From Pedobacter zeaxanthinifaciens (lineage in GTDB: Bacteria; Bacteroidota; Bacteroidia; Sphingobacteriales; Sphingobacteriaceae), in contig NZ_QMHP01000008.1 of the NCBI RefSeq assembly GCF_003313335.1, positions 95,383-159,382 on the forward strand: 64,000 nt of DNA, read 5' to 3'. The notes beneath the pieces are model-generated. The model made no database searches and was not told the origin of the DNA. It worked only from the letters and a program-made list of their open reading frames with translations. The position numbers and the translations under genes are program-made. Shown piece by piece: positions 1-64,000 of the stretch (positions within the stretch are counted from its first letter, which is position 1; the number at the start of each line of letters is the position of its first letter).

Positions 1-579
1 AGAGTTGTTGAATGGAATACCATCAATAACGTAAAGGGGCTCGGTGCCACCTAAAAAAGAGTTGGAACCCCTAACGCGGATACTTAGTCCGGCTCCCGGA
101 GCCCCATCGTTTTGAGTAACGTTAACGCCTGCAATTTTACCTTGCATAGCTTGTAGGATGTTAGTGGGAGCATCTCTGGTAAATTCCTCACGTTCAATCC
201 TGGCTACTGATCCAGTTAAGTCACCTTTTTTTACCGTGCCGTAACCTACAATTATTACGTCTGATAGGATGGTTGCATTTGGCTTTAGCCTTACATTGAA
301 AATAGTTTGCGTGCCAATGGCGAATTCTTGTGGCTCCATCCCTAAAAATGAAAAAACAATTACCTGTGCGTTTGCTGGCACGGTAATATTAAAATTTCCA
401 TTTTGATCGCTAATAGCCGAGGACTTCGAGTTTTTAACGCTAACGGAAGCGCCAGCTAAAGGGCTTCCACTCTCATTAACTATTTTGCCTGATAGCTTTT
501 TTTCTTGGGCAAAACATAGCGTGGTAGCGAATGTCCATACAAGTACTGCCAATAAAATACAGTTTAGTTTATTAAGCAT
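1..579 (-). CDS. SusC/RagA-family TonB-dependent outer membrane receptor, N-terminal part (partial)
   Basis: The first 193 residues of an outer membrane receptor are read leftward and run off the window edge. A signal peptide (MLNKLNCILLAVLVWTFA) is followed by a carboxypeptidase-like beta-sandwich of the CarboxypepD_reg type (KLSGKIVNESGSPLAGASV). A plug domain comes next, with the SusC signatures GYGTVKKGDLTGSV and SIRVRGSNSFLGG. The family imports oligosaccharides with a SusD lipoprotein, which would lie outside the window. The divergent AraC regulator and the esterase suggest a polysaccharide utilisation locus. The start is the ATG at 579, which follows a TAnnTTTG box. The substrate cannot be read from this part. 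Confidence 0.93.
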   Translation of the reverse strand, partial: MLNKLNCILLAVLVWTFATTLCFAQEKKLSGKIVNESGSPLAGASVSVKNSKSSAISDQNGNFNITVPANAQVIVFSFLGMEPQEFAIGTQTIFNVRLKPNATILSDVIIVGYGTVKKGDLTGSVARIEREEFTRDAPTNILQAMQGKIAGVNVTQNDGAPGAGLSIRVRGSNSFLGGTEPLYVIDGIPFNNS

Positions 580-600
580 ATTGAGTTATTTGGTTGATAT

Positions 601-608
601 CAAAAGTA
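601..608 (-). promoter_or_regulatory. Bacteroidota -7 promoter box for the SusC-like gene
   Basis: On the minus strand this reads TACTTTTG, matching TAnnTTTG, 22 bases before the ATG. No clear TTG -33 element is seen, so the promoter may depend on an activator. Confidence 0.45.
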
Positions 609-724
609 GTATCTCTTGATTCTCTTAAAGTAATACTATTTTATCTTTTTATTGTATTTTTAACTCAATAATCTACGTCTGCTTTCTCGCTGTGCGTTTT
701 AAACAATTGTAAAGCGCTTTTTAA

Positions 725-756
725 TTGATAAATAGCATTAGTATGTTTTATCTTTG
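725..756 (+). promoter_or_regulatory. Bacteroidota promoter for the AraC-family regulator
   Basis: TTG at 725-727 is followed after 21 bases by TATCTTTG at 749-756. Transcription should begin near 760, which rules out the upstream TTG (725) and ATG (743) as translation starts and supports ATG 806. Confidence 0.6.
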
Positions 757-805
757 CTTATGGTACTATTTTATCAAAAATGTTGATATTATATTTATTA
801 AGCCT

Positions 806-1681
806 ATGCATTTGAACATCATTAAAGAAATTACACCTCTTACCAATGGCGATTGCTTCACCATTTTTGAGCGCAGGAAAAGGGATTTTGATTTCCCGTT
901 ACATTACCACGAAGAGATGGAGCTCAATTTTATTTCTAACGCCGCCGGAGCAAGAAGGGTAGTGGGTGATCACATAGAGGAAATAGAAGACGTTGAGTTG
1001 GTGCTCATCGGCTCTAACTTGCCGCATGTTTGGGAAACGCATAAGCTTAATGGAAAGGAAATTCATGAAGTGACTATTCAGTTTCATAAAGATCTGTTCG
1101 ATGAGAAGTTTTTAAGGCGTAATCAGCTGCGTTTAGTAAGGGAAATGTTTGAAAAGGCCAAGTGCGGTATTTTGTTTTCCAGCGAAACGGCTAAACTGAT
1201 TGGCCCTCGATTGGTTAAGCTCAACAAGCAACATGGTTTCGATTCGGTGTTAGAGCTCATGTCTATTTTGCATGATTTGTCTACGTCGCGGCAAATGCGT
1301 ACCCTTTCCGATTCCACGTTTAGCCAAGCGGAGTTTTCGTATACAAGCCGCAGGGTTGAAAAAGTGATGGAATACATCAACCTAAATTTTGATAAGCAGG
1401 TTTCCTTGGCAGAAGTTGCCCGCATCGCTAACATGACGGAAGTTTCGTTCAGTAGGTTTTTTAAGAGCAGAACGGGGATCAGCTTCATCGACAGCTTAAT
1501 AGAAATTCGCCTTGGGCATGCTTCCCGTAAGCTAATTGATACCAATGAAACGGTGTCGGAAGTAGCTTACAACTGCGGTTTCAATAACATCTCTAATTTC
1601 AATAGGATTTTTAAAAAGAAAAAAGGTTGTACTCCGAAAGAATTCAGGGAGAATCTTTCTGGTCATCGTGTATTTGTCTAA
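806..1681 (+). CDS. AraC-family transcriptional regulator
   Basis: A 291-residue cytoplasmic regulator. The N-terminal half has a cupin-like ligand-binding fold (PLHYHEEMELNFI, GSNLPHVWE). The C-terminal ~100 residues hold the two helix-turn-helix motifs of the AraC family (VSLAEVARIANMTEVSFSRF and ETVSEVAYNCGFNNISNFNR). It is transcribed away from the SusC-like gene and lies 17 bases ahead of the esterase, so it probably senses a sugar and controls both. ATG 806 is chosen because the promoter box ends at 756. The inducer is unknown. Confidence 0.9.
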   Translation: MHLNIIKEITPLTNGDCFTIFERRKRDFDFPLHYHEEMELNFISNAAGARRVVGDHIEEIEDVELVLIGSNLPHVWETHKLNGKEIHEVTIQFHKDLFDEKFLRRNQLRLVREMFEKAKCGILFSSETAKLIGPRLVKLNKQHGFDSVLELMSILHDLSTSRQMRTLSDSTFSQAEFSYTSRRVEKVMEYINLNFDKQVSLAEVARIANMTEVSFSRFFKSRTGISFIDSLIEIRLGHASRKLIDTNETVSEVAYNCGFNNISNFNRIFKKKKGCTPKEFRENLSGHRVFV

Positions 1682-1698
1682 ATCAACCAAAACATCAA

Positions 1699-2769
1699 AT
1701 GAAAAAAATATTGCTTCTAATTTTAGTGTCAAGTGTGGCATTATCTTGCTTTGCCAAAGAAAAACAATTTTTTAAGGCCAATCATCCTTTTATCCAATAT
1801 ACAGGTAGGGTTGATTATTCTAATCCTTTAAAACCTAAGTTTTGGGCTTCAGGGGCTTATGTTGAAATTAAATTTAAGGGCAATTACTGCGCCATGAAAA
1901 TCAACGATGAAATGCTGTGGGGAAATATATTGAACTATTTGGAAATCAAAATTGATGATCAACCTGCATACAGGATTAGGCTTACCGGCAAGGAAAATGA
2001 AGTGGTGCTAGGTAAAAATCTATCTGATGGAGTTCACCGGGTGATGATTTGCAAGAACTCGGAAGCGGAAAATGGCTACTTAGAAATGGTGGGTTTCAGC
2101 TGTGCCGAATTACTTAAACCAGACCCAAAGCCGGTGAGAAAAATGGAGTTCATCGGTGATTCCATTACCTGTGGTGCTGGCAGCGATGAAAGTGAGGTGA
2201 AGTGTGGTGCGTCAGGTTCTTCTTGGCATGATCAGCATAATGCTTATTTCGCCTATGGCCCCACAACCGCACGTAGCTTAAATGCACAGTGGCATTTAAC
2301 GTCTGTATCGGGAATTGGATTAATGCACAGCTGCTGCGAAAAAAAGATTGTAATGCCACAGGTTTTCGCTAAAACCAACTTTGCGAAAGATACTATTGAC
2401 TGGGATTTTAAACGCTACCAGCCTGATGTGGTAACAGTTTGTTTGGGCCAAAATGATGGCGTTCAGGATTCTATTAAATTTACTGATGCTTATGTGAAAT
2501 TTGCGAAACAACTGCGTGTGTACTATCCTAAAGCGAAGTTGGTTTTATTGAGCAGCCCAATGGCTAACGCAAAATTGAAAAGCGTGTTGGTTAATTACAT
2601 TGGTGCGGTAGTCAATCGGCTTAAAGCTCAAGGAGATAAGAATATTGGTAGTTATTTCTTTACCCAGCAAGCACGTAGTGGCTGCGGAAGTCACCCTTCG
2701 TTGGCAGAACATCAGCAAATTGCAGCTGAGCTAACCACTTATTTAAGTGAGGAAATGAACTGGAGGTAA
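1699..2769 (+). CDS. SGNH/GDSL esterase, carbohydrate esterase family 2-like
   Basis: A 356-residue exported esterase, expected to remove acetyl groups from plant polysaccharides or oligosaccharides. A signal peptide (MKKILLLILVSSVALSCFA) is followed by a beta-sandwich of ~110 residues as in CE2 enzymes, then the SGNH domain. Block I is FIGDSITCGAG with Ser about residue 155. Block III is CLGQNDG. The His block is SHPSLAEH with His about 332. CE2 enzymes often lack the usual Asp of the triad. ATG 1699 is chosen because the signal peptide begins there; a longer reading would overlap the araC-type gene. The pairing with that regulator and a SusC receptor fits a glycan-degradation locus. Confidence 0.85.
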   Translation: MKKILLLILVSSVALSCFAKEKQFFKANHPFIQYTGRVDYSNPLKPKFWASGAYVEIKFKGNYCAMKINDEMLWGNILNYLEIKIDDQPAYRIRLTGKENEVVLGKNLSDGVHRVMICKNSEAENGYLEMVGFSCAELLKPDPKPVRKMEFIGDSITCGAGSDESEVKCGASGSSWHDQHNAYFAYGPTTARSLNAQWHLTSVSGIGLMHSCCEKKIVMPQVFAKTNFAKDTIDWDFKRYQPDVVTVCLGQNDGVQDSIKFTDAYVKFAKQLRVYYPKAKLVLLSSPMANAKLKSVLVNYIGAVVNRLKAQGDKNIGSYFFTQQARSGCGSHPSLAEHQQIAAELTTYLSEEMNWR

Positions 2770-2821
2770 AGTTTTGCAGTGCTTTTATGGGTAAGTATTA
2801 GGTCAAAAAATAGCAAACAAC

Positions 2822-2853
2822 TTGGTATATACGCGGTTTAAATATTAGCTTTG
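2822..2853 (+). promoter_or_regulatory. Bacteroidota promoter for the MFS transporter
   Basis: TTG at 2822-2824, 21 bases, then TAGCTTTG at 2846-2853, which is 20 bases before the ATG at 2873. Confidence 0.6.
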
Positions 2854-2872
2854 AAATAACTGATTTAAGCGT

Positions 2873-4276
2873 ATGGAGCAATTATCCGAGGACAGTCGAG
2901 CGTCAACCAAGAAAATACTGCCAATCATTTTGGCTACTGCCATTTTCATGCAAATGCTGGACTCCACTGTGCTTAACACTTCGCTGCCAACCATTGCCAG
3001 AGATTTAAATGAGTCGCCGCTGAACATGCAAAATGCAATTATCAGTTATGTACTTACATTGGCGCTTTTTATGCCTGTAAGTGGGTTTTTGGCTGATAAG
3101 TTTGGGACAAAGAAGATTTTCATCTTTGCTCAGGTCTTGTTCATCGTGGGATCTTTGTTTTGTTCGCTTTCGCATAATTTAACGGAGTTGGTAATTGCAA
3201 GGATGCTGCAAGGTGTCGGCGGCAGCTTGCTTACACCAGTTGGTAAGTTGGCCTTAATTAAAACTTTTCCGAAAAACGAGCTGCTCAAGGCAATGAATTT
3301 TGCCATTGTGCCCGCCTTAATTGGTCCGGTTTTAGGGCCTTTGGTTGGTGGTTACATGGTAGATTATTTGTCGTGGCACTGGATTTTCTTGATTAATATT
3401 CCAATTGGTGCGTTGGGTATTTTGCTAAGTTTAAAGTACATGCCCGATTTTAAATCAACCATTATTGATTTTGACTTAAAGGGATTTCTGATTTTCGCTG
3501 CGGCGTCACTTTTACTGTCAATCGCTTTAGAGCTGTTCGGTAATACAGTGCACATTAGTCCGGTGTTGCTCACGCTCATGCTGGGGTTTTTGATGATGTA
3601 TTTTTACTATCGACATGCCGCAAAAGATAACAACCCAATTTTTCCGCTAAACCTGTTTCAGGTGCGAACCTTCAGAGTGGGGATAGTAGGTAATTTAGCT
3701 ACCAGACTAGGCATTAGCTCGGTACCGCTACTTTTGCCAATGATGATACAGATTGCCTATGGGCAGTCGGCTGTAATTTCTGGTTGGATTGTTGCACCAA
3801 TGGCACTTACGGCAATGTTTGCAAAATCTGCCGTAATTAGGATATTAGATGTGTTTGGTTACCGCCGAACGCTGATGGTCAACACCTTTATGATTGGTAT
3901 TCTCATCTGCTGTATGGCAATTCCAACTGTTAGTACTTCAATCTATTGGTACATGCCAATTATTGCTGCACTCGGTTTCTTCAATTCCATACAGTTTACC
4001 TCTATGAACTCCATTTCCATTGCCGATTTACGTCAATATCATACTTCTAGTGGTAACTCGCTGGCATCTGTTAACCAGCAGTTGGCTATTGGATTTGGCG
4101 TAGCTTTCGGTTTAATTGTGCTAAAGGTTTTTCAGGGCGATGTAAAGTTGATTCATAATGAAATACACAACGCTTTCCGTTATACTTTTTTGGTGATAGG
4201 AGGGTTAACAATACTTTCTGGTTTTGTTTTCAGGCGCTTGCATTTTAAAGATGGCGAAAATATGCGATCAGCTTAG
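2873..4276 (+). CDS. MFS transporter, DHA2 (EmrB/QacA) drug-efflux type
   Basis: A 467-residue inner membrane protein with many hydrophobic helices spread over its whole length. It starts with QMLDSTVLNTSLPTIARDL, the DHA2 motif in helix 1. The motif A loop is GFLADKFGTKKIF and motif C is IGPVLGPLVGGYMVD. The family expels drugs or metabolites using the proton gradient. It has its own promoter and no partner gene (no EmrA-like adaptor or TolC), so it is probably a single-component exporter. The substrate cannot be deduced. Confidence 0.9.
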   Translation: MEQLSEDSRASTKKILPIILATAIFMQMLDSTVLNTSLPTIARDLNESPLNMQNAIISYVLTLALFMPVSGFLADKFGTKKIFIFAQVLFIVGSLFCSLSHNLTELVIARMLQGVGGSLLTPVGKLALIKTFPKNELLKAMNFAIVPALIGPVLGPLVGGYMVDYLSWHWIFLINIPIGALGILLSLKYMPDFKSTIIDFDLKGFLIFAAASLLLSIALELFGNTVHISPVLLTLMLGFLMMYFYYRHAAKDNNPIFPLNLFQVRTFRVGIVGNLATRLGISSVPLLLPMMIQIAYGQSAVISGWIVAPMALTAMFAKSAVIRILDVFGYRRTLMVNTFMIGILICCMAIPTVSTSIYWYMPIIAALGFFNSIQFTSMNSISIADLRQYHTSSGNSLASVNQQLAIGFGVAFGLIVLKVFQGDVKLIHNEIHNAFRYTFLVIGGLTILSGFVFRRLHFKDGENMRSA

Positions 4277-4340
4277 CGTTTTTTATATCAGTTAAGTTTA
4301 ATATTGAATGGCCGTAATTTCTAATAAGCCCATTTTTTAA

Positions 4341-4427
4341 GCGTTTTGTCATTCCGACGTTAGGAGGAATCTATACTTTGGCAATTATAGAAATAGATTC
4401 TTGAAATTTTTAAGAATGACAAAATGC
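4341..4427. repeat. Palindromic intergenic repeat (CATTCCGA/GGAATCTAT type), copy 1
   Basis: An 87-base hairpin-forming element. The outer arms are GCGTTTTGTCATTC (4341-4354) and GAATGACAAAATGC (4414-4427), with one mismatch. The inner arms are GAATCTAT (4367-4374) and ATAGATTC (4393-4400). A related element lies at 57204-57288. It resembles the small palindromic repeats scattered in Bacteroidota genomes. Nothing else is seen in the 4277-4534 spacer. Confidence 0.7.
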
Positions 4428-4534
4428 AGATGATGCCTAATAACGGACAGCCAAAACTTAATAATTAGCACATTATTAATTAGCTCAAAAATAGCAAGTT
4501 GGTAAATGGGCAGAAGGATATTTAAATATTTTTC

Positions 4535-4562
4535 TTGTTTATTGGATTAAATCCTATATTTG
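4535..4562 (+). promoter_or_regulatory. Promoter of tRNA-Met
   Basis: TTG at 4535-4537, 17 bases, then TATATTTG at 4555-4562, 15 bases before the mature tRNA 5' end. Confidence 0.65.
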
Positions 4563-4577
4563 CAGCTCGAAAAATTC

Positions 4578-4651
4578 GGCGGGGTAGCTCAGATGGTTAG
4601 AGCGCAGGATTCATAACCCTGAGGTCGGCAGTTCGATCCTGCTCCCCGCTA
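4578..4651 (+). tRNA. tRNA-Met (anticodon CAT)
   Basis: A 74-base cloverleaf can be folded by eye. The acceptor stem is GGCGGGG (4578-4584) with CCCCGCT (4644-4650) and discriminator A 4651. The D stem is GCTC/GAGC. The anticodon loop is TTCATAA with CAT at 4612-4614. The T arm is GGCAG-TTCGATC-CTGCT. CCA is not encoded. The 5' G pairs with T at the acceptor end, so it is not the C1-mismatched initiator type; an elongator tRNA-Met is favoured over the CAT-reading tRNA-Ile. Confidence 0.93.
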
Positions 4652-4660
4652 CTAGGCAAA

Positions 4661-4686
4661 AGCTCACAGCAATGTGAGCTTTTTTT
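4661..4686 (+). terminator. Rho-independent terminator after tRNA-Met
   Basis: An 8-bp stem AGCTCACA/TGTGAGCT (4661-4668 and 4673-4680) with a GCAA loop is followed by a run of T. Confidence 0.85.
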
Positions 4687-4832
4687 ATTTGTAAAAAACG
4701 CCTTCTTTTGGTAAATGCAACACTTCAAATCCTCAGGCTATAAATAAAAAAATACTTATCTTTCAAAACTTTGCATTTATAAAAGAAATTACTTTTCTTT
4801 AGAAAAAATAGAAAGCCTAAACCAAAGCAAGG

Positions 4833-5213
4833 ATGTCAGAAAAGAAGAAATTTACATTAGAATACGCAATAAGATCATCTCCACGTATACTATATAGTTT
4901 TATTAGTGAGCCAAATGGTTTGGCGCAATGGTTTGCTGATGATGTAATTTTCAGAGACCAAACTTATACCTTCACTTGGGATGATGAAGTGCAGAAAGCT
5001 AAGCTGATTAGCGCTAAAGAGAATAAGTTGGTAAAGTTTAAGTGGATTGATGACGAGCCTTATTGCTATACAGAAATGGAAATCATCCAGGATGAACTTA
5101 CTAATGATGTAGCTTTAGCAATCACTGACTTTGCAACGGAAGACACTTTACAAGAGAGAAAGCAAATTTGGGATAATCAAATCGATTACCTTTTGGGTGT
5201 TTTAGGGGCGTAA
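4833..5213 (+). CDS. START-like domain protein (SRPBCC fold)
   Basis: A 126-residue soluble protein with the helix-grip layout of the START/AHSA1 superfamily: MSEKKKFTLEYAIRSSPRIL, then GLAQWFADDV and YTFTWDD, and a C-terminal helix ERKQIWDNQIDYLLGVL. It is the compact START-like type common in Bacteroidota, with no known ligand. It lies 128 bases upstream of the LptF/G permease, on the same strand. A role near the cell envelope is only suggested by that neighbour. Confidence 0.8.
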   Translation: MSEKKKFTLEYAIRSSPRILYSFISEPNGLAQWFADDVIFRDQTYTFTWDDEVQKAKLISAKENKLVKFKWIDDEPYCYTEMEIIQDELTNDVALAITDFATEDTLQERKQIWDNQIDYLLGVLGA

Positions 5214-5328
5214 AACTATTAGGGTTAACGCAAAATAAATCTTTCAAGCTAAGTTTAACTGTTTGAACATTTGCTGTCAAATTATACATTTAGCTTTCAC
5301 ATAAATTCTACTTTTAATTGGCTTTGCC

Positions 5329-5336
5329 TATCTTTG
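5329..5336 (+). promoter_or_regulatory. -7 promoter box immediately before the LptF/G start codon
   Basis: TATCTTTG ends 6 bases before the TTG at 5342. If active, transcription would start at or next to the start codon and the mRNA would be leaderless. No TTG is seen at the -33 distance. Confidence 0.4.
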
Positions 5337-5341
5337 CATAA

Positions 5342-6793
5342 TTGAAAAAGATTCATTTACTGCTGATAAAGGCGTTCATTAGGCCGTTTGCCGTCACATT
5401 TTTTATTGTGATGTTTATTCTATTGATGTTCTTCTTGTTCAAGTACGTCGATGATTTAATTGGTAAAGGTTTCGAATGGTATGTTATTGCCGAGTTGATG
5501 ATGTATGCTTCGGCATCCAACGTAGCTATGGCCTTGCCGTTGGCTATCCTTTTATCATCCATCATGACATTTGGTAATCTCGGTGAAAACTACGAATTGG
5601 TTGCTATCAAGTCGGCAGGTGTATCACTTAGAAAAGCAATGCAGCCGCTATTTGTGCTTATTTTGGGCTTGGCGGTCGCATCCTTCTTTTTTTCCGATTA
5701 CATGTTGCCCAAAGCTAACCTAAAATATGGATCGTTGCTTTACGATGTGCGTAATAAAAAACTTTCTTTTCTAATTCAGCCCGGGGTTTTTAACAATAGC
5801 ATTCCTAACTATTCAATGCGTGTAGAGCGTAAAGGCGAAGGTGCAATTGATTCGCTTTATGGTATTATGATTTACGACCATAATGCTGGAAATGGGGTGC
5901 CTCAAATCATCATGGCCGAAAAAGGGAAGATGTCAAAAACTTCTGATGGCAATTACATGGTGCTGAATTTGGTGAATGGTGTACGCTATCAGGAATCTGC
6001 ATCTAATAATGGCTCCTACAACCCGCGTCAGTCGTTTACTCGTATGCGCTTTAAACAAACTGAAGTAAAGTTTGATTTTAGTAGTTTTAAAAATATGGCT
6101 CGCACCAATGAGCAAAATTTTAAAAATAATGCCCCCATGCTAAATCGTAAGGAGCTGTTGCATCGTGAGGATTCCTTGGTAAAGAACTTAGACAGTTTAG
6201 GGAAAGCGCTTAAAACCAATGCACAATACTACTTTAAGCAAAACAACTACGTTAAAGGATATACTAAAACAAAAACGCCCGCCAAAGATATTAAAGGCAA
6301 CATCATCAATTATATCCCCAAGGCGCAAAGATTCCAGTCGATGCAAATTGCTTTTGATCAGGTTGATGCTCTGAAGCAAACCATTAGGGCGCAGCTCACA
6401 GATTACGATTTTAAATCAAAAGAAGTGCTAAGGGCCCAAATTGAATATCAACGTAAATACACGCTTGCCGTATCCTGCTTACTTTTGTTTTTCATTGGAG
6501 CGCCTCTAGGTGCCATTATACGTAAAGGTGGTTTAGGGCTTCCTGTGGTTATTGCGGTAATTTTCTTCTTATTCTACCACATTATTTCTACCGTTGCCGA
6601 AAAATCTGCCAAGGAAGGTTCGCTTGATCCGGTGGCTGGAATTTGGATGGCTGTTATTGTACTTACACCAGTCGGAATCTTTCTTACCTACAAGGCTACT
6701 GTTGATTCGGCGTTGTTTGATATCGACTACTATAAACAGTTAATCGTTGGGCTTTTTAAACGTAAAAAGGTCGCAAATAACGAGCAAAAGTAG
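5342..6793 (+). CDS. LptF/LptG family permease (lipopolysaccharide export)
   Basis: A 483-residue inner membrane protein of the YjgP/YjgQ family. The family forms the membrane part of the LptBFGC ABC transporter that extracts LPS and passes it to the periplasmic bridge. Three helices at the N-terminus (FAVTFFIVMFILLMFFLFKY and those following) and three at the C-terminus (from LAVSCLLLFFIGAPLGAIIR) flank a periplasmic domain. That domain is larger than in the E. coli proteins (about 360 residues) and contains a charged segment rich in Lys and Asn. The start is TTG; the next in-frame ATG (5411) would cut into helix 1. No second permease or ATPase gene is nearby. Confidence 0.88.
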   Translation: MKKIHLLLIKAFIRPFAVTFFIVMFILLMFFLFKYVDDLIGKGFEWYVIAELMMYASASNVAMALPLAILLSSIMTFGNLGENYELVAIKSAGVSLRKAMQPLFVLILGLAVASFFFSDYMLPKANLKYGSLLYDVRNKKLSFLIQPGVFNNSIPNYSMRVERKGEGAIDSLYGIMIYDHNAGNGVPQIIMAEKGKMSKTSDGNYMVLNLVNGVRYQESASNNGSYNPRQSFTRMRFKQTEVKFDFSSFKNMARTNEQNFKNNAPMLNRKELLHREDSLVKNLDSLGKALKTNAQYYFKQNNYVKGYTKTKTPAKDIKGNIINYIPKAQRFQSMQIAFDQVDALKQTIRAQLTDYDFKSKEVLRAQIEYQRKYTLAVSCLLLFFIGAPLGAIIRKGGLGLPVVIAVIFFLFYHIISTVAEKSAKEGSLDPVAGIWMAVIVLTPVGIFLTYKATVDSALFDIDYYKQLIVGLFKRKKVANNEQK

Positions 6794-6872
6794 TGTCGCA
6801 ACTGCTATAATACGCCACTTAGAAACTTACTTCTTAATGATAATTAGCTATAACATTTGATGATAAAGGTTG

Positions 6873-6880
6873 TACCTTTG
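6873..6880 (+). promoter_or_regulatory. -7 promoter box for ribBA
   Basis: TACCTTTG lies 51 bases before ATG 6932. No convincing -33 element is present. I see no FMN riboswitch in this short leader. Confidence 0.45.
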
Positions 6881-6931
6881 CATTGAAAATAATGAAGCGA
6901 ATAAATCGCATTTAAGTTGTTTTTTGCCAAA

Positions 6932-8143
6932 ATGGAGATTAAATTAAATACCATAGAAGAAGCGCTAGCCGATGTGAGGGCAGGCAAAATTATCATAGTA
7001 GTAGATGACGAGGATAGGGAAAACGAGGGCGATTTTTTAACTGCGGCTCGTAATGTTACTCCTGAAATCATCAATTTCATGTCTAAATACGGACGAGGCT
7101 TAATTTGTGCTCCGTTAATTGAAGAACTTTGTGATAAGCTTGAGCTGAATTTGATGGTACAAAACAATACTGTATTACATCAAACTCCTTTTACCGTTTC
7201 TGTTGATTTAATTGGCCAGGGTTGTACTACTGGAATTTCCGCTCATGATAGAGCAAAAACTGTACAGGCGTTAATTAACCCTGCTACTAAGCCTGAAGAT
7301 TTAGGTAGACCTGGACATATTTTTCCATTACGTGCTCGTAAAGAGGGTGTGCTGCGCCGTACCGGTCACACAGAGGCAACCATTGATATTGCCAGATTAG
7401 CTGGTTTTGAGCCTGCCGGTGTGCTGGTTGAAATCATGAACGAAGACGGCACCATGGCCCGCTTACCTGATTTAATGCTGATTGCTAAGCAGCACGATTT
7501 GAAAATCATTTCTATTAAGGATTTGATTAGCTATCGTTTGGCGGTTGAGAGTTCGATTAAAGAAGAAGTAACGGTTAATTTGCCCACCCAATGGGGAGAT
7601 TTTAAAATGACCGCCTATACGCAAATGAGCAATGGTGCTACACATTTAGCATTATCAAAAGGTGAATGGACTGAGGATGAACCGGTATTAACTCGTATTC
7701 ATAGTTCATGCGTAACAGGTGATATTTTTGGTTCTTGCCGTTGCGATTGCGGACCTCAATTACATAAAGCCATGGAGATGATAGAGAAAGAAGGAAAAGG
7801 CTTGATTGTATACATGAACCAAGAGGGAAGGGGTATAGGTTTAGTGAATAAGTTACATGCTTATAACTTACAGGATGCAGGTTTAGATACCGTAGAGGCT
7901 AATATTCAGTTGGGCTTTAAAGGCGACGAAAGAGACTATGGTGTAGGTGCGCAAATTTTAAGAGCTAAAGGCATTACTAAAATGAAATTGATGTCTAACA
8001 ATCCTACAAAAAGAGCGGGCATAGTTGGATATGGTTTAGAGGTTGTTGAAAATATCCCGATTGAGATTGCGAGCAACAAACATAATGAGTCTTACTTGAT
8101 CACTAAGCGTGATAAAATGGGACATCAAATCTTAAAAGGTTAG
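6932..8143 (+). CDS. ribBA: Bifunctional 3,4-dihydroxy-2-butanone-4-phosphate synthase / GTP cyclohydrolase II
   Basis: A 403-residue cytoplasmic enzyme for both entry steps of riboflavin synthesis. The N-terminal ~200 residues are DHBP synthase, which acts on ribulose 5-phosphate ([13 protein letters not shown], then [16 protein letters not shown]). The C-terminal half is GTP cyclohydrolase II, with zinc ligands in [15 protein letters not shown] and the motif [12 protein letters not shown]. Both active sites look intact. ATG 6932 gives the normal family start ([12 protein letters not shown]); a TTG 15 bases upstream is unlikely. It stands alone, away from other rib genes, and ends at a hairpin terminator. 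Confidence 0.96.
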
Positions 8144-8156
8144 TCCTTTATTTTAG

Positions 8157-8215
8157 AGCTGTCTCAGAAGTTAGCCTTACAATTGATGTATAGGTATCTT
8201 TCGAGACAGCTTTTT
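8157..8215 (+). terminator. Terminator between ribBA and the convergent tamB-like gene
   Basis: AGCTGTCTC (8157-8165) pairs perfectly with GAGACAGCT (8203-8211) across a 37-base loop, followed by five T. The large loop is unusual but the arms are exact. Confidence 0.65.
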
Positions 8216-8274
8216 GTTGCCTATCCTATTCTGCTATTACTTAAATGCTTCGGAAGTGTTACGTAAAATGTAGA

Positions 8275-11200
8275 TTACCGTCTTTGTGTCTTCTTGCTCT
8301 CGTTAATGATAGCTTCCTTAGTAACACGCTGTTTTTCCCGCTCTGCTTCTTTTTTCTTTTGCTCCTTGCGGTACTTGCCCGATATCTTTTGAAGTAATTC
8401 GGTAAACGTATCGAACTGTTGGTTGTAAATTAGCCCTAATGAAGTGATATTTTGATATGGATTGATCCCTGGGTTGGCAAATATACTTTGTATGGTAGGA
8501 GGTTTATTGGCTATCTTACCAACTAGGCTACCATCTTTTTTAATTAAGCCCAAAATTTCAACTTCCCTTCCAATTTCATTCCTGAAACCGATAGTATTGT
8601 CAATTGAGCTTTTGCTAATATCAGTAATCCCTGCATTAACAATAATCCTATCATTAAAGAATTTGAACGAAGCACTTGCTTCGTTGAACGAACGGATGTT
8701 GATATCAACGAAGTTGAGGTTTAAACTGGATAACACATTGTTCAGCTGGTTGAAAATTAAATCTGTGGCTGTACCTGTACCAACGGAGCCTAACTGCTGG
8801 CTCAAGTTCTCAGATCCAGTTCCCGGTGCAAATCTTCTTTGGATAATCAAACTTAAAGCCTGTGTATTAAGGTTGTTTCCATCGTTGAAATACGACTGTA
8901 ACTCGTCCTTGATTGCAGGGTTAGCCGGGAAAAAGATATCCAACTTGATGTCTGGCTTCATCAATAGGCCAGTTAAGCCCATCTCTACTTCTGTTTGTGC
9001 AGTTTGGTTTGCATTACTACTGGCATCGCGGTTGGCAGCCCTATACAAATCGCCCAGCGCCGCACGTAGGGTGTAAATTGCTTTTAGGTTGATTTGAGCA
9101 TTCACAGGATTTCCAGTCCAACGGATGGTTCCACCTTGTCTAATGTCAAAACGTTTATTGATTACTTCCCTGGCGGTAAAGTCAAAAACACCACTTTCAA
9201 TGATGTAATCGCCTTTCATCTCAAAATCACCAACCTTGCTAATATTAAGTTCCAAATCTGCATTTCCGGTGCCGCTGAGTTTACCTAAAACGGTGTAAAT
9301 GTTTACCGTTGTGTTAGGATCAACCGATAGCTTGAAATTCATGCTCAATCCTTGGAAGCTGTTTATCTTTTTAACCACTTTAGTGGTATCCTTACTTACA
9401 AAAGTGATAAAATCTTTATCCGTTACCGTTTCCGAGCTATTTAACGGCAAATTAAATATCGTTCCCTTTTCCGTTTTTGCATCAATATCAATAAACATGT
9501 CATTGGTTGGGCCTTTAAAAATGAATTTGCCTGTTCCATAAGCTTTACCAAAATAAATGGCGTTATCCTTTGAGGTGGTATTTAGGGCCATTAACCCTTT
9601 AGCGTCAAGTTGCACTTGTATGTTTGGGTTATTGATATCCTTTAGGTCAACAGTTCCGTTAGCTGTGCCGCTATGACCTTCCAAATCTTTCAACACCAGA
9701 TTGGTAAGTACAATTGCACTATTATCTACCTTTACTTCATCATCAATAACATAAGTTGTTTTGAGGTAATTAACCGTTAGTTGTGCTTGATCTAATGTGA
9801 TATCTCCATTAATTAGAGGCTGGTCAAACTTTCCTTTTACAGTCAAATCTGCTGATACTTTACCTTTCAAGTTTGATACAATTTTGTTCAGAAAAGGCGT
9901 AAGAATAGCCAATTCGCTTTGATCAAGATTTACCTTTAAATCGATTTCTTTTTGACCTACATCCAAGTTTCCCGTAATGTTAAACGTCTCTCTGTCTAGC
10001 GCTGTGATTTTGGTGTGTACATTAGCTAATTTGCTAGTGCTGTTAAATGAGGAGGTGTCGACCAAACTTCCAATGTAAGTGCCGTTAAAACCAAGCGAAT
10101 CTATCCTTAAACTGTCGGATATTTTTGGAGATTTCAGTACGCCATTGATTTTTGTTTTGCCATTGGCCGTTCCCGCAAATTTGATCCCCAAGTTTTTAAC
10201 AAACGGATTAATTGTTTTGAGCTTAAAGTTCTCTAAAGCAACTAAAATCACATCAGCAGGGTCATCGGAAATCACGCCGTCAATTTTGAGTTCTTGTTGG
10301 CCATTGCTCAGTGAAAAATTATCAATTTTGGTTTTACCTTTATTAAATCCAATTTGAACCTTATCCTCTATCGTCCAATCTTCAAAATTGATTTTAAGGT
10401 TGGAGGGTAAAATACTGATCTTGGCCGTATCGGGTAAAAACTCTACCAAGCCGTTTAAATCTAACTGATTGGCATCATCTGCATTGGATAATTTCACGTT
10501 AAGCGATAAACTATCGTTGCGTAAAATATTCGAAATATTGACGTTTTTAATGTATAAGCTGTCGTTTAAATCGACCCTGTCAGATGATATAATGGCAGTA
10601 AGCTGCTTTGGCGAAGTACTCTCATCGATGATGATGTTATTGGCTATGACACCTTTGTATTTGAGTCGTTTGACAATACCTCCGAGCGTCGCCGTGTTAT
10701 TTCTGGAGTCAAAAGAACCCACTAATAACGATTGATCATCAATTTCCAAGCCGGGAGAAATGAGTTCGGCAATAGGTTCAAAATCTTTAATCTTAAGCCT
10801 AAAATCAAAAACCTGCGTTTTAAATTTAACGATATCCGTTTTAAGCGATGGAATGTAAGTTTTTCCGATCGTTTTAAAATAAGATACAATGGTGCTCAAA
10901 TCATATTGTCCCTTAATGCCAGCTTCTAAAATATCAGAATTTACCGTCAAACTCCTGTCCATGCCAATACCCCTAGCATTCAATAAAACCGAGTCTACTT
11001 TGTAAACACCCCTTAAATTGTTGATGGTAATTTGTTGCAACAGTAAGCTTCCTTGCAGGTTGTCTAAATTAGTTCCCGAAAAATTAGTGCTAAAAATGGC
11101 ATCTACTTTTAAAGAATCTTTGTAGAGTTTTAAGGTTTTTAAACGGGCATTTCTAATGTTTGCTCTAAAGTTGAAGACGGGCAACTTAGGATTTAAGTTA

Positions 11201-12675
11201 ACACCACCATCAAAATCTAACTGGACGTTTTTATCGTTAATTTTTAAACTTCCGTCGAAGAATTTCTTGTCAAAAGTTCCATTGATATTGATATTTCTAT
11301 AGCGGTAACCTTTAAAATCCAAGTAGCTGATCTGCCCTTTCAATTCTTCAGTAAGCTCTTTTACTTCAGTTCCTTTTCCTTTAATGTTAAGTTCGGAGGT
11401 GATGCGGCCCAGCAGCTTTTCGTTAAGTAAATCGCCGATGTTAAAGTCATAGGTTTTTACATTCCCACTGTACGATGGTGTACCCTTTTTGTCAATTTTC
11501 ATGTTGACATCCGAGCGTAGCCTACCAAGCTTGGTTTTAAACTCTCCGTATGCAATAAAATCATTTTGAAAGCCAGTGAAATAGCCGTTGAAATTGATGT
11601 TGCCAAACTTATTTACAATTTCAGGGATCGATTTTACTTTTTTACCAGTAAGGTCGGTCAATATTTCATCTAAATCTTTTTTATTGGTACCGGCCAACTC
11701 TATTTTCATATCCATAAAAGTTTCTTCCCAGTTGGGTAAACCTTTCATTGAAAAATCGCCTTTGATATAAGTTGCTCTGCCAGCCTTTATTGATAGTTTT
11801 TTAGCTCTTAAATCATTCACCAAACCATTAATTTGACCATCAATATCAATATCCAGCTTCATTTTTTGCAAAGCTGGCGCAAAAAAGGCAACATCGCTTG
11901 ATGATAAATGGCTATTCTTGAAATTGGCCTTCATCCGTACCTTGTTCTCATAATCTTTGAAATCCCTAAATGTTTTGAATTTCATTTGATAGTAGTCGGT
12001 AAGGCGGGTTCTATTGGTAATCAGTAACAGTTTTTTTAGTTCGATGGCGTTAGAATCAACCGTAGCGAGCGCTGTTAAATTTTTGAGGTAAAAACCACTT
12101 TTCTCCTTTAACGTCAAATTTTTGATGTTCGCTTGAATGAAGTGGTCTTTCGTGTTTAAACCTTCGAAAATGCCATTCATTTCTTTAACATCAATGTCCT
12201 CAAAATTTACGGCATTAGGACTTGGTCGGTTATATTTTAAGTTTTTGTACTTGAAATGTAGGTTGTTGATGATAATCCTGTCAAATAAAAACTCAAACTT
12301 CTTTTTTTTCTTTTTGGGTTTTGGGGAAGGACTGTCAAAATAATCGATAATGAAATCTAAATTAGAGTTTCCATCTTTTTGATCTTTTAAAAAGAAAGTT
12401 CCGTTATTAATTTGAACGGTGTTAACGTCAAGTATGCGCTGTTTAAGCGAAAACTGATTGATATCAACTAAAAACTTCGGAAAGTGCGCTAATGTATCCT
12501 TTTCCAAGTCTAACACCAGTAAATCTTCAAGCACAACCGATTTAAAAGGAACAACATAAAGGCCACCAACACGTACAGTTGTTTTTAATTCTTTTGAAAG
12601 ATAAGCTGCTGCTTTTTGTGCTACGTAGGTTTGTACGGGTTTAAATTGTAGTGAAAATAGTACGCCCGCAATCAA
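8275..12675 (-). CDS. TamB-like translocation/assembly module (DUF490 C-terminal domain)
   Basis: A giant envelope protein, 1466 residues from the TTG at 12675. An N-terminal membrane anchor is followed by long repeating beta-rich sequence, as in the lipid-conducting groove proteins TamB, YhdP and AsmA. The conserved DUF490/TamB domain occupies the last ~400 residues (TVNIYTVLGKLSGTGNADL, FTAREVINKRFDIRQGG, IQRRFAPG). The C-terminus is very basic. The family bridges the inner and outer membranes and acts in lipid transport and outer membrane assembly. The start is uncertain: the frame stays open to 12764 and encodes more of the anchor (KKLLKILLWIIASIILL), yet has no ATG, GTG or TTG there. ATT at 12729 or 12726 would give the expected N-terminus. 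Confidence 0.85.
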   Translation of the reverse strand: MIAGVLFSLQFKPVQTYVAQKAAAYLSKELKTTVRVGGLYVVPFKSVVLEDLLVLDLEKDTLAHFPKFLVDINQFSLKQRILDVNTVQINNGTFFLKDQKDGNSNLDFIIDYFDSPSPKPKKKKKKFEFLFDRIIINNLHFKYKNLKYNRPSPNAVNFEDIDVKEMNGIFEGLNTKDHFIQANIKNLTLKEKSGFYLKNLTALATVDSNAIELKKLLLITNRTRLTDYYQMKFKTFRDFKDYENKVRMKANFKNSHLSSSDVAFFAPALQKMKLDIDIDGQINGLVNDLRAKKLSIKAGRATYIKGDFSMKGLPNWEETFMDMKIELAGTNKKDLDEILTDLTGKKVKSIPEIVNKFGNINFNGYFTGFQNDFIAYGEFKTKLGRLRSDVNMKIDKKGTPSYSGNVKTYDFNIGDLLNEKLLGRITSELNIKGKGTEVKELTEELKGQISYLDFKGYRYRNININGTFDKKFFDGSLKINDKNVQLDFDGGVNLNPKLPVFNFRANIRNARLKTLKLYKDSLKVDAIFSTNFSGTNLDNLQGSLLLQQITINNLRGVYKVDSVLLNARGIGMDRSLTVNSDILEAGIKGQYDLSTIVSYFKTIGKTYIPSLKTDIVKFKTQVFDFRLKIKDFEPIAELISPGLEIDDQSLLVGSFDSRNNTATLGGIVKRLKYKGVIANNIIIDESTSPKQLTAIISSDRVDLNDSLYIKNVNISNILRNDSLSLNVKLSNADDANQLDLNGLVEFLPDTAKISILPSNLKINFEDWTIEDKVQIGFNKGKTKIDNFSLSNGQQELKIDGVISDDPADVILVALENFKLKTINPFVKNLGIKFAGTANGKTKINGVLKSPKISDSLRIDSLGFNGTYIGSLVDTSSFNSTSKLANVHTKITALDRETFNITGNLDVGQKEIDLKVNLDQSELAILTPFLNKIVSNLKGKVSADLTVKGKFDQPLINGDITLDQAQLTVNYLKTTYVIDDEVKVDNSAIVLTNLVLKDLEGHSGTANGTVDLKDINNPNIQVQLDAKGLMALNTTSKDNAIYFGKAYGTGKFIFKGPTNDMFIDIDAKTEKGTIFNLPLNSSETVTDKDFITFVSKDTTKVVKKINSFQGLSMNFKLSVDPNTTVNIYTVLGKLSGTGNADLELNISKVGDFEMKGDYIIESGVFDFTAREVINKRFDIRQGGTIRWTGNPVNAQINLKAIYTLRAALGDLYRAANRDASSNANQTAQTEVEMGLTGLLMKPDIKLDIFFPANPAIKDELQSYFNDGNNLNTQALSLIIQRRFAPGTGSENLSQQLGSVGTGTATDLIFNQLNNVLSSLNLNFVDINIRSFNEASASFKFFNDRIIVNAGITDISKSSIDNTIGFRNEIGREVEILGLIKKDGSLVGKIANKPPTIQSIFANPGINPYQNITSLGLIYNQQFDTFTELLQKISGKYRKEQKKKEAEREKQRVTKEAIINESKKTQRR

Positions 12676-12753
12676 TAAAATAATTGAAGCGATAATCCAA
12701 AGAAGTATTTTTAATAGTTTTTTAATAATTTTGTAGCTTAAAATATCTTTTCC

Positions 12754-13755
12754 GTGCCTATCATATTAGCTATAGAATCATCCTGCGACGAAACTTCGGT
12801 TGCCATTTGTGATAACGGCAAAATTACTGCCAATGTTATTGCAAACCAAACAATTCATGAAAATTATGGAGGTGTAATTCCTGAACTTGCTTCAAGGGTT
12901 CACCAGCAGAATATTGTGCCCGCTGTACAACAGGCTTTAGCCATTGCCGGAGTGGATAAAAAGCAGCTTGAAGGTGTGGCGTTTACGCAAGGTCCGGGAT
13001 TGTTGGGTTCTTTGTTAGTAGGGGTTTCTTTTGCCAAATCTTTTGCTTTGGCACTCGATCTTCCACTGATTTCTGTAAACCACATGCAGGCGCATATTTT
13101 GGCCCATTTCATCGATGATCCGCATCCAAAATTTCCATTTCTGTGTCTTACCGTTTCAGGTGGGCATACGCAAATTGTGCTGGTGAAAGATTATTTTGAT
13201 ATGGAAATTGTTGGTGAAACATTAGACGATGCCGCCGGCGAAGCATTTGATAAAACCGCAAAGATTTTAAACCTGCCATATCCTGGCGGCCCACTGATTG
13301 ATAAATACGCTAAAGAAGGTAATCCGCATGCTTACCAGTTTCCAGAACCACAAATACAAGGTTTAAACTACAGTTTTAGCGGCTTTAAAACAGCGATATT
13401 ATATTTCATTAGAGATAACCAAAAGAATAACCCCAATTTTGTAGAAGAGCATTTGGCCGATATCTGTGCATCGGTGCAGTATAGCATTGTTAATATTCTT
13501 TTAAACAAGTTAAAGAAAGCAGCAAAGCAATACAACTGTAAGCAAATTGCCATAGCTGGAGGAGTTTCCGCCAATTCTGGATTAAGAAATGCCTTACTGG
13601 CACAGCAAGAAATTTTGGGTTGGGAGGTGTTTATTCCTAAATTTGAATATTGTACTGATAACGCTGCCATGATTGCGATAGCCGGTTATCATAAGTTCCT
13701 AAATAAGCAATTTGTAGGGCAGGAGGTAGCGCCAATGGCTCGTATGATTTTTTAA
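12754..13755 (+). CDS. tsaD: tRNA N6-adenosine threonylcarbamoyltransferase
   Basis: A 333-residue Kae1/TsaD/YgjD enzyme. It moves threonylcarbamoyl from TC-AMP to A37 of ANN-decoding tRNAs, together with TsaB and TsaE. It begins MPIILAIESSCDETSVAI, the family signature. Metal-binding histidines lie in NHMQAHILAH and the nucleotide-binding motifs in LTVSGGHTQIV, DDAAGEAFDK and IAGGVSANSG. Length is normal. GTG 12754 is the only start that gives the family N-terminus. Only a few tens of bases separate it from the divergent tamB-like gene. A TATCTTTT box (12744-12751) abuts the start codon. Confidence 0.97.
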   Translation: MPIILAIESSCDETSVAICDNGKITANVIANQTIHENYGGVIPELASRVHQQNIVPAVQQALAIAGVDKKQLEGVAFTQGPGLLGSLLVGVSFAKSFALALDLPLISVNHMQAHILAHFIDDPHPKFPFLCLTVSGGHTQIVLVKDYFDMEIVGETLDDAAGEAFDKTAKILNLPYPGGPLIDKYAKEGNPHAYQFPEPQIQGLNYSFSGFKTAILYFIRDNQKNNPNFVEEHLADICASVQYSIVNILLNKLKKAAKQYNCKQIAIAGGVSANSGLRNALLAQQEILGWEVFIPKFEYCTDNAAMIAIAGYHKFLNKQFVGQEVAPMARMIF

Positions 13756-13765
13756 TATTGATGAT

Positions 13766-13981
13766 ATGCAAACAAGCAGTTTTATATTTTTTGGTTTATT
13801 AGCTATTCCGTTAATTGCCTTTTTATTTTGGGTGATTAAAAAAGATAAGAAAAAGAATTACCTAGGTTTGGCTTTGCTTTTGGTAGGTGCCATTATAGCT
13901 GCTTACACTATCGTACGCTTAGATTCTTCTTTTGTTAAAGAGAAAATCCCAACAGCGCCAAAGGCTTCAAGTTTTAGATAG
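13766..13981 (+). CDS. Small two-helix membrane protein, unknown function
   Basis: 71 residues, 10 bases after tsaD on the same strand. Two hydrophobic helices (FIFFGLLAIPLIAFLFWVI and LGLALLLVGAIIAAYTIV) are separated by a very basic loop (KKDKKKN), so both ends probably face the periplasm. A short tail follows. I do not recognise the family. The tight spacing suggests cotranscription with tsaD. Confidence 0.6.
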   Translation: MQTSSFIFFGLLAIPLIAFLFWVIKKDKKKNYLGLALLLVGAIIAAYTIVRLDSSFVKEKIPTAPKASSFR

Positions 13982-14027
13982 ACGGCTTTTTTTCATAACT
14001 TACCTCTTCCTAAATATTATTTTACCT

Positions 14028-14951
14028 ATGAATAAGTTTAAGAAGAACGAGTATTTGGCTATTGCAAAAATTATAGCCTACGCTGATGTTTTTAGCTATC
14101 CCCTTTTAGAAAAAGAGATAAGGGAGCGATGTCAAGACTTAGATTCAATCAATTTGCCTAATATTTTAGCGGCAATGGTCGACAAAAAGTTGATTCACAA
14201 GATTGATGATTTTTACCTTCTAAATTTTAAAAAAGAACTAGTTGACAGAAGAAAAATAGGAAATCAGTCTGCAAAGGATTGGCTGCCTGTAGCCAAATCT
14301 AATGGTTACAAACTGGTTAAATTTCCTTTCATAAAAGGTGTTTTTCTTTCAGGTTCCATATCTAAAGATTATATGGATGTGGACTGTGATGTTGACTATT
14401 TCATTGTTGCCAAGCATAAGCGTATATGGTTAGCCCACGCATCACTCTTTTTATATCGTAAGATATTTTTTAATACTAATCCTCAACTATTATGTATGAA
14501 CTACTTTGTTGATGAAAAGTATCTGGAAATCCCTTATAAAAATTACTATACTGCATTTGAATGTGTTTCGGTAAAACCACTATTTAGTAAAGCTATGTAC
14601 CATCACTTTTTAGATGCTAACGATTGGGCTAGGACGTATTTTCCACTTTATCCTTTGCAAAACCAACAAGTTGAAGAAGTACCCAATCACTTTATTAAAA
14701 AAATTATCGAAGCAACCTTTAATAATTTTTTGGGAGATATATTAGAGAATTTGATCTTCAAATTTCAACGATGGCGGATAAAAAGGCTTTATTCGAGTGC
14801 GATGTTTGCTGAATCAAGTCAGAATATTAATTTAACCAAGCACTCTATTAAAATACACACTGGAAATTACTTTAAAAAAGTTACTACTTTATTAGAAGAG
14901 AAAATGCAGCGATTTAATGAAAAATTGGAAGCAGTCTATTCAGAAATTTGA
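14028..14951 (+). CDS. Winged-helix plus nucleotidyltransferase-fold protein
   Basis: 307 residues. The first ~70 look like a winged helix (IAKIIAYADVFSYPLLEKEI, then ILAAMVDKKLIHKIDDFYLL). At about residues 109-126 is a polymerase-beta-type nucleotidyltransferase signature, GSISKDYMDVDCDVDYFIV, with the GS pair and acidic residues that bind metal and nucleotide. The rest has no recognised motif. Substrate unknown. It is the first gene of the island and ends 17 bases before the first radical SAM gene. ATG 14028 is chosen because the upstream reading overlaps the preceding gene in another frame. Such proteins occur beside polysaccharide genes, but the link here is inferred from context. Confidence 0.65.
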   Translation: MNKFKKNEYLAIAKIIAYADVFSYPLLEKEIRERCQDLDSINLPNILAAMVDKKLIHKIDDFYLLNFKKELVDRRKIGNQSAKDWLPVAKSNGYKLVKFPFIKGVFLSGSISKDYMDVDCDVDYFIVAKHKRIWLAHASLFLYRKIFFNTNPQLLCMNYFVDEKYLEIPYKNYYTAFECVSVKPLFSKAMYHHFLDANDWARTYFPLYPLQNQQVEEVPNHFIKKIIEATFNNFLGDILENLIFKFQRWRIKRLYSSAMFAESSQNINLTKHSIKIHTGNYFKKVTTLLEEKMQRFNEKLEAVYSEI

Positions 14952-14968
14952 TTCTACTTCAAAACGTT

Positions 14969-16405
14969 ATGGCTAGAATACTGCTTACCCACTCATATTT
15001 TTATCAACTTGACCCTAAGCAATGGCAGTTCAAACAGCCGTATCCACCTTACAATACGCTGTTGGCGGCCGCATATCTTAGAGATAAGAATTTTGAAGTA
15101 ATACTTTTTGATTGTAATCTATCAACCAATCCAGGAGAAATTATATGCTACTTGGAGAAAGAAAAGCCCGATTTTGTAGTTTTTTACGATGATAGTTTTA
15201 ACTATCTGAGTAAAATGTGTCTCACCAATATGAGAGACGCCTGTTTCGAAATGATTAAGCTTAGTAAGCAATTTGGTGCAAAAGTGTTGGTAAGTAGTAG
15301 CGATGCAACCGATCATCCTGAAAAATACTTGGCACAGGGAGCTGACGTAGTGATGCTTGGCGAAGCAGAAAATACATTGTTAAAGCTAGTTTCTCAACCC
15401 CAAGAAAATTGGCAAGGTATAGATGGTATTGCTTACTTAAAAGATGGAATCTTAGAAAGAAGCCTAAAAAAAAGTGTTCAAACCGACTTGGAGCAATTTC
15501 CCATGCCTGCTTGGGATTTGTTAGACATAGCTAAATATCAAAAAGTTTGGCAAATAAACCATGGCTTTGTTTCATTAAATGTTGCCACAACAAGGGGATG
15601 TCCTTTTAAGTGCAACTGGTGCGCTAAACCAATTTATGGCAATAGGTACAACAGCAGGCGGCCAAATGATGTGGTTATTGAACTCAAGTATTTGATGGAG
15701 AGATTTAATGCAAGTCATTTTTGGATTTGCGACGATATTTTTGGCTTGAAACCTAGTTGGGTTAAAGAATTTAGCCTCCTTTTAAAAGAAAATGCACTTA
15801 AACCAAAGCTGAAAATACAAAGCAGGGCAGATTTGCTACTTAAAGATGAAACTATTAAAGAGTTAGTAGCTGCCGGCTTGGATGAGGTTTGGATGGGTGC
15901 TGAAAGTGGAAGCCAAAAAATCCTTGATGCAATGGATAAGGGTACAACGGTTGAGCAAATTTATGAAGCTTCAAGATTGCTCAAAGAAAATGGTGTTAAA
16001 GTTTGCTTGTTCATTCAATATGGTTACCTAGATGAAAACGCTGAGGATATCAAATCTACCCTTAAAATGATTGCGCAGATTATGCCTCATGACATTGGAA
16101 TATCGGTATCTTATCCCCTGCCTGGTACTGGTTTTTACGAAAAAGTAAAGCAACAGCTTCAGGAAAAACAGAATTGGTTGCATTCCAATGATTTGGAAAT
16201 GATGTACCAAGGCACCTACTCGAAGGAGTTCTACAGGATGCTTTATAGTTATACTCATGCCTATTTTAGGAGCCTTAAACTTAAGGATCGATTAAGGAAT
16301 AGAATGAAATTCTCAGTGCGTATTAAAACTATACTCTCGCTATTCCGACAAATTATTGTTAAAAATAGGCTATTCCGAAAAATGAAATTATACCAGTTAA
16401 CGTGA
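14969..16405 (+). CDS. Radical SAM enzyme with B12-binding-type N-terminal domain (1)
   Basis: 478 residues. The N-terminal ~180 have the Rossmann-like cobalamin-binding arrangement seen in this class (PYPPYNTLLAAAYLRDKNF, GADVVMLGEAENTLLKLV). The radical SAM core follows, with the 4Fe-4S motif CPFKCNWC (Cys 211, 215, 218), WICDDIFG, and AESGSQKILDAMDKG. A basic C-terminal ~90 residues follow. Such enzymes carry out radical methylation, ring closure or C-C rearrangement on many substrates; the substrate here is unknown. It is clearly related to the enzyme at 20744. ATG 14969 starts the first strand (MARILLTHSYF). Its stop overlaps the next GTG by 4 bases. Confidence 0.88.
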   Translation: MARILLTHSYFYQLDPKQWQFKQPYPPYNTLLAAAYLRDKNFEVILFDCNLSTNPGEIICYLEKEKPDFVVFYDDSFNYLSKMCLTNMRDACFEMIKLSKQFGAKVLVSSSDATDHPEKYLAQGADVVMLGEAENTLLKLVSQPQENWQGIDGIAYLKDGILERSLKKSVQTDLEQFPMPAWDLLDIAKYQKVWQINHGFVSLNVATTRGCPFKCNWCAKPIYGNRYNSRRPNDVVIELKYLMERFNASHFWICDDIFGLKPSWVKEFSLLLKENALKPKLKIQSRADLLLKDETIKELVAAGLDEVWMGAESGSQKILDAMDKGTTVEQIYEASRLLKENGVKVCLFIQYGYLDENAEDIKSTLKMIAQIMPHDIGISVSYPLPGTGFYEKVKQQLQEKQNWLHSNDLEMMYQGTYSKEFYRMLYSYTHAYFRSLKLKDRLRNRMKFSVRIKTILSLFRQIIVKNRLFRKMKLYQLT

Positions 16406-17991
16406 AAAATAAGAAACTTTTTGTCCTAGGGGTATATTTTTTGATTTTTGGATATTTTGCCTTATTCAAATCAATAAAAGCGCCTATATCTGATTTTGGA
16501 AATAGCTATTACCCCGCGTTAGCTTCACAAAGTTACCATGATGAGGCCTTATTTTTCCTGTATGATTTGGACAAGTATAACCACTATGTAAATCAAATTG
16601 AAAAAACGGATAATGTTGTACTAGACTTTTATCTAAACACGCCTTTTACTTGTACCTTTTTTTATCCATTTACGCTGATAGAGAACGCCCTTAAAGCTAA
16701 GCTGTTATTTAACTGTTTCAGTTACCTAATTTTTGTGTTCGCCGTGCTGCTTTTTTTTAAGACTTATTTACCTGATAGTAATCTTCTCCTAATTCTTCTA
16801 ATTCCCTTAATTTTTTTGACGCCTCTTATAAATCATATTAATACAGGTCAATCTTATTTTGTGTGTTTTGCCTTTTTGTTGATTGGTTATCATCTTATTA
16901 ATGGTAAATGGTGGCTGTTGGGCTGTTTATTGCTTGCATTGGCAGTATTGATTAAGATTTTTCCGCTACTGCTATTAACTCCCCTCATTATCAGTAAACG
17001 CTATAAACAAACGTTATTTACGCTATCATTTGTACTGGTTTTAGTTTTTATCTCAGTGCTGCATTTAGGGTTCAACTTTTGGCACTTTTACTTAACCGAT
17101 GTTTTATTGGCTTCGGTTAAATATCAGACCGCTGTAGACTGGCATTTTTCTGGGCAATCTATGGAGGTTTTTTTAAAGAACTTATTCGTTAAAGACAATA
17201 ATTATAATCCACTGGGGCTTTTTAATGACCCTTTGGTTTATGCTGTTTTGTTATTTGCTTTCAAGACACTTGTAGCGTCAATTATTGTAGCCTTCATTTA
17301 TCAAAATCGAGAAAATGAGTTGGCTATTTTAGCGTCGCTTACTATCGGTTATTTTGTGCTACAAAACCGAACGGCGTCTTATGCTCAAGTTTTTTGGGTT
17401 ATTCCAATGGTATTTCTGCTTAGTTTGCAAATTTCAAAGGCACAAAAGCTGTTTTTTCTATGCTTACTTACTTTGATGGTCAACTGGCCTTATTGGCGTT
17501 TTGAAAAAGCAAACGAATTTTTTGCATATGGACGAATGTGGGCATGCTTGGGGTTGTTTATTTTCGTTTTTTTCTTTGCTTTTCGAAAGATGTTTCGCTT
17601 AAGGCCCGCCTATCTTTTGGTTGGGATTGCTTTTTTGCCTCAACTGGTAAACGCTAAAAAACACTCGCCCAATTATACCTATGTGTGGCCAAATCATAAA
17701 AATTTTGTAACCTACAATTACATTGTTAAACGTGGTGAGCTTACCGTTTTTGCTTTAGGAATTAATGGGGTTAACAGTGCATCTAGAAAATTTCCTATAA
17801 CCGAAATTGACACGAATGCATGTGAAGTTATCGACAACCAAATTTTTTTACATCATAAACCAACAGGTATACGGTCATCTTTAATCAAAAAGCCAATACT
17901 AATTAACAAAAATGAAATCTGGTACCTATCCGATCGAAATGGCCGGTTCGGATGGTTGACTTTACAAAAAGTATCGACCCAAAAATTATAG
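16402..17991 (+). CDS. GT87-like (DUF2029) polyprenyl-phosphate-sugar dependent glycosyltransferase
   Basis: A 529-residue integral membrane protein with roughly ten hydrophobic helices in the first ~400 residues, then a soluble tail of ~120. Early features match GT-C fold mannosyltransferases of the DUF2029/GT87 type: a first periplasmic loop with acidic residues (APISDFGNSYYPAL), FYLNTPFTCTFFYPF, and HINTGQSYFVCFAFLLIG. The family uses polyprenyl-phosphate mannose or a related donor on the outer face of the inner membrane. GTG 16402 overlaps the upstream stop (GTGA), implying translational coupling to the radical SAM gene. A GT2 enzyme that could make the lipid-linked donor is at 19155. Confidence 0.78.
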   Translation: MKNKKLFVLGVYFLIFGYFALFKSIKAPISDFGNSYYPALASQSYHDEALFFLYDLDKYNHYVNQIEKTDNVVLDFYLNTPFTCTFFYPFTLIENALKAKLLFNCFSYLIFVFAVLLFFKTYLPDSNLLLILLIPLIFLTPLINHINTGQSYFVCFAFLLIGYHLINGKWWLLGCLLLALAVLIKIFPLLLLTPLIISKRYKQTLFTLSFVLVLVFISVLHLGFNFWHFYLTDVLLASVKYQTAVDWHFSGQSMEVFLKNLFVKDNNYNPLGLFNDPLVYAVLLFAFKTLVASIIVAFIYQNRENELAILASLTIGYFVLQNRTASYAQVFWVIPMVFLLSLQISKAQKLFFLCLLTLMVNWPYWRFEKANEFFAYGRMWACLGLFIFVFFFAFRKMFRLRPAYLLVGIAFLPQLVNAKKHSPNYTYVWPNHKNFVTYNYIVKRGELTVFALGINGVNSASRKFPITEIDTNACEVIDNQIFLHHKPTGIRSSLIKKPILINKNEIWYLSDRNGRFGWLTLQKVSTQKL

Positions 17992-17995
17992 CAAT

Positions 17996-19162
17996 ATGAA
18001 AAAGGTAATTTGCTTCTTGGCCGTTTTAATAACCTTTGTTGCTGCCTTTCAATTGTTCCGACAAAAGGAAGGTGTCGAAAATGAATCATATACGATTAAC
18101 CTTCGTCACAACAAGTCTTACCATGACGAGACAGACGAGCTTATTTACAAAGGGTTACTGTGGTCGTTTTCGCAAGTTGGAGCAACTCTACCCAAAAAAA
18201 CAACAGCACGCGGAATTGAAAAAGTTACCGATACACTTTGGAGAATTGATGTGTCTAAGTTAGGTTTTCGGCCAGTGGTGTTGGAAAAGTGGCGAAGAAT
18301 AATAGCTGCTGCTAAAAATACTCAAGAGTATCATCTCTATGGTTCGATAATGTTGAATAGATTCGTCATTTGTTCCATTTATGCTAGTAATCATTACTAC
18401 GAAATGGTTCAAGCACCCAAAACCTACAGTGAGTTTTTGCATCCTAGCGTTAACGCATCTAGTAAAGCCGAATATGCTGTCGAAATTTCATCTGTGTCCA
18501 AAGGAGAACGATTAATAAGAATGGATACCACAGTTGAGGCTATAACAGCTCAACAATTTATTGCAGTAGAAGGATCGGGGCATTTTAGCCAAGGGAATTT
18601 TAAGGAAGAACTGTTTGAGCTGATTGATATGATGCCAAATGGACAGCTACGTTACTTAATTTACAGCCATAATGGTCGGTTGGTAAATGCCTCGCCAAAT
18701 TCTTACGGTGACGCAGGTAAGCCCGCCAAATGTATGTGGTGTCACGAATCCTATCTACTGGATAACTTTATGAGTACCCCCAATATCAAAGGTTACCTGA
18801 ACTATGAACAATTTGTATCACTAAATAAACGCAATAATGATAAGTTGATCAAGTATCGCAAACAACTATCAACTGAAATTAACTATGAGAATAAAAAAGA
18901 TCATGAACTGGCAGAAATCATGTATATCAGTTACATGGAACCATCTGCAGAAACCTTAGCTTTTGAGTGGCATTTAAGCATTGAGGAAATAAGACGGCAT
19001 TTGGCTAAATTACGCACACATCAACATCATGAATTTCCGTTTTTAGGACAACTCTATGATAGGCATGAGGTAGATAAATTAGCACCACATAAAAGTGTGC
19101 CTATTCCAAAATCAATTAGAGAACCTAATGATGATGAACCAAATTTACTTGGAGCTAACTAA
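17996..19162 (+). CDS. Membrane-anchored or exported protein with one CxxCH haem-type motif
   Basis: 388 residues, 4 bases after the GT87-like gene. An N-terminal hydrophobic segment (KKVICFLAVLITFVAAFQLF) serves as signal or anchor. The remainder should lie in the periplasm. A single CMWCH at residues 246-250 has the form of a covalent haem c attachment site. A conserved-looking segment precedes it (GSGHFSQGNFKEELFELIDM, then LRYLIYSHNGRLVNASPN). I do not recognise the family. It could be a c-type cytochrome-like redox or sensory protein, or the cysteines could bind metal. Its end overlaps the convergent GT2 gene by 8 bases. Confidence 0.7.
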   Translation: MKKVICFLAVLITFVAAFQLFRQKEGVENESYTINLRHNKSYHDETDELIYKGLLWSFSQVGATLPKKTTARGIEKVTDTLWRIDVSKLGFRPVVLEKWRRIIAAAKNTQEYHLYGSIMLNRFVICSIYASNHYYEMVQAPKTYSEFLHPSVNASSKAEYAVEISSVSKGERLIRMDTTVEAITAQQFIAVEGSGHFSQGNFKEELFELIDMMPNGQLRYLIYSHNGRLVNASPNSYGDAGKPAKCMWCHESYLLDNFMSTPNIKGYLNYEQFVSLNKRNNDKLIKYRKQLSTEINYENKKDHELAEIMYISYMEPSAETLAFEWHLSIEEIRRHLAKLRTHQHHEFPFLGQLYDRHEVDKLAPHKSVPIPKSIREPNDDEPNLLGAN

Positions 19163-19790
19163 ATATTTTTTCTTTCCTTACGCCCCATCTATGCATTAGG
19201 TAAGTGAAGGTTATTCGCAATATGCCTATTCCATAAACTAAGCTGTTTTTAAAAGAAATGGATGAGGCCTCCTTAAAATATTTTATTGGGCATGATACCT
19301 CTCCAATGTGAAACTTCTTGTTTATTAATTGAAGTAAAATTTGATTGTCGAAGATGAAATTATCGCTGTTCTTTTCAAAAGGAATTGCTTCCAGGCAACT
19401 GCTTTTATATGCTCTTAAACCTGTGTGGTATTCGCTTAATTTAGTGTTGAGCATCAAATTTTGAAATGCGGTGAGTATCCTATTAGAAACATATTTGTAG
19501 CGAGGCATTTTACCAACGATTGTCCTGTTGCCAATAATACGCGAACCAAGTACAACATCGTATACATCGTAAGCAATCATACTTACCATCGCTGGAATTA
19601 ATCTGGGATCATATTGGTAATCACCATGTAACATTAAAATGATATCTGCCTTTAAAGCAAGTGCCATCTGATAGCATTTCTTTTGATTCCCTCCATAACC
19701 CACATTTTTATCAAGTTTAATACAGTTTTTAATCAATAAGTTATCTTTCGCAATTTCAAAGGTTGCATCATTGCTGAAATCATCTACCAA
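19155..19790 (-). CDS. GT2 family glycosyltransferase (DPM1-like), probably frameshifted near its start
   Basis: 211 residues as read from the TTG at 19790, lacking the first ~35 of the family. The missing part is encoded upstream in the same frame (KKIIVVIPAYNAAKTIEDTY, then PPGFVDEIIL), but no start codon opens that frame. An ATG at 19895-19897 (MLNGKK) would fuse to it if the T run at 19880-19886 had one more base. What remains has LHGDYQYDPRLIPAMV and VVLGSRIIGN, typical of polyprenyl-phosphate mannose or glucose synthases. Such an enzyme could supply the lipid-linked donor for the GT87-like transferase. Either the assembly has an indel or the gene is off. It is the only minus-strand gene in this stretch. 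Confidence 0.75.
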   Translation of the reverse strand: MVDDFSNDATFEIAKDNLLIKNCIKLDKNVGYGGNQKKCYQMALALKADIILMLHGDYQYDPRLIPAMVSMIAYDVYDVVLGSRIIGNRTIVGKMPRYKYVSNRILTAFQNLMLNTKLSEYHTGLRAYKSSCLEAIPFEKNSDNFIFDNQILLQLINKKFHIGEVSCPIKYFKEASSISFKNSLVYGIGILRITFTYLMHRWGVRKEKIFS

Positions 19791-19924
19791 TATGATTTCG
19801 TCTACGAAGCCAGGAGGAATGGTATGGTAGGTGTCTTCTATTGTTTTTGCGGCGTTATAGGCCGGAATAACTACAATAATTTTTTTCCGTTTAACATATT
19901 GTAAATTTACTTTCTACTTCGACT

Positions 19925-20731
19925 ATGACAAAACAATTTGACTTCACAGCTTCCTACTACGACCAAGAATTCACAAACACTAAAATTGGTATAGCACAAC
20001 GAAATATAGTTCTTAAATTCTTAGATAAAAATCTACAGGGATTAAAAAACGTAGATATTTTTGAATTGAATTGCGGAACCGGGGAAGATGCGCAGTGGTT
20101 TGGTGAAAAAAAGCAAGTGAATAGCATCCTAGCAACCGACATCTCTGAGAAGATGGTAGAGGTGGCAGAACAAAAAAATAAAACTAATTTAAAGGCAAGT
20201 TTTAGGTTAGAAGACGCCTCTAATTTGTCTCCAATCGTTTTGGAAAAACGGTTTGACATTATCCATTCTAACTTCGGTGGACTGAATTGCTTAGATCGGT
20301 TTGAAATCGAATCTCTGCTTCAGCAGCTATCGTTAATGCTAAAGCCAAATGGCTGTATTTACTTGGTATTAATGCCTACAGTTTGTATTTGGGAATCCTT
20401 TTATTTTTGTTTAAAACTGAATTGGAAAAATGTATTCCGACGCTACACTAAGGACTCAGTAAACGCCCAACTAAATGCGGATAATTTCGTGAAAACTTGG
20501 TATTATTCTCCAAAAACCCTCAAGCGTCTTTTGCCTCCATCGTTAAAAATTACTAACTTTCAAACAGTTGGGTTTTTTATATGGCCATCTTATTTAAATG
20601 CATGGGCAACAAAGTGCCCTGCGCTTTTTAATTTGCTTGTTAAACTAGAAAATTTAGTTAAAGGGCTCAGCTTTTTGTGTTTTTTTAGTGATCATTATAT
20701 GGTTAAAATCACTAGCTCTGGAAAAAATTAA
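19925..20731 (+). CDS. Class I SAM-dependent methyltransferase
   Basis: 268 residues, cytoplasmic. Motif I is DIFELNCGTGEDAQWF, with the acidic strand 2 end at ILATDISEKMVEVAEQ and motif IV near FDIIHSNFGGLNC. The C-terminal third is hydrophobic and aromatic (GCIYLVLMPTVCIWESFYF), suggesting a lipid or glycolipid substrate or membrane contact. It is divergent from the GT2 gene with only 27 bases to that gene's probable ATG, and 12 bases ahead of the second radical SAM gene. The target atom and substrate are not known. Confidence 0.82.
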   Translation: MTKQFDFTASYYDQEFTNTKIGIAQRNIVLKFLDKNLQGLKNVDIFELNCGTGEDAQWFGEKKQVNSILATDISEKMVEVAEQKNKTNLKASFRLEDASNLSPIVLEKRFDIIHSNFGGLNCLDRFEIESLLQQLSLMLKPNGCIYLVLMPTVCIWESFYFCLKLNWKNVFRRYTKDSVNAQLNADNFVKTWYYSPKTLKRLLPPSLKITNFQTVGFFIWPSYLNAWATKCPALFNLLVKLENLVKGLSFLCFFSDHYMVKITSSGKN

Positions 20732-20743
20732 GCGCTTAAATTT

Positions 20744-22138
20744 ATGGTGGTTCTAACACATGGATATTTTATTGATGAAGATGCTGCCGAGCAGCAGATC
20801 ATGAAGCCATACCCGCCGTTGGGGATTCTTTACCTTTCTTCTTTTTTAGAGGAACAAGGTATAGCTAACGAAGTTTTTGATAGTACGTTCTCAAGTTTTA
20901 ACGAATTGAGCAACTACCTGATTTCGAATAGCCCATTGGTGCTAGGGATATACGTAAACTTGGTTACCAAATTGAATGTCGTAAAACTATTAAGGTTTGT
21001 TAATACACATCAGGCGCTAAAGAAAGTGAAAGTAGTTTTAGGCGGACCGGATGTAAGGTACAATAAGGAAGCGTATTTGAAGCTGGGTGCTAATTATATT
21101 GTACTGGGAGAAGGTGAAGAAACATTTGGTGAATTGGTAGCAGCAATTATCCGCCAAGATAAAGTTGATCATATACCCGGCATTTCTTTTTTAGACAAGG
21201 GCAAGGTATTTACTAATCCAGAACGTCCACTCAACAAGGAGCTTGACAAACTTCCTTTTCCAAATAGGAAAAAGATTGATTTAGCTAAGTATTTGGCTAC
21301 TTGGAAGCAGTATCATGGCTATAGCTCAATCACCATTAGCACCATGCGGGGTTGCCCATACACTTGTAAATGGTGCAGCAGGGGAGTTTATGGTAAAAGC
21401 TATCGAAGGCGCACTCCTGCTAATGTAGTGGAAGAGTTGGAATATATTGCTCAACAATACAATCCTGATAACATTTGGTTTGTAGATGATGTATTTACCA
21501 TAAGTCATAAGTGGCTTGTAGAATTCGCTACAATAGTGAAAGAGAAAAACCTCAATATTAAATACGAATGTATCACACGAGCTGATAGGATGAATGATGA
21601 GGTGATCAAATTGCTTAAGCAAAGCGGTTGCTATAGGGTTTGGATTGGCGCAGAAAGTGGTAGTCAAAACATTATTGATTTGATGGACAGGCGTGTAGAT
21701 GTAGATTTAGTACAGCAGATGATAAGAGCAGCAAAACAAAATGACATAGAGGCAGGAACATTTATCATGTTGGGCTATCCCGAGGAAACAGAACAAGATA
21801 TTAAGCAAACATTAAAACACCTAAAAAAGGCTAATCCAACGTTTTATACAATTACCATTACTTATCCAATTAGAGGTACCGAACTATTTCAGCAAGTGGA
21901 GGCTTCAAGTAATGTAGCTGACCTCGATTTTGCTACTACAACGGACAGGCAAATTGCATTTAAACAGACATTTAGCAAAAAATATTACCAGTACGCAATT
22001 CAGTGGATCAATAGTGAAATGACTTTTCTTCAGCGAAAAGAACGTGACTTGGCTTGGCACGATAGTTTAAAGGCGAAGCTAAAATCAGTTAAAGCTCGAA
22101 TAGGCATGTATCTAGAAAAAAGGAAATTAGTGGCATGA
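20744..22138 (+). CDS. Radical SAM enzyme with B12-binding-type N-terminal domain (2)
   Basis: 464 residues with the same layout as the enzyme at 14969. The N-terminal cobalamin-type domain contains KPYPPLGILYLSSFLEEQG, VVLGGPDVRYNKEAYLKLGA and YIVLGEGEETFGEL. The radical SAM core has CPYTCKWC (Cys 204, 208, 211), FVDDVFT and GAESGSQNIIDLMDRR. The two share the segment RGCP..C.WC....YG..Y..R.P..VV.EL, so they are paralogues that probably treat related substrates. The gene follows the methyltransferase by 12 bases and overlaps the next start (ATGA). Confidence 0.88.
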   Translation: MVVLTHGYFIDEDAAEQQIMKPYPPLGILYLSSFLEEQGIANEVFDSTFSSFNELSNYLISNSPLVLGIYVNLVTKLNVVKLLRFVNTHQALKKVKVVLGGPDVRYNKEAYLKLGANYIVLGEGEETFGELVAAIIRQDKVDHIPGISFLDKGKVFTNPERPLNKELDKLPFPNRKKIDLAKYLATWKQYHGYSSITISTMRGCPYTCKWCSRGVYGKSYRRRTPANVVEELEYIAQQYNPDNIWFVDDVFTISHKWLVEFATIVKEKNLNIKYECITRADRMNDEVIKLLKQSGCYRVWIGAESGSQNIIDLMDRRVDVDLVQQMIRAAKQNDIEAGTFIMLGYPEETEQDIKQTLKHLKKANPTFYTITITYPIRGTELFQQVEASSNVADLDFATTTDRQIAFKQTFSKKYYQYAIQWINSEMTFLQRKERDLAWHDSLKAKLKSVKARIGMYLEKRKLVA

Positions 22139-22830
22139 GAAAAATAATTCAGCAACTTAATAAGCCTTTAAGTAGGTATGTTTTGCAGCCATTGTATCAT
22201 TGGTACGGATCATCTTCGCGTAGGGCTAAATTAAAAGGTATGGATTTAGTGGTTTCACCAGGGGTTTTTCATCCTGTTTTTTTCTTCAGCACTAAGATTT
22301 TGTTGAACTGGTTAGATCGCAACGAGGTGAAAGACAGAAGCCTACTTGAAATAGGAAGTGGGAGCGGGGCGGTAGCCATTTATGCCGCAAAAAAAAAGGC
22401 CTCAGTAACTGCAGTTGACATTAACCCTGCGGCATGTGCATGTACAAAATCAAATGCTGAACGCAATGGACAACGTTTAAGTGTATATCAGTCGGATTTA
22501 TTAGATATGGTACCACAAATGCAATTTGACATCATTTTAATAAACCCACCATATTTTCCAAAAACACCTCAAAACTATGCTGAGCAGGCGTGGTATTGTG
22601 GTGAAGATTTCAGTTTTTTTGAACGTTTATTTCGTGAAATAAGTGCTTACATGCAATCTTATGCCAAAATAATTTTGGTGCTAAGCGAGCATTGTGAGAT
22701 ACGTCAGATACGAGAAATAGCCGAAAAAAATCAGCTAATTTGGAACCAAATAGAACGGCACGATCGTATAATTGAGCAAAATTATCTGTTTGAAATTAAT
22801 AAATATAGTTTCGCTTCCAGTGATGGCTAA
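22135..22830 (+). CDS. HemK/PrmC-like small-domain methyltransferase
   Basis: 231 residues. The methyltransferase fold has motif I SLLEIGSGSGAVAIYAA, the motif II acidic residue in VTAVDINPAAC, and the catalytic NPPY in IILINPPYFPKTP. NPPY marks transfer to a nitrogen (Gln, Asn or adenine) in the HemK and N6-adenine groups. It has no release-factor-binding N-terminal domain, so it is not PrmC. It is translationally coupled to the radical SAM gene by a 4-base overlap, which suggests an amine-bearing product of that enzyme as a possible target. This is inference. Confidence 0.78.
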   Translation: MRKIIQQLNKPLSRYVLQPLYHWYGSSSRRAKLKGMDLVVSPGVFHPVFFFSTKILLNWLDRNEVKDRSLLEIGSGSGAVAIYAAKKKASVTAVDINPAACACTKSNAERNGQRLSVYQSDLLDMVPQMQFDIILINPPYFPKTPQNYAEQAWYCGEDFSFFERLFREISAYMQSYAKIILVLSEHCEIRQIREIAEKNQLIWNQIERHDRIIEQNYLFEINKYSFASSDG

Positions 22831-22990
22831 AAATAGCGTTAAAAAAGCAATAAAGATGGTAATGATGCTTGCAAAGAAAATGCTGGTTTGTGAATTCAGT
22901 ATTTAATAAGGCTACAAGTTATTGATTATCAACAACTGATTGCCATAATTTATAGATAAACCTATTGAAAATAATATTAGTAAAATTAAA

Positions 22991-24526
22991 GTGAACAAAG
23001 TCATACTCTTCAATCCACGAAGTGCTAAAAATAAGCATCGCGTTCCTATCGGAATTCTGCAAGTGGCAGCTTCTATACACGGTAAATGGGAATATGTCAT
23101 TGTTGATGGGAATATGGAAACAGATCCCGGCGCAAAGATAGAAGCATACTTGCGGACAGGAGAATATAAATATTTTGGATGCACAGTAATGCCGGGGCCG
23201 CAACTTAAAGAAGCTATTCCAATTACCAAAAAAATTAGAGGCCAATTTCCAAATGTTGTAACTATTTGGGGAGGATATTTTGCCACCAACCAACATAAAG
23301 TAGTGCTAGATTCGGGATATGTAGATTATGTGATTAATGGCATAGGAGACTTAGCGTTTCCGGCTTTGCTTGATGCCTTAGATCAACAAAAACCTACAAT
23401 TCCGCTAATTAGTAACCTAATTTATAAACAAGATGGCCATATAATCAAGACACCAAAGGTGACCTTAATTGATATGGATGACTTGCCTTTACTGCCGTAT
23501 GATTATTTGAATACACTTTATCCACTTAAAAATTATTTGGGTAAAACCTATCTTGGAAACAAAACAATTGGCTATCATTCCAGTTTTGGATGCCCATTTA
23601 CATGTTCTTTTTGTGCAGTAGTACCCATTTTTGAGGCACGTTGGAAAGGCAAAAGTGCATCGTTAATTTATCAAGATATCAAGTTCCTAAAAAACAAATA
23701 TGGCGTTGACTCGGTGGAGTTTTTTGACAACAACTTTTTTGTTTCGGAAAAGCGAGTGGTGGAGTTTTGCCATTTAATTAAGGATGAAAATATTACTTGG
23801 TGGGGTGAAGGGAGGATAGATACCATTGATAAATACTCCGATGAATCGTTGAAATTGATGAGAGCATGTGGTTGTAAAATGATTTTTTTTGGCGCTGAGA
23901 GTGGGAATGATGAAATCCTTAAGCAGGTAGATAAGGGTGGTACACAGTCGCAGGCGCAAATGCTTAACTTCGTTAAACGTATGAAAGCTGTGGGTATTAT
24001 TCCGGAGTTTTCGTTTGTACTTGGTTTCCCGGCACCTACGGCTCAAAAGGTAATGCAGCAAGTTAATTTTGATATAAATTTCATCAAGAAAATCAAAGTA
24101 TTAAACCCAGCTACGGAAATCATTATTTACGTTTATAGCCCGGTACCAACCGAAGGTTCGGAGATGTACGAACAAGTAAAAGCATTAGGGTTTAAATTTC
24201 CACAACATCTTGATGATTGGCTGGATGATAATTGGCAAAAATTCGATTTGCGAAGAAATCCACTTACACCTTGGTTGAGCCCCAAAATCGTGAACAAAAT
24301 TCTTGATTTTGAACTAGTGATAAATGCCCGCTATCCAACCATATCTGATTTAAAATTAACTAAGTGGCAAATACGATTAATAAAGCTTTTATCTAGCTGG
24401 CGATATGCGCTTAATATTTTTAGTTATCCCTACGAGATAAAATTAGCAAATAGATTTTGGTTGAAATATAGGATGCCAAATACCGAAGGCGCAGAAGTAA
24501 TTTATACGTCAGAAAATGCTGAATAG
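22991..24526 (+). CDS. Radical SAM enzyme with B12-binding-type N-terminal domain (3)
   Basis: 511 residues, more distant from the other two. The N-terminal domain has KHRVPIGILQVAASIHG and NVVTIWGGYFATNQHKVV. The core has CPFTCSFC (Cys 201, 205, 208), FFDNNFFVSEKRVVEFC, GAESGNDEILKQVDKGG and FVLGFPAPTAQK. The C-terminus (~110 residues, to NTEGAEVIYTSENAE) is family-specific. It starts at GTG 22991, after a 160-base gap in which I see no clear promoter. Its last codons overlap the FkbM-type gene by 11 bases, so those two are probably coupled. Substrate unknown. Confidence 0.87.
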   Translation: MNKVILFNPRSAKNKHRVPIGILQVAASIHGKWEYVIVDGNMETDPGAKIEAYLRTGEYKYFGCTVMPGPQLKEAIPITKKIRGQFPNVVTIWGGYFATNQHKVVLDSGYVDYVINGIGDLAFPALLDALDQQKPTIPLISNLIYKQDGHIIKTPKVTLIDMDDLPLLPYDYLNTLYPLKNYLGKTYLGNKTIGYHSSFGCPFTCSFCAVVPIFEARWKGKSASLIYQDIKFLKNKYGVDSVEFFDNNFFVSEKRVVEFCHLIKDENITWWGEGRIDTIDKYSDESLKLMRACGCKMIFFGAESGNDEILKQVDKGGTQSQAQMLNFVKRMKAVGIIPEFSFVLGFPAPTAQKVMQQVNFDINFIKKIKVLNPATEIIIYVYSPVPTEGSEMYEQVKALGFKFPQHLDDWLDDNWQKFDLRRNPLTPWLSPKIVNKILDFELVINARYPTISDLKLTKWQIRLIKLLSSWRYALNIFSYPYEIKLANRFWLKYRMPNTEGAEVIYTSENAE

Positions 24527-25433
24527 TCAATTAATCAAGGTGTTAGATAATCATAATATTCAAGACATTGTACTTGTTGATGTTGGCGCTAAAGGTGCGT
24601 TGGAATATTTTCGCAATTTGTTAAGTATAACAGAGATGTACGCCTTTGAGCCTAATTACATTGAATGTGCAAACTTGACGAAACGCTATCTTAATCATAA
24701 ATTTAAGAAACTTCGCATTAACCAATATGCATTAGGCGTAGCCGACGTAGCGCAGGTTTCGCTTAATATCACCCAAAATGCTTCCATGAGTAGTTTGTTG
24801 ACACCCGATAAGGACAACTACTTAAAGCACTTCGGTCAATACAAGGAATTTGATAAGTGGGCAGATGCTATATCGGTAAAAAGCCAAGCTCCCGTACAAA
24901 TGAGAACTTTGGATAGCTATGTGCTTGAGCAGGGGATTAAACAAATAGACTATTTGAAAATAGATACACAGGGCAGCGAATTGGAAGTGTTGAAGGGGAG
25001 TAGCCAACTGTTGATTGATAAGAGCATCGCTGTAATAAAAGTAGAAGTTTCAACTATACCTGTATATAAAAATCAAGCGCTTTTTACCGATGTAGATGCC
25101 TTTTTGCGGAGTTTTGGGTATACACTTGTCGATTTCAGGACCTATCGGAGAGATGATTTTGCAACGCATGAACATTATGCACCTTGTGGCGATGCTATAT
25201 ATGTTGTTGATCGTTTGAATGGACAGTTTGGTTTTAAAGCGGCCATCATATTATTTAGTTTGGGATATAAAAGTTTGGCGCATAGATTTTTGGAGGATTA
25301 TGGCCTATCAAAAGATGAAATTCAAAGCATAGCTAAGCTTGGCAGTGTAGGTTTTGCTAGTAGGCTAAGAAAATTTCTAAGGCTTTTGCTGCCTCCAATA
25401 TTTGTTGAGGTTAAGCGTATACTTAGTAAATGA
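24516..25433 (+). CDS. FkbM family methyltransferase
   Basis: 305 residues. The FkbM O-methyltransferase domain covers about residues 15-225. It has VLVDVGAKGALEYF as motif I, MYAFEPNYIECANLTK, SMSSLLTPDKDN, and the late signature IDYLKIDTQGSELEVLKGS. Members methylate sugar or polyketide hydroxyls. The C-terminal ~70 residues, ending in a basic amphipathic stretch, are extra. The 11-base overlap with the third radical SAM gene suggests they act in sequence, plausibly on a surface sugar. Confidence 0.88.
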   Translation: MLNSQLIKVLDNHNIQDIVLVDVGAKGALEYFRNLLSITEMYAFEPNYIECANLTKRYLNHKFKKLRINQYALGVADVAQVSLNITQNASMSSLLTPDKDNYLKHFGQYKEFDKWADAISVKSQAPVQMRTLDSYVLEQGIKQIDYLKIDTQGSELEVLKGSSQLLIDKSIAVIKVEVSTIPVYKNQALFTDVDAFLRSFGYTLVDFRTYRRDDFATHEHYAPCGDAIYVVDRLNGQFGFKAAIILFSLGYKSLAHRFLEDYGLSKDEIQSIAKLGSVGFASRLRKFLRLLLPPIFVEVKRILSK

Positions 25434-25450
25434 TAATTACTAACTATCTA

Positions 25451-25581
25451 AGAAACTGTTTAAATTTCTGTTGATTAACATACAGCTGTCATGTTGAGCT
25501 TTTCGAAACATTTTTTAACAAGTAGTCTCCGCCAAGCTCAGACTGACAAGTAAAAAGTTAAACTGAAATTTAAACAATTTC
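25451..25581. repeat. MITE-like palindromic element
   Basis: A 131-base element in the 350-base spacer between convergent genes. The ends are imperfect inverted repeats: AGAAACTGTTTAAATTTCTG (from 25451) against AACTGAAATTTAAACAATTT (to 25580). Nested inside are CTGTCATGTTGAGCTT and AAGCTCAGACTGACAAG, again inverted. No reading frame is present. It could also act as a bidirectional terminator. Nothing else is seen between 25582 and 25784. Confidence 0.65.
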
Positions 25582-25784
25582 TAATTCTTCATTGCTGTTT
25601 ATTAAAAAATGTCAAGCTTGGTAAGCGAGGGTTATTGCATTTATTGAAGTAATTGTAATTATGTTTTTAGATTTAGCTGAGGGCCAACGCAATATGCTGC
25701 TATCTTTCTGGTTATATTCACTTGTTCATTAAGCTTATTGCCGCTAGTTTTAACTTTATTTAATTTGATATCAAAATTTAAGGT

Positions 25785-26855
25785 TTAATAGTTTGACGCC
25801 GACTCTCCAAATTTACTATGATGTACTATTGAATAAAATTGAGTCATCGAAATAAGGTGGTTCGCCCAGCTAAATTTTCGAGCCCTTTTTATCCCTTTTT
25901 TTATCATTTCTGTTCTTTTTTGCAAGTGGTTTAAAGAAAGTATTTCGTTTACAAATGCATCAGGATTTTCGTAGTCGCTAATAAATATAGCTCCATCTTC
26001 TGCAATTTCTCTCAAGCATGGAATATCCGAACAAACTACTGGACACCCTGTTTTCATGGCTTCAAGAACAGGTAATCCAAAACCTTCATATTTACTTGGG
26101 TATATTAGGCAATGGGCAGTGTTATAATGATAGTTTAACTCATCGGTGCTGATGTTTTCGAAATGTTGTATCCTGTTCCCAAATTTCGATTTGTAAGTTT
26201 TCCATTCTGTTTTGTAGAACTTTTCGTTGCTAATTACCACCAGGTTATATTGAGGTAGTTTTTCGATAATATCGATACAAATCTGAAAATTCTTATAGTG
26301 GCTGCGCCTACCTACAAAAATGATTTTATTGTTAACCTTTTGAATGCCTTCTAACGGAAATAGTGTATCGGAACATCCGTGATGTATCACACAAATTTTT
26401 TTACTAAAAGCATCTGGGTAGTAAATTAACAGGTTTTTTTTGGTTTCTTCAGATACGCAAATAATACCATCGGCACGTTTAATAGCGATTTTTTGAAGCC
26501 ATTTTTTCACTGCTGCACGTATACCTTTTACGTGTCCCATCTCTGCCGCTAAATCATGTATGGTTACTACGTTAGCTATGTTTTTTTGTAAAGAAATACG
26601 CAAGTAACTGGAATGAAAAATGCTTTTTGGTTGCAGTTTTTTTAATAAGATGCGTGATAAGAAAAATGGATATCGATACTCTGACAGCTGTTTTGAACTG
26701 ATTTCTTTTATGGAGCAGGGATTTATCTTATTTGTGAGTACTTTAAAATCGATGGCCTTAGATTTGGACATTTCCGAGATTACCGATTTCCAATAAACGG
26801 ATATGCCACCAACCGACTGTAAGTGGAAAATAAAATCGTCGAGGTAGATCAACAT
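25785..26855 (-). CDS. Glycosyltransferase family 1/4 (GT-B fold)
   Basis: 356 residues, cytoplasmic or membrane-associated. The N-terminal acceptor domain has FHLQSVGGISVYWKSVI and VVTIHDLAAEMGH. The donor domain has IIFVGRRSHYKNFQICIDII and the nucleotide-sugar signature YPSKYEGFGLPVLEAMKTG, followed by PVVCSDIPCLREIAEDGA. The family retains configuration and adds hexoses to growing glycans. It is transcribed divergently from the flippase with 65 bases between starts, so both may share a control region. Sugar specificity cannot be read. Confidence 0.9.
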   Translation of the reverse strand: MLIYLDDFIFHLQSVGGISVYWKSVISEMSKSKAIDFKVLTNKINPCSIKEISSKQLSEYRYPFFLSRILLKKLQPKSIFHSSYLRISLQKNIANVVTIHDLAAEMGHVKGIRAAVKKWLQKIAIKRADGIICVSEETKKNLLIYYPDAFSKKICVIHHGCSDTLFPLEGIQKVNNKIIFVGRRSHYKNFQICIDIIEKLPQYNLVVISNEKFYKTEWKTYKSKFGNRIQHFENISTDELNYHYNTAHCLIYPSKYEGFGLPVLEAMKTGCPVVCSDIPCLREIAEDGAIFISDYENPDAFVNEILSLNHLQKRTEMIKKGIKRARKFSWANHLISMTQFYSIVHHSKFGESASNY

Positions 26856-26920
26856 ATTTGCAAAATATAACTTTATTTGCTCAGAATAAAATTTATCTAC
26901 TTTCCTAACAACCTACCTTA

Positions 26921-28105
26921 ATGCTAAAACGGAAGTTTTCAACCATACTTAAGAATGTGCTGCGGCAAGGCATAAGTAGCATAATTAGTTTTTCTCTTCC
27001 CTTTTTAGTAATCAACCATTACTCAAAAAACCTATGGGCTGATTTTGTTGGTTATTCACTTTACTTAATGGCAGCAGTTGCCATAGTTGCTTGGGGTGGT
27101 ACAGATTTGATTATTAGGAAGATAAGCCGCAGGCCAAATAACGCTGTTGTAATAATCCAGGAGCTATTGCTAAGTAGGATGCCTATCTTGTTGCTGTCTT
27201 TTGGTATCACTTTTCTTCTATTTCCTGTTGCAATAGCAACTGCTATTGCACTCTCTATCGCAGTTACATTCGTGGGACAACTTTTTTTTGCACTAATGCG
27301 CTACGAACGCTTGTACACGTGGTCTAGCTTAATTGAAGTGGTTTGTTATGTTTGCTTTTTAGTCTGTTTTTTTAGTTTTCAATCATTTGGAGATATTAAA
27401 AACTTCCTCAGGTTGTACACGTTTTATCAGTTATTGCGTACGTTGTTGGCCGTTTCCATACTTAACGGCTATGTATATCCTTGGTATGTTAGGCCAAGTT
27501 TTGATGTAAGTTATCTTTGGAAATCTTACGGGTTATTCATTTTTTCTATTGTAGGGTTTTTGATGTCGCGACTTGATTTGTACTTGGTTTCGTACACTCA
27601 TAACAAATCTTTGTTGGCCAATTATCAGTTATTTAACGCTGTTTTCGTTAACGCAATGATAATACCTTATTTAATTTATTCTCCATATCAAAAAAACCTA
27701 TATAGAAACGGGGAGATGGTCTATCGTAAAGTTAAACGTTTAATTTGCTCGGCTGGTTTATTTATTACGCCAATTATACTGCTCGTTATTTCAATTATTT
27801 TCAGGCATTTTGCAGGAATAGAAACTACCCCAATCCTAGGCGTTTTGTTGTTTTTTTCTGTATTTCCATCATTTGTTTACAGCCTAGACATCCTTTTTCT
27901 TTTGAAGAATAAATTAGAAAATAGAGTGGTTTTTCTTACCATAATAGTGTTGCTGGTAGAATTTTGCTCACTTTATATTTTGTTAGCGTTGCAGCAAGAG
28001 CTGTACAGTGCACTAACTGGAGTGGCAATAGGCCAAATGACGTTTTGGTTTTTGTTGAGCCGAGAGGTTAAGAAGCATCAAACAACTCACCATCAGTCAA
28101 GCTAA
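26921..28105 (+). CDS. Polysaccharide/oligosaccharide flippase (Wzx-like)
   Basis: 394 residues with about twelve hydrophobic helices. It begins with the basic amphipathic segment typical of Wzx/MVF flippases (LKNVLRQGISSIISFSLPFL), then TDLIIRKISRR. The family moves undecaprenyl-linked glycans across the inner membrane. It is the last gene of the island and ends at a bidirectional terminator shared with recA. Its presence argues that the island makes an exported, lipid-linked product. No polymerase (Wzy) or ligase is recognisable in the window. Confidence 0.82.
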   Translation: MLKRKFSTILKNVLRQGISSIISFSLPFLVINHYSKNLWADFVGYSLYLMAAVAIVAWGGTDLIIRKISRRPNNAVVIIQELLLSRMPILLLSFGITFLLFPVAIATAIALSIAVTFVGQLFFALMRYERLYTWSSLIEVVCYVCFLVCFFSFQSFGDIKNFLRLYTFYQLLRTLLAVSILNGYVYPWYVRPSFDVSYLWKSYGLFIFSIVGFLMSRLDLYLVSYTHNKSLLANYQLFNAVFVNAMIIPYLIYSPYQKNLYRNGEMVYRKVKRLICSAGLFITPIILLVISIIFRHFAGIETTPILGVLLFFSVFPSFVYSLDILFLLKNKLENRVVFLTIIVLLVEFCSLYILLALQQELYSALTGVAIGQMTFWFLLSREVKKHQTTHHQSS

Positions 28106-28111
28106 AAATAA

Positions 28112-28142
28112 AAAGCGCATGTTTTCAATAAACATGCGCTTT
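28112..28142. terminator. Bidirectional terminator between the flippase gene and recA
   Basis: A perfect 13-bp stem AAAGCGCATGTTT/AAACATGCGCTTT with a 5-base loop has A runs before it and T runs after it, so it serves both convergent genes. Confidence 0.88.
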
Positions 28143-28163
28143 AATTTATGTAGTGGGCAAATT

Positions 28164-29174
28164 CTAATTTTCTTCTAACTGCTCTCCGCTCACTTCTTCT
28201 CTAATTTGTGCTTCAATTTGTTCCGCTAACTCAGGGTTGTCAAGTAGCAATTGTTTAACTGCATCTCTACCTTGACCTAACTTAGTATCACCATAAGAGA
28301 ACCAAGATCCAGCTTTTTTAACAATGCCAAAATCAACACCAAGATCAATAATTTCGCCTGTTTTAGAAATACCTTCACCAAACATGATGTCAAACTCAGC
28401 CAAACGGAAAGGAGGGGCAACTTTGTTTTTTACAATTTTCACCTTAACGCGGTTACCTGAAACCTCGTCAGAATCTTTAATCTGCGACGTGCGGCGAATA
28501 TCTAAACGTACTGATGCGTAGAATTTAAGTGCGTTACCACCAGTTGTAGTTTCAGGGTTACCAAACATTACACCAATTTTCTCACGTAACTGGTTAATAA
28601 AAATACAGCAACATCCAGTTTTTGCAATAGTTCCTGTCAATTTACGTAACGCCTGGCTCATCAAACGAGCTTGCAACCCCATTCTGCTATCGCCCATTTC
28701 GCCTTCAATTTCAGCTTTAGGCACCAAAGCAGCAACAGAGTCAATAACAATTACATCAATAGCGCCCGATCGAATCAAATTATCAGCAATTTCTAAGGCT
28801 TGCTCACCATTATCAGGTTGAGATATTAATAGGTTGTCAGTGTCAACACCTAATTTTTTTGCGTAAAATTTATCAAAAGCATGCTCCGCATCAATTATTG
28901 CAGCTATGCCGCCTTTCTTTTGAGCTTCTGCAATAATGTGTGTCGCTAAAGTTGTTTTACCTGATGATTCTGGTCCGTAAATTTCAATGATACGACCTTT
29001 TGGTACGCCGCCAACACCTAAAGCAATATCCAAGCTAATAGATCCCGTAGAAATTGCTTCCATGCTTTCTACCGCTTGGTCGCCAAGTTTCATGATAGAA
29101 CCTTTGCCGTATGATTTTTCAAGTTTATCTAAAGTAAGCTGCAAAGCTTTTAATTTGTCTGCGTTTGGATTCAT
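28164..29174 (-). CDS. recA: Recombinase RecA
   Basis: 336 residues, normal length. It binds single-stranded DNA, drives strand exchange and triggers LexA-type cleavage. The Walker A motif is GPESSGKTT, Walker B is [10 protein letters not shown], and loop L1/L2 regions are present ([37 protein letters not shown]). The acidic C-terminal tail ends [19 protein letters not shown]. It is single-gene by context. I did not find a clear SOS box in the leader, and the LexA sites of Bacteroidota are not well defined. Confidence 0.98.
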
Positions 29175-29309
29175 GTTTTTTAAAGTTCAGGGAATAAATA
29201 TAACAATACGTTTCGGCAAATAATAAATTATGTTTAACTAATAATTTTAGCAAACATATCAAATTGTTTATAATAAATGCAAATAATTTTAGAAAATTTT
29301 TTTGATGTG

Positions 29310-29969
29310 TTAAATTTTGCTCATGTTTTTAGCTTTCTGTAGCTTTTCAAAATATTGGCAAAAATAGGTTAACTCGCAAATTTCGCACTTTGGACTGCGG
29401 GCTACACATACATATCTGCCATGTAAAATTAACCAATGGTGTGCCGTGGCTATGGTATGTTCGGGTAGGTTTTTTACCAAATCTTTTTCCACCGCCAATG
29501 GCGTTTTGCCCTTAGTTAGCCCCAGCCTGTTGGCTACCCTAAAAACGTGCGTATCTACCGCCATTGCAGGCTCGTTATACACTACAGATGCGATCACGTT
29601 AGCTGTTTTTCTGCCAACACCTGGCATTTTTTGCAGCTCTTTCACATCCGATGGCACCTCGTTGTTAAATTGATGAAGCAGCATATTGGCCATCCCAACC
29701 AAATGTTTAGCCTTGTTGTTGGGGTAACTCACGCTTTTGATATAATCAAAAACAATGTCTGGTGTAGTTTCAGCAAGCGCTTTGGCGTTAGGGAAACGAT
29801 TAAAAAGTGCCGGTGTTACTTGGTTGATACGCTTATCCGTACACTGGGCAGATAAAATTACCGCTACCAGCAACTGGAATGGATTGTTGTAATGTAGTTC
29901 TGTCTCAGCGTGCGGCTGTTTGGTAGAAAAATGCTCTACAAAACAACGGTAACGTTCTTTTTTTAGCAT
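29310..29969 (-). CDS. nth: Endonuclease III (DNA glycosylase/AP lyase)
   Basis: 219 residues. It removes oxidised pyrimidines and nicks abasic sites. The helix-hairpin-helix is MPGVGRKTANVIA, with the catalytic Lys in GRKTA and Asp in AVDTHVFRVANRLG. The iron-sulfur loop is C-x6-C-x2-C-x5-C (CVARSPKCEICELTYFC). All catalytic residues are present. It lies 135 bases downstream of the recA start on the same strand orientation, so recA and nth could be transcribed separately; the gap is AT-rich with no clear hairpin. Confidence 0.96.
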   Translation of the reverse strand: MLKKERYRCFVEHFSTKQPHAETELHYNNPFQLLVAVILSAQCTDKRINQVTPALFNRFPNAKALAETTPDIVFDYIKSVSYPNNKAKHLVGMANMLLHQFNNEVPSDVKELQKMPGVGRKTANVIASVVYNEPAMAVDTHVFRVANRLGLTKGKTPLAVEKDLVKNLPEHTIATAHHWLILHGRYVCVARSPKCEICELTYFCQYFEKLQKAKNMSKI

Positions 29970-29991
29970 AGGCGAAATTACGATTATTAGT

Positions 29992-30057
29992 GCATTGGTT
30001 CAATAGTTCACTAGTTCATTTGTTCAATAGTTCATTGGTTCACTAGTTCATTTGTTT
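29992..30057. repeat. Degenerate short-unit tract (GTTCATTGGTTCACTA type)
   Basis: About 66 bases of near-tandem units such as TTGGTTCAATAGTTCACTAG; the string GTTCACTAGTTCATTTGTT occurs twice. Related tracts are at 31459-31530 and, inverted, at 48807-48966. It begins the 760-base gene-free region 29970-30732. Confidence 0.6.
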
Positions 30058-30235
30058 GCCGGTCAGCGTTTTTATTTTGAAAATGTTTGTGCAGTATTTC
30101 TTGGCAATTGTATTCCCGCTTTTTGCTACAAGTCCCGCTTTGCAATCGGGAGCTTTTCGCGTCAATCGGGTTTAATTAACAATGTACTTGCAGTAAAACC
30201 AACTTTGTCAATCTTCTTTGCAAGTGTCTAGTAAG

Positions 30236-30472
30236 ATTGACAAAGCTATCGGCAGTAAACTTTGCGGAGACTTCTTTGCTTTGCGGTTACGATAATAATA
30301 CCGCAAAGGAAAATTAAGTTGCGCAGAGGTCGCAAAGCTATTAGTGATATAGTAATTGACAAAAGCTATTGCAGTAAACTTTGCGGAAACTTCTTTGCTT
30401 TGCGGTTAAGATAATACCGCAAAGTAGAATTAAGTGGCGCAGACGTCGCAAAGCTATTGGTGATATAGCAAG
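30236..30472. repeat. Two tandem copies of a ~118-base unit
   Basis: Copies run 30236-30354 and 30355-30472, each starting ATTGACAAA and containing GCAGTAAACTTTGCGGA, CTTCTTTGCTTTGCGGTTA and TCGCAAAGCTATT. A third partial start is at 30473. A short related string (AAGTTTCCGCAAAG) is seen near 44757. Confidence 0.75.
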
Positions 30473-30550
30473 ATTGACAAAGTTATAGCACCGAAATTGC
30501 CAATTAAACCCGATTGGAGTGTAAATACTTTTTGTCGCAGACCAAGAATT

Positions 30551-30583
30551 AAACTTACGAAGTTTCTAAAACTTCGTAAGTTT
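30551..30583. repeat. Perfect 15-bp hairpin within the composite element
   Basis: AAACTTACGAAGTTT and AAACTTCGTAAGTTT are exact inverted copies with a 3-base loop. There is no gene upstream that it would terminate, so it looks like an inserted palindromic repeat. Confidence 0.7.
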
Positions 30584-30719
30584 TGAATGCCTTACACAAA
30601 AAGATTGAAACGAAAAGCGGGACTGATTTCAATAGCACCACTGCTTTTGCTTTTCAAAAAAAATTTAACCTCAATAGAATGGCTTTTTTCGGCAGATTTC
30701 GAGCTTAAGCTAAAAACTT

Positions 30720-30727
30720 TACCTTTG
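30720..30727 (+). promoter_or_regulatory. -7 promoter box directly before mtgA
   Basis: TACCTTTG ends 6 bases before ATG 30733, the same spacing as at 5329-5342. The mRNA would be leaderless or nearly so. No -33 TTG is seen. Confidence 0.45.
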
Positions 30728-30732
30728 TAGCA

Positions 30733-31455
30733 ATGGCTCGAAAATCAAATAGCAAAAAATCGTTATTCAAACGGATTGCACTGGCAGCAGGTAAAGTGCT
30801 GTTATGGTTCTTCGTATTTTCGGTGATTTGGGTATTGGCCTATCGGTTCATTAACCCGCCAATTACGTTTTTGATGGTGCAGCGTAAATGGGAGCATAAG
30901 CCAGGCGAACAACCGGCAAAAATTAGGAACAAGTGGGTGAAGTTTGAAGATATTTCAGACAATATGAAGCGTGCGGCAGTAAGTGCCGAAGACCAACTTT
31001 TCCTAAAACACATGGGTTTTGATTTGAACGCCATTGAAAAAGCTTACAAAGCCAACGAAAAGAAAGGCAAAAAGAAGAAAAAAATCAGGGGCGGTAGTAC
31101 GATTTCGCAGCAAACGGCAAAGAATGTGTTTTTATGGCCTGGTCGTTCTTACATTCGGAAAGCATTTGAAGCTTACTTTACACTGCTAATTGAGGTAATG
31201 TGGAGCAAAGAGCGAATATTGGAAGTGTATTTGAACGTTATAGAAATGGGAGATGGCATTTATGGGGCTGAAGCTGCTTCACAAGCTTATTACGGACATT
31301 CGTGTACCAAGATGAGTAGGCAAGAGGCAGCGCTGTTGGCGGCTTGTTTTCCTAATCCCATCCGCTGGAACCCAAATAAAGCTACCAGGTATATTAAGCA
31401 CAGGCAGTATTTAATTATGAGAAACATGCGGAGGTTGGGCCCGCTTGATTTTTAA
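30733..31455 (+). CDS. mtgA: Monofunctional biosynthetic peptidoglycan transglycosylase
   Basis: 240 residues, anchored by one N-terminal helix (LWFFVFSVIWVLAYRFI). It polymerises lipid II into glycan strands on the periplasmic side. GT51 motifs are complete: EDQLFLKHMGFD with the catalytic Glu, GGSTISQQTAKNVFLW, KERILEVYLNVIEMG and YGAEAASQAYYG. A lysine-rich insert (EKKGKKKKKIRGG) precedes motif 2. No transpeptidase domain is present. It is convergent with the AsmA-like gene. Confidence 0.96.
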   Translation: MARKSNSKKSLFKRIALAAGKVLLWFFVFSVIWVLAYRFINPPITFLMVQRKWEHKPGEQPAKIRNKWVKFEDISDNMKRAAVSAEDQLFLKHMGFDLNAIEKAYKANEKKGKKKKKIRGGSTISQQTAKNVFLWPGRSYIRKAFEAYFTLLIEVMWSKERILEVYLNVIEMGDGIYGAEAASQAYYGHSCTKMSRQEAALLAACFPNPIRWNPNKATRYIKHRQYLIMRNMRRLGPLDF

Positions 31456-31458
31456 TTT

Positions 31459-31530
31459 TTAGTTCATTGGTCATTAGTTCATTGGTCATTGGTCATTGGT
31501 TCACTGGTCATTGGCTCAATGAACATTGGT
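31459..31530. repeat. Degenerate short-unit tract (TTCATTGGTCA type)
   Basis: About 72 bases of TTCATTGGTCATTAG and TCATTGGTCATTGGTTCAC-like units lie between the convergent ends of mtgA and the AsmA-like gene. Confidence 0.65.
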
Positions 31531-31535
31531 ACTTG

Positions 31536-33974
31536 CTACTTTTCTCTGTCCTTCTTCTTATTCCACTTAATCTTAATTTCTCCATCTTCATCAACCGCTT
31601 TTAGGTGCAACACAATACCTTTCATACGGGCCAGTTCACGTTCTTTTTTATCAATGATATCTGCGCTCTTTTTCGGGTCGCGTAAGGGAATGTCCAATGC
31701 AATGTTTGTCCCTTTATTGAAGCCGTAAACGCCTTGCACATCAAAATTTAACGCAGTGGAATTTACTTTCATAGGGCTAATATCAACGGTTTCGCCACGT
31801 AATGTAAGTACGCCATTTAGTTTTTCCAATTGCACATTGGATAAGTTTCTGCTTCGGAAAACAAATTTCCCAATTTTCTCCAGCGGCTCAAACCCTACCA
31901 ATGCAGCTTTGTCCAAAGTAAAATTCACCTTACCGAACATGGATTTGGGAATGATATTTCCTTTTGAACTGATACTACCTTGCGCATTTACTTTGGCAGA
32001 TAAAAACCCTTTTAAGTTTTTGTTGGTGATAGATTTTTGTCCGAAATTATCGAAGGCATAAAAAAATTCTTTGATGCTAACTTTGGCGATATTGGCATTG
32101 AGCTGCATTTTATTAACAGCGCCAAGCTGTTCTATTTTTCCGTTGAAATTGATTTGTCCGCCGGCATGCTGTACACTCATGTTGTTGAAATAAACGCCAT
32201 TACCAATTAAGGAGATGTTTGAATTAAGATGGTAAGCAACAAATTTTTGGTAAGTTGCCTTATCTACCTTGAGTTGCAGGTTTACTCTTGAAGCTTCTAG
32301 GGCATCGCGTAATTGTTCCGATGCTTCCTTAATAGCATTTCGGGTGGAGGTTTTTTTACGACGTGCTTGGCGTGGCCCTAAAAAAGGCATAAACTCGCTT
32401 AAATTCAAGTTAGGACTTTTAAGTTTAACGTTGATTTCTATTTTCTCTGGATCGGTATAGTAGAAATTTAAAAAATTCTGCATGTCGCAAGTCATTTGCA
32501 CTACACTGCGCCCTAGCTGAAACCTGCTATTGGTAATGTGTAAATCTTTCTGACTAAAATTTAAGTCCAGTGAGCTATTGACAATTTTCATGTTACGTGG
32601 TAGATAGGTAATGTCCGCATTTTTAATTGCTACTTTTCCGTGAATCACTGGTTTGGTGAACAAGAAATTATCAATGTCGGCTTGGCAATATAAACGCAAA
32701 TCGGCAGTACCTTTTCCAAACCTAAAAGTTTCGTCTTCAAATGAACTATTTAGTCTTTCTAGATCGAATTTTGAGATAACCAACCCCTGCGCTAATGGTT
32801 TTTCCAAGTTGGCTACGGTAAATGTATCTACCTTAATTGGCGCATTGTAATAGTTGCCGGTTAATCCGAAGAAACGAATTACGGAGTTAGCATCACCAAT
32901 TGGTCGGGTGGTGGTATCTTGGTTTGAAAAATAACCAGTAAAAGAGCAATCGGTTAATTCACCCGATGGAATGGAGATATTATTGTTTTTCACGCTCATT
33001 TTAACGTTAATTAAAGGGTCGGCATGACTTTTATCCCCATCATCAATGATGCTGGCTGTAACATCCACAGGTTTTTCGATGCCAAACTTGAACAGTTTTT
33101 CGGAGATGTTTGGCGCTAAAATAGAAGCAATGTTTTTGTACAATAGCTGGTCGGCTTTAATGGCTATTGAAAAGGCTGACTTATTTTCGGCAATGTTAAT
33201 GTTAGCGCCAATTTGATAGGTGTCGTTTCCAATTTTTAGAGGCTTTTGATCTATCATGATCACTTCGGCGTCGCCGTCGTAATGTGCCGTGAGACTGCCG
33301 GATAAGGTTTTATCTTTAAGGAAACTACCTTTTCTGGTGTTAAAGGCAAAACTGTTGATTTTGGTTTTCAATTTAAATTCGCCGTCCCAACGACCAAATG
33401 GATATTTTACCTTGCCTTTCAGTTCATCTACATAAAAACTGAATAGCTTGAATTTTTTTTGGTTATCAACCACCAAATTAACATTGTTCAAATCAATCAA
33501 TCTTACTTGTAAATCTGTTGAGCCGCCATCATTTTCTACGGATTTATTTTTATCCTTTTTGCGGAACATACTGGTATTGCTGTAGCCGCTGCTATCGGTA
33601 TATAGATAAATGCTGGCGTTATTAATGGAAACCTTACGAATATTGATGGTGCCTAGAAAAAGGGAAAGCGCATTTAAACTTACATCAATATCTTTTGCGG
33701 AAACTAATTCTTTATGGTGCTTGCTGTAAAGACTATCTCGCAGGGAAACATTTTTGAGCGATACTGCTACACCAGGAAATCCTTTGAGTAAGGTGGTTTC
33801 CATATGTGATACCTTTACCGAGCCGTTAACTTTTGCGTTAACTTGATTTAGGATTTTGGCTAAAATAGCCTTGTTATTATGATTGATGTAGTAGGCGGCA
33901 CCTAACCAAATTACTACCAATAAAAGCACTAAAGCGCCAATAATTTTTAAAGATATTTTGAGCCAACGTAACAT
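31536..33974 (-). CDS. AsmA-like envelope protein
   Basis: 812 residues. An N-terminal anchor (LKIIGALVLLLVVIWLGAAY) is followed by the AsmA N-terminal region (VNAKVNGSVKVSHMETTLL, then GFPGVAVSLKNVSLRD) and long beta-rich sequence. The C-terminal AsmA_2-type domain includes NFTLDKAALVGFEPLEKIG and ISPMKVNSTALNFDVQGVYG. The tail is very basic (KIKWNKKKDREK). The family is related to TamB and is linked to phospholipid movement and outer membrane integrity. It is the second member in the window; the TamB-like gene is at 8275. Confidence 0.87.
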   Translation of the reverse strand: MLRWLKISLKIIGALVLLLVVIWLGAAYYINHNNKAILAKILNQVNAKVNGSVKVSHMETTLLKGFPGVAVSLKNVSLRDSLYSKHHKELVSAKDIDVSLNALSLFLGTINIRKVSINNASIYLYTDSSGYSNTSMFRKKDKNKSVENDGGSTDLQVRLIDLNNVNLVVDNQKKFKLFSFYVDELKGKVKYPFGRWDGEFKLKTKINSFAFNTRKGSFLKDKTLSGSLTAHYDGDAEVIMIDQKPLKIGNDTYQIGANINIAENKSAFSIAIKADQLLYKNIASILAPNISEKLFKFGIEKPVDVTASIIDDGDKSHADPLINVKMSVKNNNISIPSGELTDCSFTGYFSNQDTTTRPIGDANSVIRFFGLTGNYYNAPIKVDTFTVANLEKPLAQGLVISKFDLERLNSSFEDETFRFGKGTADLRLYCQADIDNFLFTKPVIHGKVAIKNADITYLPRNMKIVNSSLDLNFSQKDLHITNSRFQLGRSVVQMTCDMQNFLNFYYTDPEKIEINVKLKSPNLNLSEFMPFLGPRQARRKKTSTRNAIKEASEQLRDALEASRVNLQLKVDKATYQKFVAYHLNSNISLIGNGVYFNNMSVQHAGGQINFNGKIEQLGAVNKMQLNANIAKVSIKEFFYAFDNFGQKSITNKNLKGFLSAKVNAQGSISSKGNIIPKSMFGKVNFTLDKAALVGFEPLEKIGKFVFRSRNLSNVQLEKLNGVLTLRGETVDISPMKVNSTALNFDVQGVYGFNKGTNIALDIPLRDPKKSADIIDKKERELARMKGIVLHLKAVDEDGEIKIKWNKKKDREK

Positions 33975-34026
33975 AAACGGTATCTGTAAGTTATCATAAC
34001 AAACAAGTACGTCAGTTGTTTCGAGT

Positions 34027-34160
34027 GGTAAGGGACTAGTTGATAGGGGTTAGGGATTAGTTGTTAGGGATTAGGGGTCAGGGGTCAGGTGTGAGTAGTT
34101 GGAGATTAGTTGTGAATTAAACAATTAACCAATTAAACAGTTAACCTATAAATAGTTAAC
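34027..34160. repeat. Degenerate short-unit tract (TTAGGGATTAG type)
   Basis: About 130 bases of units such as GGGGTTAGGGATTAGTTGT and GGGGTCAGG, fading into AATTAACCAATTAAACAGTTAACC. Inverted relatives (CTAATCCCTAACTCC) occur at 57655-57713 and 50960-50998. Confidence 0.55.
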
Positions 34161-34163
34161 CGA

Positions 34164-34652
34164 TTAACTATCTGCCAATTGCTCTGCAAAAACATTTTTA
34201 TGCCAGCTGTCTTTTAATGGCACTTCCCATTTCTGATTAAATTCTTCGAGGGTTTGCACTAGGTTGTTAAATACTATCGTATCAAGCCCAATTTTTTTAA
34301 TGCTGATCAGGGTTTCGAAGTCTTCTTTCGTCACTACATTAACGTCTCCATCAACTTTGTAGGCCATGTTGAAACGGTCAAATAAGTCTAGCCTAAATTT
34401 TGTTTCAATATCCTTAATCACCCTAACAGAAGCATCGATAGAGCAGCCAGTAGCGTTAGCCACTTCCTGATCAACTGTAAGTACAATAAAGTAATCGTGA
34501 AAAATTTCCGCCTTGGCTTTAAGTTGGTGTCCATGTGCTGTCCACTGCGCTACAAAGTTGTTTAATGTTTCTTGTATGCTGGCAGTTTCTTGGTCGGTGA
34601 ATTTCCTGTTGCTTTGGTAAATCCAAACTTTTGATTGTGGAGAAAAAATCAT
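34164..34652 (-). CDS. Conserved Bacteroidota protein of unknown function
   Basis: 162 residues, soluble. It starts MIFSPQSKVWIYQSNRKFTD and has FVAQWTAHGHQLKAKAEIFH, VANATGCSIDASVRVIKDIE and FNMAYKVDGDV. As I recall, similar Bacteroidota proteins appear in databases as ABC transporter ATPase, but there is no Walker A, Walker B or signature motif here, so that name is not supported. The DASVR segment and invariant-looking Cys may be functional. Function unknown. Confidence 0.75.
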   Translation of the reverse strand: MIFSPQSKVWIYQSNRKFTDQETASIQETLNNFVAQWTAHGHQLKAKAEIFHDYFIVLTVDQEVANATGCSIDASVRVIKDIETKFRLDLFDRFNMAYKVDGDVNVVTKEDFETLISIKKIGLDTIVFNNLVQTLEEFNQKWEVPLKDSWHKNVFAEQLADS

Positions 34653-34703
34653 ATTCCAAATTTATCAAAATATTTAACTTTCAGAAGTTAAAACGGGACT
34701 CTC

Positions 34704-35186
34704 ATGCAAAAGTTTACATTGGACTTAAAAAAGTTTGTTTTTTTAGGGTTTGGGCTAGCTTTATTGGTCTCTTCTGGATTTATTTTTCCAGAGGATAGCC
34801 GTGTTTTTATCCACGAATTGCTAAATAAGTACTACGATAAGGATGGTCAACAAGAGCCATTAAAGCGCTATGAGTTGAATGTTACCAACACAGGTTTTTG
34901 CAGGTATAGGAAAATTTACGCCAATGGTAAGGAAGAGTTCTTTTCCTTCAATTTATCGAGGTTTAAATCGATGGATTATTATGGTGACACCAAAAGTGGG
35001 CAGCTTTGGTTGCATACCAAAAACGATGATGTAATTGTACAAACCAGAAAGGATAAGAATGGAGACATTGACTCTATGGCTACTTACTTGGTGATTCCCC
35101 TAAAAAGCATTGACGAAGAAAAGCTGAACGAGCTAGCTGATCGATTTAGACAGTTAAGCCAAATTCAGTTGAGTGTAAATAAATAG
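34704..35186 (+). CDS. Hypothetical exported or membrane-anchored protein
   Basis: 160 residues. A hydrophobic N-terminal segment (FVFLGFGLALLVSSGFIF) could be a signal peptide or anchor. A charged domain follows (RYELNVTNTGFCRYRKIYA, SFNLSRFKSMDYYGDTKSG, then DSMATYLVIPLKSIDEEKLN). I do not recognise it. It is divergent from the preceding gene with 51 bases between the starts. Codon use looks ordinary and the frame is clean, so it is likely real. Confidence 0.7.
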   Translation: MQKFTLDLKKFVFLGFGLALLVSSGFIFPEDSRVFIHELLNKYYDKDGQQEPLKRYELNVTNTGFCRYRKIYANGKEEFFSFNLSRFKSMDYYGDTKSGQLWLHTKNDDVIVQTRKDKNGDIDSMATYLVIPLKSIDEEKLNELADRFRQLSQIQLSVNK

Positions 35187-35366
35187 CTTTGCTATGTCAA
35201 ATGCTATGCAATCGTAAATTAACTAGCTAGGGCGCATTAAAGATCCTGAAACGAAAGATAACATGTTTGGTGATGGCGTTCCTATCTCGTCATTCTCGCA
35301 AACGCGGAAACTATGATGCGACAAAGTAACATTTACTCCAAGTACTAAAATACTATCGGATGTCTG

Positions 35367-36155
35367 TTACAAACCGTTAGCTCTAGCGGTAATCTCAGCG
35401 ATATCTAACACCTTTACTTCTTGCTCCTTGTCTTTCAGTTTCACGCCATCGTTAAGCATGGTCATACAAAAAGGGCAGCCAGCAGCAATAAACTGTGGTT
35501 CAGTGCTTAAAGCTTCTTCAATTCGTTCAATGTTGATGTCTTTGTTTCCTTTTTCCGGTTCTTTAAACATCTGTGCGCCGCCGGCACCACAGCAAAGTCC
35601 GTTAGCTTTGCAGCGTTTCATTTCAACCAATTGCGCATCTAGCACTTCAAGCGCTTTTCGAGGAGCTTCATAAACCCCGTTGGCACGGCCAAGGTAACAA
35701 GGGTCATGATACGTAATTTTCTTGCCTTTAAAACTTTCGCCACCTTCGGCTTTTAATTTACCCTGGTTAATTAAGTCTTGAATCAATTGAGTATGATGGA
35801 TCACTTCGTAGTTTCCGCCTAATCCCGGATACTCATTTTTTATCGTATTAAAGCAGTGCGGGCACCCAGTTACAATTTTTTTGATGTTGTAAGCGTTTAG
35901 CACCTCAATGTTAGCCATGGCCTGCATTTGGAATAAAAACTCATTTCCGGCACGCTTAGCTGGATCTCCGGTACAGCTTTCTTCTGTACCCAAAACTGCA
36001 TATTTCAGTCCAACATGATGAAGTATCTTGCAGATATCACGGGTGATTTTCTGTGCTCGTTCGTCATAACTTCCAGCACAGCCTACCCAAAATAAAATTT
36101 CTGGTTCTTCTCCTGCGGCCATCATGTCGGCCATTGTTGGTACTTTAAATTCCAT
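35367..36155 (-). CDS. CCG-domain iron-sulfur protein (HdrB-like)
   Basis: 262 residues. Two cysteine-rich CCG-type domains: WVGCAGSYDERAQ with VTGCPHCFNTIKNEYP, and PCYLGRANGVYEAPRKAL with LCCGAGGAQMF and AGCPFCMTML. In heterodisulfide reductase subunit B, glycolate oxidase GlcF and LutA, such domains hold noncubane 4Fe-4S clusters or act at quinone-linked redox sites. The neighbouring HdrC-like membrane protein 135 bases upstream is surely its partner. The electron donor and acceptor are unknown; a membrane quinone-linked reductase is plausible. Confidence 0.88.
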   Translation of the reverse strand: MEFKVPTMADMMAAGEEPEILFWVGCAGSYDERAQKITRDICKILHHVGLKYAVLGTEESCTGDPAKRAGNEFLFQMQAMANIEVLNAYNIKKIVTGCPHCFNTIKNEYPGLGGNYEVIHHTQLIQDLINQGKLKAEGGESFKGKKITYHDPCYLGRANGVYEAPRKALEVLDAQLVEMKRCKANGLCCGAGGAQMFKEPEKGNKDINIERIEEALSTEPQFIAAGCPFCMTMLNDGVKLKDKEQEVKVLDIAEITARANGL

Positions 36156-36290
36156 TTTTTTAGTATTTGGTAGTTAATATTTAGATGCTAGCGCACCGAA
36201 TACTTACTTTACTCAACTCGATTTTATTTTTCTTGTAATTTTAGAAGCTAAGCATCGTTTTTTAGCTTCAACTTCTTGTTTTTTCTGGGT

Positions 36291-37586
36291 TTAATTCCCT
36301 TCACTCCAGTTAAACCTGTCGGAAGGAGAATATTTCCACGGAGCGCCATTGTTTTCTACATTGCCTAGCATCGCGTTTATACTAGCTGGCGCTACAGATT
36401 CTTCCATCACAGCGTATCTTCTTAACTCGGTAATGATGGACAAAGGATCAATATTTACCGGGCAAGCCTCCACACAAGCGTTACAGCTTGTGCAGGCCCA
36501 AATTTCTTCCCTGGTAATGTAATCGTCCAGTAGTGCTTTTCCATCTTGGTGCTCGGCGCCATGTTTATCGATGTTTTTCCCTACTTCTTCCATGCGGTCG
36601 CGGGTATCCATCATAATTTTACGGGGCGACAGCAACTTGCCGGTAATATTTGCCGGACAAACAGAAGTACATCTTCCGCATTCGGTACAGGTGTAGGCAT
36701 TCAATAAATTTACCCAACTAAGGTCTTGAATATCCTTGGCTCCAAATCTTCCCGGAGCAGCATCTGCCGGCACAAAAGATGGATCAAGCATAGCTTTAAC
36801 CTCATTGGTAACGCTATCCATATTACTAAACTGTCCTTTTGGTTTTAAATTGGAGAAGTAAGTGTTTGGAAAGGCCAATATGATGTGGAAATGTTTAGAG
36901 TAGGGTAGATAGTTAAGGAAAGCAAAAATGCCTGCAATGTGAAACCACCAGCAAAAACGCTCTATAAAAATCAAGGTGTCAATTTGGTTTGGCAATAGGT
37001 TTTGCAACCATGCGCTTACCGGGAAAGCACCAGCAGCGGTGTAATGTGAAGCGCCAAGCGATTGCAGTTTAGCATCTGCAGCATTCATCAGCAAGAAGGC
37101 GCTCATCAATAGTATTTCTGTAATTAAGATGTAGTTGGCATCTGATTTTGGCCAAGTCTTCATTTCTACCCCTGAAAAGCGTTTAAGCTTTAATACATTT
37201 CTTCTAATTAGAAATACAACGCAGGCCAACCAAACCCCAGCTGCTAATAGCTCGAAGCTGCCAATTAAGAAATTATACAATCCACCTAATCCGGAAAAAA
37301 CACGGTGAGTGCCAAATATGCCATCAATTACAATTTCCAGTACTTCAATGTTGATGATTACAAAGCCTAGGTAAACTACCAAGTGCAATAAAAACGGCAC
37401 AGGGCGCACAGCCATTTTGGTTTGACCAAAAGCTACTTTAAGCATCACCATCCAACGTTCCTGAGGCTTGTCGCTACGATTGGCGCTTTTACCTAACTTG
37501 ATATTGCGGATAACCTTTTGAGCGTTGAAAGCAAAAAGCCCAACGCCAACTATGGTTAAAATGACGAATATTATTTGAGAAACCAT
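36291..37586 (-). CDS. Membrane 4Fe-4S ferredoxin-type oxidoreductase (HdrC/DsrK-like with haem-type membrane domain)
   Basis: 431 residues. The N-terminal ~260 hold about five hydrophobic helices with histidines, resembling NarI or DsrM-type quinone-reactive domains (FLLHLVVYLGFVIINIEVLE, ERFCWWFHIAGIFAFLNYLP). The C-terminal part carries two 4Fe-4S motifs, CTECGRCTSVCP and CTSCNACVEACP. With the HdrB-like protein it forms a likely electron-transfer complex between quinone and an unidentified soluble partner. Similar pairs are widespread in Bacteroidota. The two genes form an operon on the minus strand. Confidence 0.87.
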   Translation of the reverse strand: MVSQIIFVILTIVGVGLFAFNAQKVIRNIKLGKSANRSDKPQERWMVMLKVAFGQTKMAVRPVPFLLHLVVYLGFVIINIEVLEIVIDGIFGTHRVFSGLGGLYNFLIGSFELLAAGVWLACVVFLIRRNVLKLKRFSGVEMKTWPKSDANYILITEILLMSAFLLMNAADAKLQSLGASHYTAAGAFPVSAWLQNLLPNQIDTLIFIERFCWWFHIAGIFAFLNYLPYSKHFHIILAFPNTYFSNLKPKGQFSNMDSVTNEVKAMLDPSFVPADAAPGRFGAKDIQDLSWVNLLNAYTCTECGRCTSVCPANITGKLLSPRKIMMDTRDRMEEVGKNIDKHGAEHQDGKALLDDYITREEIWACTSCNACVEACPVNIDPLSIITELRRYAVMEESVAPASINAMLGNVENNGAPWKYSPSDRFNWSEGN

Positions 37587-37775
37587 AAATGATGTATTGT
37601 TATACTAACAACGAAGTTAAAATATTTAGGTTTAAAATATTTATTATGCAAGCATAATTTTTAAAATTTAGAATGGTTATGGATTAATTTCATTTTTTTA
37701 TAAAAATTAATTGGTTGATTTAGAGTGTGAAGAGATGTTTTGTTGTTGCTGATTGATATTTTTTTGCAAAATAAT

Positions 37776-37805
37776 TTTGTGTTTCAAAAAAAGGAACTAC
37801 ATTTG
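37776..37805 (+). promoter_or_regulatory. Promoter of tRNA-Phe
   Basis: TTTG (37776-37779), 18 bases, then TACATTTG (37798-37805), 15 bases before the tRNA. This matches the tRNA-Met promoter geometry. Confidence 0.65.
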
Positions 37806-37819
37806 CATTCCCAAACGGA

Positions 37820-37892
37820 GGTGCCTTAGCTCAGTTGGTAGAGCAAAGGACTGAAAATCCTTGTGTCGCTGGTTCGATCCCGGCAGGCACCA
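37820..37892 (+). tRNA. tRNA-Phe (anticodon GAA)
   Basis: A 73-base cloverleaf. The acceptor stem is GGTGCCT/AGGCACC with discriminator A 37892. The anticodon stem is AAGGA/TCCTT with loop CTGAAAA and GAA at 37853-37855. The T loop is TTCGATC. CCA is not encoded. Confidence 0.95.
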
Positions 37893-37898
37893 CTTCCC

Positions 37899-37927
37899 AA
37901 ACCCCGAAGTAACTCTCGGGGTTTTTT
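37899..37927 (+). terminator. Terminator after tRNA-Phe
   Basis: The stem AAACCCCGA/TCGGGGTTT (37899-37907 and 37916-37924) with an 8-base loop leads into a T run. Confidence 0.85.
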
Positions 37928-38023
37928 TATTGCCTAAATTTTATTAGCGCTAACTGGCGAAAAGTTTCCCTAGGCCGTTGAATCGTTCAATAGCTAATGC
38001 CTTTATGTTAACAGTGCGGTCGG

Positions 38024-38887
38024 TTATGTAAGGCTTAACGCAACTATACCACATAGGATAAGTGCGCTGGCAATGATCCTTCTTTTGCCATCTGTTTCAT
38101 TGAGTGCTTTTGAACCCATGAAAACCCCGATGAGTATGCTGGTTTCCCTTGCTGGAGCGATAATGGTAAGTGGGGCTAATTTTAGTGCTTCTAGCACTAA
38201 GATGTAGGCGGCAGGGCTAAGTGTGGCTATGGCCAATATGCTCCATTTGTGTTCAATCCAATCGCTTTTTATTTCTTCGGTTTTACCAATAAGCAAAGGG
38301 ATTAGCAATACTGTGCTAAAGGCGTTGGAAGAAAACGTAAGTTGTAGAGGTGATAGCTGATAGTTTTTAATGGCAATGGCATCATTAAGCGTATACAGCG
38401 CAATAAATAATCCGGTTAGGCTTCCCCAAAAAATTCCAGCGTGTATCTTTTTATCCCCCTTTTTAAAGCTTAATCCGGTAATTACGAGTACGCCTGCAAG
38501 AATTAGCGCTAAACCTAGGGCTATATGATATCCAAATGTTTCCTTAAGCACTACTATAGCAGCCATTGAGGAGAGTAGCGGGCCAGAGCCACGAGCAAGA
38601 GGATAAACTACCGAGAGGTCGGCTTTTCGGTAACCTTTCTGCAAGATTAGAAAGTAGGCAATGTGCAGAATTGCGCTACTGAGCGAAAACCATAGCATGG
38701 GTTCAGAGAACTCGAATTGCTCGTTACTAGCGATGTGGTACACTAGCAATGGTAGGTAAACTACGGTGCTGCCAATGTACATCAGCCATACGAAAGGAGC
38801 CTTTCCGTTAGCTTTTTTAGAAATTAAATTCCAAACGGCATGCAAAACGGCGGCGCTTAATACTAAGAAAAGCACGTCGGGTGTCAT
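38024..38887 (-). CDS. EamA/DMT superfamily transporter
   Basis: 287 residues, ten hydrophobic helices in two EamA repeats. Repeat 1 begins LVLSAAVLHAVWNLISKKAN and ends with ARGSGPLLSSMAAIVVLKE. Repeat 2 begins AGIFWGSLTGLFIALYTLND and ends with ARETSILIGVFMGSKALNE. Members export amino acids, purines or other metabolites. It has no functional partner nearby, and the substrate is unknown. Confidence 0.9.
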   Translation of the reverse strand: MTPDVLFLVLSAAVLHAVWNLISKKANGKAPFVWLMYIGSTVVYLPLLVYHIASNEQFEFSEPMLWFSLSSAILHIAYFLILQKGYRKADLSVVYPLARGSGPLLSSMAAIVVLKETFGYHIALGLALILAGVLVITGLSFKKGDKKIHAGIFWGSLTGLFIALYTLNDAIAIKNYQLSPLQLTFSSNAFSTVLLIPLLIGKTEEIKSDWIEHKWSILAIATLSPAAYILVLEALKLAPLTIIAPARETSILIGVFMGSKALNETDGKRRIIASALILCGIVALSLT

Positions 38888-39463
38888 ATAGTAGCAAAAT
38901 AATCAAAATTGCTAGCATTTGATTTGATTTTCTTGATCAAAGGTCATTTGAAAGATAACAGCGGTATTTACTATAAAAACGCTGTTGCTTGTCTTGGATT
39001 TAATTTCCGATTGGTCTATTCGAAGTGCGACAAAACCCTTTGTCCTTATGGTCTGAAAAAAGAAATGGAGATACAACCGAAGTCATATCCCCATCATCTA
39101 AATTAACGCTCTCGCAACAAAGGTAATCAACATGATGTAATTTGCAATAGAGGATTGGTAATTTTATCTTAATGAGGTGAATCCGGATGCCAAGTTCGGT
39201 ATTCTTTGGAGTGCTAAATAATAATACTTTCTACAGTATGATTATCTGGGGCATCTTTAGTGTCGGCGGTATTTTTATTGACTTGCAGTAGATTAAATAT
39301 CTTTTTATGATTTGTAAGGAAATGTGATATATTTGAGATAATAGAATAACGAGATAAATTTTTGTCTTTAAACAACGAAATGTTGGATATGCGAAGTTGT
39401 TTCCATTTTAAGTTTTAAAAACCTAGTTAACAGCAACTTCATTGCCAGATAAAACTAAATATT
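38888..39463. other. Gene-poor spacer, 576 bases
   Basis: No convincing gene. A 65-codon frame at 38909-39106 lacks any recognisable feature and I left it out. TATATTTG at 39328-39335 could be a -7 promoter box for the SUKH-like gene, but no -33 element fits. AT content is high throughout. Confidence 0.5.
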
Positions 39464-39931
39464 GTGGAAATTAAATATTTAAGTTATTTAAAAGATAACC
39501 CTGTAGAGAAAGGAGTTACCAGAGATTGGAAAAATCAACCTATTCCGCTTACTGAAATTGAGCAATTAGAGGCATTATACAATAATAATACTCCTTTTCC
39601 CAAAGCATTGAGGGAACTACTTTTTTTAACAGGAAATTCCTGTTATTTGCTTGATTTTGCAATTTTTAATCAACAACAAATGCAGGAACATGTTCGTAAA
39701 TATTTGAATTATGGTAATAAAACAATTACCAGACCTTTTTATGCAATTGATGTATACCATGCCAGTGACCAAATGCTATTTGTATATCTAGACCAAGGCG
39801 ATGATCCAATAGTATGGAATGCTTTGTATGAATACCCTATTGATAAATGGTTAGAACCGACAGGACTAAAAATCTCTGAGTTCATTACGAGTAGGATAAA
39901 TAGCGTTAAGAAAGGCATGAATCCCTTCTAA
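39464..39931 (+). CDS. SMI1/KNR4 (SUKH) family immunity-like protein
   Basis: 155 residues, cytoplasmic. The first half has the SUKH pattern: IPLTEIEQLEALYNNNTPFP, then KALRELLFLTGNSCYLLDF. The second half has FVYLDQGDDPIVWNALYEY and an Ile/Leu/Trp-rich end. SUKH proteins often neutralise toxins delivered between cells and sit just after the toxin gene. No toxin gene is present here; only a 44-codon fragment follows. The start is GTG 39464; no in-frame ATG precedes it. The AT-rich flanks and isolation suggest an acquired or leftover immunity gene. Confidence 0.72.
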   Translation: MEIKYLSYLKDNPVEKGVTRDWKNQPIPLTEIEQLEALYNNNTPFPKALRELLFLTGNSCYLLDFAIFNQQQMQEHVRKYLNYGNKTITRPFYAIDVYHASDQMLFVYLDQGDDPIVWNALYEYPIDKWLEPTGLKISEFITSRINSVKKGMNPF

Positions 39932-39957
39932 ATAGCAATTTAGCCATTTGGTAAGAC

Positions 39958-40092
39958 TTGTGCGGGCGAAGGCGTGTGCTTTTGGGTATCGAATTTGAAA
40001 TCACTGTAAATGGAGTGGCTTATCCGTTTTTTGAAGAGGAATTTCCTCATCACGTATCGGCATATAAAGAGCAATTCAAAGCAAACCGTTAA
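39958..40092 (+). pseudogene. Possible gene fragment, C-terminal remnant
   Basis: 44 codons in one frame, from TTG 39958 to a TAA at 40090-40092, encoding LLGIEFEITVNGVAYPFFEE and EFPHHVSAYKEQFKANR. The composition is protein-like and differs from the surrounding spacer, but it has no proper start. It lies 26 bases after the SUKH-like gene, so it could be the end of a toxin, a nuclease or a second immunity gene. The rest of 39932-40260 holds nothing recognisable. Confidence 0.35.
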
Positions 40093-40260
40093 CTGCAAGC
40101 TTAACCAACTTATTTTACGACAGATATTGGAATTGTAGGATTTATTTTAATTATGGCAAACTTTGCTTTTTTGTCAAGATTTTTACCACACAATTTTCAT
40201 TAAAATTTAAAATCAGCTGATAAAGCGTTAAGTTTATATTTTGTAACTGATTTCAACAAA

Positions 40261-40710
40261 ATGCAACAAACAGCTAACCAAGAGGTGTTAAGCTCAAGAG
40301 TTATTGAGGCGCCAGTAAATGTGGTGTACGATTTTTTTGCTAAACCAGCGCTACTAAAAACTTGGTGGGGTCCGGAAGGTTTTACCAATACCATTCATGA
40401 ATTTGATTTGAAGCCCGGCGGTAAGTGGATCTTAACGATGCATGGTCCGGAGAAAGGTAATTACGAAAACTCCGCTGTTTTTACACAGGTAGTTCCTCAA
40501 CGGCTGGTTGCGTGGACGAGGCTTTCGCAGCCACTTTTTGATATGGAAGTTGGTTTTGAAGAGTTGGGCAATGATCAAACACGTATCTCATTCAAGATGA
40601 TTTTTGCTAGCGTAGAGGAGTGCGAGAAAATGCGAAAGTTTGTAGCACCTAAAAACGAAGAGAATTTTGATCGGCTTCAACGTGCAATTCAGGAGGGCGG
40701 CCAGCTTTAG
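40261..40710 (+). CDS. SRPBCC (AHSA1-type) domain protein
   Basis: 149 residues. A typical activator-of-Hsp90-like START fold: VLSSRVIEAPVNVVYDFFAK, LLKTWWGPEGFTNTIHEFDL, KPGGKWILTMHGPEKGNY, RLVAWTRLSQPLFDMEVGFE and the terminal helix NFDRLQRAIQEGGQL. These proteins bind small hydrophobic ligands or assist stress responses; the ligand is unknown. It is the first of three small genes in a row with the Arr-type and DinB-type genes. Confidence 0.85.
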   Translation: MQQTANQEVLSSRVIEAPVNVVYDFFAKPALLKTWWGPEGFTNTIHEFDLKPGGKWILTMHGPEKGNYENSAVFTQVVPQRLVAWTRLSQPLFDMEVGFEELGNDQTRISFKMIFASVEECEKMRKFVAPKNEENFDRLQRAIQEGGQL

Positions 40711-40770
40711 CGTTTGTTGCATCGTTTTAAATTTCTACCGCCCATATTTATTGCCGCAAATAACTTACAA

Positions 40771-41514
40771 ATGGAATTTTCCCCTTTTAATCCGATAGTT
40801 AAATTGTGCCTACAAGGCATGGAAATGGAACAGCAAGGCGAACTTGAAAAAGCGAAAGATTTTTTCACACAAGCTTGGAACGAAGCTGCCGCTGATTTCG
40901 AGAAGTTTTTAGCAGCCCATTATTTAGCTCGTTTGACGCAGCAGGATCCTGAAAAACTGAATTGGCTTAAACAAGCATTGCATTATGCCTTAAATGTAGC
41001 TGATGTTGCTGTTAAAAGTGCCTTGCCATCTTTGTACTTGAACTTAAGCAAATGTCATCAAGCATTGAAAAATGAAGTTAAGGCTCAGCACTTTGCAGCG
41101 TTGGCCAGTCAACATCAAAACAAACCCTCTGATCAAGGTCCTTTCTATCACGGTACAAAGGCAGATTTGAAAGTGGGAGATTTGTTGACCCCGGGAGGAA
41201 ATTCCAATTACCAGCAGTCGCTGAAAATGAACCATATTTACTTTACGGCGATGGCTAATGGAGCGGGTTTGGCCGCCGCCTTAGCTAAAGGTGATGGCGT
41301 AGAACGAGTGTATGTGGTAGAGCCAACGGGGGATTTTGAAAATGATCCTAACCTCACAAATCAAAAATTTCCTGGAAACCCAACGCGTTCTTACCGTTCT
41401 GCAGCGCCACTTCGTATTGTTGGAGAGGTAGCCGATTGGGAAAGGCAAGCTCCGGAAGTGATTCAAAAATTTCGTGAAAGGGTAGAAAATAACCAAGGGG
41501 AAATTATCAATTGA
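40771..41514 (+). CDS. Rifampin ADP-ribosyltransferase (Arr) domain with helical, TPR-like N-terminus
   Basis: 247 residues. The last ~120 are an Arr domain: GPFYHGTKADLKVGDLLTPG, MNHIYFTAMANGAGLAAAL, ERVYVVEPTGDFENDPNL and PGNPTRSYRSAAPLRIVGE. Arr moves ADP-ribose from NAD+ to a rifamycin hydroxyl and inactivates the drug. Usual Arr proteins are about 140 residues. Here ~120 residues of helical repeats precede it (MEMEQQGELEKAKDFFTQAW, LARLTQQDPEKLNWLKQAL, LPSLYLNLSKCHQALKNE). ATG 40771 is chosen over the upstream TTG at 40714, which lies 4 bases after the previous stop. The added domain may tune partners or targets; this is inference. Confidence 0.85.
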   Translation: MEFSPFNPIVKLCLQGMEMEQQGELEKAKDFFTQAWNEAAADFEKFLAAHYLARLTQQDPEKLNWLKQALHYALNVADVAVKSALPSLYLNLSKCHQALKNEVKAQHFAALASQHQNKPSDQGPFYHGTKADLKVGDLLTPGGNSNYQQSLKMNHIYFTAMANGAGLAAALAKGDGVERVYVVEPTGDFENDPNLTNQKFPGNPTRSYRSAAPLRIVGEVADWERQAPEVIQKFRERVENNQGEIIN

Positions 41515-41519
41515 CGTAA

Positions 41520-41990
41520 ATGAACCGAAACTTAACCATTGCCGCTCGACTTAGCGAGGTGTTGCTGGATGGTACTTGGATTGCCAATACCAATTTTAAA
41601 ATGCAGCTACAGGATTTGAACTGTTTGCAGGCCACTCAAAAATTAGGAAGCTTAAACACCATCGCTATGCTAACTTTTCACATCAATTATTACCTGAAAG
41701 GATTGTTGCGAGCATTTGAAACAGGTAAGCTGGAAATTAGCGATCAATATAGTTTTGACATGCCCCAAATTAACTCAGCAAATGATTGGGACGAGTTGAG
41801 AGCTGAATTTTTACATCATGCAGCACAGTTTGTTTGGAAAGTAGAACAATTGGAAGACGACGTTTTTGATCAACCTTTTATAGATGAGAAGTATGGCACT
41901 TGGCTTAGAAATATTGAAGGGGTAATTGAACATTGCTATTATCACTTAGGGCAAATTTCTTTGATTAAAAAGTTAATTGTTGGGACTTAG
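41520..41990 (+). CDS. DinB-superfamily protein
   Basis: 156 residues, a four-helix bundle of the DinB/YfiT type. Helix 2 carries NTIAMLTFHINYYLKGLLRA with one His, and the last helix carries IEGVIEHCYYHLGQISLIKK with two more. These three histidines usually bind a metal. Some members are thiol-dependent S-transferases; others have no known role. It lies 5 bases after the Arr-type gene, so the two are cotranscribed and may both deal with xenobiotics. Confidence 0.8.
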   Translation: MNRNLTIAARLSEVLLDGTWIANTNFKMQLQDLNCLQATQKLGSLNTIAMLTFHINYYLKGLLRAFETGKLEISDQYSFDMPQINSANDWDELRAEFLHHAAQFVWKVEQLEDDVFDQPFIDEKYGTWLRNIEGVIEHCYYHLGQISLIKKLIVGT

Positions 41991-42085
41991 TTGGTAATCA
42001 ATAAGAATAACACTTCAGCGGTAAAATTCGCTTATGCTATATTTTAAACGTTAACCTAACTTAATTCTAGCCAGTACCATGTAAG

Positions 42086-42220
42086 TTATGGATGCAACTT
42101 GGCATAAATCCATTGCCCAAATGAATAGCCATTTTGATAAATTCCTATAGCGATAAAAATGATGATGATGGGTAAAAGGATTTTGAACCAATTCGATTGC
42201 ATTAATTCTTCTCTGTTCAT
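42086..42220 (-). CDS. Small single-helix membrane protein (44 residues)
   Basis: An ATG at 42220 opens a 44-codon frame: MNREELMQSNWFK, then the helix ILLPIIIIFIAIGIYQNGYS, ending FGQWIYAKLHP. The charged start, clean transmembrane segment and soluble end look like a real small membrane protein. Function unknown. It lies in the 41991-42414 spacer between plus-strand genes; the remainder of the spacer has only a weak TATCTTTA box near 42347. Confidence 0.55.
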   Translation of the reverse strand: MNREELMQSNWFKILLPIIIIFIAIGIYQNGYSFGQWIYAKLHP

Positions 42221-42408
42221 GGTTGAGTTAGTTTAGCTTGTCATTAGAACGAAAACATATGGGATTTGTTACAGGCCCTTTTCTTTAAAGGTTGTTTTTA
42301 TGTATAAATAACACTAAGCTGTTATATAATTCGCCGCTTTCTTTTATCTTTAGGCGATTTTATCAAACCAGTCCGTATTTGGACATTTTATTCGTACATC
42401 ATAAATAA

Positions 42409-44634
<2,226 letters not shown>

Positions 44635-44660
44635 GTAGTATTTATTAGATACGAATATAG

Positions 44661-44695
44661 AAATCCCTCGATGGTTTTATCGAGGGATTTTTTGT
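44661..44695 (+). terminator. Terminator after icd
   Basis: The 12-bp stem AAATCCCTCGAT/ATCGAGGGATTT (44661-44672 and 44679-44690) is followed by T residues. Downstream, near 44732-44765, is a short string related to the 30236 tandem units. Confidence 0.88.
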
Positions 44696-44873
44696 TGGAA
44701 TTATATTCGTCATTGCGTTAAAAATTAGTAAACCGCAAAGGGCACAAAGTGCGCCAAGTTTCCGCAAAGAACAGGTTGAGGTTATAGCTCAAAGTAAGAT
44801 TTTGGACTTACGCTTTAATACTACCTCTCTGAGCTATGGGAAGTAGGCAGTTACTTATTATAATTTACTCCTC

Positions 44874-45311
44874 TTAAGCTTCTGCCAATTCTTTTACCTT
44901 TTGCAGCGCTTTAGGCCAAGTTTCCTCAAAATAGGATTTATACTCCTGTGTGCTATCCATTTCTACACTTAAAATTGATTTGCCTTCCAATGTGCTCAAT
45001 TTGTAATTTTCATGTGCTCCATTCCACTTTTTCACCTCTTCACTTTCCAAGTCTTCAACACCGTTATTGTAAAAGCCCAAATGTTTGATAGACAGGTATT
45101 CGTTGGTGATGTGATCCGCAATTTCAGAAACCATTCCGTTGCCTTCAGTATTTAAAAACAAAGCTTTACTGCCTTTTTGCCAATCGGTTACCGCTCTTGA
45201 GCCTTCTGCAAATACGCTAGTCCATTGAGGATAGCTTTTTTCTCCGAAAAGAATATCCCAAACTTTTTCTTTACTGGCATTAATTTCGGTTTTGAAATAC
45301 AATTTTTCCAT
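44874..45311 (-). CDS. SRPBCC (AHSA1-type) domain protein
   Basis: 145 residues: MEKLYFKTEINASKEKVWDI, LFGEKSYPQWTSVFAEGSRA, DWQKGSKALFLNTEGNGMV and the C-terminal helix YFEETWPKALQKVKELAEA. It is the third START-fold protein in the window. The ligand is unknown. ATG 45311 starts the first strand; the longer reading to 45386 adds residues unlike the family. It lies downstream of a VOC-family gene on the same strand. Confidence 0.82.
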   Translation of the reverse strand: MEKLYFKTEINASKEKVWDILFGEKSYPQWTSVFAEGSRAVTDWQKGSKALFLNTEGNGMVSEIADHITNEYLSIKHLGFYNNGVEDLESEEVKKWNGAHENYKLSTLEGKSILSVEMDSTQEYKSYFEETWPKALQKVKELAEA

Positions 45312-45414
45312 AGTGTTAAATTTAAGTGCAACAATTAAATATCGCCGCTGCTTGAAGTAATTTACAGAGGAATACTTGAATATCAATGAGATGATTCAAT
45401 TTTTTTTATAACGG

Positions 45415-45828
45415 TTAATATTTGAATTTGCTAAAGTCCATAAATAACACGTTCCATTTGTGACCATTTAGGTCGGTAAAACCACCTCCATACATCCAAC
45501 CATCTTTTTCGCCACCTTTTGCATAAATGGTAGCTCCAGCTGCTGCGGCACTATCTAAAATTTCATCAACTTCATTTCTACTTTCGGCATCAATGGAAAT
45601 TAGGCAGGAAGTAGCATTATCTAATTCGGCGATTTTAAAATTAGTGAAGCTTTTAAACACCTCAGTCGTAAAAAAATTCACAATGAAATCTTTTTGACCG
45701 ATTTTGAATGATACCATTGTATCGCTTTGCGGCGCATTAGTATTAACGGTAAAACCAATCTTTTTGAAAAAATCGGTGGTGGTTTTAATGTTATTTACCG
45801 GCAGGTTTAGCCAAATTTCTTTAGTCAT
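45415..45828 (-). CDS. VOC (glyoxalase/bleomycin-resistance fold) family protein
   Basis: 137 residues with the paired beta-alpha-beta modules of the vicinal oxygen chelate fold: IWLNLPVNNIKTTTDFFKKI, GFTVNTNAPQSDTMVSFKIG, then the second module ending GGFTDLNGHKWNVLFMDFSK. The usual metal ligands are only partly evident: the first-module His is replaced by Asn (NLPVNN), so a metal-independent role is possible. It precedes the SRPBCC gene by ~100 bases, a pairing often seen in small stress or housekeeping clusters. Confidence 0.82.
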   Translation of the reverse strand: MTKEIWLNLPVNNIKTTTDFFKKIGFTVNTNAPQSDTMVSFKIGQKDFIVNFFTTEVFKSFTNFKIAELDNATSCLISIDAESRNEVDEILDSAAAAGATIYAKGGEKDGWMYGGGFTDLNGHKWNVLFMDFSKFKY

Positions 45829-45971
45829 GCTTTAAATTTTTAAGTCGATAGTTCAAAAATCCGAATATTAACCTACTAAAAACAGGGCGAAATACGACAA
45901 TATGCAGGGGCATTTGACCGTGTTGTTTGGCGACGTTAGATTGTGTAACTTAGCTCAACGCCAATAAGCTC

Positions 45972-48806
45972 ATGAAGAAACTTTACTTGTTCTCGGTTTT
46001 GGTATTTGTTTTATTTGCTTTTGATAATGCAGATAAACCTTCCAAACAATCGAAATTTACGCTTCCCAAAGGAATTAATGCCGCCGATTATCTTCCAAAT
46101 ACTGTAATTGTTAAGTACAAAACCGGTACCAAGCTCAACTCACTTACTGAAAGTGCATCAGCCGAACTTAAGGATGCTGGCATAAGTCTATCAGCATTGG
46201 AGCCAATATTTAAGCAAAACACCAATAATACTGAGGCCACTTCAAATGCCGATCTTCATTTTGAGAATTACTATGAAGCGAAGTATACGGGCAATACGCC
46301 CATAGAAAAGGTAATTAACGCTTTGTTACAAAATGATCAGGTTGCGTACGCCGAGCCAAGCTATGTGCACACTACTTGGTACACGCCAAATGATGCGGCC
46401 TATAGTGCACAGTTTTATCTGTCGCAAGTGAAAGCGCCTCAAGCTTGGGATGTTTTGAGAAATGCCTCAAGTGTAATTATAGGCATTGTTGATTCTGGAT
46501 CTGAACTTACCCATCAAGATTTGGCAGCCAATATTTATTACAATACAGCCGATCCAGTTAATGGAATTGATGACGATGGGGACGGTTACATAGATAACTA
46601 CGCAGGTTGGGATTTTTGTGGTGCTTCTGCTACTACAATGATTGGTGATAATGATCCTAATGTGAAAAGTGCAGCTGCCGACCACGGTGTGCATGTAAGC
46701 GGCATAGCAAGTGCGGTAACCAATAATGGTATAGGCGTGGCAAGCATTGCAACCAACGCTAAATTGCTTATTGTAAAAGCAGGTGCCGATGATAATGGTA
46801 GGTCAATTTATAAAGGCTACGAAGGGATTAAATACGCAGCCGATAAAGGAGCACAAATTATCAATTGTTCTTGGGGCGGCGAAGGTGGTGGTCAGTTTGG
46901 ACAGGAAATGGTGAACTACGCCATTAGCAAAGGTTGTTTGGTAGTTGCGGCTGCGGGCAATTCTGGCAATGATATTCCAATTTACCCCGCTGCTTACGAC
47001 GGTGTGTTGGCAGTAGCTAATTTAAACTCCAATGATATCAAAGGGTCGGCCTCTAATTATGGTACTTATGTTGATATTTCTGCTCCCGGCGAAGGGATTT
47101 ACAATACGGTTTTCAATAATAACTATGCTTATTACTCGGGCACATCAATGGCAGCGCCGCTGGTTGCTAGTGCAGCGGCATTGTTGAAAGCTAAATACCC
47201 TAATTATACTGGTTTGCAAATTGGCGAATTGTTAAGGGCAACTTCCGACAATATCAATGCGCAAAATCCAAATTATGTGAATTTATTAGGCAAGGGAAGG
47301 TTAAATGTTTACAGGGCGCTCACTGAAAGTGCTGCGTCAGTACGCTATCAAAATATTGCCATTACAGATCAGAGTTTCGGTAATAGGGCACCAGGCACTG
47401 AAATTACAATGCAGTTCAGTTTGAAAAATCTGCTCGTTCCTGTTACGGGATTAAATGTAAATATTACTTGTAATAGTCGTTATGTTCAGGTGTTAGATCA
47501 AAATATCAATGTCGGTAATCTAAGTACTGCTGAACTAAAAAATAATGTTGGTCCGGTTAGGGTAAGGATACTGACTAATGCACCAGAAAATCACGAGGTA
47601 TTATTTACGCTGAATTACACCGCCAATAATGGTAGTTATACCGATTTTGAAAGTTTTAAAACGGTAGTAGCACTCGATTACCTTAATGTTGCTGTAAATA
47701 AAGTGAGTACCACTTTAACTTCAAATGGTAGGGTGGGGTATAGCAAGGCTAATGCTACAGCTGGTTTGGGCTTTGTTTACAAAGATGAAAATATGCTGTA
47801 TGAGGCTGCACTGCTAGTGGCTAAATCAAGTACTCAGGTAATGAATAATGCCAGGGCATCGTCCACTTCTAGTGAGGATTTTACACGTAATAAAACCGCC
47901 GCAATGTCCGTTTCTAACATCGCTGCTTTTGAAGGCACTAGTGTATTTACTGATGGGGCGGCTGCTAATCCAATTGGTTTAAAAATTACCTCAAGGGCTT
48001 TGGCTTTTAATAATAGTGGTGATGACAAGTATGTGATTATGGAATATGAGCTAATGAATGCCAGTGGTACCGATTTGCAAAATATTTATACCGGTTTATT
48101 TACAGATTGGGATTTGGATGAATCGTCAGCTAATGCTACAGCCTACGATGCCGCAACAAAAATGGCTTACGTTTACGCGAAAAAGAATACTTCCTATCCT
48201 TATGCAGGTGTGCGCTTACTAAATTTATCGGCGGCACCGGCTTATTATCCTTTGTCGTACCAATTGCCCAATAGTTTACTGGCGGATAATAGTTTTTCCA
48301 TCGCTGAAAAATATCAAACACTATCGTCGGGAATACAATCTCCGGGACTAGGCTATGATACCGCAAACGGTTACGACGTAATGTTCACGCTGGGAAGTGG
48401 GCCGTATAATATACCCAAAGGCGGTTCTATTAAAGTAGCCTATGCCTTTTTAGCTGCCGACAATAAAAATGAACTGATTGCAGTAAGTGAAGCAGCAAAA
48501 ACAAAGTATGATTTGGTAAACATTAAACCCGCTAGCGAATTGCCTAAAGATTATGCTTTGAAGCAGAATTACCCAAATGCAGCAGATAAATTTACCTACA
48601 TTCCGGTGGATTTGCCTGAAAACACGGATGTGGAGTTAACCATTTACGATATTCAGGGCAAGAAGGTTGCAACAGTTGCTTCAGGTGCTTTTAGCGCTGG
48701 TGCCTACCGCTTTTACGTTGATTTAAGCAAAACTTCAAAAGGAACCTATGTGTATCGGTTAAATACCACGAAATTCAAGCAAAGCAAAAAAATGGTAGTG
48801 AGGTAG
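45972..48806 (+). CDS. Secreted subtilase (S8 peptidase) with type IX secretion C-terminal signal
   Basis: 944 residues. A signal peptide (KKLYLFSVLVFVLFAF) and a propeptide (TVIVKYKTGTKLNS to VAYAEPSYV) precede the catalytic domain. Asp 174 lies in GIVDSGSELTHQDL, His 238 in DHGVHVSGIA, and Ser 392 in SGTSMAAPLVASAAALL. An insert NGIDDDGDGYIDNYAGWDF looks calcium-binding. The middle ~300 residues are beta-rich and unassigned. The last ~80 form a type A sorting domain (ALKQNYPNAADKFTYIPVDL, LTIYDIQGKKVATV, GTYVYRL, KKMVVR), which directs export and surface attachment or release by the Por/T9SS machinery. The whole triad is present, so it should be active. Confidence 0.93.
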   Translation: MKKLYLFSVLVFVLFAFDNADKPSKQSKFTLPKGINAADYLPNTVIVKYKTGTKLNSLTESASAELKDAGISLSALEPIFKQNTNNTEATSNADLHFENYYEAKYTGNTPIEKVINALLQNDQVAYAEPSYVHTTWYTPNDAAYSAQFYLSQVKAPQAWDVLRNASSVIIGIVDSGSELTHQDLAANIYYNTADPVNGIDDDGDGYIDNYAGWDFCGASATTMIGDNDPNVKSAAADHGVHVSGIASAVTNNGIGVASIATNAKLLIVKAGADDNGRSIYKGYEGIKYAADKGAQIINCSWGGEGGGQFGQEMVNYAISKGCLVVAAAGNSGNDIPIYPAAYDGVLAVANLNSNDIKGSASNYGTYVDISAPGEGIYNTVFNNNYAYYSGTSMAAPLVASAAALLKAKYPNYTGLQIGELLRATSDNINAQNPNYVNLLGKGRLNVYRALTESAASVRYQNIAITDQSFGNRAPGTEITMQFSLKNLLVPVTGLNVNITCNSRYVQVLDQNINVGNLSTAELKNNVGPVRVRILTNAPENHEVLFTLNYTANNGSYTDFESFKTVVALDYLNVAVNKVSTTLTSNGRVGYSKANATAGLGFVYKDENMLYEAALLVAKSSTQVMNNARASSTSSEDFTRNKTAAMSVSNIAAFEGTSVFTDGAAANPIGLKITSRALAFNNSGDDKYVIMEYELMNASGTDLQNIYTGLFTDWDLDESSANATAYDAATKMAYVYAKKNTSYPYAGVRLLNLSAAPAYYPLSYQLPNSLLADNSFSIAEKYQTLSSGIQSPGLGYDTANGYDVMFTLGSGPYNIPKGGSIKVAYAFLAADNKNELIAVSEAAKTKYDLVNIKPASELPKDYALKQNYPNAADKFTYIPVDLPENTDVELTIYDIQGKKVATVASGAFSAGAYRFYVDLSKTSKGTYVYRLNTTKFKQSKKMVVR

Positions 48807-48966
48807 AGGGCAATAACAAATGATCAATAACCAATAGCCAATGACCAAGGACCAGTGAACTAATGACCAATAACCAATAAACCAATGACCAATGACCAGT
48901 GAACTAATGAACCAATGACCAATGAACCAATGCCCAATGAACCAACAACGAATGAACGAATGAACT
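48807..48966. repeat. Degenerate short-unit tract (ACCAATGACCAATGAAC type)
   Basis: About 160 bases built from CCAATGACCAATAACCAAT, CCAGTGAACTAATGA and AACGAATGAAC-like units, covering the gap between the convergent subtilase and tdk genes. It is the inverse of the tract type at 29992 and 31459 and even includes the tdk stop region. Confidence 0.7.
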
Positions 48967-49540
48967 AATTCCCGTTATTAAAACAAGCTCTACATCTAGG
49001 CTCATAGCTGTCCTTTTCGCCTAGTAGTACCCTAGCTTCGCTAGCTGCGGTACGGTAAGAATAAACAGCTGGACTGCCGCATTGCATACAAACCGCATTA
49101 ACTTTCGTGACATGTTCGGCAATGGCCATTAAAGCGGGCATTGGGCCAAATGGTTTACCCAAGAAATCCATGTCTAAGCCGGCAATAATTACCCTAATTC
49201 CTTTTTTTGCTAAGGTGTTGCAAACTTCAGGCAGTCCATCGTCAAAAAACTGAGCTTCATCAATGCCCACCACTTGTGTATTGGCACCAAGTAGTAAAAT
49301 AGCGGAAGAGTGGTCTACAGGCGTGGATTGGATGGAGTTGGAATCGTGTGAAACCACTGCGGTATCATCGTATCGAGTATCCGTTTTAGGTTTAAAAATC
49401 TCTACATTTAGCTTAGCAATCTGCGCCCTTTTAAGTCTTCTGATTAATTCTTCGGTTTTGCCTGAAAACATAGAGCCGCAAACTACTTCAATACTTCCAC
49501 TAATTTCTCCCCGTCTAAAATTTTGTTCGCTAAATAACAT
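48965..49540 (-). CDS. tdk: Thymidine kinase (type II)
   Basis: 191 residues, cytoplasmic. It phosphorylates thymidine to dTMP in salvage. The P-loop is [19 protein letters not shown], the Walker B and base-binding region is [17 protein letters not shown], and a lasso segment is present. The zinc finger cysteines are CMQCGS and CRACF. ATG 49540 is preferred because the TTG at 49561 lies within the promoter box. It is a single gene. Confidence 0.95.
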
Positions 49541-49558
49541 TGTAAAGGTATTTTTAGC

Positions 49559-49589
49559 CAAACTTAGATAAATTTGCTTTGATATGCAA
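49559..49589 (-). promoter_or_regulatory. Promoter of tdk
   Basis: On the minus strand TTG (49589-49587), 20 bases, then TAAGTTTG (49566-49559), 19 bases before ATG 49540. Confidence 0.6.
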
Positions 49590-49822
49590 TATCATCGGCT
49601 AGTGTATCAAAGTAATTTTCCGTTCTCTCCTCAACCATAAGAAGATATGATTATTAGAAGAAATATAACAGATTTTTATAGTATTTTTGGTTGAGTTTAT
49701 TAACATAAAAAGCCAAAACTTTCGTTTAAAGAATGTGTTAAACTGTACATCAGGCAAATAATACATTCAAAAAATTTTTTCTTCGGAAGAAGTTTACTTA
49801 ACGATTTAGAAATATAGCACAG

Positions 49823-50881
49823 ATGAAACAAGAAGCTCTTTTCAAAAAACTAGGAAACATACTTGCCGAATTGAACGATCAATATCAGTTTTTGTCACAA
49901 AATCCGGAGCAATTGAGCGAGTTGGAATTAGAGCTATTTTTGGCTAACGCAAATTTCTTAGCAGATCATATCCAAATTATCAAGAAACTAAATTTAGCGC
50001 CACAAGTTTTGCCTCCTGTTTCATCTCCCCAAAATCAGTTAGCGATAGAAGAACCTTCTGTATCTGACGAATTAAGCGATGAGCTAAGAGATGTGCAGCA
50101 ATTAGAAGCGATTACGTTTGCCAATACACAGGAACCAGAGGTAACGCCAATTGAATTGGTAGTTGAAGAAGAACCGGAGGTATTGAAACCAGCTCATGAG
50201 AAGGAAATTTTTAGGTTAGATGAAGAGCCTGCTCAAACTTTTGAGTTTATACTGAATTCGGATAGTTATTCGGAAGACGATAAATTTGATTTCGAAGAGA
50301 AAGGTGCTGATGAACTATTTGACAGGCCTTTAAGCGAAGAGGAAGAGTTGATTTTGGCGCAGAAACGCAAAGTGAAAGAGAACTTAATCAGAAATCCGGA
50401 GGAGCTAGAAGAAGATGAGATAGGCCCTGAGCCGTTCTTGGTACATAAAGAGGAGGAACTGCCTGCTGCTGCCCCTGTAGTTGAAGAACCTATGGTTTTG
50501 GAGGCACCTAAGCCAGTGGTTGAGGTTCATCAGGCAGTAGTTCCGGTAGCTAAAGTTGAAGAAACTACCGCTAAACCTACACTAAATGATATTTTGGCAG
50601 GAAGAAATACAAGCACCCGTTTGAACGAAACTTCTGGCAATGTAGTTACTGATTTAAAGGCAGCTATCAATTTAAACGATAAGTTATTATACATTAAAGA
50701 TTTGTTCAATGGTTATAACTTAGCTTACGCGGAGGCTATTGATATCGCCAATAAAATGCCAAACTTTGATGCCGCGGATAACTTCTTCCAAAAAAACTAC
50801 GCCGTTAAAAACAATTGGGCTGAAAAGCAAGCCACGGTTGATAAGTTTTATTTGTTGCTGAACAGAAGATTTAAAGATTAG
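49823..50881 (+). CDS. Acidic protein with conserved ends and a Pro/Glu-rich linker, unknown function
   Basis: 352 residues. The N-terminal ~60 are helical (LFKKLGNILAELNDQYQFLS, LELELFLANANFLADHIQII). Residues ~65-240 are low-complexity and rich in Glu, Pro and Val, probably disordered. The last ~100 form a second folded block (PTLNDILAGRNTS, NLNDKLLYIKDLFNGYNLAY, KNNWAEKQATVDKFYLLLNR). The C-terminal block resembles conserved Bacteroidota hypotheticals. No signal peptide. A scaffold or adaptor in the cytoplasm fits this shape, but that is a guess. It is convergent with the rod-shape operon. Confidence 0.72.
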   Translation: MKQEALFKKLGNILAELNDQYQFLSQNPEQLSELELELFLANANFLADHIQIIKKLNLAPQVLPPVSSPQNQLAIEEPSVSDELSDELRDVQQLEAITFANTQEPEVTPIELVVEEEPEVLKPAHEKEIFRLDEEPAQTFEFILNSDSYSEDDKFDFEEKGADELFDRPLSEEEELILAQKRKVKENLIRNPEELEEDEIGPEPFLVHKEEELPAAAPVVEEPMVLEAPKPVVEVHQAVVPVAKVEETTAKPTLNDILAGRNTSTRLNETSGNVVTDLKAAINLNDKLLYIKDLFNGYNLAYAEAIDIANKMPNFDAADNFFQKNYAVKNNWAEKQATVDKFYLLLNRRFKD

Positions 50882-50959
50882 CTTTGGTATAGGTATTACA
50901 GGTACTTGAAGTTGGTAATAGGCTAGATATTCGTCTAAGACGATTTTTACCGAATACTG

Positions 50960-50998
50960 TCCACTAATTACTAATTACTAATCCCTAGCTCCTAACCA
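50960..50998. repeat. Short tract of CTAATTACTAATCCCTAGCTC-type units
   Basis: About 40 bases of TAATTACTAAT and CTAATCCCTAG units between the convergent acidic-protein gene and rodA. It belongs to the same sequence type as the tracts at 34027 and 57655. Confidence 0.45.
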
Positions 50999-51002
50999 CC
51001 AT

Positions 51003-52265
51003 TTAAATAAATCCCATCCTATTTGAATCCAATTTCAAGAAGATAAATAGGAGTATGGTGAAGCTCCATAATGATGATCCTCCATAACTGATAAATGGTA
51101 ATGGAATACCGATAACAGGCATAATTCCAATCGTCATCCCCACGTTGATAAACACGTGAAAAAATAAGATGCAGGCAATACTGTAGCCGTACACCCTTGA
51201 GAAAGCGGATCGCTGTCGTTCGGCCATATTGATGATCCGTAAAAGTAGGAAGCAGTAAAGGCCAATCACCACAAAACAACCAATAAAACCCCATTCTTCG
51301 CCAATGGTAGAAAAAATAAAATCGGTGCTTTGGGCAGGCACATAACCAAATTTTGTTTGTGTACCCTCTAAAAATCCACGGCCGGTAAGTTGTCCAGCAC
51401 CAATGGCAATTTTAGATTGTCTTACATTATATCCCGCACCTCTATTATCTGTAGTAAGTCCCAAAATTAGCTCGATACGTGTACGCTGGTGCGGTTTCAA
51501 TACGTTTTCAAAAACAAACTTAGCTACAAATAAATAGGCAATTGCGGCTATGGTAATAATGCCAATGTTCACCACTCTTCTTATCTTTTTTCTTGCATTG
51601 TAGGCAAATAGCGCTCCTATCGCCAAAATGGCAAAAATGAGCATTGCTGGAGCAACAAAAAGATTTAAGATGAACAACAAAACTGCTCCCCAAAAAATAA
51701 TCAAAAGGTTGCCGGGCAAGCCCTCGCGGTATAGCGGGAACATGAAAGATAAAAAGACCAACATTGATCCGGCATCTGGCTGCAGCATAATTAAAGCCAT
51801 TGGTAAAATGATGATTGCCGCACAAATGAGAATCGGTTTTAAGGTATTGAGCTTTACGTTAAACGAGCTGATGTACCGAGCCAGTAAAAGTGCAGTTCCG
51901 AATTTGGCGAATTCTGAGGGCTGCAACCTAAATGAACCAATGGGAATCCATGCCTGGTTACCACCCACGTTTCTTCCCACAACCAGTACTGCCATGAGCA
52001 TGATGATGGTAATTCCATACACGATGGGCGCAAATACACTGAAAAACTTTGCATCTAACAATAAAATAGATAAACCCAAAATCAAAGCCGATATAACGAA
52101 AATCAATTGCTTTCCATACTCATCGCTAAAGTTAAATGCCGTTGAAGTGTCCGGATCAAAACGTACCGAAAAGATATTTACGAAGCCAATGGCGCAAAGG
52201 GCCATATAAATCAATATGGTGATCCAATCAACGTTAAAAAAGAATCGGCTATTTTGCTGTTGCAT
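51003..52265 (-). CDS. rodA: Rod-shape SEDS peptidoglycan polymerase RodA
   Basis: 420 residues with about ten hydrophobic helices. It polymerises lipid II with PBP2 in the elongasome. SEDS segments: GGNQAWIPIGSFRLQPSEFA, MLQPDAGSMLVFLSFMFPLY, QSTDFIFSTIGEEWGFIGCF and the C-terminal GIPLPFISYGGSS. The length is somewhat above E. coli RodA (370), mainly between helices. It is the last gene of the operon and overlaps the end of mrdA by 17 bases. Confidence 0.96.
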   Translation of the reverse strand: MQQQNSRFFFNVDWITILIYMALCAIGFVNIFSVRFDPDTSTAFNFSDEYGKQLIFVISALILGLSILLLDAKFFSVFAPIVYGITIIMLMAVLVVGRNVGGNQAWIPIGSFRLQPSEFAKFGTALLLARYISSFNVKLNTLKPILICAAIIILPMALIMLQPDAGSMLVFLSFMFPLYREGLPGNLLIIFWGAVLLFILNLFVAPAMLIFAILAIGALFAYNARKKIRRVVNIGIITIAAIAYLFVAKFVFENVLKPHQRTRIELILGLTTDNRGAGYNVRQSKIAIGAGQLTGRGFLEGTQTKFGYVPAQSTDFIFSTIGEEWGFIGCFVVIGLYCFLLLRIINMAERQRSAFSRVYGYSIACILFFHVFINVGMTIGIMPVIGIPLPFISYGGSSLWSFTILLFIFLKLDSNRMGFI

Positions 52266-54231
52266 TTTTTCTCGGTAATATGGCGTTCTGATTCAATTGT
52301 TTTGCTGGCACTGGCTTAATTGGAGCCTTTTGCTTCGTAGTGTCTACTTTACTGCTATCTACCTTTAATTTTAATTTGGTGGGTAATTTATCTTTTAAAA
52401 CTGGAAGTAAATTATCTGCTTTATATTGTTCAACAGTAGCACCATTAATTCGTCTTCCTTTTAAACTGTCAGTTAAGTATTTTTCGGTTATAAAACTAGC
52501 TATTGGAGCTGCATAAGCACCACCATAACCGCCATTCTCTACAATCACAGCAATTGCTATCTTAGGATTTTCGCGTGGAGCAAAGCCGATAAAAACAGAA
52601 TGGTTTTTACCATGTACGTTTTGTACCGTTCCTGTTTTACCACACATTAATACGCCGGGTATACGAGATTCAGTTGCCGTACCAATAGAGGTATTAACCG
52701 CATCCTGCATCCCATCAATAACGGGTTCAAAATATTTAGCATCAATACCCACATAGTGCTTTTCTTTGTATTTATTGTCGATGTGTTTATCGTTACCAAT
52801 ACCTTTAACTAGATGCGGTTTAACGTAGTAACCCCTGTTAGCTATAATGGCCATAATGTTTGCCATTTGTAGTGGTGTGGTGGTAACCTCGCCCTGTCCA
52901 ATGCCCACCGACAAAATAGTAGTGTAGCCCCAATATTTACTGTAGCGCTTGGTGTAATCGTCGGCAGTGAATAATTTGTAGGCACTTTCGCCAGGAAAGT
53001 CAATTCCCAAAGTATCACCTATGCCAAACTTGCGGACTTTTTCCTGCCATTCATCGTAAGCTTTATGCTGATTTTGACTTTTCAACCCCTTCTTCACCAT
53101 CATTTTGGCAAAAATAGTCCAGAAATAAGTGTTGCATGACCTAGCTATGCCTTTCCGCAGGGCGATATTTCCATCTACGTGTTCACATTTAAATCTCCTA
53201 TTTCCAGCTTGGTAATAACCTGGGCAATTGAAGGTAGTATTTGGATCAATAACTCCATCTTGTAGGGCAATTAAAGCATCCAAAGGTTTAAATGCCGAAC
53301 CGGGCGAGTAACGTCCTTTGATAGGGCGAACGAATAGCGGCCGGTAAGGGTTACTTGAAATTTGCTGATAGTTTTTCCCCGTTTCGCGGCCTACCATTTT
53401 ATTGGGGTCATAACCTGGGCTGCTTACAAACGCCAAAATTTCGCCAGTGCTGGGCTCAATGGCAACAATACTTCCCAATTTATTGGCTAATAGTTGTTCG
53501 CCCAATTTTTGCAATTCTACATCAATTGTAGTGGTAAGTTGTTCACCTGCAACGGCTAGGGAATCAAAGCGGCCTTCGGCATAACTGCCCTGGGCAACGT
53601 TATGTACGTTGTATAAAATTCGTTTAATTCCTTTTTGACCTCTCAAATCAACTTCATATTGTTTTTCCAAGCCAGATTTTCCAATATAATCACCGGGACG
53701 GTAGTAACCTTGGTACTTTTCAATTTCACGTTGATTAACCTCTTTGATATAGCCCAAAAGCTGGCCGCTAATGCTATCTGGATAGTACCTGATTGTTCTC
53801 TTTTGTACATCAAAACCCTTATAATTAGCCATTCGCTCTTGTAGGGTAGCATAAGTTTCTACGGAAAGCAACTTTTGAAAAATCGATGCCTGATATCGGG
53901 AATAAACCTTTGCTTTTCTAAATTTCTCCCTAAATTCAGTCATATCAATGCCGATAATGCGGCAAAGTGAAAGGGTGTCAAATGGCTTCACCTCATTTGG
54001 CGTTACCATTAAGTCGTAGGTGGGTTGGTTTTGAGCCAAAACTTTACCGTTACGATCTACAATTACGCCTCGGGCGGGGTAAATGAACTGTTTTTTTAAA
54101 GCATTGTTGTTAGCATCCAAAAAATATTTATCACTGGCAACTTGGATATAAAATAGCCTGCCCAGCAGTATTAGTGCCAGCAAAACAAACAGTCCCTGAA
54201 TGATATATTTTCTGTTAAACAGTTGATCCAT
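52249..54231 (-). CDS. mrdA: Penicillin-binding protein 2 (elongation transpeptidase)
   Basis: 660 residues. One N-terminal membrane helix (IIQGLFVLLALILLGRLFYI), the pedestal dimerisation domain, and the transpeptidase domain with the SxxK Ser in SPGSAFKPLDALIA, the SxN motif in RSCNTYFW and KTGT in CGKTGTVQN. It crosslinks peptidoglycan during lateral growth and pairs with RodA, encoded next. A C-terminal tail (~70 residues, basic and Pro-rich) is extra. The stop abuts mreD's coding end region, showing tight coupling. Confidence 0.96.
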   Translation of the reverse strand: MDQLFNRKYIIQGLFVLLALILLGRLFYIQVASDKYFLDANNNALKKQFIYPARGVIVDRNGKVLAQNQPTYDLMVTPNEVKPFDTLSLCRIIGIDMTEFREKFRKAKVYSRYQASIFQKLLSVETYATLQERMANYKGFDVQKRTIRYYPDSISGQLLGYIKEVNQREIEKYQGYYRPGDYIGKSGLEKQYEVDLRGQKGIKRILYNVHNVAQGSYAEGRFDSLAVAGEQLTTTIDVELQKLGEQLLANKLGSIVAIEPSTGEILAFVSSPGYDPNKMVGRETGKNYQQISSNPYRPLFVRPIKGRYSPGSAFKPLDALIALQDGVIDPNTTFNCPGYYQAGNRRFKCEHVDGNIALRKGIARSCNTYFWTIFAKMMVKKGLKSQNQHKAYDEWQEKVRKFGIGDTLGIDFPGESAYKLFTADDYTKRYSKYWGYTTILSVGIGQGEVTTTPLQMANIMAIIANRGYYVKPHLVKGIGNDKHIDNKYKEKHYVGIDAKYFEPVIDGMQDAVNTSIGTATESRIPGVLMCGKTGTVQNVHGKNHSVFIGFAPRENPKIAIAVIVENGGYGGAYAAPIASFITEKYLTDSLKGRRINGATVEQYKADNLLPVLKDKLPTKLKLKVDSSKVDTTKQKAPIKPVPAKQLNQNAILPRKNATAK

Positions 54232-54747
54232 TTATGCCGATTTTCTATTATGGAAAATAAACTCCACAAGTATTACAGTAAATAGCGTAAAAACAACACT
54301 TAATAAAGTTCTACCCAAGGTATAGCTCCACGAGCTTATTTTAAAAGCTTCAAGGAAAAATAAAATTAAGTGATGCGCAAAAATACACAATACTGCATAC
54401 AAAGAAAACCATCTGAGCCCCATGTTACCTAAAGTAGGTTCCGGTTCATCAATGGAATCACGGTTTAAACTAATCGAGATAAATATGGTACGAACAAAAG
54501 CTAAGGCCACACATGCACTGGTGTGTACGCCTAAGGTATCATAAAACGCATCTAGCGTGATGCCCGTCATAAATGCAATGAGGTAGAGAAGTAGATTAGG
54601 CGTTCGGAAAGGTAACAACAAAATCACCAACACGTAGATAAAAGGGGTTGATAGATTATAGAAAGCCATGTTACGCAGTAGGAAGATTTGAATGAATAGG
54701 AGCGCCATCCATCTCAATAAATTGACAATTATGGTTCTGCTGTTCAT
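54232..54747 (-). CDS. mreD: Rod-shape protein MreD
   Basis: 171 residues, about five hydrophobic helices (LRWMALLFIQIFLLRNMAFY, FIYVLVILLLPFRTPNLLLY and others). It begins at an ATG that overlaps the mreC stop by 4 bases and ends one base before mrdA's start. Sequence alone is weakly conserved in this family; operon position makes the call secure. It links the MreBC cytoskeleton to the PBP2-RodA pair in the membrane. Confidence 0.9.
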   Translation of the reverse strand: MNSRTIIVNLLRWMALLFIQIFLLRNMAFYNLSTPFIYVLVILLLPFRTPNLLLYLIAFMTGITLDAFYDTLGVHTSACVALAFVRTIFISISLNRDSIDEPEPTLGNMGLRWFSLYAVLCIFAHHLILFFLEAFKISSWSYTLGRTLLSVVFTLFTVILVEFIFHNRKSA

Positions 54748-55577
54748 CGTTTTACCTCCTGTTGCAAAGCCTTAATTTCATTAGCCAACTTGTCTTTCAC
54801 CACGTAAACATATTGTAACGTGCTAAAATTGTTAAATAACGAAATTTCTAAGGTCATAAAGTTATCACCTGTACTAACTCCTGTTTTAGTTACTTTACCA
54901 ACTTCAATTCCTCTAGGAAAACCACTTGATCCTGAGGTAACGATGGTATCTCCAACGTTAACTTTATAATGATTTGGTATTTCTTTTACAAGTGCTTTAC
55001 GGTAGTCAAAATTATTATCGCCCCAAACTAAGCTTCCAAATGCGTTATCTTTTTTAAGCACTACGCTAATAAAGGTTTCTTGGTTTAATAAAGGTCTAAT
55101 GGTTGCAAAATTTTCCGACACGTTTTGTACGAAACCAACTACACCTTTTCCTGGAGATATCACCGCCATTTCTTTTTCAATACCATCTTTTAAACCTTTA
55201 TTGATTGTAATGATATTGTTGGTGAGTGTTACCGAATTTTTAATCACTTTGGCAGCTATTAACGTGTATTGCACTTGGTTAATGCTGTCTTTAACCTTGA
55301 TGAGTTTCGTACTGTCGACATTTAAAACGGCCATTAATTGCGTTTTTAATAGCGCATTTTCAGTAGCTAGGCTATCGTTTACTTGGCCCAAATTAAGGTA
55401 ACGTTTAATAACGTTCAGTCGTTTATAGGCAGTGCCCACAACTTCGTTGGTAGAATTGAATACCGTGCTGCGTTGATAGGCGTTATTTCGTATGGCTAAA
55501 ATAATACCTACAGTAAAAAATATAATGAAAAAGAAAAATGCGTTGTATCTGCTAAGAAAAATCCAAAGGTTACGCAT
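54744..55577 (-). CDS. mreC: Rod-shape protein MreC
   Basis: 277 residues. A membrane helix near the N-terminus (FFFIIFFTVGIILAI), a coiled-coil segment, and the periplasmic beta-domain with NIITINKGLKDGIEKEMAVI, GVVGFVQNVSENFATIRPLL and DTIVTSGSSGFPRGIEVGKV. MreC activates PBP2 in the elongasome. It follows the inserted four-helix protein gene by 38 bases. Confidence 0.95.
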   Translation of the reverse strand: MRNLWIFLSRYNAFFFFIIFFTVGIILAIRNNAYQRSTVFNSTNEVVGTAYKRLNVIKRYLNLGQVNDSLATENALLKTQLMAVLNVDSTKLIKVKDSINQVQYTLIAAKVIKNSVTLTNNIITINKGLKDGIEKEMAVISPGKGVVGFVQNVSENFATIRPLLNQETFISVVLKKDNAFGSLVWGDNNFDYRKALVKEIPNHYKVNVGDTIVTSGSSGFPRGIEVGKVTKTGVSTGDNFMTLEISLFNNFSTLQYVYVVKDKLANEIKALQQEVKR

Positions 55578-55615
55578 TCTGATTTACGATTTTAGAGTTA
55601 CGATTTACGATTAAT

Positions 55616-55978
55616 TTACAACTTTTGATCTTTTTTGCGAATGGTAACTATCGAAGATACCATAATGGACAGTAATTCGTTTGCTTCTCGCCAATTTTCT
55701 TGGATAACTTGCTTTCTATCCGTGTTAAACTCTGCTAATAATTCGAGAAAGAACATCGTCTCATCTAGTTCTTCTTCAACAATTTTAAGTTTATTCAAAA
55801 AATCAGCTGTAGATTTAGCTCGGCAGGCGGCTCTATAGTTTGCACCAACAGAGCTCGAGCATCTTATCAACTGATTTGAATAATTCTTATTTATTACATT
55901 ATGGGGAAGTTCGATTATTAATTTTGCAATTGATATCGAATATGCTTTAGTTCTTGCTTTTAAGGTTTCGCTATTCAT
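55616..55978 (-). CDS. Four-helix bundle protein (S23 / intervening-sequence protein family)
   Basis: 120 residues, all helical: NSETLKARTKAYSISIAKLI, NQLIRCSSSVGANYRAACRA, LNKLKIVEEELDETMFFLEL and the final helix ELLSIMVSSIVTIRKK. The SSVGAN.RAA.RA segment is the hallmark of the four-helix bundle protein family first described within 23S rRNA intervening sequences. Function unknown; members often form pentamers. Here it sits between mreB and mreC, where shape operons normally have no gene. ATG 55978 is preferred over TTG 55981. Confidence 0.85.
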   Translation of the reverse strand: MNSETLKARTKAYSISIAKLIIELPHNVINKNYSNQLIRCSSSVGANYRAACRAKSTADFLNKLKIVEEELDETMFFLELLAEFNTDRKQVIQENWREANELLSIMVSSIVTIRKKDQKL

Positions 55979-56014
55979 CAATCGTAAATCTAATATCTAC
56001 ATTCGTAAATCCCC

Positions 56015-57037
56015 TTATTGCATTAAAAATTTAAAGTTGCCGATGTTTTTTAGCGCAATGCCAGTGCCGCGTACTACAGCACGTAAAGGATCTTCAGCAA
56101 CGTGAACAGGCAATTTAGTTTTAGCTGCCACACGTTTATCTAATCCTCTTAATAAGGCACCGCCACCGGTTAAATAAATACCAGTTTGGTAAATATCTGC
56201 CGAAAGTTCAGGCGGTGTAATCTCTAAAGCTTTTAAAATAGCTTCTTCAATTTTTGAGATTGATTTATCCAAGCAATGTGCAATTTCAGTATATGAAACC
56301 GTAATTTGTTTAGGTACACCAGTCATCAAATCCCTTCCTTGTACCGCAAAATCAGCAGGTGGATCGCTTAATTCAGGCAACGCAGCACCAACTTCAATCT
56401 TAATCTTCTCTGCAGTACGGTCACCAATCATAATATTGTGCTGTCTGCGGATGTAGTTTACAATATCCGAGTCAAAGTTATCACCCGCTACACGAATAGA
56501 TTGATCGCAAACAATACCCGAAAGTGCAATAACGGCAATCTCGGTAGTACCACCGCCAATATCAATAATCATGTTCCCCATAGGTTCTTCCACATCAATA
56601 CCAATACCTACTGCAGCAGCCATTGGCTCATGGATCAAATAAACTTCTTTGGCTCCGGCAATTTCAGCGCTATCACGTACGGCACGTTTTTCAACTTCAG
56701 TAATACCTGATGGAATGCAAATTACCATTCTCAACGAAGGGAACATCCAGCCTTTGCCACCGTTCAGCATTCTAATCATGCCTTTAATCATGGCTTCAGC
56801 AGCGTTAAAATCTGCAATTACACCGTCTTTCAAAGGTCTAACAGTTCTAATGTTATCGTGGGTTTTACCTTCCATTTGCATGGCTTGGCGCCCTATGGCA
56901 ATAATTTTATTCGTTTGTCTGTCGAAAGCAACAATTGAAGGCTCATCAACAACAACTTTATCGTTATGTATAATTAGGGTATTCGCAGTGCCAAGATCAA
57001 TGGCAACTTCTTGCGTAAACCAGTTAAATAATCCCAT
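56015..57037 (-). CDS. mreB: Rod-shape-determining actin homologue MreB
   Basis: 340 residues, the usual length. Actin-fold motifs: phosphate 1 VAIDLGTANTLI, connect 1 SGITEVEKRAVRDSAE, phosphate 2 NMIIDIGGGTTEIAVIALSG, and the adenosine motif YLTGGGALLRGLDKRVA. It polymerises under the inner membrane and directs lateral wall synthesis by MreCD, PBP2 and RodA, encoded downstream. It is the first gene of the operon; the upstream spacer is packed with repeats. Confidence 0.98.
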   Translation of the reverse strand: MGLFNWFTQEVAIDLGTANTLIIHNDKVVVDEPSIVAFDRQTNKIIAIGRQAMQMEGKTHDNIRTVRPLKDGVIADFNAAEAMIKGMIRMLNGGKGWMFPSLRMVICIPSGITEVEKRAVRDSAEIAGAKEVYLIHEPMAAAVGIGIDVEEPMGNMIIDIGGGTTEIAVIALSGIVCDQSIRVAGDNFDSDIVNYIRRQHNIMIGDRTAEKIKIEVGAALPELSDPPADFAVQGRDLMTGVPKQITVSYTEIAHCLDKSISKIEEAILKALEITPPELSADIYQTGIYLTGGGALLRGLDKRVAAKTKLPVHVAEDPLRAVVRGTGIALKNIGNFKFLMQ

Positions 57038-57164
57038 GTAAAAGGTATGTTATCGTTTGTATTAACAAATATGTCTAATATCCTAAATGTAAAATTAGGT
57101 AAATTATTATATTAAGTGTGTTTTTTCTCCTTGAAAATCACAACCTGTAGGTTTTTTTAAAGTT

Positions 57165-57329
57165 AGTCCCGCTTTCCGCTGCAATCTTTTTGCTGGCTTC
57201 CTGCTGTCATTCCGAGTTCCGAGGAATCTATTTTTGGCATTGCTTGTCGATAGATCCTTCTCCCGAAACTTCGGGATCCGGATGACAGGTAAGCAAAAAG
57301 TATTTCCGCTTCAATCGGGTTTAATTAAC
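57165..57329. repeat. Second version of the composite repeat modules (AGTCCCGCTTT ... CAATCGGGTTTAATT)
   Basis: The left end AGTCCCGCTTT (57165-57175) with GCAATCTTTTTG, and the right end CAATCGGGTTTAATTAAC (57312-57329), match modules of the 30131-30624 element. The 57204-57288 palindrome sits between them. Confidence 0.65.
57204..57288. repeat. Palindromic intergenic repeat (CATTCCGA/GGAATCTAT type), copy 2
   Basis: The left arm CTGTCATTCCGAGTTCCGAG, then GAATCTAT; the right arm ATAGATCC to GGATCCGGATGACAG. It contains a smaller hairpin CCCGAAACTTCGGG. It is related to the element at 4341-4427. Confidence 0.7.
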
Positions 57330-57342
57330 TTAGGTCTTTGCT

Positions 57343-57696
57343 AAAAACTCACCACTTAACAATCGCTTTAAGATTGCCTCGTCGTTCCTTCTCGCAATGA
57401 CGAGACGTTTAAGCCCTCTCTGCCTGTCGGCATCTCTCCCCGAGGGAGAGAAAAGCTTTTGGGTAAGGTTGTGCGCTTTAACTGACCCCTGATGCCTGAC
57501 CCCTGATACCTAATCTCTTAAAAACTCACCACTTAACAATCGCTTTAAGATTGCTTCGTCGTTCCTCCTCGCAATGACGAGAGGTTTAAGCCCTCTCTGC
57601 CTGTCGGCATCTCTCCCTCGGGAGAGAAAAGCTTTTGGGTAAGGTTGTGCGCTTTAACCGACCCCTGACTCCTGATCCCTAATCCCTAACTCCTAA
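57343..57696. repeat. Tandem duplication of a 177-base unit
   Basis: Copies start at 57343 and 57520, both with AAAAACTCACCACTTAACAA, CTCGCAATGACGAGA, AAGCCCTCTCTGCCTGTCGG and AAAAGCTTTTGGGTAAGG. They differ at only a few positions up to about 57670, then diverge into CTGATCCCTAATCC-type units. Contained hairpins include CTCTCTCCC/GGGAGAG-like pairs. Confidence 0.75.
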
Positions 57697-57713
57697 TCCC
57701 TAACCCCTAGCTA
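57655..57713. repeat. Degenerate short-unit tract (CTAATCCCTAACTCC type)
   Basis: About 55 bases of CCCCTGACTCCTGATCCCTA and CTAACTCCTAATCCCTAAC units directly abut the purH stop codon. It is complementary in type to 34027-34160. Confidence 0.6.
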
Positions 57714-59237
57714 GTGCTTAAAATGTCTTACACCTGTAGTTACCATTGCAATGCCTTTTTCGTTAGCCTTCGCTACAGAGTCAGCATCTTTAATAGAACC
57801 ACCTGGCTGCAGTACCGAAGTGATGCCAGCATCAGCGGCAATTTCCACACAGTCAGGGAACGGGAAGAAAGCATCAGAAGCCATAGCAGCGCCTTTTACG
57901 CTGAAACCAAATGATGCCGCTTTTTCAATGGCCTGTCTCAAGGCATCTACCCTTGAAGTTTGACCAACGCCACTTGCAATTAAAACATCATCCTTAACCA
58001 AAACAATGGTGTTAGATTTAGTGTGTTTCACAATTTTATTAGCGAAGTGTAGGTCTTTTAATTCTTGTGCAGTTGGCGCTTTTTCAGTTACCGTGGTCAT
58101 TTGTTCAGGACCTTCAATAATTAAATCTTTGTCCTGCTCAATTACACCATTTAATAAAGTTTTGAATTGCTTTTTGTTCAATTCAACGTAGTTACGTTTT
58201 AAAATAACTCTGTTTTTCTTTGTTTTAAATAGCTCAACAGCAGCTTCCTCATAGCTTGGGGCAATTAATACCTCAAAAAACAAGTTGTTTATTTCTTGTG
58301 CTGTAGCCAAATCAATTTCCCTGTTCGCAATCAATACACCACCAAATGCCGAAACCGGATCGCAAGCCAAAGCATCAATCCAAGCTTGCTTAATGCTGCT
58401 TCTAGAAGCCACGCCGCAAGCATTGGTGTGTTTTAAAATAGCAAATGTTGGTTCCTCAAACTCATCGATTAAACTTACTGCAGCATCTACGTCAACCAAG
58501 TTGTTGTAGCTTAGTTCTTTTCCGTTTAGTTTGGTGAACATTTCGTCTAAGTTGCCGTAAAATGTTCCTTTTTGATGAGGGTTTTCGCCGTAACGTAAAG
58601 TTTGTGCCGACGCAATACTCTCTTTAAATACGTTTAAAGGTTCTTCGTTATTGAAGTAGTTAAAAATGGCGGTGTCGTAATGTGACGAAGTATGGAATGC
58701 TTTTTTAGCGTAAGCCTTACGTTGTGCTAGCGTAGTTGCACCATCTTGTGCTTGCAATTGTTCTAACAAAGTAGAATAATCGTCTTTAGAAGCGATGATT
58801 ACAACATCATTAAAGTTTTTTGCTGCAGCTCTAATTAAAGAAATACCACCGATATCAATTTTTTCAATGATTTCTTCATCGGTGCCACCATTTTTTACTG
58901 TTTCCTCAAACGGATATAAATCAACAATTACCAAATCAATTTCTGGGATTTCGTATTGCGCAATCTGCTCTTGATCACCCGCCAAGTTTCTGCGGTTTAA
59001 AATGCCTCCAAAAACTTTTGGGTGCAACGTTTTTACACGTCCGCCTAAAATAGATGGGTAGCTAGTTAAGTCTTCCACAGCGGTAACTGGAACGTTCAAG
59101 TCTTTAATAAACTGTTCGGTTCCGCCGGTGCTAAATAAGGTTACACCTTGTTGGCCTAAATACTCAACCAATGGCGCTAAACCATCTTTATAATAAACTG
59201 AAATTAAGGCATTTTTGATCTTTACTGATTGGCTCAT
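57711..59237 (-). CDS. purH: Bifunctional AICAR transformylase / IMP cyclohydrolase
   Basis: 508 residues. It carries out the last two steps of IMP synthesis. The N-terminal ~190 residues form the MGS-like IMP cyclohydrolase domain (LISVYYKDGLAPLVEYL, TLHPKVFGGILNRR, IDIGGISLIRAAAKNF). The C-terminal part is AICAR formyltransferase, with the catalytic Lys-His in ILKHTNACGVASR and the C-terminal FFPFPDCVEIAADAGITSV. No disruptions. It is a single gene, remote from purN (61449) but on the same strand. Confidence 0.97.
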   Translation of the reverse strand: MSQSVKIKNALISVYYKDGLAPLVEYLGQQGVTLFSTGGTEQFIKDLNVPVTAVEDLTSYPSILGGRVKTLHPKVFGGILNRRNLAGDQEQIAQYEIPEIDLVIVDLYPFEETVKNGGTDEEIIEKIDIGGISLIRAAAKNFNDVVIIASKDDYSTLLEQLQAQDGATTLAQRKAYAKKAFHTSSHYDTAIFNYFNNEEPLNVFKESIASAQTLRYGENPHQKGTFYGNLDEMFTKLNGKELSYNNLVDVDAAVSLIDEFEEPTFAILKHTNACGVASRSSIKQAWIDALACDPVSAFGGVLIANREIDLATAQEINNLFFEVLIAPSYEEAAVELFKTKKNRVILKRNYVELNKKQFKTLLNGVIEQDKDLIIEGPEQMTTVTEKAPTAQELKDLHFANKIVKHTKSNTIVLVKDDVLIASGVGQTSRVDALRQAIEKAASFGFSVKGAAMASDAFFPFPDCVEIAADAGITSVLQPGGSIKDADSVAKANEKGIAMVTTGVRHFKH

Positions 59238-59375
59238 TTTGAGGGTATTGTTTTGAGCCGCAAAGGTATGAAAAAATAGAGGCTTTGTAAAAGCTTGTTT
59301 CGATTTTTTGGTTTAAAATTTAAAGGTTTAAACCAATGCAGGCAAATAGCCGCTTAAAGATAGATAAAAAGAATA

Positions 59376-59405
59376 AAGGGCGCTGTAAATTAGTACAGCG
59401 CCCTT
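59376..59405 (-). terminator. Terminator of the DUF4394 gene
   Basis: A 12-bp perfect stem AAGGGCGCTGTA/TACAGCGCCCTT with a 6-base loop. On the minus strand it is followed by TATTCTTTTTATC. It lies 7 bases past the stop codon. Confidence 0.82.
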
Positions 59406-59411
59406 GTAGTT

Positions 59412-60926
59412 TTAAAAGCCTAATCCAACTGTAAAAGCTCTTACAGGAGTGGCTATAATGCCCAATTGACTTGCTGCGCCGGTAGTTAAGTTTACCGTGT
59501 AAATGCGTTGGGTAGTTCCTACGGTAAATACGCCATAAGCTATGCCCGTAGCACCTCCAATATCAAAACCATTGCTGCTTTCTACGTCAATTCCCAGCGG
59601 ACCAACATCAACCAAAGTCCCATTGTTAGGTGGGTCTTGTTTGTACAATCGGTTGGCGGTAGCGTCAATATCAAACAGAACAGTTGTTGTGGCACCAGCA
59701 AAATTATTGGTGTAAGCTGCGCCAGTTACTGCTGTATTGGCCAAAGTAATTGCGCCATCTACGGTTAAGGTAGCATCCATAGGGTTCACTCTTAGGTTTT
59801 GGCCCAAATTGCTAACAATCCTAATTCTGTCTACAGTTGGGTTAAAATCGAAACCAAAATGCGTTCCTGATAACAAAGTGCTTAACGGATTAGCGCTTAT
59901 AGCCGTAGCTGCACCAGATGATGCATTAATAGTGTAAATCCTGCTAGTGCTACCCAATGCGTACAGTTGTCCGTTCAGTGGGCGCATGTCTAAGCCAACA
60001 ATACTTTCGCCGGTTTGTATGCCGGTAATGGTTTTAACTACAATGCTAGGATTTGCACTGGTATGGTTGAAAATCAAAAGCTCATTATTGTTCGATACCG
60101 CATATGCTACCGGAGCTGTTGGAATGGCAAGTCCTATTACTTGTTGGCCAAAATCACCAATTTTACCTGCTTTGCCAGTGGTTACATCAATAGTATATAA
60201 ACCATATTTGCCATTGTTTACTAAAGCGGCAAGTGCAACACCTTCTGAGCTAATGTCAAAACCTCCAGCTTCATCAATGTCGTAGCCTAAATCACCAACT
60301 TCAACTAATTTTCCGTCGTTTGGCGGATCTTGTTTGTACAGTTTGTTGGTAGTAGCATCAATATCAAAAAGTACAGTGGTAGCTGCACCAGCTTTGTTTT
60401 CTGTATAGGCTACGCTACCAATTTTTACGTTGCTTATGCCGTTAATGTTCATGTCGGTAGCGGCTACCGTTCCTGTTTCTGGATTCAAACGTAAGTTTTG
60501 GCCGTTAGCGCTTACCAACCTAATTCTATCTACCGTCGGGTTGAAATCAAAACCGAAAGCAGTGCCAGTTATAGCAGGACTAAAAGGTGTGCTGTTAATT
60601 GCTCTCGCTGTACCAGTTTTTGGGTCAATTACATAAACCCTACTGCTATTGCCTAGTCCGTAAAGTTGTCCGGTAGCGGGTCTGAAATCAATGCCAACAA
60701 TTTGCTCACTCGCTTGTAGGCCGGTGATGCTCACTTGGGCATTAACAATTTGCGGGTTTTGGGCGTTAACCATCAATAATTTGTTATCATTAGTTAATAG
60801 GTAAACATTAACGTTTGGTCCCATTACCAAACTTTCGCCAGATTTGTCTTTTTTGCAGGAGGTTAGGGCGAATAAAATAGAAAGTAGCAGTGTCGCAATA
60901 AGCGAAACTTTTTTGTCGTTCATCAT
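59412..60926 (-). CDS. Lipoprotein with two tandem DUF4394 domains
   Basis: 504 residues. The signal peptide ends in a lipobox (LFALTSCKKDKS), so it should be a lipid-anchored envelope protein. Two copies of a ~225-residue DUF4394 domain follow. The repeats share EQIVGIDFRPATGQLYGLG / ESIVGLDMRPLNGQLYALG, FGFDFNPTVDRIRLVSANGQ / FGFDFNPTVDRIRIVSNLGQ and TTVLFDIDATTNKLYKQDPP / TTVLFDIDATANRLYKQDPP. The sequence suggests a beta-propeller. Function unknown. The two domains are very similar, so the duplication may be recent. A small exported protein gene lies 58 bases upstream. Confidence 0.88.
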   Translation of the reverse strand: MMNDKKVSLIATLLLSILFALTSCKKDKSGESLVMGPNVNVYLLTNDNKLLMVNAQNPQIVNAQVSITGLQASEQIVGIDFRPATGQLYGLGNSSRVYVIDPKTGTARAINSTPFSPAITGTAFGFDFNPTVDRIRLVSANGQNLRLNPETGTVAATDMNINGISNVKIGSVAYTENKAGAATTVLFDIDATTNKLYKQDPPNDGKLVEVGDLGYDIDEAGGFDISSEGVALAALVNNGKYGLYTIDVTTGKAGKIGDFGQQVIGLAIPTAPVAYAVSNNNELLIFNHTSANPSIVVKTITGIQTGESIVGLDMRPLNGQLYALGSTSRIYTINASSGAATAISANPLSTLLSGTHFGFDFNPTVDRIRIVSNLGQNLRVNPMDATLTVDGAITLANTAVTGAAYTNNFAGATTTVLFDIDATANRLYKQDPPNNGTLVDVGPLGIDVESSNGFDIGGATGIAYGVFTVGTTQRIYTVNLTTGAASQLGIIATPVRAFTVGLGF

Positions 60927-60984
60927 GATTTTAAGAGTTAAGATTAATTAAACTGGTGAGTGTTTTCCGGGCGATGTTTTGGCC

Positions 60985-61299
60985 CTATACAAGCGGTGGC
61001 CGTTGGGGAATTTCTAAGAAAGTATCGCAAAGCGAAGGCGTTACCGATCTAAAAACGTGTGCTAGCATTGTTTTAAAGAAAAGTACGCTGGTGGAGGCTA
61101 CCATCAAATCCTCGCTCTTGCCAAGCTTAATAGAAGTATAAATTTCGTCGATGTCGCAAGCGTCAATGCTCATGGCGTATGCTGAGCTGATACTAGCTGC
61201 GGGCAGTCGCTTGCTTTGTGGTGTTGCGCTTTCTTGCGTGTAACGTGCAAAACCCAATAGCAAAAAGAAAAATACGAAATAGGTAATGGTTCTTCCCAT
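60985..61299 (-). CDS. Small exported protein, unknown function
   Basis: 104 residues. A signal peptide (RTITYFVFFFLLLGFARY) precedes a mature part with SSAYAMSIDACDIDEIYTSI, two cysteines (CDI and SLCDTF) and the C-terminus EIPQRPPLV. I do not recognise it. It lies just upstream of the DUF4394 lipoprotein and on the same strand, so the two are probably cotranscribed. The reading frame is short and its coding status is not certain. Confidence 0.5.
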   Translation of the reverse strand: MGRTITYFVFFFLLLGFARYTQESATPQSKRLPAASISSAYAMSIDACDIDEIYTSIKLGKSEDLMVASTSVLFFKTMLAHVFRSVTPSLCDTFLEIPQRPPLV

Positions 61300-61448
61300 A
61301 AGCTTGAGCCTCTGTTCGTTTTTATTGAACTAAGCTCATTTACGAGGCAGTGGGAAATTTGGTTTTATCTTTTTTTAATTTTTTTGTGGAACGGTTTATT
61401 CTTCCGCCAAAATCATTGAAAAGCTAAATAGTTAGATGGTACAAATAC

Positions 61449-62027
61449 TTATTTTTTAATTTTTCTAATTAACATTTCTACCACTCGGGGGTAATGTAAA
61501 TGCTCCAATTGCTGGCCTTTAAACTTGATCATCTCTAAGTTGTCGTCTTTTTCTATACGGTATTTGGCCTGATAAATGAACTCACCTTCGTCGTAATGTT
61601 CGTTAACATAATGTATAGTAATTCCGCCTTCCGTTTCGCCTGCCGCAATAACCGCTTTATGTACATTATCGCCATACATGCCCTTTCCGCCAAATTTAGG
61701 CAGCAAAGCTGGATGGATGTTGATGATTCTCCCAGGATATTCCTTTAACAAATTTTGTGGGATAAGCCATAAAAACCCCGCTAGTACAATTAAATCAATA
61801 TCCAAATTTTTAAGCAGGTCTAATACTTCATCAGTTTGGTAAAACTCTTGCCTGTCAAAAATATGAGATGGAATTTCAAAGCTGTCGGCCCTCTGTAGCA
61901 CATAAGATTCGGGATTATTAGTAAGCACTAGTGCAACTTCGGCTTCGGTACTACGTTTGAAATGCTCCATTATCTTTTGGGCGTTTGAGCCTGAACCTGA
62001 AGCAAAAATGGCGATACGTTTCTTCAC
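61449..62027 (-). CDS. purN: Phosphoribosylglycinamide formyltransferase
   Basis: 192 residues, the normal PurN length. It transfers the formyl group from 10-formyl-THF to GAR in purine synthesis. The N-terminus is RIAIFASGSGSNAQKIMEHF. The catalytic region INIHPALLPKFGGKGMYG has the Asn and His of the active site, with the conserved Asp in EHYDEGEFIYQ. It is divergent from rpsT. A possible -7 box (TATTTTTG on the minus strand, 62052-62045) lies 18 bases before the ATG. Confidence 0.96.
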   Translation of the reverse strand: MKKRIAIFASGSGSNAQKIMEHFKRSTEAEVALVLTNNPESYVLQRADSFEIPSHIFDRQEFYQTDEVLDLLKNLDIDLIVLAGFLWLIPQNLLKEYPGRIINIHPALLPKFGGKGMYGDNVHKAVIAAGETEGGITIHYVNEHYDEGEFIYQAKYRIEKDDNLEMIKFKGQQLEHLHYPRVVEMLIRKIKK

Positions 62028-62186
62028 AAATTTTATGTTTTTTTCAAAAATAACATTTTAGCTGTTTTTGCACTAATTTCGAGCCAAAAAACCTAAATTT
62101 GCACCGCTGGAATTACACAGTATAAATAATTAGTGTTCAAAACCTTCGGGCTTAAACCGTTGCGAGAAAATTTTTTTAAAAAGCAT

Positions 62187-62217
62187 TTTGCAATTAAAAA
62201 TATTACCTCTATATTTG
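62187..62217 (+). promoter_or_regulatory. Consensus promoter of rpsT
   Basis: TTTG (62187-62190), exactly 19 bases, then TATATTTG (62210-62217). This is the full Bacteroidota consensus and the strongest promoter seen in the window, 43 bases before ATG 62260. Confidence 0.82.
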
Positions 62218-62259
62218 CAGTCCGAAAATAAAAACAGAGAAGAAATAAAAGGCTAAACA

Positions 62260-62514
62260 ATGGCAAATCATAAATCAGCATTAAAAAGAATTAGAGCAAA
62301 CGCTGCAAAACGTTTACGTAACAGATATCAAGCTAAAACTACACGTACTTTTATTAAAAGATTGCGTGCTGCTGAAGATAAAAAAACAGGATTAGAATTG
62401 CTTCCGAAAGTAATTTCTATGTTAGATCGTTTAGCTAAGAAAAACGTAATCCACAAAAACAAAGCTTCTAACAATAAAGCTAAGTTGACGAAATTCGTTA
62501 ACAACTTGAAATAG
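62260..62514 (+). CDS. rpsT: 30S ribosomal protein S20
   Basis: 84 residues, very basic, helical. It begins ANHKSALKRIRANAAKRLRN and has IHKNKASNNKAKLTKFVNNL at the end. It binds 16S rRNA in the small subunit and is assembled early. It has its own consensus promoter and a strong terminator, so it is a single-gene unit. Confidence 0.97.
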   Translation: MANHKSALKRIRANAAKRLRNRYQAKTTRTFIKRLRAAEDKKTGLELLPKVISMLDRLAKKNVIHKNKASNNKAKLTKFVNNLK

Positions 62515-62537
62515 TCGCTTTTTTTAACGATATTAGG

Positions 62538-62570
62538 AACGGTGTCATCGAAAGATGATGCCGTTTTTTT
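62538..62570 (+). terminator. Terminator after rpsT
   Basis: The 12-bp stem AACGGTGTCATC/GATGATGCCGTT (two G-T pairs) with a GAAA loop is followed by TTTTT. Confidence 0.88.
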
Positions 62571-62586
62571 GTTCTAAAAAAATGCG

Positions 62587-63639
62587 ATGAAAAAAATAAC
62601 TCTCTTTCTGGCTGCTTTCTTATTAAGCGGCCTTGCTTTCAGCCAATCAAAATTTGAAATTTCTGGTAAATACAAAACTCCCGTAGATGGAATGATGAAG
62701 ATTTCCTATGGAGATGGAAAATCAGATTTCATACCTATCACAAATGGGAGCTTTAAATATCAGGGCAAAGTAGAAGCTCCATACGCTATAACGCTATTTG
62801 CTGAGTTGAAAAATATCCCATCGGAACTAACAGTCTCAGGTGTGAGTTTTTTTGTGGATAGTAAGCCTACAATTGTAGAGTTGGATACCCTGACAAGAAA
62901 AACCGCTAGATTTAATTATATAGAGACTAAAACAACATTTCTTCAGAGAAGTATCTTCCAAGAAAAACTTGATTTGCTTAAAAACGAATTAAGCGGTTTA
63001 AGCGCTTCCAAAGATGAGGATAAAAAGAAAGGTGAGGAAATTGTTTTGGCCAACATAGCGAAAAATAAATCTGAAAAAGAGCGGAGTATCCTTATTAACT
63101 GGAATTCAAAATTTTTATCGAATGAAAAAATTCTGGAGTTGTACAATGGCTTTAGCGATAAAGCCAAAACATCTTCTTACGGCATTCAAATCAAAAATGC
63201 GGCGCTAAAAAAGTATACCCTCAAGGTTGGGGACATGCTGCCATTGTTTTCTCAAAAAGATACTAAAGGAAACATTCTAAAAAGTTCCGACCTAAGAGGT
63301 AAATATATTTTGATTGATTTTTGGGCCTCTTGGTGTGTTCCGTGTAGAGAAGAAAATCCAAATTTGGTAAATGCATTTGCTAAATTTAAAGATAAAAACT
63401 TTGATATTTTGGGTGTTTCCCTAGATACCAAAAAAAGTAATTGGATAGAGGCAATTACGGCTGATGGTTTAGCTTGGAAGCATGTTTCCGACCTCAATGG
63501 TTGGGAAAATGAAGTTTCTCGAATGTTTAACATCAAATCGGTTCCTTCAAGTATCCTTATCGACAAAGAAGGGAAGATAATTGCCATGAATTTAAGAGGT
63601 GAGGCTTTGAATAAAAAGCTCGAAGAAATCCTCCTCTAA
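62587..63639 (+). CDS. TlpA-type periplasmic thioredoxin with N-terminal DUF4369-like domain
   Basis: 350 residues. A signal peptide (MKKITLFLAAFLLSGLAFS) precedes a beta-rich DUF4369-like domain (KFEISGKYKTPVDGMMKISY to LDTLTRKTARF), a helical linker (~residues 115-215) and a C-terminal AhpC/TSA-TlpA thioredoxin domain. The active site is WASWCVPCREENP, and the cis-Pro loop is FNIKSVPSSILIDKEG. Such proteins reduce or exchange disulfides in the periplasm. This architecture is much expanded in Bacteroidota and its clients are mostly unknown. It starts right after the rpsT terminator, so it needs its own promoter, which I do not see clearly. Confidence 0.9.
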   Translation: MKKITLFLAAFLLSGLAFSQSKFEISGKYKTPVDGMMKISYGDGKSDFIPITNGSFKYQGKVEAPYAITLFAELKNIPSELTVSGVSFFVDSKPTIVELDTLTRKTARFNYIETKTTFLQRSIFQEKLDLLKNELSGLSASKDEDKKKGEEIVLANIAKNKSEKERSILINWNSKFLSNEKILELYNGFSDKAKTSSYGIQIKNAALKKYTLKVGDMLPLFSQKDTKGNILKSSDLRGKYILIDFWASWCVPCREENPNLVNAFAKFKDKNFDILGVSLDTKKSNWIEAITADGLAWKHVSDLNGWENEVSRMFNIKSVPSSILIDKEGKIIAMNLRGEALNKKLEEILL

Positions 63640-63655
63640 GTGAAAATCTACATCT

Positions 63656-64000
63656 ATGCACCACTATGAAAACAAACTCGGCATTAAAGCTTGGGCGGAG
63701 GCCGATCGCCCCAGAGAAAAATTATTACAGCAGGGCCGCCGGCAGCTTACCGATGCAGAACTTATCGCTATTTTAATTGGTTCGGGCAGTAGAAACGAAA
63801 CTGCTGTTGACCTGAGCAAGCGTATTTTGAGCTCTTGCCAAAATGATTTACAACGTTTGGCACAATTGGGCGTTAAAGAACTTTCTAAATTTAAGGGCAT
63901 AGGGGGGGCTAAAGCAATTACCATTGTGGCCGCTTTGGAGTTAGGGCGACGAAGAAAAGACTCAGACAAACCCCAATTGGAAAAACTGATTTCTTCGAAA
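63656..64000 (+). CDS. radC: RadC family protein (JAB-domain, UPF0758), N-terminal part (partial)
   Basis: 115 codons before the window ends. The N-terminal helix-hairpin-helix region is complete: AWAEADRPREKLLQQGRRQL, TDAELIAILIGSGSRNETAV, DLSKRILSS and KFKGIGGAKAITIVAALELG. The JAB/MPN metalloprotease-like domain would follow outside. Function is debated; the old link to RecA-dependent repair is not firm. It begins 16 bases after the thioredoxin gene and may be cotranscribed. ATG 63656 gives the normal family start. Confidence 0.93.
   Translation, partial: MHHYENKLGIKAWAEADRPREKLLQQGRRQLTDAELIAILIGSGSRNETAVDLSKRILSSCQNDLQRLAQLGVKELSKFKGIGGAKAITIVAALELGRRRKDSDKPQLEKLISSK

Follow-up and report, generated by a model that had tools for sequence, protein, structure and literature searches.

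A horizontally acquired gene island with three predicted cobalamin-dependent radical SAM enzymes in Pedobacter zeaxanthinifaciens

What might be built by three cobalamin-type radical SAM enzymes whose genes are interleaved with those for glycosyltransferases and methyltransferases? The question is raised by an island located between tsaD and recA in a stretch of 64,000 nucleotides (hereafter the window) from Pedobacter zeaxanthinifaciens. To an earlier note, the island looked like a pathway for an exported, lipid-linked glycan or glycolipid. What is shown is that this gene set is real and conserved, carries the domains named below, and was transferred as one unit.

Layout and acquisition of the island

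Listed in Table 1 are the features of the island. The 12 open reading frames, which extend over positions 14028-28105 and are flanked by tsaD and recA, all lie where the earlier note had placed them. The tight overlaps are likewise exact, namely GTGA between genes B and C (16402-16405), ATGA between genes G and H (22135-22138), and 11 bases between genes I and J (24516-24526). The GT87, GT2, and GT4 glycosyltransferases and the three methyltransferases, one of the FkbM type and two of class I, are borne out by Pfam. The summary list of that note is correct for the genes named except for the flippase, as gene L matches no Pfam family (polysaccharide synthesis or MATE domain) at 0.001, and it left out gene A, a nucleotidyltransferase-like member of the core. 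No Pfam families were matched by genes A and D either.

Table 1. Features of the island, given in window coordinates.
Feature	Assignment	Positions	Strand	Basis
A	Nucleotidyltransferase-like core protein, N-terminal winged-helix region	14028..14951	+	Invariant G109, D121, D123, C156, N158 among relatives
B	Cbl-dependent radical SAM enzyme 1 (rSAM1), core; predicted	14969..16405	+	Pfam, alignment, structure model, tree
C	GT87 polyprenyl-phosphate-sugar glycosyltransferase, accessory	16402..17991	+	Pfam; recurs in other loci
D	Probably exported protein, conserved AGKPxKCMWCHE (CxxCH, c-type haem-like), accessory	17996..19162	+	
E	GT2 glycosyltransferase	19155..19897	-	Pfam; start ATG 19897-19895 out of frame
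F	Class I methyltransferase MT1, core	19925..20731	+	Pfam; recurrence in loci
G	Cbl-dependent radical SAM enzyme 2 (rSAM2), rSAM1 sister clade; predicted	20744..22138	+	Pfam, alignment, tree
H	NPPY methyltransferase MT2, HemK2/MTQ2-like, coupled to rSAM3	22135..22830	+	Pfam; 91 bits vs cut-off 87
I	Cbl-dependent radical SAM enzyme 3 (rSAM3); predicted	22991..24526	+	Pfam, alignment, tree
J	FkbM methyltransferase, accessory	24516..25433	+	Pfam
Repeat	Small inverted-repeat element, 22-nt arms	25451..25582	.	About 9 good copies in genome
K	GT4 glycosyltransferase, accessory	25785..26855	-	Pfam
L	Membrane protein, possible Wzx-type exporter, accessory	26921..28105	+	Same-place 24-26% relatives; no Pfam match

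In genomes of the same genus tsaD, a small open reading frame (13766-13981 in the window), and recA are neighbors, and the tsaD-recA interval is free of the island in 15 of the 22 such genomes with a recA match (tsaD within reach). For the nearest relative, whose recA is 98% identical, the interval holds one gene of 216 amino acids, START-domain-like by our reading, and nothing else of length. A close rSAM2 occurs in this genome alone among 201 genomes of the family, being absent from the other 200, and an rSAM1 orthologue is present at 50-57% identity in 13 other family genomes. Given the empty site in same-genus genomes and the confinement of close rSAM2 to this one, the island was therefore acquired; it is a real, foreign gene set of horizontal origin. 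Its GC content is ∼36% as compared to ∼39% in the surroundings. Plasmid carriage was rejected, a search of 72,556 plasmids having revealed no rSAM1 match at 1e-40. The inverted-repeat element is probably a later insertion outside of the pathway.

The radical SAM enzymes and the conserved core

The three radical SAM enzymes are intact and, as the earlier note had proposed, possess a cobalamin domain. In each of them the Pfam B12-binding (PF02310) and Radical_SAM (PF04055) domains score above gathering, with the former at the N-terminus, and the CxxxCxxC motif is invariant within each of the rSAM1, rSAM2, and rSAM3 alignments. By domains and motif, genes B, G, and I encode cobalamin (Cbl)-dependent radical SAM enzymes, the catalysis of which is predicted. 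Membership in a family with an assigned, unrelated substrate had been raised as a possible objection, and all three score below the thresholds of all curated NCBIfam families whose substrate is known. The cut-offs for HpnJ/HpnR, BchE, MiaB/MtaB, PhpK, AprD4, and the RiPP C-methyltransferases are far from reached, with rSAM1 scoring, for example, 120 of 577 against HpnJ and 24 of 355 against MiaB. The nearest NCBIfam family to rSAM2 is that of the PhpK radical SAM P-methyltransferases (TIGR04479), yet the score is 167.6 bits versus a cut-off of 600; phosphonate genes were not recognized near any cluster read. Hopanoid, bacteriochlorophyll, tRNA, and RiPP assignments for the three enzymes were rejected on these curated cut-offs.

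The best solved relatives by sequence are MgmA (9ccb), AprD4, OxsB, CysS, TokK, and TsrM. These have the same B12-binding domain followed by a radical SAM barrel with the CxxxCxxC motif, but their identity to rSAM1 is only 13-21%. The suggested comparison with structures of known Cbl enzymes succeeded for rSAM1, whose model (mean pLDDT of 87) matches all six, with an E-value of 1.6e-20 for 9ccb. None of the six is known to have a neighborhood with the gene set of the island.

In a tree of 130 sequences (among them 50 of rSAM1, 38 of rSAM2, and 35 of rSAM3), rSAM1 and rSAM2 each form one clade across phyla and are mutual sisters, and therefore their duplication predates the spread between phyla. 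The rSAM3 sequences form one clade save for a single very long, unreliable branch (L032_12471). All three window enzymes have their nearest relative in Chitinophagaceae UBA1930, and the three genes therefore have one history; Runella is next nearest for rSAM1 and rSAM2. A cobalamin riboswitch lies beside a BtuB-like receptor in this genome, so that cobalamin uptake is plausible.

Co-occurrence in other genomes, the check put forward in the earlier note, was observed in two phyla, the Bacteroidota and the Acidobacteriota, and supports a joint function of the genes. Of 395 Bacteroidota genomes, 27 contain rSAM1/2-type matches; the nucleotidyltransferase-like gene is found in 31, including all 27 rSAM1-type genomes (Fisher 7e-38) and four others with weaker matches, and rSAM3 in 17, each of them one of the 27 (Fisher 3e-23), these p-values overstating independence as the loci are related by descent. 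Among 247 Acidobacteriota genomes, rSAM1/2 occurs in 24 and rSAM3 in 21, with 20 common to both versus about 2 expected. Near some of the Acidobacteriota loci there is an NTP_transf_5 or HPr-kinase-like protein. rSAM2 is present in at least seven phyla (Bacteroidota, Acidobacteriota, Chloroflexota, Pseudomonadota, Planctomycetota, Calditrichota, and Actinomycetota), in most of which rSAM1 lies beside it.

When 65 thinned loci were counted, MT1 was present in 61, rSAM1 in 58, rSAM2 in 43, rSAM3 in 40, and the nucleotidyltransferase-like gene in 35, with MT4 in 26 and MT2 and an amidohydrolase in 21 each. The genes for the nucleotidyltransferase-like protein, rSAM1, and MT1, which are usually adjacent in the clusters, constitute a core that is able to stand without sugar genes, a feature overlooked in the earlier note. 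This core, with up to three B12 radical enzymes and small methyltransferases about the nucleotidyltransferase-like protein, is found again as a unit in seven phyla or more. On a Flavobacteriaceae contig (L031), 11 of the 12 island genes are represented by a relative or a functional counterpart, in a single run (A, B, F, G, D, E, C, L, an FkbM-domain protein, I, H). A second locus (L075) has the order A-B-F-G-D-E-C-L, with an acyltransferase-like gene in the FkbM position of L031. No description of the gene set or of its product was found in the open-licence literature, absence from which is weak evidence.

The nucleotidyltransferase-like protein may be related to the pol-beta nucleotidyltransferases, which are marked by a GS...DxD motif; its G109, D121, and D123 show no variation in 43 of 43 sequences. 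The next strand, however, carries the invariant Cys 156 and Asn 158, with no conserved Asp or Glu where the third catalytic carboxylate is expected. The model, with a pLDDT of 90, shows weak structural similarity (best E of 0.02) to proteins that include MNT and the AAD(9) spectinomycin and LinB lincosamide nucleotidyltransferases. Since the third carboxylate is not obvious and the fold matches are weak, the protein may not be an active transferase. In fosfomycin biosynthesis, Fom1 and Fom3 combine a nucleotidyl-transfer enzyme with a Cbl radical SAM methylase, the substrate being primed by nucleotidylation. The island may have an analogous pairing; Fom1 is not known to have the pol-beta fold.

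Partners of rSAM3 and the sugar genes

The 40 rSAM3 loci fall into an either-or pattern, with 19 containing only MT2, 16 only the amidohydrolase, one both, and four neither (Fisher p = 2e-6, related loci being counted as independent). Hence 36 of 40 hold one or the other, and MT2 is found in 1 of 25 loci that lack rSAM3. The amidohydrolase belongs to the TRZ/ATZ/guanine-deaminase type and is accompanied by MT3 in 18 of 21 loci; a search of PDB sequences with it gave nothing useful. A TadA-like zinc deaminase occurs in three minimal clusters. rSAM3 is thus partnered by the NPPY methyltransferase, as in the window, or by a pair comprising the amidohydrolase and a methyltransferase, and almost never by both, which the earlier note had overlooked. 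NPPY methyltransferases are N-methylases. The alternation of an N-methyltransferase-type enzyme with deaminase-type enzymes points to a nitrogen-bearing unit, instead of or besides a sugar, and the natural inference is that a nitrogen is present on the rSAM3 product and is then either methylated or removed by hydrolysis.

MT2 scores 91.0 bits against the HemK2/MTQ2 family (TIGR00537; cut-off of 87), and Asn 137, Pro 138, and Pro 139 of its motif are invariant in 19 of 19 sequences, with Tyr 140 in 17 of 19. The known substrates of HemK2/MTQ2 enzymes are release factors or lysines. In contrast to these enzymes, MT2 in the gathered loci is nearly confined to the vicinity of rSAM3, which argues for a substrate other than a release factor or protein.

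Glycosyltransferase, Wzy, ABC, or Wzx genes lie in the 20-kb stretch of 20 of 26 sampled Bacteroidota clusters, as counted manually with references drawn partly from the loci themselves. For the island as a whole a lipid-linked, exported glycan is accordingly plausible, but it is not demonstrated for the radical chemistry. Genes for sugar transfer are missing from the remaining six clusters. A sugar is thus not a necessary target of the radical chemistry, and the C-methylated or branched sugar suggested in the earlier note becomes one option only, the glycosyltransferases being accessory. The gene runs of L031 and L075 lend good support to the polyprenyl-phosphate glycan reading where the cluster takes this form; for the core the reading is weaker.

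Of the individual accessory genes, GT87 (gene C) matches PF09594 at 63.6 bits versus a gathering score of 25 and recurs in eight loci, L031 and L075 among them. The GT2 gene has no in-frame start, the ATG at 19897 being one base out of frame with the body of the gene at an A7 run (19886-19880); its orthologues in L031 and L075 start in frame with MLNNKK/MFNSKK. Gene D encodes an N-terminal signal-like segment as well as its conserved CxxCH motif, and a search of PDB sequences with it was not informative. Gene J recurs in one locus, and another FkbM-domain protein is found in L031. The relatives of gene L, at 24-26% identity, occupy the same place in other clusters. Across genomes, GT4 genes show at most a modest excess near clusters, among the best-scoring half of matches, and their location was left out as proof of a glycan role. 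In the moenomycin pathway, the Cbl radical SAM enzyme MoeK5 C-methylates part of a lipid-linked glycan; this may be a partial analogy, the pathway having one radical SAM enzyme versus the three of the island.

Proposed pathway and alternative readings

The favored reading, with a probability of roughly one half, is that the island encodes a mobile pathway producing an alkylated unit that probably bears nitrogen. In this genome the unit would be glycosylated and exported, and it would likely become a glycoconjugate of the cell surface. More generally, the product of the module is probably a unit of unusual chemistry, in most cases linked to sugars and exported. Each catalytic step, the order of the steps, and the surface location are what we infer. 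The nucleotidyltransferase-like protein would prime or activate the substrate, MT1 would methylate it, and rSAM1 and rSAM2 would alkylate unactivated carbons with methylcobalamin and SAM. A further radical step by rSAM3 would then be followed by N-methylation by MT2 in this genome, or, in others, by the action of the amidohydrolase and another methyltransferase in its place. The GT2 enzyme would supply a polyprenyl-phosphate sugar, GT87 and GT4 would attach sugars, and the FkbM protein would carry out an O-methylation. Export of this lipid-linked product, with the cell surface as its most likely destination, would fall to membrane protein L. Weighing against this pathway are the six clusters devoid of sugar-transfer genes, the weak fold matches and missing obvious third carboxylate of the nucleotidyltransferase-like protein, and the broken start of the GT2 frame.

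The product might instead be a diffusible, nucleoside- or aminoglycoside-like secondary metabolite that is glycosylated and exported, with a target other than the cell surface. OxsB, AprD4, CysS, and TokK, solved relatives of the radical SAM enzymes, act on antibiotics, deaminase-type enzymes of two folds recur in the loci, and a patchy distribution with transfer between phyla is typical of secondary metabolism. In several genomes, moreover, the core lacks polysaccharide genes beside it. Many clusters, however, have GT87, polyprenyl-phosphate GT2, Wzy, and PglK-like genes next to them, which are typical of lipid-linked glycans, and neither a resistance gene nor an assembly-line enzyme was recognized in the neighborhoods read. 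This possibility is a serious but lesser one. A role of the radical SAM enzymes in modifying a membrane lipid, tRNA, or cofactor, with sugar genes nearby by accident, is rather unlikely. Cores lacking sugar genes do exist, and HpnJ, BchE, and lipid-biosynthesis models are among the best-scoring NCBIfam entries, but every score is far under its curated cut-off, and no hopanoid or photosynthesis gene was recognized beside any cluster read.

That the island is a hot spot gathering unrelated glycan genes is very improbable. The variation of genes D, E, J, K, and L among genomes, the lower GC content, and the small repeat element would fit such an origin; chance assembly of the core is refuted by the co-occurrence and congruent trees in several phyla, and the tight overlaps in the core also speak against it, this refutation covering the core and not genes K and L. 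Least probable of all is an anti-phage defence island. The nucleotidyltransferase-like protein has a weak fold likeness to the MNT antitoxin and HalB, but its partners are conserved and biosynthetic, and the PADLOC matches reflect generic methyltransferase or radical SAM similarity only.

A bolder form of the favored pathway is offered tentatively. In it, an undescribed, laterally spread pathway of at least seven phyla would employ two paralogous Cbl radical SAM enzymes and the nucleotidyltransferase-like protein to make a nitrogen-bearing unit, the rSAM3 product would be N-methylated by MT2 or hydrolytically deaminated and methylated by the amidohydrolase and MT3, and the outcome would be combinatorial surface or secreted glycoconjugates new to chemistry. 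The alternative between MT2 and the amidohydrolase with MT3 makes this chemistry directly testable through genome comparison. It is rare for one conserved pathway to contain three Cbl-dependent radical SAM enzymes, and each may perform a C-H alkylation of the kind that chemists want. With an occurrence in about 7% of the Bacteroidota genomes sampled and 10% of those from the Acidobacteriota, the module is frequent enough that microbial surfaces or exometabolomes probably contain its product unnoticed.

Gene D and the start of the GT2 gene

The product of gene D, which encodes the CxxCH protein of the island (Table), is probably exported and is possibly a haem c protein. At loci L031 and L075 in other genomes, gene D is accompanied by both the GT2 and GT87 genes, and at L032 and L023 it occurs in the absence of GT2. 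In the island itself, the ATG of the GT2 gene (19897, gene E) is displaced by one base from the frame of the gene body, the break lying at a run of seven A residues within 19880-19897. The GT2 orthologues in L031 and L075 have in-frame starts, namely MLNNKK and MFNSKK, respectively. The out-of-frame start may reflect a frameshift, slippage or an assembly error.

Features in the window
Feature	Positions	Remarks
Gene D	17996-19162	Invariant AGKPxKCMWCHE; without known family
Small element	25451-25582	22-nt inverted ends
Flavo-1 RNA match	30502-30628	Above Rfam gathering score
Flavo-1 RNA match	57161-57326	Above Rfam gathering score

Relatives of the module genes in other genomes

In L027, L028 and L035, ABC transporter genes adjoin orthologues of rSAM2 (50-52%), and the rest of the module is missing. 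In the vicinity of the Acidobacteriota and Pseudomonadota versions of the module (L051, L053, L054, L057, L161, L173 and L174) there are genes of the NTP_transf_5 and/or HPr-kinase-like type, or additional BchE-like radical SAM genes. L150 and L152 encode proteins of ∼670-740 residues with an NTase-like domain related to that of gene A, each with an NAD-epimerase-like gene close by. These long proteins possibly constitute a second family.

The repeat element within the island

Approximately nine good copies (82-100%) of the small element are found at other sites of the same genome, and it has the appearance of a non-autonomous repeat.

Follow-up and report, generated by a model that had tools for sequence, protein, structure and literature searches.

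Among described systems close to the locus treated here are the inlA alleles of Listeria monocytogenes, in which a 5' poly-A tract is one base short and translation stops after 8 residues, and for which reversion from A6 to A7 is reported at about 5.5e-7 (PMC2831843). The same source reports an excess of such tracts at the 5' ends of genes. In a laboratory plasmid library in E. coli, an M.HaeIII gene whose 8-A repeat had lost one A is reported to have protected highly at basal expression (PMC3812077). Likewise, in the "pseudo pseudogenes" with runs of 9 A/T (PMC1088944) and in tssM1 with 11 A (PMC4256274), the frame is described as broken at an A run, with slippage restoring the product.

Here we analyze a comparable arrangement in the window, a 64,000-nucleotide stretch of a contig of Pedobacter zeaxanthinifaciens. 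As in the inlA alleles, a 5' poly-A run appears to be one base short and the frame stops after 8 codons; however, inlA is documented from several strains with a measured reversion, whereas the window offers one sequence, from another kind of bacterium, and the gene is a glycosyltransferase. With the M.HaeIII indels it shares the apparent loss of one A from a short run and a possible rescue by slippage, but that rescue was demonstrated in E. coli, whereas the window is known from sequence alone. In contrast to the runs of 9-11 in the "pseudo pseudogenes" and tssM1, the run of the window has a length of 7 and is not kept in homologues.

The glycosyltransferase frame and its start

The features of the locus, in window coordinates, are the following:

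19155..19913, minus strand: GT2 glycosyltransferase open frame, 252 codons and stop; homology from KK at 19886; Pfam PF00535, 33 homologues
19874..19897, minus strand: predicted inherited start ATG 19897 with the frame MLNGKKLL, off frame relative to the rest; TAG directly after
19880..19886, minus strand: run of seven A, A_AAA_AAA in the ATG frame, as read in the sequence
19155..19790, minus strand: truncated open frame from TTG, 211 aa, without the IPAYN motif; Pfam match from profile position 33, 46.5 bits
17996..19162, plus strand: convergent neighbor without a Pfam match, sharing 8 bases with the 3' end of the GT2 frame
19925..20731, plus strand: divergent methyltransferase gene, with 27 bases between its ATG and ATG 19897

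Read on the minus strand from 19897, the sequence is ATG TTA AAC GGA AAA AAA TTA TTG TAG, which gives a frame of 8 codons in all (ATG at 19897-19895; MLNGKKLL) closed by the TAG and containing seven A at 19886-19880 (T on the plus strand). The GT2 frame, with the motif KKIIVVIPAYN, lies one base off the frame of ATG 19897. A TAG at 19916-19914 precedes its opening, the opened stretch KVNLQYVKRKKIIVVIPAYN holds no ATG, GTG or TTG, and the frame, which encodes KKIIVVIPAYNAAK, extends for 252 codons from this opening to a stop ending at 19155, its remainder being open beyond the break. The first listed start within it is TTG 19790 (211 aa), with none of ATG, GTG or TTG earlier. The original prediction, that the GT2 frame has no start codon and that an ATG at 19897 reading MLNGKK stands one base out of its frame, is confirmed in both frames and coordinates.

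We also observed, at 19932-19902 of the minus strand, a TTTG followed by 19 bases and TAAATTTA, ending 4 bases before ATG 19897. We take this arrangement to resemble the Bacteroidetes promoter consensus, and such a putative promoter would yield a nearly leaderless mRNA. A sigma-70 scan gave 7, which is not clearly above shuffles (mean 5.1, sd 2.6).

To judge the start, we assembled homologues from 21 loci found in a scan of genome contigs and 13 others found in a search of 399 genomes of the family, its own included; one (L073) was left out as its match begins inside the protein, leaving 33 homologues with an N-terminus, 51-61% identical. They align over nearly the whole length of the GT2 frame. 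In every one of the 33, a start codon (29 ATG, 4 GTG) lies exactly four codons (12 nt) ahead of the one that aligns with the first lysine, these starts being read from sequence and some frames also holding earlier start codons. In the window, ATG 19897 stands 11 nt, not 12, before the first lysine codon, and the N-terminus of two homologues (L055 and L057) is exactly MLNGKK. Because all 33 homologues begin four codons before the lysine pair, this comparison argues that ATG 19897 is the inherited start and that one base is missing between it and the KKIIVVIPAYN motif. The inherited start hence lies off the conserved coding frame, in the manner of a pseudogene. The claim of a frameshift relative to the natural ATG is thereby backed by the full set of homologues with an N-terminus; had relatives begun at the shorter start the claim would fall, and none of the 33 does.

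As to which base went missing, the original prediction held that seven T should be eight. The gene is indeed one base short, but shortening of the run is only one possible parsing. A glycine occupies the position just before the lysine pair in 14 of the 33 homologues, encoded by GGT (8), GGC (4) or GGG (2) and never by GGA, and an in-frame 7-A run is present in 8 of the 33 and an 8-A run in none. Since no GGA occurs among the 14 and no 8-A run among the 33, loss from the run is less certain, and the missing base could instead be the third base of the glycine codon. Nevertheless, because homopolymer runs mutate faster, slippage in the A run is a priori the likelier event.

Identity, distribution and surroundings of the gene

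The whole GT2 frame matches Pfam PF00535 with 71.8 bits (cut-off 23.3), which places it in the GT2 family, whereas the protein from TTG 19790 reaches 46.5 bits with profile positions 1-32 missing. The best NCBIfam matches of the whole frame are archaeal AglJ, PpgS and a dolichyl-phosphate hexose transferase. The nearest solved chain by sequence is 5mlz, a dolichol monophosphate mannose synthase, with which, as with PF00535 at large, it shares the GT2 domain and the IPAYN and VDD motifs; it differs in that its scores against the nine NCBIfam subfamilies matched all lie far short of the respective cut-offs. Given these matches, the product looks like a lipid-phosphate (polyprenyl- or dolichyl-phosphate) sugar synthase that belongs to no named subfamily.

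In 144 other genomes of the genus the best match has an E-value of 1.4e-16 and 30% identity, with listed identities of at most 31% over part of the protein; in the family, 13 of 398 other genomes searched have a match at E up to 1e-20. A check for redundancy found that the next match listed in its own genome is 22% identical. In a search of phages (DNA) and viral contigs, no relative was found. This rarity in genus and family suggests that the gene is accessory and so probably dispensable.

A Pfam scan of eight neighbors recovered three B12-binding radical SAM proteins, one GT87, two methyltransferases and two proteins without a match. The three separate B12-binding radical SAM genes are clustered with the GT87 and methyltransferase genes at 14948-24526; further along are genes that, from their translations, we take to be FkbM-like, GT4-like and flippase-like. 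For the methyltransferase at 19925, matches with E up to 1e-15 occur in only 2 of the 144 other genus genomes, at 30% identity in each case. A search for a conserved neighborhood gave a negative result: at a threshold of E 1e-8, none of 12 other window genes (12754-28105) matches any of the 34 homologue loci compared, which are 2-17 kb long.

A lost base or an error in the record

We posit that this accessory GT2 gene probably suffered a recent loss of one base at its 5' end and is now a near-null allele, perhaps a leaky one. The base, which we infer to be truly absent in the cell, would have been lost between ATG 19897 and KKIIVVIPAYN, with polymerase slippage in the A run as the likeliest cause. 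A ribosome that begins at ATG 19897 would then terminate after 8 codons, and a glycan may be affected; residual full-length protein may arise through slippage of RNA polymerase or the ribosome on the A run, and reversion would be expected at the rate usual for runs of this kind. As the rest of the frame is open and the homologues align over nearly its full length, the lesion looks young, though the otherwise open frame fits a still-expressed allele too.

The principal alternative, unlikely but to be taken seriously, is a base-calling or assembly error, with the gene intact in the cell and the record one base short. Errors of this sort classically appear as a single-base loss beside a homopolymer in a gene that is otherwise open, and the assembly is a draft in 26 contigs. 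Against this, we surveyed 464 kb (400 kb of sampled stretches of the same genome plus the window) with a frame HMM on each strand. It called 16 frame changes, none of them within 45 nt of a run of at least 7, in a sample that holds 205 coding A/T runs of at least 7 (34 of them at least 8); at 14 of the 16 the new frame offers a start codon of its own nearby, and these sites resemble genes that overlap or abut. Of 60 single-base losses simulated in internal runs of at least 6, the HMM recovered 33, which sets a loose bound on homopolymer error of about 3 in 113 runs at 95%. The break in the GT2 gene itself, which has too few codons ahead of it, escaped the HMM.

A second screen examined 357 frames of the 464 kb for coding signal ahead of their first start codon; it flagged 12 frames, and 2 of these stood out strongly. 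The GT2 gene ranks second, and it alone among the 12 has a run of at least 7 near the break. When 333 losses at codon 5 were simulated, 141 scored above 2 (the flagging threshold) and 78 above 5 (the strong class); because just 78 reach the latter, more start-less broken frames may exist in the genome. Together, and within their limited power, the frame HMM and the start-less-frame screen make a general homopolymer error unlikely as the cause, and a real mutation is favored over a homopolymer-prone assembly. Of the three options originally offered, loss of function fares best and general homopolymer error is unsupported, while a single error at this one place is a less likely alternative.

The strongest candidate of the second screen is a gene at L079:9219-11301 (C1:529219-531301 of its own genome), presumably comEC/Rec2-like, whose N-terminal piece is in a different frame from the remainder. 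The break falls close to the 5' end, in sequence where no run is longer than 4. A match is present in 11 of 12 other genomes of the genus searched: seven (L098-L104) have one open frame of 696-708 codons, three are shorter (564-678) and one is broken. The N-termini of five of the seven intact relatives lie in one continuous frame. The comEC-like gene at L108 (genome G065, also of the genus) contains two TGA within the match and goes on in a second piece, and so looks broken as well. Hence, the genome appears to hold at least one other 5' frame break, not of the homopolymer kind.

Slippage at the adenine run

That the recorded allele itself yields useful full-length enzyme, by accident and not by design, is a doubtful proposition. 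The segment GGA AAA AAA TTA contains the slippery heptamer A_AAA_AAA, in phase for a -1 ribosomal slip into the GT2 frame, and RNA polymerase may add an A; transcriptional insertions in A/T runs are reported from E. coli and Buchnera, more of them as the runs get longer (PMC5574713), and the M.HaeIII deletion described above offers a precedent. However, the right phase follows automatically from a one-base loss here and is a by-product of it, and in E. coli A_AAA_AAA is reported to shift far less readily than A_AAA_AAG (PMC5009743). The downstream RNA folds no better than shuffles: over the 81 nt that begin with the run's last A, the pseudoknot-free fold has -11.8 kcal/mol, and 37 of 200 shuffles fold as well (z -0.91). 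We reject conserved recoding as an explanation, the arrangement being common to none of the 33 homologues, and programmed frameshifting finds no positive support. Nevertheless, given the reported rescue of a shortened A repeat in E. coli (PMC3812077), accidental leakiness of the allele is realistic in our analysis. The assertion that only a truncated protein from TTG 19790 is possible was too strong, as slippage on an A run of similar size is reported to have yielded functional protein in that system.

We regard it as very improbable that this is a phase-variable contingency gene, in which changes in run length would toggle a surface glycan. Phase-variable glycan genes carrying homopolymeric tracts are reported from Campylobacter, Helicobacter and Neisseria, members of other phyla, and a slip has most effect at the 5' end, where this run lies. 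Nevertheless, the longest A runs at the site vary from 0 to 7 across the 33 homologues: since 12 of them have runs of at most 4 and none exceeds 7, no long mutable tract that could act as a switch is conserved. The run is also unremarkable for this genome, where, of 333 genes with an unambiguous ATG, 26 carry an A/T run of at least 7 within the first 45 nt, in agreement with the excess of 5' tracts reported in PMC2831843. Our search found no literature joining Pedobacter, frameshift and phase variation. The switching raised by the original prediction, like programmed frameshifting, is thus left without positive support.

Least credible of all is the notion that the gene is kept on purpose, with slippage at A_AAA_AAA in codons 4-6 setting a small dose of enzyme.

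Conclusions

The position of the inherited start of this glycosyltransferase is settled by the comparison with its homologues, and a protein prediction that starts at TTG 19790 would be mistaken. If a small dose of enzyme were indeed set by slippage, the locus would represent an early-gene recoding switch in a bacterium of the Bacteroidetes type. On the reading that we prefer, a recent one-base loss in an accessory gene, the broken start represents one more frameshift at a 5' A run, an ordinary event of a well-known kind, and the case would matter more only if switching or recoding were true.
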